The notes under the pieces are model-generated. The model saw nothing but the letters and a program-made list of their open reading frames with translations. It was not told the DNA's origin and did no database searches. Both the position numbers and the translations under genes were made by a program. Below, piece by piece: positions 1-22,198 of a stretch of 22,198 nt of DNA. The DNA is taken from assembly GCA_024220525.1 (NCBI GenBank), contig JAMYWO010000029.1:1-22198 (forward strand), in the 5' to 3' direction. Positions within the stretch are counted from its first letter, which is position 1. Every line of letters begins with the position of its first letter. The stretch is from Cochliopodium minus (taxonomy: Eukaryota; Discosea; Himatismenida; Cochliopodiidae).

Positions 1-70
1 AAAAATAAAAAATAAAAAATAAAAAATAAAAAATAAAAAATAAAAAATAAAAAATAAAAAATAAAAATAA
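1..70. repeat. (AAAAAAT)n simple repeat at left edge
   Basis: Near-perfect seven-base repeat of six A and one T, decaying at its right end. It lies just past the splice donor (GT at 89-88) of the last visible exon of the minus-strand LRR gene, so it is probably intronic and T-rich on the sense strand, like that gene's other introns. No telomere-type G-rich unit is seen. Confidence 0.9.
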
Positions 71-89
71 AACAAAATTTTTTTTTTAC

Positions 90-811
90 AAATTCTTTTG
101 GGATTGATAGTGTGTACTTGAAGCTTTTGAGCTGTAAAGAGGTTCTGCTGAAGAAGATACAATAAGTGCGTTGATCAGTAATCATGTTGTGGCTCGACTG
201 CATCATAGAGAGACTTTCTATTGTATTTTGAAGATTACAATTTTTAAAAATACTCAAAAAAATAAAATAAAAAATTTTGTCAAAATTGTTAAAAGGAAAA
301 TTACAAAAAATAAAAAATAAAAATTAAAGATTGATTTTAAAAAAAAAAAATTTAAATATTAAATAATATAAAATTTAAAATAAAAAATAAAAATAAAAAT
401 TAACTGAATATAAAATAAAAATAAAAATAATAAATAATAAATAAAAAGTAAAAAATAAAAAACAAAAACAAAAAATTAAAAAATGAAAAAAAAATAAAAA
501 TAAATAAAAATAAATAAAAACATCAAAATAGAATACCTTTTGCAAATGGAAGGGAGTAGCCGTTGGTGTTGATCAATCTACAAGTAGATGTATCGATTGA
601 AAAAATTTGTTCGGGTTGAAAATTAGAGCCTTGGAACGAAAAGAACTCAAGGTTTGAGGGTACTTCCAAAATGGTTTTGACGCCTTGAAATGTGAGAGAA
701 CGGTTAACTGACAAATGTGTTAATTTTCTATGTATAAATAAAAAAATTAATAAAAATAAAAAAATTAATAAAAATAAAAATAAAAAATAAAAAATAAAAA
801 ATAAAAAATAT

Positions 812-844
<33 letters not shown>

Positions 845-2118
845 ATGAAAAAAATAAAAAATAAAAAATAAAAAATATAAAAAATAAAAAAATAAAATCA
901 AAAAAATAAAAAAATTCAAAATTTTCTACAATCCTTTAACTAGAGGAATTATGTCGCTCGCTTCATACTGAGAGCACCCACTGATGTCTAATTCTTTCAA
1001 ATCTTGTTTTAGTAAAAATTCTATTGTTTCGAGGCCTAGACACTTGCAATTTCCTAGCTGCACAAAAAATGAAATTAATGAAATAAAAATGAAAATGAAA
1101 ATGAAAGAAGAAAAATAAAAAAAATAATGAATAAGAGTTAATAATAAAAATAAAATTAAAATTAAATATTAAAATTAAAAATTAAAAATTAAAATTAAAA
1201 ATTAAAATTAAAATTAAAAATTAAAATTAAAATTAAAAATTAAAATTAAAATTAAAAATTAAAATTAAATATTTTAAAAAAAAAAATTTGATAAAAAATA
1301 AAATGTTAAAATAAATTAAAAATTAAAAATACATCGAGATCGTTCAAGTTTGTCAACTTTTTAGAAAGGATTTTGAAGGTAGAATCCGTAACCATAGAAT
1401 AGTTGCACAATCCCAAAGAGTTCACCAAAGGAAGGGAAGGAAACTTGCCAAAGAAATCATCAAAATCGAAGCCGATTTCAAAATCAAAATCTGGGAGATG
1501 CAACTTGACGAGGGTCGAAGAGTTGTTGTTCAAAATATTCATCAAAGAAGGAATGATGATGGTGGAGAGTTTCGTTTCTTTAAGGTTAAGCACCTTTTTT
1601 TATTTTTTAAAGGAACAAAAATAAAAAAAAAATTTAAATGAGTTCGTTAATCAATCATAGGATATGATTAAATTACAATGATTAAAAATATGATTTAATT
1701 AAAGTGATATCACTAATAAATGAATTGCTGAAATAACAAAAAAATTTTTTTTTTCAGTGATACATTTTAAATCTTTAACAAGATTAATTTGATGAAATAT
1801 TAATTTTTAAAAAAAGCAAACCTTAAGTTGTGAGCAATACAAGAAAATTTCGTTGAAAATTTTTTTTTCTCTGAAAGCGTCCAAATTGTGAATGGAATCA
1901 AACAAAATGCTGTCTGTCAGCTTTGCCACTTTTTTTAGGTGGGGTTGTAGGAGGGGAAAGCCACTAGTCACCATAATGGAGAGGTCGAGGATATTTCTTC
2001 CCTCGAGAGGGTACACCTTCATTATCTTTCTCAAGAGGGATTGATCTAGATCGACTGCTTGGTTGAAGTGTTTCGAAGTGATTTGGATTATGTGATTGGT
2101 GATTTCTCCCTCTTTCAT
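90..2118 (-). CDS. Leucine-rich-repeat protein, RNI/AMN1-like, 3' part off the window
   Basis: Five exons are supported: 1822-2118, 1333-1593, 930-1057, 537-727 and 90-217. They join in matching phases and give 335 residues before running off the left edge. The joins rebuild LRR units across introns, for example QLK/VLNLKET, NDLD/LGNCKC and LVKG-L-KLTHLSV. The repeats are of the cysteine/asparagine type (LxxLDxxxC, as in LKELDISGCS) found in RNI, AMN1 and F-box-LRR proteins; no F-box is recognised in the first 100 residues. No signal peptide or membrane segment is visible. The ATG at 2118 is chosen because little room for another exon remains before the neighbouring CLU gene. An acceptor-like TTTAATAG just upstream leaves a further 5' exon possible. 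The exon 90-217 join is the least certain. Introns of 202-319 nt are filled with A/T simple repeats. The partner or substrate is unknown; the role is probably protein-protein binding. Confidence 0.72.
728..929. repeat. A/T simple-repeat intron filler
   Basis: (AAAAAT)-type arrays fill this 202-nt intron of the LRR gene. The long reading frames across it translate only as Phe/Ile/Tyr runs and are not coding. The donor GTAGAA is at 929 and the acceptor AG at 729-728, both on the minus strand. Confidence 0.85.
1140..1267. repeat. (AAAATT)n and (AAAAATT)n array in an intron
   Basis: About twenty copies of a 6-7 base AAAATT/AAAAATT unit, with a partly regular higher-order alternation, inside the 1058-1332 intron of the LRR gene. 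The unit differs from the AAAAAT arrays in the neighbouring introns. Confidence 0.85.
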
Positions 2119-2216
2119 AGTTCCTAACTCCGGAGAGCTTTCTATTAAATTAAAGATAATAAATAATTATGTAAGATTTAAATGAATAATTAATTCTTCT
2201 TTTTAAACCGTTTATT

Positions 2217-2394
2217 GAAAATTTTTTTGTGAGAATTTAATATTGCGCAAAATAATTTGGATCAATTTTTATATTTCAACATATGATAGTATATAAATTG
2301 ATCATTGATTGAATATAATAATATAATAATATTATCATTTGTTTATGTTGATTAAAATTGATCCATTCTTTGATATATTTACTAACAAAATTTC
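2217..2394. mobile_element. MITE-like element, copy 1 (178 bp), target duplication ATT
   Basis: Short non-coding element between the CLU stop and the LRR start. It begins GAAAATTTTTTTGTGAG at 2217 and ends ACTAACAAAATTTC at 2394, flanked on both sides by ATT (2214-2216 and 2395-2397). Inside, GGATCAATTTTT at 2259 is mirrored by AAAATTGATCC ending at 2364, with CAACAT/ATGTTG just within, forming an imperfect inverted repeat. It is the reverse complement of the element at 7139-7295. It has no coding capacity, so it would depend on a transposase supplied elsewhere. The superfamily is not assignable; a 3-bp duplication recalls PIF/Harbinger, but ATT is not that group's usual TWA target. Confidence 0.75.
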
Positions 2395-2478
2395 ATTTAT
2401 AAAAAATTTATAAATTTCATTTATAAAAAATTTATCATTAATAAAAATTAAATAAAAAGATATTTTATTTAAAATAGA

Positions 2479-5400
2479 TTATTGAATCTTATTTAAAAAG
2501 TGCAATACAGTGGTAGCTACAAAATACTGTTACACAAGTTGAATTATTAAAAAAAAACTAACCATGAAGTTCAATATATCTACTTTGGTCTTTTACATAA
2601 TACCCCATCAACTCACCATACACCAAATAAGCCTTTCCAAGTAGTGGATCTCTCTTGTTAGTGAAAGCATCAATGCATTTGAGAATCCTCTCTTCTAAAA
2701 CGTTCAACACACCAAAATTGAAGAGATAATTTCTGTAATATATAGATTTGAAGACGACTTTTTGTAACTTTCTCAAAGCGGTGGTATTATCAGGTTGGAG
2801 ATCCAGAAGCTTTAGAAAATTTTTTTGAGATTTTGAAGTATGGCCAAGCTCACCTTCTAAGATCCCCAGCCTTAATCTCGCATCATAGTGGTTGGGCGAG
2901 ATAAAGAGGACATTTTTGTAGTTGATTTTAGCCTTTTTATAGGTGACAGTCCATTGAGACTGCTCTTTTACTACATTAGTGAGCATGTGAAAGACATTTG
3001 CGAGTTGATACATAGTCTCAACGCTACCAACACGAGATCTAAAAACAAAAAAAATGAAGTAAAATTTTTTTTAAAGGGTTCTATTAAAATTTTTTTTACT
3101 TCAAAGCATTCTAAGAATAATTGGTAATTAGCTTCAAAAAAAAAAATGAAATAAAAAAATCACAGTGAGCATCTCTTGGGCAACACTAAGAATTCTTTCG
3201 TTGGGAATCTTACTCTCAGTTGCTCTATAAATGAGTGACATTCCTATTTAATTAAATTAATTAAATTTTTGTTCAAATGATTATTTGGTTTTTAACCTCC
3301 AGCATAATCAACCAAGTTGGTATGTTTGACTTTGGTGTCTACAGAAACAATGTCCGTCACCACAAAAATGATTTGTTCGATAGAACTGTTTTGGTAAGTT
3401 CTGGTACATGTCTCTGTGAGCTTGATTCCCAACATGGCAGTGAGCCTTTTGATGAGAACAATCTTGTGAGTTTGCTCAACGATCAAAGATTTTAAATCGA
3501 AAGTAGGTTGGGACTGCTCATCAGACAAAACTTTTTCGAATTTATCTAACAACTTGTCTTTTAAACATCCATTCCAATACTGGTTAGACTTCTCCGAGAA
3601 TTCGAGATTACCCAAGATCATGTTGAAAAATTCGGCGGTGATGGATCGGAAAATCTGGTCGTTAGGAACAGTGAGTTGCGACATCTTCTCTCTGTAGAGC
3701 GCGCGCAGTTGACATTTCATCGTCCTAGCCAATGCTTCCACCAACAAAAGATCCCTCATCTCATCGTTTTTGGAAATAAATCTCACTCTCCCCAATTGTC
3801 TTTTAAAAAAACATTTTAGTTGAAAAAAAAAATTTTCAATTAAAACAAAAATTAAACTTACCTCATGTTTACACCTCGCTCATGAAACAAGATTTCCAAA
3901 TTGGTTGTGTCTTTATCATTTTCTTTAATATACTTTTCGTCCAAAACTTCAGCAAGTTTTGGAACAGTTTCCAGCAACAAGGAGCGATATGCTTCCTCTA
4001 CTTCCGACATATGTAATTGACAATCGTGAGACCCCATTCTAGAGAATGCATCAGGAGACAAAGGTTTCTTCCATCTTTGTACAAATTCTTTTTTAAAATA
4101 TTTAGAAACATATGTGAAATAGATAGAAAAAAAATACCAGGACGCAATAGTTGATAGAGAGATTTTTGAAATTTGCTTTTTTTAGGAGGCTATAATTTAA
4201 TTTTTTGTTAATTTTAAAATATTTTTTAAAAATATTTTGATGCTAGAGGATATTACTTCGGGAGGCATATATCTTGCGAAGTCTAAGACATAAAATCTCC
4301 CATCCTTTCCTTGATGAACCTTTGATGAAAATAAATTTTAATTTTACAACTAATAAATCCAAAAAAAAGTCCTTACTTCGATATCTGCAGGACCATAAAT
4401 GTTAACTTTCTTCTCCTTTCCCACAATGTGTCCCTTTATATTCATCAATTTACCCAATTTCTCCATTTTATCGTTGACTTTAGGAACAGTATCATAAACA
4501 GTATTACCTGCGTCATAACTTCCATATCTTTTAATAATTAAAAAATAAGCACTGACATCAAAAAAATATTAATAAAATTTTCTTACACAATAGTATCTTT
4601 GGAATTAATAATGGAATTAATTTAAACTAATTTTTTAAAAAAATTAACCTTTTCCAATTGGAAGTAGAGATATCGCAGTTACTCTGTAGCCTCTATAGTC
4701 GATCAAAGCCATGAGAGGGACGTGAAGACCTTCAATCTTATAGTTGAAATATGTCATCAGCCCGTTTAACTCATGTCCCGCTGCCTTCATTGCTCCTTCA
4801 TCTCCTCCGTATATTCCCTCAAAATCGATTGCAAATTTGAAAAGAATCCCTTGAAAAATAAAAAAATGAGTATTATTTTTAGTTTTTGAACAATGAATTT
4901 ACCTTGGATGATGTATTTCTTTTCAAATCAATTTAATTTTTATCAACAAAGTTTTCAAAAATTTTTTACTTCACCTCCAGCAATCCCTATAATTTTAAGA
5001 AAATAAAATTATATTTTTAAAAAAATCTATCAACAAATTATTTACCTCCAATGTTGATAGGCTTGATAGTTTTTTTCTCGTTTGGAAGACATTTCTCTGA
5101 GATGATGATCCTTCCATATGTCTCTGCACAATAGACGAAATCATTAGCCAAATTCATCAATCCATCGTACTTGATGAAGGAATCCTCCATATCCATCAAC
5201 TTTTGGAATTCCTTGTTCCATTCTGGGGGATTGTAATTTTCTTTGGATTTCTTCCATGATATCTTATCTGACAATAGCAAGGCCAATGGACTGCAATCCA
5301 ATTTCTCTTCCTTTTCAATTTCTATCTCCTCCTTTATTGTATAGTTGTCTTTATTGTTTTCATTATTCTCATTGTGCTTGAAATATAATTATTTTTCGTT

Positions 5401-6106
5401 AATATTTCGTTGATATTTATATTTATATTTATATTTTTAAATTTACCTTCTCTATCTCATAATTTGAATCTCTTTGATTGTTTCCTTCGTAGTTTTGATA
5501 GGATGATTGATTATCATTTTTATTTGTTTCTTTTCCAACAGATTCATATCCAGAATATCCTGAATAATTGGATTTTATCTTTTCATTCTTTCCCTGGTTT
5601 TGAGTATTTGGATTATTATCATCTTGGTTATTTGGATCCAAATAAGTATTGGTATTTGCATTATTGGTTGGCATTCCATCAATTGATTTATCATAACTTG
5701 AATATTTGATGTCTTCTGATCCATTTTGAGAATTCTGATTTTCAGATGAAACAAATGAATCATATCCTGAATAATTGGATTCTTTCACTTCATTAAGAAC
5801 ATTCTCGGAGATTGTATTCAAATTCTGCTCATTATTTGATTCTTCAGGTAATGTTGATTGGATATTGGGATCCAGATAACAATTATTGGAATTGAAATTA
5901 AGCAATCTATTGTTATTCGTATTGGGTCCATCTGATTGATTGGGATCAGAATATGAATCAATGGGTAATATATCTTCTGGAGGAAGGTAGTTGCTATTTT
6001 TCCCTATGAATTTGGAGCTTATTTCTTCATACAAATTCGGATTTTCTTCTTCAAGACCCAAATAACTACTTTTGAGCTCTTCAGGGATCATATAATTATT
6101 TTCCAT
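2479..6106 (-). CDS. CLU (clustered mitochondria) family protein with Asn-rich N-terminus and C-terminal TPRs
   Basis: Fifteen exons: 5447-6106, 5046-5376, 4970-4986, 4903-4918, 4649-4849, 4587-4596, 4377-4527, 4257-4319, 4138-4189, 3862-4087, 3297-3799, 3164-3243, 3100-3110, 2563-3038, 2479-2516. They sum to 2835 nt, 944 aa. Residues 1-245 are Asn/Ser/Gln-rich and look disordered. From about 273 (PEWNKEFQ) to 483 comes the CLU domain, with IGGIAGGE, FEGIYGGDEGAMKAAGHEL, LIDYRGYRVTAISLLPIG and GKDGRFYVLDFARYMPPE. HERGVNMRQLGRV follows at about 570, and TPR-like helices run from about 740 to the end. Family members bind mRNAs of nuclear-encoded mitochondrial proteins in the cytosol and keep mitochondria dispersed. 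The protein is shorter than usual (about 1250-1450 aa), and no CLU_N beta-grasp domain is recognised. Family and exons 1-12 are firm; the 11-nt exon and the last exon are inferred from phase. The gene is divergent from the ependymin-like gene. Confidence 0.88.
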
Positions 6107-6211
6107 CAGGTTTCAATTTTATAATTATTTCATTTTACAAAGATGAATAAGCATCAATTTTGATGGGAAAATGTGCTTTGAGTCATTATATTTGTAATTC
6201 AAAAAAAAAAA
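6107..6211. promoter_or_regulatory. 105-bp divergent intergenic spacer (shared promoter region)
   Basis: The only DNA between the start codons of the CLU gene (minus) and the first ependymin-related gene (plus), so it must hold both 5' regions or a shared promoter. It contains the palindrome CATCAATTTTGATG and, directly before the plus-strand ATG, a run of twelve A. No TATA-type site can be told apart from the AT-rich background. Confidence 0.5.
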
Positions 6212-7597
6212 ATGAAATTAAAGATTTTTTTCCTCTTTATTGCGATAGTATTTGGACAAAACCCATGTTGTGCTCCTGAAGATTGGAGAGCAAATTATAG
6301 GTAAATTTATCAATATTAATTAGCCCCATAAGATGAATATAAACACAACAATAATTGTTGACAATTTCAATCATTTTAACCAACAGATCCTTTTCTGAGA
6401 ATGGAAAGAGCACAGAATCATTTTACATATATAGCACAAAAGATTCAGCAACATATTTACAATCATTCTATCAATCACAATCAGATACAGGACAAGTTGT
6501 GGTAGAAGTGTAATATCAAAATCGATTCAAAGATAACTAAATTCATAATATTTTAAATAAAAATATCTCACTTGATGAATAAAAAATATCAATTCTAATT
6601 TCATTTCTTTCAGATGGTATTATCCAAAAAAAAATGTATCTTATATTTTCAATTCAGATCAAGATACATGCCAAAAATACTCCATCAATTTCACTATGAC
6701 GGATTTGAATAATTGTGTGGGGACAGATCATGATGAATATGTGACCTCAGTAACTATTGGAACGTAATTCATATTAGTTTCCATCAAATATGACCTAATT
6801 AACAATTTATAATTTTATTAGAACGAAATGTAGTGTATGGGCATCACCATCACAAAATGGAGAAACAACATTATTCAATACTGGTAACTGCTTCCAAATA
6901 AAAATAAACATCCGCTAATTAATTTATATCCGCTGAAGCTATATTCATAAAACTTCCTTTGTGAAACTAATTTTCTTGTTTCATCTATGAATCAATTTCC
7001 CATTTAACATAAGCTGAAATATAATTTACTTTTTATAAATACATATTTTTAACAAGATTAACACGATATATTGGAGATATAACCCCAAATATATAATTGT
7101 TGTATATTGAAAAGGACTGCAATTAATTTCTCGTTATTGAAAATATGTTAGTAAAAATGATCGATAAAGGATCAATATTAATCAACATATACAAATGATA
7201 ATATGATTATTTGGATCTCATTGATCAATTATATAGTATCTTATGTTGAGATATAAAAATTGATCCTCAGATTAAATTCTCACAAAAGAATTTTCATTAT
7301 GGAATTTTATTTAATCTTTTTTTTTTACAGTTGCTAATGATGGATGCATTCCTGTTGCTTTTAATTGGGATCACAACTTTGATTTGGGATATTCTTTGTA
7401 AATTTTTTATTATTTTTAACAATTCAATCTAGCTAATTTTGAAAAACAAAAGTAAAAATTTTGATTTGTGGACCAATTTCACCACAGCAGGTGTTGTCAT
7501 ACCTCCCCTAAACTCTTTGTGCTCAAAAGCTAAACTTGAAAAGGAACCTTTTCCTTACTTGAGAGCAATTCTTGAATCACAAAAGACAAATCATTAA
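6212..7597 (+). CDS. Secreted ependymin-related (MERP-like) protein, copy 1
   Basis: Six exons: 6212-6300, 6387-6509, 6614-6763, 6822-6883, 7331-7397, 7453-7597; 636 nt, 211 aa. The N-terminus MKLKIFFLFIAIVFGQ is a signal peptide. The mature part starts NPCCAPEDW, followed by a repeated hydrophobic/polar strand pattern, several Cys, N-x-S/T sites (NVS, NFT) and a late PPLNSLC segment. The order (CC.P near the start, YIFNSDQDTCQKY mid-chain, C-terminal NFTTAGVVIPPLNSLC) resembles ependymin-related extracellular or lysosomal lipid-binding beta-sandwich proteins. This family call rests on pattern, not on a search. Every intron position and phase matches the downstream copy. Intron 4 is 447 nt because it carries a MITE. 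Exons are nearly identical to copy 2, implying a recent tandem duplication. Confidence 0.82.
7139..7295. mobile_element. MITE-like element, copy 2 (157 bp), in intron 4, with target duplication ATT
   Basis: The element starts GAAAATATGTTAGTAAAA at 7139 and ends CAAAAGAATTTTC at 7295, flanked by ATT (7136-7138 and 7296-7298). The paralogous intron of copy 2 reads CTCGTTATT directly joined to ATGGAATTTT at about 8567-8583, an empty site with a single ATT. This fixes both ends. Outer ends are inverted (GAAAAT.../...ATTTTC), and inner arms GGATCAAT (7169) and ATTGATCC (ending 7266) are also inverted. It is the reverse complement of the element at 2217-2394. Confidence 0.85.
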
Positions 7598-7852
7598 AAA
7601 AATTAAATAATTATAATCACTTTTATCCAGAGATACACTTGGAATCTTTTGTTATTTCTGGTCTTTAATTTCATTTGACTACTGATTTAAAAAACTCGGA
7701 GCCAAAAATATAAATTTTCAAAAGAATTTTCATTAATGAAAAATATAAATTGAATGATAGAGTAATTCATTTCTAATCAGATCTTGATTGATTAGAAAGA
7801 ATTACTTTGAAATTATAAATGAATTTAATTATTAAAAATAAAAAAAAAAAAA
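7598..7852. other. Intergenic spacer between the duplicated genes, with a 46-bp near-palindrome
   Basis: No coding sequence. 7719-7731 repeats the 13-base terminal CAAAAGAATTTTC of the MITE and is again followed by ATT. 7761-7806 is a near-perfect inverted repeat: arms AGTAATTCATTTCTAATCA and TGATTAGAAAGAATTACT around a GATCTTGAT centre. A run of A abuts the next ATG at 7853. Confidence 0.7.
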
Positions 7853-8870
7853 ATGAAATTAGGTATATTTTTTCTCTTTTTTGCGATAGTATTTGGACAA
7901 AACCCATGTTGTGCTCCTGATAACTGGAGAGCAAATTATAGGTACATATCCTTGTTTAAAAAGCAAATTTAACAACATACATTTTTTCAACCTTTTCATT
8001 CAATCTTTTTAAACCAACAGATCCTATTCTGAGACTGGAAAGAGCACAGAATCATTTTACATATATAGCACAAAAGATTCAGCAACATATTTACAATCAT
8101 TCTATCAATCACAATCAGATACAGGACAAGTTGTGGTAGAAGTGTAATATCAAAATTGACAACATTATTATATTATTGTTATATTATTTATTATTTACGA
8201 CCCCATTTCTTTCAGATGGTATTATCCAAAACAAAATGTATCTTATATTTTCAATTCAGATCAAGATACATGCCAAAAATACTCCATCAATTTCACTATT
8301 TCCGATTTGAATAATTGTGTAGGAAGAAAAAATGATGAATATGTGACCTCAGTAACTGTTGGAACGTAAATACGATTCAAATCAATTAAATTTACTTATA
8401 ACTTATATTATTTAGAAATAAATGTAGTGTATGGGCATCCCCTTCAGAAAACAATCAAACTACTTTACTGATTACTGGTAATATCTAAAAGCATTTAAAG
8501 CTAAATATCTTTCGTTTAAAATTCATTTTTTTTTAAATATAATTATATTAAATGCAAATAATTTCTCGTTATTATGGAATTTTATTTAATCTTTTTAAAG
8601 TTGCTAATGATGGATGCATTCCTATTTCCTTTAATTGGGATCACAACTTTGATTTGGGATATTCTTTGTAAATTTTTTATTTTTAACAATTCAATCTAGC
8701 TAATTTTGAAAAACAAAAGTAAAAACTTAGATTTGTGGACCAATTTCACCACAGCAGGTGTTGTCATACCTCCCCTAAACTCTTTGTGCTCAAAAGCTAA
8801 ACTTCAAAAGAAATCCTTCCCTAACTTTAAAGCAATTCTTGAATCACAAAAGACAAATAATTTTTTTTGA
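7853..8870 (+). CDS. Secreted ependymin-related (MERP-like) protein, copy 2
   Basis: Six exons: 7853-7941, 8021-8143, 8216-8365, 8416-8477, 8601-8667, 8720-8870; 642 nt, 213 aa. The first five exons equal those of copy 1 in length. The signal peptide is MKLGIFFLFFAIVFGQ. Differences cluster in the DHDE/KNDE, SQNGETTLFNT/SENNQTTLLIT and C-terminal regions. The stop differs (TGA after an added NFF, against TAA). Part of the intron sequence is shared with copy 1, including the introns before exons 5 and 6, so the duplication was genomic rather than by retrocopy. The stop lies 35 bp from the convergent kinase stop. Both copies appear intact; secreted or endolysosomal location is expected from the signal peptide. 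Confidence 0.83.
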
Positions 8871-8905
8871 AATTAAAGTTTTTTCAGAAATAATATTTTT
8901 TAATT

Positions 8906-10704
8906 TCATTTGTTATTCTCAACATTGGGATTGTTATTGTTAGTTTCTTGATCGAGTTTCTCGCCAAGAAAGTTGAGTGGGGAAGATTGAAACAAATTGG
9001 ACAAATCTTCAATTTTGTTGCTATTTTGATCCCCTAGCTCAACAAGGGAGTATTTGAGAGAGTCCTTGCGTGAGATGGGGATCACCTCATTGATGACGTG
9101 AGCGCTGTATTTGGTGATTGGATTGAACTTGATGTCTTTGAGAGTTTGCTTTCTCAACACATCTTTGTTCTGTGAGATCCTATCGATCAACATTAGATTC
9201 AATTTCGTTGATTTACCCAATCCTTAAAAGAATATTAAAATAAATTCTCGGAAATTTTTTTTTTTTTACGTATATTTATGATTTCTTCCAAAATTTGTTT
9301 TGCAGAAGGCCTCTTTTCCTGAAAGGGCTCCCAGCAACTTTTCATCAAACAGAGGTAGTTTTCGTCCCATTTTCCTTCATTTTCGATGTGAGGTCTCAAA
9401 CCCCTTACCTTTAAAAAAGAAGTTCAAAAAAAAATCAATTTAAATTTATTTCATGTTTGAATGAAGATTTCTTTTTTTACAATTTCTTTTTCAAGTTGAC
9501 TGTTGAACATTTTTTGATCTTCAAAGGGAAACTTCCTAGTTTGAATTTCCCACATCACAATTCCAAACCCAAAAATATCAACCTTCTCGTTGTATCTCTC
9601 ACCCAAAATCAGTTCAGGAGCCTTTTTAATCACAGAAAAAATTAAAAATGAAACAAAGTAATCAATTATGTTATTTTACCATCCATGTAGGGTTATCTAT
9701 GGGGCTTCTTCCATTTGTGTAATGATTAATGAAAGAAGCAGTTTCAAAATCACTTTTTTAAAAAAATTCATTAATGAAAAATAAAAAAGAAAAAATAAAA
9801 AAAAAATTAATTTAACATCAATTTTGCTGAAAAAGGATCTGTTTTTGTAACCAAAATGTTCTTTATTTAAAAAAATTATTATTTTCAAAAAATTTATGTT
9901 ATTTTGGGTTTGTACCATGCTTTTGAAGTCACGATGGACAATTTTTGGAGAGAATGAGTGTATTACGTCCAGCATTTTTGCCAAAACATAGATTATGTCA
10001 CATTTATATACAATACTCATTCCTCCTAACTTGTCTGACTTTAAAAAATTTCCAAGATCCTTTCAAAGAATAAAAATAAAAAATAAAAAATAAAAATAAA
10101 AATAGAAAAAAAATTAAAAAAAAATTAAAAAATGATTTACACCAATTTCGGAGTACTCCATGATTATAGAACAAGGATCAAGAGTAAACCCCTTCACATC
10201 CACGATCAATTCCTGGTTTTTCAAAAAGCACAATAGATTGACTTCCCTCCTTTAAATTTAAATAAGAAATAACAAAAATTAAATTATAAAATAAAAAAAT
10301 TAATAAAAAATAAAAATAAAATAAAAAAATAAAAAATAAAAAATAAAAAATTAATAAAAATAAAAATAAAATAAAAAAATAAAAAATAAAAAATAAAAAA
10401 TAAAAAATAAAAATAAAAAATTAGAAAATAAAAATAAAAAAATAAAAAAAAAACGAAAAATAAAAACTGAAAAATAAAAATTAGAATATAAAAAAATATA
10501 AAACAAAAAAATTTGAAACCTCCAACTTTCTTCTGTCTGAAAAATTCCGTCTTCATCTTCAAAAAGAAGTTCCTTGACAGCCACCTTAGAACCCATGTAA
10601 TCAGCCAAAAAAATCTTGCCACCACTTCCCTTTGCAATCTGCTTTTTTTTCTCGACGAGGAGGTTCTCCTCCTTACTAAGCTCGAATTTTTTGTGGTGGC
10701 TCAT
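8906..10704 (-). CDS. TKL-type protein kinase with a DFE motif in place of DFG
   Basis: Eight exons: 10520-10704, 10141-10249, 9916-10059, 9817-9860, 9680-9752, 9481-9621, 9270-9408, 8906-9222; 1152 nt, 383 aa. Glycine loop GSGGKI at 26-31, VAVK lysine 44, a REV glutamate at 64, catalytic loop HRDFKSMN at 140-147, DFE at 162-164, WMAPE to 188, FGFGIVMWEIQTRKFPF, then CLMKSCWEP and RPSAKQILEEI. These are tyrosine-kinase-like features. The catalytic Asp, Lys and Asn and the metal-binding Asp are kept; only the DFG glycine is changed, to Glu. The last 105 residues form a polar, Asn-rich tail. The substrate is unknown. The frame stays open upstream of the chosen ATG with a CPTC motif at about 10760, so a 5' extension is possible. 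The stop is 35 bp from the convergent ependymin-like gene. Confidence 0.85.
10060..10140. repeat. A/T simple repeats in kinase intron 2
   Basis: AAAAAT and AAAAATT arrays, T-rich on the sense (minus) strand, between the kinase exons ending at 10141 and starting at 10059. Confidence 0.8.
10250..10519. repeat. A/T simple-repeat expansion in kinase intron 1
   Basis: A 270-nt intron made almost wholly of AAAAAT/AAAAAAT arrays. The kinase's other introns are shorter and less repetitive. Reading frames across it give only Phe/Tyr/Leu runs. Confidence 0.85.
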
Positions 10705-11112
10705 GAATAAGTAAGGTGCTATTTTTTCTGTGTGGAGAATGTGACTGATATTATTTTCTGAACATGTGGGACATTGGACGGAAGACTAATTTTTTGTTTA
10801 AATATTCGTTTTCACAGATTTAAAATTTTTTTTTTTTTGAATTTACCCTTCTTTCTTTCAAAAATATAAAAAAAATTTTAAATATGTTTTAAATTTTTAA
10901 ACACATGAAAGTTTTTTTATATTTTTTTTTGAAAATATTTTATTTAATTTTATCAAATATTTTATTTTATTTTCATATATAGTTTTTTAATTTTTCCACC
11001 ATTTTATTTGGAAATATTTTTTTTTTTATTTTTCAATTATTTTATTTTTTTATTTTTTATTTTTTTTATTTTTTTTATTTTTTTATTTCATTATATTTAT
11101 TAATTTTTAATT
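10705..11112. other. Spacer between the ROCO-like stop and the kinase start
   Basis: No convincing gene. The segment from about 10850 to 11112 is T-rich on the plus strand (TTTTTTA arrays around 11040-11095), the opposite polarity to the introns of the flanking minus-strand genes. 10705-10786 is open in frame with the kinase and contains a CPTC motif, preceded by TTAG. A GTAAAT donor-like site lies at about 10845, so a 5'-UTR intron or an extra upstream exon cannot be excluded. Upstream of that, the frame closes without an ATG. Confidence 0.5.
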
Positions 11113-14100
11113 TCATTGTATTTTTATTTTCTTACTCAATACTTTAGTGGAGATGAGTGAAGAAAAACTGCAATCGGAAATGGGAATGGCGCTGTAATAC
11201 ATAGCCGTTTTGGATCTGCAGATGTAGACTTTTAAAAGAGACTCGATAATGTCGTTCAGAACAAAGAAATTTAAGTTGGCGTTTTCACCTAGTGAGAATA
11301 TTAAATATTTCAAAAAATAAAACAATAATGGAAAATAGAAAATAAAAATAAAAAAATAATAAAATAATAAAATAAAAAATAAAAAATAAAAAATAAAAAA
11401 TAATAAAATCAAAAATGAATTAATCAATGAATATTATATTTTAATAAATTGAAAAAGAAAAAAAAATAAAAATAATAAAACTAAAATAATAAAATGTGAT
11501 GAAAATAATTTTAATTTTAATTAAAATAAAAATTTTAAAACCTTTGACTTTTATTCCAATGAAATATCCGCTCTTGTGAGTGGAGAAGAAAACAGCAAAG
11601 GAAGATTGTGGGTCAGTTTTACAAATGATGAAATCTCTGTAAACTCTCAAAATTTGGATGTTTGGCCAATGAAGAACCTTTTCAAAACAAAATAAATTTC
11701 AAATAAAATATGATTTTATGAAATAAAGTGATGATAATAAAACTAAATGTAAGAATAAAATAAATATAAAGATAAAAATATATAATAAATATAAATATAA
11801 ATATAAAAATAAATACAAATATAATAAATTTATTATTTTTAAAAAAATTTACCTGAAAGAAGATTTTTGATACTAAAAGAGGAGAATAAATAGCCAAGAA
11901 AAAACACTTTTCTATGTCGGGTTCTTCCATAGGAGAATCTCCGATTGTGTCGAAATCGAACTCGGAAAAATTGTTGGGAGGATCAAAAGTGTACCACATG
12001 TCCTTTATGGTCTCCCAGTCGCAAGGACATTTGGTGAGGTGGGAAGGGTTAATGTAGATGTGATTTTGTTTGGGCTTGACGGAGTTGAGTTTCAAGGTGT
12101 TTTTGAATTGAGTGTGAGTGGAGAAATTGAGTTTTAGATCAAATATCAATCTTTACGTAAAAAAATTTTTTAAAGATTTTGTTAGATTTATTATAAAACA
12201 AAATTAAATTTTATTGTTGAAATACTTTATTTAAAAAAATGAAAGAAGAAATAATATAAAAGAGACTTTAAAACATGAATTTTTATTATTATTGAAACCA
12301 ATTTAAAAAAATCAAAAAAATAAAAATAATTTATTGCATGAATAAAAGAAATAAAAATAATTTACTCCATTGCAGTCACAAAGTCAATAAATTTGTTGAT
12401 CCAATAAGGAGAAATATTCACGTTGGGATAATTGGAGATGAATTGGAGGTAACAACTGGCGATATCTATTACTCCATTCATCTTTTGAGAATATTTGTGC
12501 AGGTGTCTCAGCAGAGCGGAAATTAAAGGAGGATGTGCAATCACTATTTTGTTCTGTCCCCAACTCGCAGAGTTGAAATATATCAACATACTTCTTCTGT
12601 GCTCAGTTTCGTACATTGAAGATAAAGGCTCTCCCATTTGGCAGCCTCGAAATGATTTTTAAAAAAAAATTTTAAAAATAAACTTGAAATTTGAAAAAAA
12701 TAAAAAATAAAAATAAAAATAAATTGTGTTATTTCAAAAAATAAAATAAAAATTAAGTAAAAATAAATATTCTTCACTTTTAAAAGAAAAGTTCACCTTC
12801 TATCATTTTGTCTAATTGATAATAATTTAAAATCGAAAAAGGAGATGACATTTCAGATTCAGAAAGAATCATCTGATCCAACTGTACGACTTTGTGCGGA
12901 ACTTTGGGAAACTTGGAGGAAATTTTGGTTAGCATCTCGTAGAACTCCTTGGTGTTTTCGTTGTTCATGAACAAACAGCCCGCCACATTCAAAAATTGTT
13001 CGGAGATTTTATCGAGAGAAAGGGTCTCGATTTTCTTTTTTATTTTTCTGTCAATGTTGTTACCATCATTTCCCAAAACGATGATCGATCCTAAATAATT
13101 TGAAAAAATAAAATCCAAGATTTATTTTATTATTATTTTTTATTTTCATTTTTTTAAACTGTTCATTTGTTTTTTTTTCATTATATATTTGTTATTTTTT
13201 TTTTCACTATTTTTATTATTTTTAAACTAACCTGTCTTTGTGGATCTTATTGATTGTATTTCTGAAAAGACTTCTCCGTTGTTTTCGGATATTCCGGTGA
13301 TTAGCACAAACACAGTTTCTACGTTGATTGGGAACATTGATGAGTAGACAGAGAAGAGGTGAGTACTCTCGAAGCCTGTCACTTTCAGCTTTAGATCAAG
13401 ACTGGGCACATCGATCTCCTCATAAAAATTTTCAGATTTTTTTTCAGGAATGTAAAAAGGACTAATTCCAATCTAAAAAAAATGAAATATAAAAAATAAT
13501 TTATTTTAAAAGTAACAAAAAAAATTATTTATCATTATTTTTTGCTATTAAATATTTTTTTTATAAAAAAAAATGTTTACAGTAGATTTCCTTTCAGAAA
13601 GAGTCCCACTCATGTCCGACGTGGACCTTTCCAATGTGTATTTTGCTTGGAGGAAGTCTTTGGTAAAAAAATAATAGTCCTCTTCTTTTTCGAACAGGAC
13701 AACAATGTTCAACTTGTTGGCTGGATAATTTTTGCCAGAGAGCTCTTTACAATGGTTGATAAATGATGTGGATTGTGTTATATTATAAAAAGTTTCTTCA
13801 TCTAAAATTTTTTGCATTTAATAGAAAGTTTGTTTGTAAAATTGTTGATATAATTGTATTAACTTTTTCAAACCCACTCTATAAAATTTTTAATCAAATA
13901 AAATAAAAATAAAATAAGAGGAAGAGTATATCAGGTTTGATGGATTTGTAGGAACAAGATGTTACAATTTAGAGCTATAAAATCTTTGTTTCTATGATTT
14001 AGATAATGAATATTTCTTTCAATCAAAGGTATATAATTTATTTAGCATTATTTTTATATCATTTTCTAATCCAATCTATCTATCCATAAATGAAAATATT

Positions 14101-17100
14101 TATCAAGTTGATTTTACAATGGGATTAAAAAGTTTTTCATATAAAATGATAATTTGGATCTTATTTATGGTATATTATGTTGAAATATAAAAATTGATCC
14201 AAATTAAATGGAGCATTATTCTCATAAATAAATTTAATTTTATATTAACTGTGAATATAAAAATGTAAATACCAATTAGATACTTGAGATCTTGGGGCAA
14301 AGATAAACTCAAGTTTCCGTAAAGAGAAACTTTCAATTTGGCCAAGGAAATTATTTGGGGAGGAAGCTCGAGCAGGTTGTTGAAGTTGAGATTGAGTTTT
14401 TTGAGGTTGGTTAAATAGGAAATGTGAGGAGGAAGGTATTTGAGTTTATTTTCGCTAAGATCAAGTTCGGATATCCTAAAGATCATAAAATAAAGGATTT
14501 TATAAAAAATAAATAATGATAAAAAGAATTCATGGATTTTAAATAAATAATTTTAAAATAATAAAATAAAATAAAATAAAAAAATAAAATAAAAAAATAA
14601 TAAATAATAAAAAAATGAAAATGAAAATAAAAGATTTGTATGTCTTTACCCAGAAAGCAAAAAGATCTCAAAAGTGATGTTTTCGATTGATCTACCAGAC
14701 AAGTTTACTGAAAGAGATCTACTGACCCAACTTTGGTATAACTCAAGTTTGATGGGATCAAAAGAATTGTTGGATAAAGTGAGTTCTTTCAAAGAGTTGA
14801 TCTTGAAAAGATCATATGGCAAAAAGGACAAGTTGTTGGAATGCAAAGACAAGATCTCCAGGTCATAATAGCAACCCAAAGACTTGACATGATAAATGTA
14901 GTTTTCGTGAAGAAATATTTTGGTAAGTTTGGTGAGATTGGACATCGTAATAGGAAGTTTTTGGATATTGTTTCCGCTGAGGTCTAATGTCGTCAAGTTT
15001 TCCAACTTTGAGATACCATCTGGCACAAATTCGATCTCATTCATTCCCAACAACAAACTTTCTGTGTTCACCAAAGAAAAAATTGGAGCGGGAATTTCGG
15101 TGATTTTGTTTCTGGTGAGATCTATCGTTTTCAAGTTGTTCAGGTTGAGATTCTCGTCGAAAATAAAAATCGAGGAAATTAAATCTTCATTGATTAATCC
15201 GAACCAAGATAAATCAAGTCTATTTTGATCCTATTATTAAAATTTTTTTTAAAAATAAAATTATTGTTTTAAAATTGTTAATTACTCTCCCAAGATTCTT
15301 CTCATTTTTGTACATTGAAATTATACTTTCTCTGTTAATTTCAATCATCTCCCTCGAACTATAAAAGGTTTCGGGAATACTAGAAGGAGCTTCATCTATT
15401 AATTCAACCACTACCTTATCCTTCAAAATCTTTTGGATGGCATGTTGTGTAAAGGCGGAATTAGTGTAGAATTTCTTGTGGTTAATTTCTTCTTCTTTAC
15501 TCTTTTTCAATAAATTCTTCTTCTTGAATTTCCTTCTGTTTCTTGCTATCAAAATATCGAGCTGTTGGATGATGGTGACGAGCACCGAAATGGAGCAAGT
15601 GAAATTGAAGAGAGGCAGACAAGAATTTCTCTCAGCCAAGTTGATTATATTTCTGACTTGTCTTGTTGAGATGTTTGGATTTGCACTGTAAAAAAAAAAA
15701 GGTTATTATAAAATCATTTACAAAATAAATGAATTGCCTTATATCCAATGTTTCTATCTTGTTCCCAAATTTGATTAGATTGTTTATGAGTGATTTAGTG
15801 TCAACCTCGTCAATTTCACATTCTGACATGTAGATTTGCTTGAGTACATTGTAACCTAGACAGTAATCCACCAAACTCTTGATAGAGGAATCGTCCATTT
15901 TGTTCCTCGAAAAATCTACACAAATAAGATCGGGAAGGTAGTGAAGATAAGAGATGATCTTACAAACATGAGCACTTGTAAGGCCAAGATTTATCAACTT
16001 TAAATATTTTATTTTCGGATTTAACTGGAAAAATGATTCAAAAAATTCTATGGCAGGGTTGTCGCTGATTGCTCCATCAGAGATGAGCAAATACTCGAGA
16101 GATGTTTTGTTAAACTTGGAGAGGATCAAATTGAAAAGTTTTCTGCTCAATATTTTGTCCACTCCTCCTATTTCTAATTTCTTGATGGTTTTGACTTGAA
16201 TTGACCTGACCACTTCATCAAAGAGCTTATAAGTGCGATAGAAATGCTTTAAAATTACATTTTCATAATTTTCTGTTTGAGATTTCTTGATGGAGTTGAT
16301 AAAATCAGAGGACTTGGATTGTTTAATGGTCATCGTTTCAATCAATTGAAAAATGGTTTTGGGAGAATCTTCCGAAATGAGAGAGCTGAAGACAACATTT
16401 GAACGAAGATCAAAAAGAAAAGGAGAAACCAGCTTTTGAAATTGCTTTTCTATTGAATTTTTGTTGATAAGAGGTTGCTTGTCAATTTTGTTAACTACAA
16501 TTGTGATGGGAACGTTTCCAACTAAAGACTCTTTGTTGCTGACATATCTCGACTCCAAAAGAATTTTGAGTCCATCCAAGCTTCCTTTGTCAACGTTATC
16601 CTCCTCAAAGTTTTCGCAATCAGTGAAATAATAAATTGCATTCAGATCTGAAAAACTGTGATACCAGTTTAACTTTCCCCAACTGAAAGACTCATTCCCA
16701 TCTGTTATGACAGGAAACAAGAAATCCAACAATACAAACTTGAAATCGATGTTGTCCAGTTTGACATCATACGTCACCATGTTGCACCCATTGGCGTAAA
16801 TAATTTCGGGAACCAAAACAGTGTTGATAGGAAGCAAACTTCTGAGACCTTTCTCCAAAAAGCTCTTTTTACCTGAACCAGCTTTCCCAAACAACAAAAC
16901 ACTATAATGCGAGTTATGATTGAAGGGGAATATGTCAGAACTTTTTTTTTTGGCAGATAAACGAGAAGAATTCTTTTCGGAGAGAACATCAGAGAAGATG
17001 GAGTATTTGGTTTTCAATACTTTGTTTATCTTGGAGTTTTCCATTTTGTTGACAGTTTGCTCAAAGTTGGCAATTTTGAAAGGTTTGTCGTTGGGTGGAT

Positions 17101-18710
17101 TCTCACTTTTCAGCCACTTATGTTCTTTTTTTTGAAAAAAAAAAACAATCTTTAATTGACAGAATAAAATTAAGAAAAATTTTACTTAATAAATTCACTG
17201 CATAATTTCTCTCGTTGGGGTTTTTCTGGAACAAAATGGAAAGAAACTCTGTCCCGCTGGTGGAAATTTGATTTCCCGAATGGGGAAATAAAACTTCTTT
17301 GTTATTAATGTCATTCCTGAGGGATTCTTCAGAGTCAGTGCTGAAAGGATGGGCGCCATAAATCAAAATGTACAATAAAACACCTAAATTCCAAATATCA
17401 GAAGCTGTGGTATATTTCCCAGCGAGAGTTTCAGGAGAAGCATACATTAATGATGTTTTTATTTTGGACCTAGAAATGTTCAAAGAGGTGTTGATCAGAA
17501 CTGCTTTCTCTTTGGTCATTACAATATTACTGAAATTCATCTTTCCATAGACCATTCCTTCTTCGTGCAAATAAGACAAGAAAGAAAGTGAAGTTCTCGC
17601 AATCTCTTTGACTAATTCTTCGTCGAACTTTATTTCTATGTCTTCAAATCGATTAGACTTTGGCGAAAGCACTTGATTATCCAAAAGCTTTGCTATTTCT
17701 ACTGTTTTCTTGTCCAAAACAAACACATTGCTCAATCCTTGCCTGAACATAACATGGATTCCAGCGTGCTTAGGATGGAAAATATTTTTCCATAATTTGA
17801 ATGAAGATTGCCACTTTTTTGAATCCTTGAATGAATCAACAATAATGATCGGCATAAACTCTTTGGTGTCCAACATTATCGAGTCTTTTATCACCACATT
17901 CGTGTTTTGCATCTTGATGTTGGTTCCTCCTATCCCCTCGAAAATCTTAAAGCTTTTCATCGATAATGTATTCAGCACATACAAATCTTCTTCGTTATCC
18001 AAGAAGATATTGGAGAATGTATAATGACGGATCAAATTTCTATATTTTGTTGAATTTAAAATTTATTTTTAATAATCATTAATTTTACCCATTCAATATG
18101 GCATTTGCCAAATCCAATGCCTCATTCCTTGTGCAATTCAATTTATTGCATAATAAATCAATGAATGCCTTTCCCGTGAACGAGTTTTTGTTCATTTCGA
18201 AGAAAGGTCCTATATGCTTCAATATCTTTGAGATCAGATTTCCCTTTTGATTGAGATGTTTGAACATGAATAGCAATCCTGGTATTTCCAATCCTTTTTG
18301 GGCCTAATTTGAAATTAATATTCTTTGAATTTTGTGATATTGAACACTTAAATAGGGTTTACTAATTGATATATTGAAGTATTATCTTTGCTTTTTTCAA
18401 TCCATCCCTTCTCCATCATCTTCTGTAATAATTGATCAGCATCTTCGATCGAAATGACATAGATTTCTTTGAGGTAATTCACTGCATCTTTGAATTTGAA
18501 TTGATATGCAATGGATTCTTTCTTATCACCAGATAGAGGAATTCCAATCATCATATTTTTGAAGCATTTTTCCTTTATTTTTTTTTTTTTTGTAAAAAGA
18601 GGAAGGTGATCAGCAACCATCTTGTTTTTATTCTGCTAATTTACCAATTTGAATCCGAATTTATTAATTTCATTGAAAGAAGACTTGGAGAGATTTAAGC
18701 TGATCTTCAT
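11113..18710 (-). CDS. ROCO-like multidomain protein: DEP-DEP-pseudokinase-G-alpha-like-LRR-degenerate Roc-COR
   Basis: Fifteen exons: 18645-18710, 18363-18572, 18089-18303, 17186-18039, 15738-17124, 15286-15685, 14650-15230, 14273-14475, 13581-13801, 13232-13472, 12797-13090, 12366-12645, 11853-12150, 11542-11677, 11113-11288; 5562 nt, 1853 aa, all phases consistent. Residues 30-92 and 95-188 are DEP-like (GIPLSG...SIYQL; SFTGKAFIDLL...NGNLIRHYTF). About 205-460 is a kinase fold with VYGKMNFSN for HRDLKxxN and INTS at the DFG position, but ASPE, DIWNLGVLLY and LLKHKWL kept. About 520-720 is G-alpha-like: GKAGSGKKS 528-536, KLNWYHSFSDLNAIYYF, NKID 660-663. RNI-type LRRs follow from about 819, then canonical LRRs at about 1060-1300. 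A Roc-like fold at about 1325-1500 lacks the P-loop and NKxD. A COR-like segment (IVIAHPPLISALLRHL) comes next. Intron 5 is GC-AG. Probably a cytosolic or membrane-recruited signalling scaffold. Confidence 0.83.
11289..11541. repeat. A/T simple repeats in the last ROCO-like intron
   Basis: AAAAAT, AATAAA and AAATAAT arrays (densest at about 11318-11420) fill a 253-nt intron between exons ending at 11542 and starting at 11288. The segment is T-rich on the sense strand. Confidence 0.75.
13802..14272. other. Longest intron (471 nt) of the ROCO-like gene, with a diverged MITE copy
   Basis: Donor GTATTT after ATT-G (residues KYLI) and acceptor TTTTAG before AT-GAA-GAA join the last LRR to the Roc-like segment in phase. 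The intron holds the diverged repeat at 14092-14240 and otherwise unremarkable AT-rich sequence. An ATG lies just upstream of the downstream exon, directly after an in-frame TAA, so a separate gene starting at 13817 is conceivable but less likely than the splice. Confidence 0.7.
14092..14240. mobile_element. MITE-like element, copy 3, diverged
   Basis: Same orientation as the element at 7139-7295. Shared blocks are GAAAATAT at 14092, AAAATGATAAT, TTTGGATCT, and TATGTTGAAATATAAA followed by AATTGATCC and AATTAAAT near 14175-14208, then ATTCTCA near 14218. Ends are eroded, no clear target duplication remains, and length is close to copy 2. It looks older than the other two copies. Confidence 0.6.
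14476..14649. repeat. A/T simple repeats in a ROCO-like intron
   Basis: (AAAAT)n and AAATAAT arrays at about 14555-14630 in the intron between the two canonical LRR exons. T-rich on the sense strand. Confidence 0.75.
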
Positions 18711-18922
18711 TTTTTTTTAATAACGAAAAATTTATTTTCAAATTGGAAGGAAATTTAAAAAATATCTCAAAAATGGTGAATCTGTAGATTCAAGAAATTC
18801 TAATGTGTTTAATCTGTGATAAATAAAGTGAGAGTTAAATCTATGACCGATTTTATTTTCAATTTTCAAATAAAATCTTTCGTTTTTTGCTTATTTTTAC
18901 AAAAAATTTTATTTTTAGAGTT
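18711..18922. promoter_or_regulatory. 212-bp spacer: oxidase 3' flank and ROCO-like 5' flank
   Basis: Lies between the oxidase stop and the ROCO-like start, both on the minus strand. It carries a run of nine A directly before the ROCO-like ATG (sense strand) and an AAATAAAA stretch shortly after the oxidase TAG that could serve polyadenylation. In DNA this AT-rich neither is distinctive. Confidence 0.4.
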
Positions 18923-21426
18923 CTAGTTTTTATTTTTGGGCCTTGGGATATAACTGTAAGTGCTTCTTGGGATGTAAGAGGGGATATTGTACTTTCCAGA
19001 TCCAACAACTATGATACCACCAAAACCAGCTTGGATATGGGAAGTGATGTGACAGCTAATAAATAAGTTGGGGATTTTTAAATATGAAAATAGAATATAT
19101 TTTGAATGATTTGTAATTTTATCATGGAAAAATCAAAAAATAAAAAAATTGAAAAAAAGGTGTTCATACTGCATCAAAAAAGGACCTTCATAATCAAAAT
19201 GAATTCGAAAAGCCTTTAGAAAAGAAAATAATAATTATGAAAACTATGCAAAATTTTTGGTTTTATTTACAGTCCAACTGGGATCTCTTGCACCACAAAC
19301 GGGGGAGAGTTTGTTACAAGCAGGCTTGGATCCACAAATAGAGTGATCGGTAGTGCAGTCACCAATCCCATTATCAACGGGAGTACAGCCAACACCTGAA
19401 CCCAAGCTAACAACATCCCTTCTGGAAGGGTTGATCATGTTGAGAGATTGTATATCTAATCGTAATTTATTGTAAGTAAAAATAATTGAATTTTTTTTTT
19501 TTACCTTTGCTTCCAGGTGTGGAATTGAATTTTCCAATCCCAGATCCCAAAATCCATTTATGATATCCATGAATATGCAAGGGATGGATATCGGTGTCAT
19601 AGTTGTAAAAGACAAAGTCCACAACTTGGCCCACTGGAACGTTGATTCTGTTGATGACGGTCTGGGACTCGTCAAAGATTGTTGGTACAGGTGGGTGTTT
19701 CCATTGTGTATAAGGGGATCCGTCTTTTAAGAAAAAGAAAATATTAATTCTAATGAAAAATTAAACTAAACGTTTTATTTCGATTCATGAATAAGACATT
19801 TTAAAGGAATTATCTTACCTATACTCAAACCCCATTTCAAACTTGATGTTGTTATAGTTTTTCCCACAACAGTGTCGGTGTAGAATGAATGGGACTTGAT
19901 TTGAACGATTCTCTGTGCTGCAAATGTAACGTTGGGAGGAGCCTTGTAAGTCAGAGGATGAGGAGTGATACCGGGTGCCTCGGAGGGGAATTCCCTAGGA
20001 GATGGAAACTCAACAGGTTGTTTGAACGGATCAACACCTTCGGTAAATTTAAATATTAAATTACATTTTATATTAAAAAATTTTGGAAAAAAATTTTCAT
20101 TACCTTCATAATTTAATAAAGCATAAACAATCGGATTTGGGAGCTCGGTCACAGGATGGAGATTGTATACATTAATCTTGTAATTCTCGCTCGCTCCATT
20201 CAATCCAGTAATGAGAATGTCCGCCCTCTGTCCATTCAAAACTACTAAACAATCTTTTCCATTGCTTCCATTCATGGTGAAAGGTTGGTGATAATCGATA
20301 TCATAAGCAATCACTTCAAATTGATGTCCCTCCACCGTGAAACAGATCTCATCTTGGTAATTATTGTTTATCAATCTGATTCTCTTCGTCTGACCTCTTC
20401 TCATAGGGATGATATAGGGATTGAGCGAGGATTGGCCATTGATGTGGAAAACTTTGGCATGGAGAATCTCTGGTTTTGATTGATCATTGTTTCGATAAAA
20501 GAACTCTATATCCAAATATCCTCCTATGTAAAATAATAATATTATTATCAACATGAAAGAAAAATTTTTTTACCCATAGCCGGATATTTTGGTATTCCCG
20601 AAATCATCAAAGTATCTTCTTCGCTATATCTTCCTGAGAATGGATTCACTGATGTTTTCTCGATCACATTCATGCCTCCTGCCAATTGGTCCATAATTTG
20701 TGATTCAAAGCTTCACAAAAAAATGATTTATTGGAATTGTAAATTTTCTTTTGAAAATTCATTTTTAGAAATTTTTTTTTTTTACTGTGCATGATAGAAG
20801 AATGTCCCAGGCACATTGCATTGGAATCTATATATAAAGCTGCTTCCACTTGGTATTGACCATTGTGTAATTCCATTTGCTAATTTTTATAAAGATTGGA
20901 TGAATAAAATTAATAAATTAATTAATTATTTCTTTACCTCCATCCGCGTACATTGATCCTCTCATCTCTATTCCATGCCAGTGAACAGATGTTGGCATTC
21001 CAAGATGATTCGTCACTATAAATTCCACATTATCTCCTATATTATATTATTATTTTAAATTCGTGTCTTATTGAAAAATCATACCTTGTGTTATATTCAA
21101 TGTTGGTCCTTGAAATTTTTTTGAATATATTATGACATTGAAAGAGATCAAAATGATTTACCTGGTGTTTTAATGCCAGTACCATCATCAATACCTATGA
21201 CCATATATGGATCTATATTGTGGTTTCAAGCATTTAGTATTATTAATTTTTATAATTTGTTGAAATTTAATTTACCTGTGGGATAATTAAGATAGTTTGG
21301 ACCATCAGGTCTCAATAAATGATATTTGATTTCCCAATAGAAGGTTTTATCAGCAACGAATGCATTTGATCGGCAAAATAAATATATAATTGATAAAAAT
21401 ATAATTAAATTAATTATATTCTTCAT
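18923..21426 (-). CDS. Secreted multicopper oxidase (laccase-type)
   Basis: Twelve exons: 21276-21426, 21162-21212, 21085-21108, 20938-21036, 20786-20879, 20574-20710, 20104-20523, 19819-20037, 19505-19723, 19271-19455, 19170-19213, 18923-19055; 1776 nt, 591 aa. The N-terminus MKNIINLIIFLSIIYLFCRSNA is a signal peptide. All four copper-binding motifs are present: HWHG (H94, H96), YHAH (H138, H140), HPLHIHG (H445, H448, H450) and HCHITSH (H548, C549, H550, H554). The residue ten after the type-1 Cys is Phe559, so the axial Met is absent, as in high-potential fungal laccases. The middle domain shows FHINGQ, RIRLINNN and the GQRADILI stretch. Between domain 3 and the C-terminal motif lies a Cys-rich insert at about 490-530. 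Expected to oxidise phenolic or metal substrates outside the cell or in endolysosomes, reducing oxygen to water; the substrate is not shown. Confidence 0.95.
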
Positions 21427-21599
21427 TTTTTTTCTATATTTTCCTATGAATTTAAAAAAAAAATTCGTTCAATTCTTAAATCAATAGAAAATGAATAAAT
21501 TTGAGCAACAGTGCACACGAACGAGATGTTTTACTTTTCATGTATATTTTAAATAAAAAAATAAATAAAAAATGGAGGTAGAGAAGAATATGTTTGTTT

Positions 21600-21834
21600 C
21601 TATCCTGGAATAATCATTATATATGTCATAAAGAAACCAAGAATGTAATTAAAAAAATCATACTTCTCATACTGAATTTGTTTATTGGATTTTTTGAAAA
21701 ATATCTCATTTAAAATCCTTATGGAAAAAACTATATGATTATACACTAACAAAAAAAATTTTTTGAAATGTTTTACCTTTTGAAGAATCCATCCCAAAAG
21801 TGTAATTTGGGGCGGTATAATTAACTGTTGACAT
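21600..21834 (-). CDS. Possible 62-residue two-exon protein, unrecognised
   Basis: Exon 1 21777-21834 (MSTVNYTAPNYTFGMDSSK) and exon 2 21600-21730 join across a 46-nt GT...AG intron in matching phase and give 62 aa ending at TAG. The C-terminal part (YDFFNYILGFFMTYIMIIP) is hydrophobic enough for one membrane segment. It lies 173 bp upstream of the oxidase, on the same strand. The gene is short, lacks family motifs and has no A-run before the ATG. It could instead be the first exon of something else or a chance frame. The intron length and phase are the main support. Confidence 0.38.
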
Positions 21835-22198
21835 TTGATTTTAAAAGGTTAAATGAAAAAAAAAAAAATGAAAAATAAATTCATAAATTTTTTTGTTAAA
21901 GTTTTGTCCAGTATCTTCAAATTTCTCAAAACTACCCCTAAGTACTAATTTTTAAGCCCCCTTAACCCGTGACTAGTACTATTATTTTCAAATTTTCTTA
22001 TATAAATATTTTTTTGATTTTTTTTTTTTGATTTTTTTTTTAAATTTTAATGACGGGGAATATGAGATCATTGTCACAAAAAATGTTATTTTTTTATTTT
22101 TTTAATTTTATCATTTGATTATATTTTTTATTTTTATTTTTATTTTTATTTTTATTTTTATTTTTATTTTTATTTTTATTTTTATTTTTATTTTTATT
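21835..22198. other. Right-end non-coding segment with hairpin and (TTTTTA)n tail
   Basis: No coding frame of note. 21930-21985 is a comparatively C-rich patch (CCCCC and CCC runs). It includes AGTACTA at 21941-21947 mirrored by TAGTACT at 21974-21980, so a 7-bp stem around a 26-base loop is possible. T-rich runs follow, and from about 22128 to the end a regular six-base TTTTTA repeat. Confidence 0.6.
22128..22198. repeat. (TTTTTA)n simple repeat at right edge
   Basis: About eleven perfect six-base units running to the last base. Its polarity is opposite to the A-rich array at the left edge, so the window is bracketed by inverted A/T repeats. Confidence 0.9.

Follow-up and report, generated by a model that had tools for sequence, protein, structure and literature searches.

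The window, a stretch of 22,198 nucleotides of Cochliopodium minus DNA, is best read as carrying one gene for a ROCO-type kinase, in which the usual LRR–Roc–COR–kinase core stands behind an unusual front end and for which a mechanism can be proposed; the probability of this reading is roughly 0.75. The architecture read in the gene is by itself very probable; the gene is very large, and its product is a signalling kinase akin to the Parkinson-disease protein LRRK2. The locus is genuine, but the earlier gene model stops short of its true end. The best model runs over 23 exons (18710..8906, minus strand, 2254 aa) in the domain order DEP-DEP-pseudokinase-G domain-LRR-LRR-Roc-COR-kinase, and phases match across all 22 introns, of which 21 are GT-AG and one is GC-AG, a predicted structure that homology bears out. 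Its features are as follows.

18645..18710, minus: exon 1, start codon; same exon end in paralogue C12b (by eye)
18363..18572, minus: exon 2, first DEP-like domain, weak (Pfam, exon model)
18089..18303, minus: exon 3, most of the second DEP domain (Pfam DEP 5.6e-14)
17186..18039, minus: exon 4, end of the second DEP domain and CAMK-like pseudokinase (Pfam Pkinase 4.8e-20, C-lobe)
15738..17124, minus: exon 5, pseudokinase end, Ras/Galpha-like G domain (GKAGSGKKS, NKID) and first LRR-like stretch (by eye)
15286..15685, minus: exon 6, after the GC-AG intron; end of the first LRR-like stretch and linker
14650..15230, minus: exon 7, LRRs (LRR_8 1.2e-17)
14273..14475, minus: exon 8, LRRs
13581..13801, minus: exon 9, first part of the degenerate putative Roc, without P-loop
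13232..13472, minus: exon 10, degenerate putative Roc
12797..13090, minus: exon 11, Roc end (LGNDG at the G4 place) and COR start
12366..12645, minus: exon 12, COR-A (in 7/8 family rows, none for the window alone)
11853..12150, minus: exon 13, COR
11542..11677, minus: exon 14, COR-B
11143..11288, minus: exon 15, COR-B end (earlier model ran on to a stop at 11113)
10786..11142, minus: intron earlier taken as the gene end; borders uncertain by ~10 residues
10520..10785, minus: exon 16, CPTC...IAPYLF linker and kinase N-lobe (VAVK)
10141..10249, minus: exon 17, kinase
9916..10059, minus: exon 18, kinase (HRDFK)
9817..9860, minus: exon 19, kinase (NILV)
9680..9752, minus: exon 20, kinase (DFE)
9481..9621, minus: exon 21, kinase (APE, C-lobe)
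9270..9408, minus: exon 22, kinase C-lobe end
8906..9222, minus: exon 23, C-terminal tail and stop codon

The phase-matched minus-strand exon chain from 18710 to 11143 that the sequence-only reading had proposed is confirmed, and it codes for DEP, kinase-like, G-domain-like, LRR and Roc-COR-like stretches. A start at ATG 18620 was tried and replaced by ATG 18710 after comparison with C12b, where exon 1 ends in FGFDL before GT (FGFKL before GT in the window) and exon 2 begins KNCFKDL (EKCFKNM in the window), both by eye. Much of what follows leans on relatives, all of them loci of the same 44.65-Mb genome, eight of which carry a pseudokinase, a G domain and Roc-COR in the same order; the kinase is seen in six. 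Paralogue C12b is a single 2076-codon frame from pseudokinase to kinase N-lobe (C12:21315-27542) and C38 a single 1733-codon frame from pseudokinase C-lobe to kinase N-lobe (C38:120598-125796), while in C12a, C398, C235 and C99b the long frame stops in COR-B and the kinase lies in other frames, the arrangement also found in the window.

At E up to 1, Pfam finds two DEP stretches in the window protein, and at E up to 0.01 one; the first is weak, and the second scores 5.6e-14 in one search and 7.2e-14 in another. That a kinase fold and a second GTPase-like fold stand ahead of the LRRs, as originally claimed, is borne out, but the kinase had been placed there instead of after COR, where a TKL kinase follows as usual; the front kinase is an extra one. 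All nine family rows match Pfam Pkinase in this region, and the HRD and DFG motifs occur in none of the eight covering rows; it is a CAMK-like pseudokinase that has lost its catalytic motifs. Tribbles and other CAMK-type pseudokinases likewise combine a CAMK-like C-lobe with lost catalytic residues, and Tribbles homolog 1 is present among the 60 listed of 1701 PDB matches; in the window, by comparison, the pseudokinase is one of several modules in a ROCO protein.

The front G domain resembles Ras and Galpha and is not a proven Galpha. Its earlier description as G-alpha-like stands in that the best PDB profile matches are Galpha (E 9.9e-5), and fails in that Pfam G-alpha reaches 13.8 bits against a cut-off of 48.8, that other P-loop families match members equally, and that matches to the genome's own small GTPases are no weaker. 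Pfam G-alpha matches three of ten family members at E up to 1 (best 0.0026), the EF-Tu model three of ten (best 0.0021) and the Arf model three of ten. The full profile scores 92.1% with Rab, 53.5% with Galpha (a template without P-loop) and 1.3% with Roc; the C-terminal half alone scores 63.3% with Galpha over 66 columns, from W..HxF to NKxD, and 65.2% with Rab over 14 columns, and five shuffles of it gave at most 0.5%. Galpha proteins carry the motifs GxGESGKS and DVGGQ, both absent from the front G domain in the family alignment, the window having GKAGSGKKS as its P-loop stretch instead; here too small GTPases score similarly.

The LRRs precede the putative Roc (LRR_8 1.2e-17 for the window protein, Pfam). 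The window protein by itself has no Pfam Roc or COR match and scores 1.3% against the ordinary ROCO profile (seven of the genome's 20 COR-A loci, picked for open frames), and the case for Roc-COR therefore rests on the family. The family Roc-COR profile scores 98.1% against that ordinary profile (E 8.6e-14; 98.3% without the window row), with 0.0-0.1% for five column shuffles, 0.3% for the reversed profile and 0.9 and 0.2% for two unrelated profiles. Its COR half alone scores 96.8% (E 3.1e-10), and COR-A is found in seven of eight family rows at E up to 1 (best 1.8e-7), with scores below the Pfam cut-off of 35.3 bits (20.8; 24.4-29.9 for C12b, C398, C235, C99b and C38). On such profile matches a COR domain after Roc is present, at the family level only. 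The Roc half alone scores 21.3% (P 0.001), and its match to a smaller Roc profile of four sequences is 0.5%; given these scores, the stretch is called a Roc mainly because it lies next to COR, in the right place and co-linear with Roc. It has a P-loop in 0/6 covering rows, a G4 motif (N/TKxD-type) in 0/8, the window having LGNDG there, and DxxG in 0/8 by eye. Among 21 other loci of the genome the P-loop pattern occurs in five and the G4 pattern in ten; neither search found its pattern in the remaining loci, whose stretches are short and intron-split. We regard the GTPase motifs of a Roc as indicating function, not descent.

The C-terminal domain is a full kinase (Pfam Pkinase 8.7e-37), and the earlier statement that nothing recognisable follows COR is overturned: a TKL kinase follows, as in other ROCO kinases. 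TKL kinases lead the PDB search made with it, and Roco4 (1.4e-23) is among the closest solved chains. DFE stands at the place of DFG in all five rows, so the activity of the predicted kinase may go either way, a point counted against our best explanation.

By alignment, catalytic or nucleotide-binding motifs are lost in the pseudokinase, in Roc and in part of the front G domain. Our reading is that the family forms a ROCO branch specific to this lineage and that its G domains turned into scaffolds. The usual LRR-Roc-COR-kinase core would have gained, at its front, a module made up of one or two DEP domains, the pseudokinase and the Ras/Galpha-like G domain, and the front-extended proteins would have multiplied in this genome. 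Tentatively, and at somewhat less than even odds, the DEP domains would bring the protein to membranes or receptors, and the C-terminal TKL kinase would be restrained by the two G domains and the pseudokinase, acting as scaffold and allosteric parts, until an LRR or membrane cue frees it; the switch is probably something other than GTP hydrolysis by Roc. Slightly more doubtful is the wider idea of a ROCO kinase branch in which GTP switching was abandoned or moved, with Roc a pseudo-GTPase in all members covered, a front G domain that retains residues for nucleotide contact and lacks its Mg2+ ligand, and a pseudokinase stacked on a DFE kinase. It is also conceivable, if unlikely, that the C-terminal kinase is switched by GTP binding at the front G domain and not at Roc: GxxxxGK is kept in seven of eight covering rows of the front domain and NKxD in seven of ten (NKID in the window), next to a Roc deprived of P-loop and G4 motifs. 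However, the Ser/Thr that directly follows GK in a P-loop and holds Mg2+ occurs in none of the eight rows, nor does DxxG (by eye).

The one-gene reading further requires that COR and kinase belong together. The 1853-aa chain first proposed equals in length the 1844 aa of exons 1-15 together with nine codons (VLSKKIKIQ) of the following intron; the gene does not end at 11113 and continues on that strand with exons (10785..8906) for a linker and the kinase. Joints at 17044, 13817 and 11113 had been doubted, and both C12b and C38 read through them unspliced. The downstream exons open with a CPxC...AP linker that precedes the kinase in the paralogues and in some other ROCO genes of the genome: CPxC is found in the window and in 7/11 paralogue stretches (6/11 by a strict pattern, C99b by eye) and, by a looser pattern, in three of the 20 COR-A loci, and is absent from L016 and L020, ordinary ROCO loci with a kinase. 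The splice from 11142 to 10785 at GTATTG was retained as a simple phase-0 solution; the paralogues carry ~10 extra residues at this joint (TRVLEHAVFEQRKFIQCP in C12b), so the true joint may use another splice site or include a tiny exon. The rival reading, in which a ROCO-like protein without kinase ends near 11113 and a separate kinase gene starts at ATG 10704, would fit the AT-rich gap of 357 bases between the halves and the ATG (MSHHKK) itself, but is very improbable given that the exon 16 frame stays open upstream of that ATG, that its CPTC...IAPYLF linker lies within a single COR-kinase frame in C12b and C38, and that the gene has introns of 215, 253, 270 and 471 bases at other places.

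Not every family locus is an intact gene: in C6, the front half and the rear half of a family protein stand in the wrong order on the strand. A decaying family of pseudogenes, in which lost motifs mean lost function, would account for motifs gone in several domains, for the split C6 and for C221 (a pseudokinase fragment only), but is the least credible alternative, since frames of 1680-2076 codons are open in six paralogues, all window introns keep phase, and the members covered have lost identical motifs at identical places, indicating an old state that they share.

The comparison with known ROCO proteins draws on parts of the literature searched. The Dictyostelium ROCO kinases (GbpC, Pats1, QkgA, Roco4) and LRRK1/LRRK2 share LRRs before Roc-COR, a kinase directly after COR and many added domains (PMC6337361, PMC6320773). 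Relative to these, the window protein adds the front DEP, pseudokinase and second G domain, its Roc is without G1, G3 and G4 motifs, and its kinase has DFE; GbpC also has a DEP domain, but after the kinase (PMC6320773). That known ROCO proteins carry the kinase after COR, as first stated, is true of these and incomplete, for DAPK1 has a front kinase (PMC6337361) and N-terminal kinases in ROCO proteins are mentioned elsewhere (PMC11378527). In the portions of the ROCO literature searched, no described family with this domain order was found, in keeping with the original impression, and no ROCO protein combined DEP, pseudokinase and a second G domain in a module ahead of its LRRs. The DAPK1 group shares a CAMK-like kinase fold ahead of Roc-COR, DAPK1 itself being without LRRs and having a death domain and an active front kinase (PMC6337361). 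In contrast, the window protein has LRRs, no death domain among its Pfam matches, a front kinase without catalytic motifs and a second kinase after COR.

The core is of a known kind; the front module is what this protein adds to it. Control of the kinase by Roc in LRRK2 is debated. So is the working of the Roc GTPase, in the part of the literature drawn on here (PMC6337361). With natural ROCO kinases that lack the Roc GTPase motifs and keep COR and kinase, what Roc-COR does as a scaffold could be told apart more easily from the nucleotide cycle; if the reading is true, these kinases may provide a natural experiment on the part that Roc-COR plays in an LRRK2-like kinase once GTP hydrolysis is gone.

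The ROCO-type gene of the window comprises 23 exons on the minus strand (18710..8906), the matching phases of which give one chain of 2254 aa; its introns measure 47-471 bases and are bounded by GT-AG in 21 cases and by GC-AG in one. A sequence-only reading had closed the chain at 11113 with 1853 aa and had seen nothing recognisable after COR. That length fits exons 1-15 (1844 aa) plus nine codons if translation is carried on into the following intron as far as a stop at 11113; a kinase domain does follow COR in the next exons of the same strand, exon 16 beginning at 10785 with SSVQCPTCSENNISHILHTEKIAPYLF and continuing into the domain. The end of the gene and its neighbours are as follows.

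Exon 22, minus strand: end of the kinase domain
Exon 23, minus strand: C-terminal tail, with the stop at 8906
19244-20569, minus strand: multicopper oxidase gene, upstream of the ROCO gene (Cu-oxidase 1.2e-15 for 19775-20569)
4644-4895, minus strand: CLU (clustered mitochondria) gene, one exon (8e-24)

A small gene or element is also present in the window as a tandem pair (6189-8862), the pieces of which (repeat families D3-D5 and D7-D9) are 79-97% alike at spacings of ~1270-1640 bases. A 44-base repeat, 84% alike, lies both in this region (7223-7266) and in the unusually long 471-base ROCO intron (14157-14200), and is perhaps a small mobile element.

Paralogous loci bear on whether the exons form one gene. 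A search of the genome (44.65 Mb, 598 contigs) with three parts of the window protein located relatives on contigs C12 (two), C38, C398, C235, C99 (two), C147, C6 and C221, with long exons in those that were read. One C12 copy (C12b, C12:21315-27542) is a single 2076-codon frame aligning to window protein residues 160-1927, a span that begins where DEP2 ends and reaches the N-lobe of the kinase, and the C38 copy (C38:120598-125796) is a single 1733-codon frame aligned to residues 347-1935, both in the first model's numbering; the frames of C12a, C398, C235 and C99b (1806, 1898, 1680 and 1754 codons) each run from pseudokinase to COR, with continuation in other frames beyond. The joints at 17044 and 13817, which the earlier reading had considered doubtful, are thus crossed by an unspliced frame in six relatives, and in two of them (C12b and C38) so is the proposed gene end at 11113. 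Pseudokinase, G domain and Roc-COR stand in the window's order at eight other loci (C12a, C12b, C38, C398, C235, C99a, C99b and C147), and a kinase lies behind COR at six of these eight (C12a, C12b, C38, C398, C235 and C99b), the stretches examined at C99a and C147 stopping short of its position. At C6 two halves of the protein are found in the wrong order, and at C221 the pseudokinase alone was seen. By eye, the neighbouring C12 paralogues (C12:11738-17155 and C12:21315-27542) are near-identical over a long stretch of LRRs that ends where Roc starts; their kinases are also alike, but the remainder has diverged, a pattern that suggests gene conversion.

In the part of the window protein before Roc, Pfam matches the second DEP domain at 5.6e-14 (the first weakly), the C-lobe of the front kinase at 4.8e-20 (Pkinase) and the LRRs at 1.2e-17 (LRR_8). 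Pkinase is matched by all nine rows of the family alignment, and CAMK-type kinases head the best 60 of 1701 solved PDB chains, with STK33 at the top and Tribbles homolog 1 also among the 60. HRD and DFG occur in none of the eight covering rows, and the front kinase is therefore called a pseudokinase. The front G domain reads GKAGSGKKS and NKID in the window; across the family GxxxxGK is present in seven of eight covering rows, an adjoining Ser/Thr in 0/8, and NKxD in 7/10. The sequence-only description of this fold as G-alpha-like holds insofar as Galpha chains come first when the family profile is compared with the PDB (E 9.9e-5), but the window's domain falls far below the Pfam G-alpha cut-off, the matches of individual members to EF-Tu, Arf and other P-loop models are as weak as those to G-alpha, and small GTPases of the same genome match at least as well as Galpha; we refer to it as Ras/Galpha-like. 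Tallied exon by exon, G-alpha matches across the genome number 78.

Pfam matches neither Roc nor COR in the window protein alone. With E allowed up to 1, seven of the eight family rows match COR-A, the best of them at 1.8e-7, and in a whole-genome COR-A search five members score 24.4-29.9 bits, under the 35.3 cut-off. Compared with seven ordinary ROCO sequences of the same genome, picked for open frames among 20 COR-A loci, the family Roc-COR profile scores 98.1% (E 8.6e-14), or 98.3% minus the window row, and control profiles (shuffled, reversed, unrelated) reach at most 0.9%. Most of this signal comes from the COR half (96.8% alone). Against the ordinary ROCO profile the Roc half alone scores 21.3% and the window's Roc-COR row alone 1.3%; with a Roc profile built from four sequences the Roc half reaches 0.5%. 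A PDB search with the family profile, at E up to 10, returned only 3dpt and 3dpu (E 0.11 and 0.23), which we take to be a bacterial RocCOR. At the Roc place a P-loop is found in none of six covering rows and a G4 motif in none of eight; among 21 other loci of the genome, five have a normal P-loop pattern and ten a normal G4 pattern, the remaining loci showing neither in the short stretches examined. We do not file the window protein as a working ROCO GTPase. The ROCO set of this genome is large (at E up to 0.001 COR-A has 60 matches, of which 21 are marked above the Pfam cut-off), and a small-GTPase-like match to Pfam Roc (C1:633812-634150, E 3.2e-12) sits within a 14,711-codon open frame, ~44 kb unbroken.

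The C-terminal kinase is matched by Pkinase at 8.7e-37 and PK_Tyr_Ser-Thr at 6.5e-35, with CTR1, TAK1 and Roco4 as the nearest solved chains. VAVK and HRDFK are retained, and DFE replaces DFG in the window and in all four paralogues where this site is seen (C12a, C12b, C398 and C99b). Between COR and kinase, a strict CPxC...APxL pattern is found in six of 11 paralogue stretches and C99b has the form CPSC...VPDI; the linker was not found in C221, the C6 front half, C99a or C147, the last three of which end before its place. A looser pattern, with a kinase start behind, occurs at three of the 20 COR-A loci (L011, L013 and L024), and two ordinary ROCO loci (L016 and L020) have the VPD/CPD part alone ahead of the kinase, without CPxC. 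As a mark the linker is therefore good, though not universal.

Reviews, in the text available, group ROCO proteins as LRR-Roc-COR, LRR-Roc-COR followed by a kinase, and DAPK1, which carries its kinase in front and lacks LRRs (PMC6337361); unlike these groups, the window protein has a front kinase fold plus a rear kinase. The accessible parts of other papers mention N-terminal kinases in ROCO proteins (PMC11378527) and, for the Dictyostelium kinome, RasGEF, RhoGAP and myotubularin domains in ROCO kinases, as well as an inert ROCO kinase, roco10 (PMC1420674). Among the open-access papers listed in the literature searches, no ROCO protein was found with DEP domains, a pseudokinase and a second G domain before the LRRs. 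The window protein is likely, by descent, a new variant among ROCO kinases.

Domain order, lost motifs and retained kinase residues are observations; how the chain might work we infer. LRRK kinases are autoinhibited by their N-terminal parts. In GbpC, signals are described as reaching Roc, and from there the kinase, within a single polypeptide (PMC6320773). The same core would be expected in the window protein: the DEP domains would anchor it at membranes or receptors, the LRRs would sense or inhibit, and the pseudokinase and both G domains may form an allosteric scaffold.
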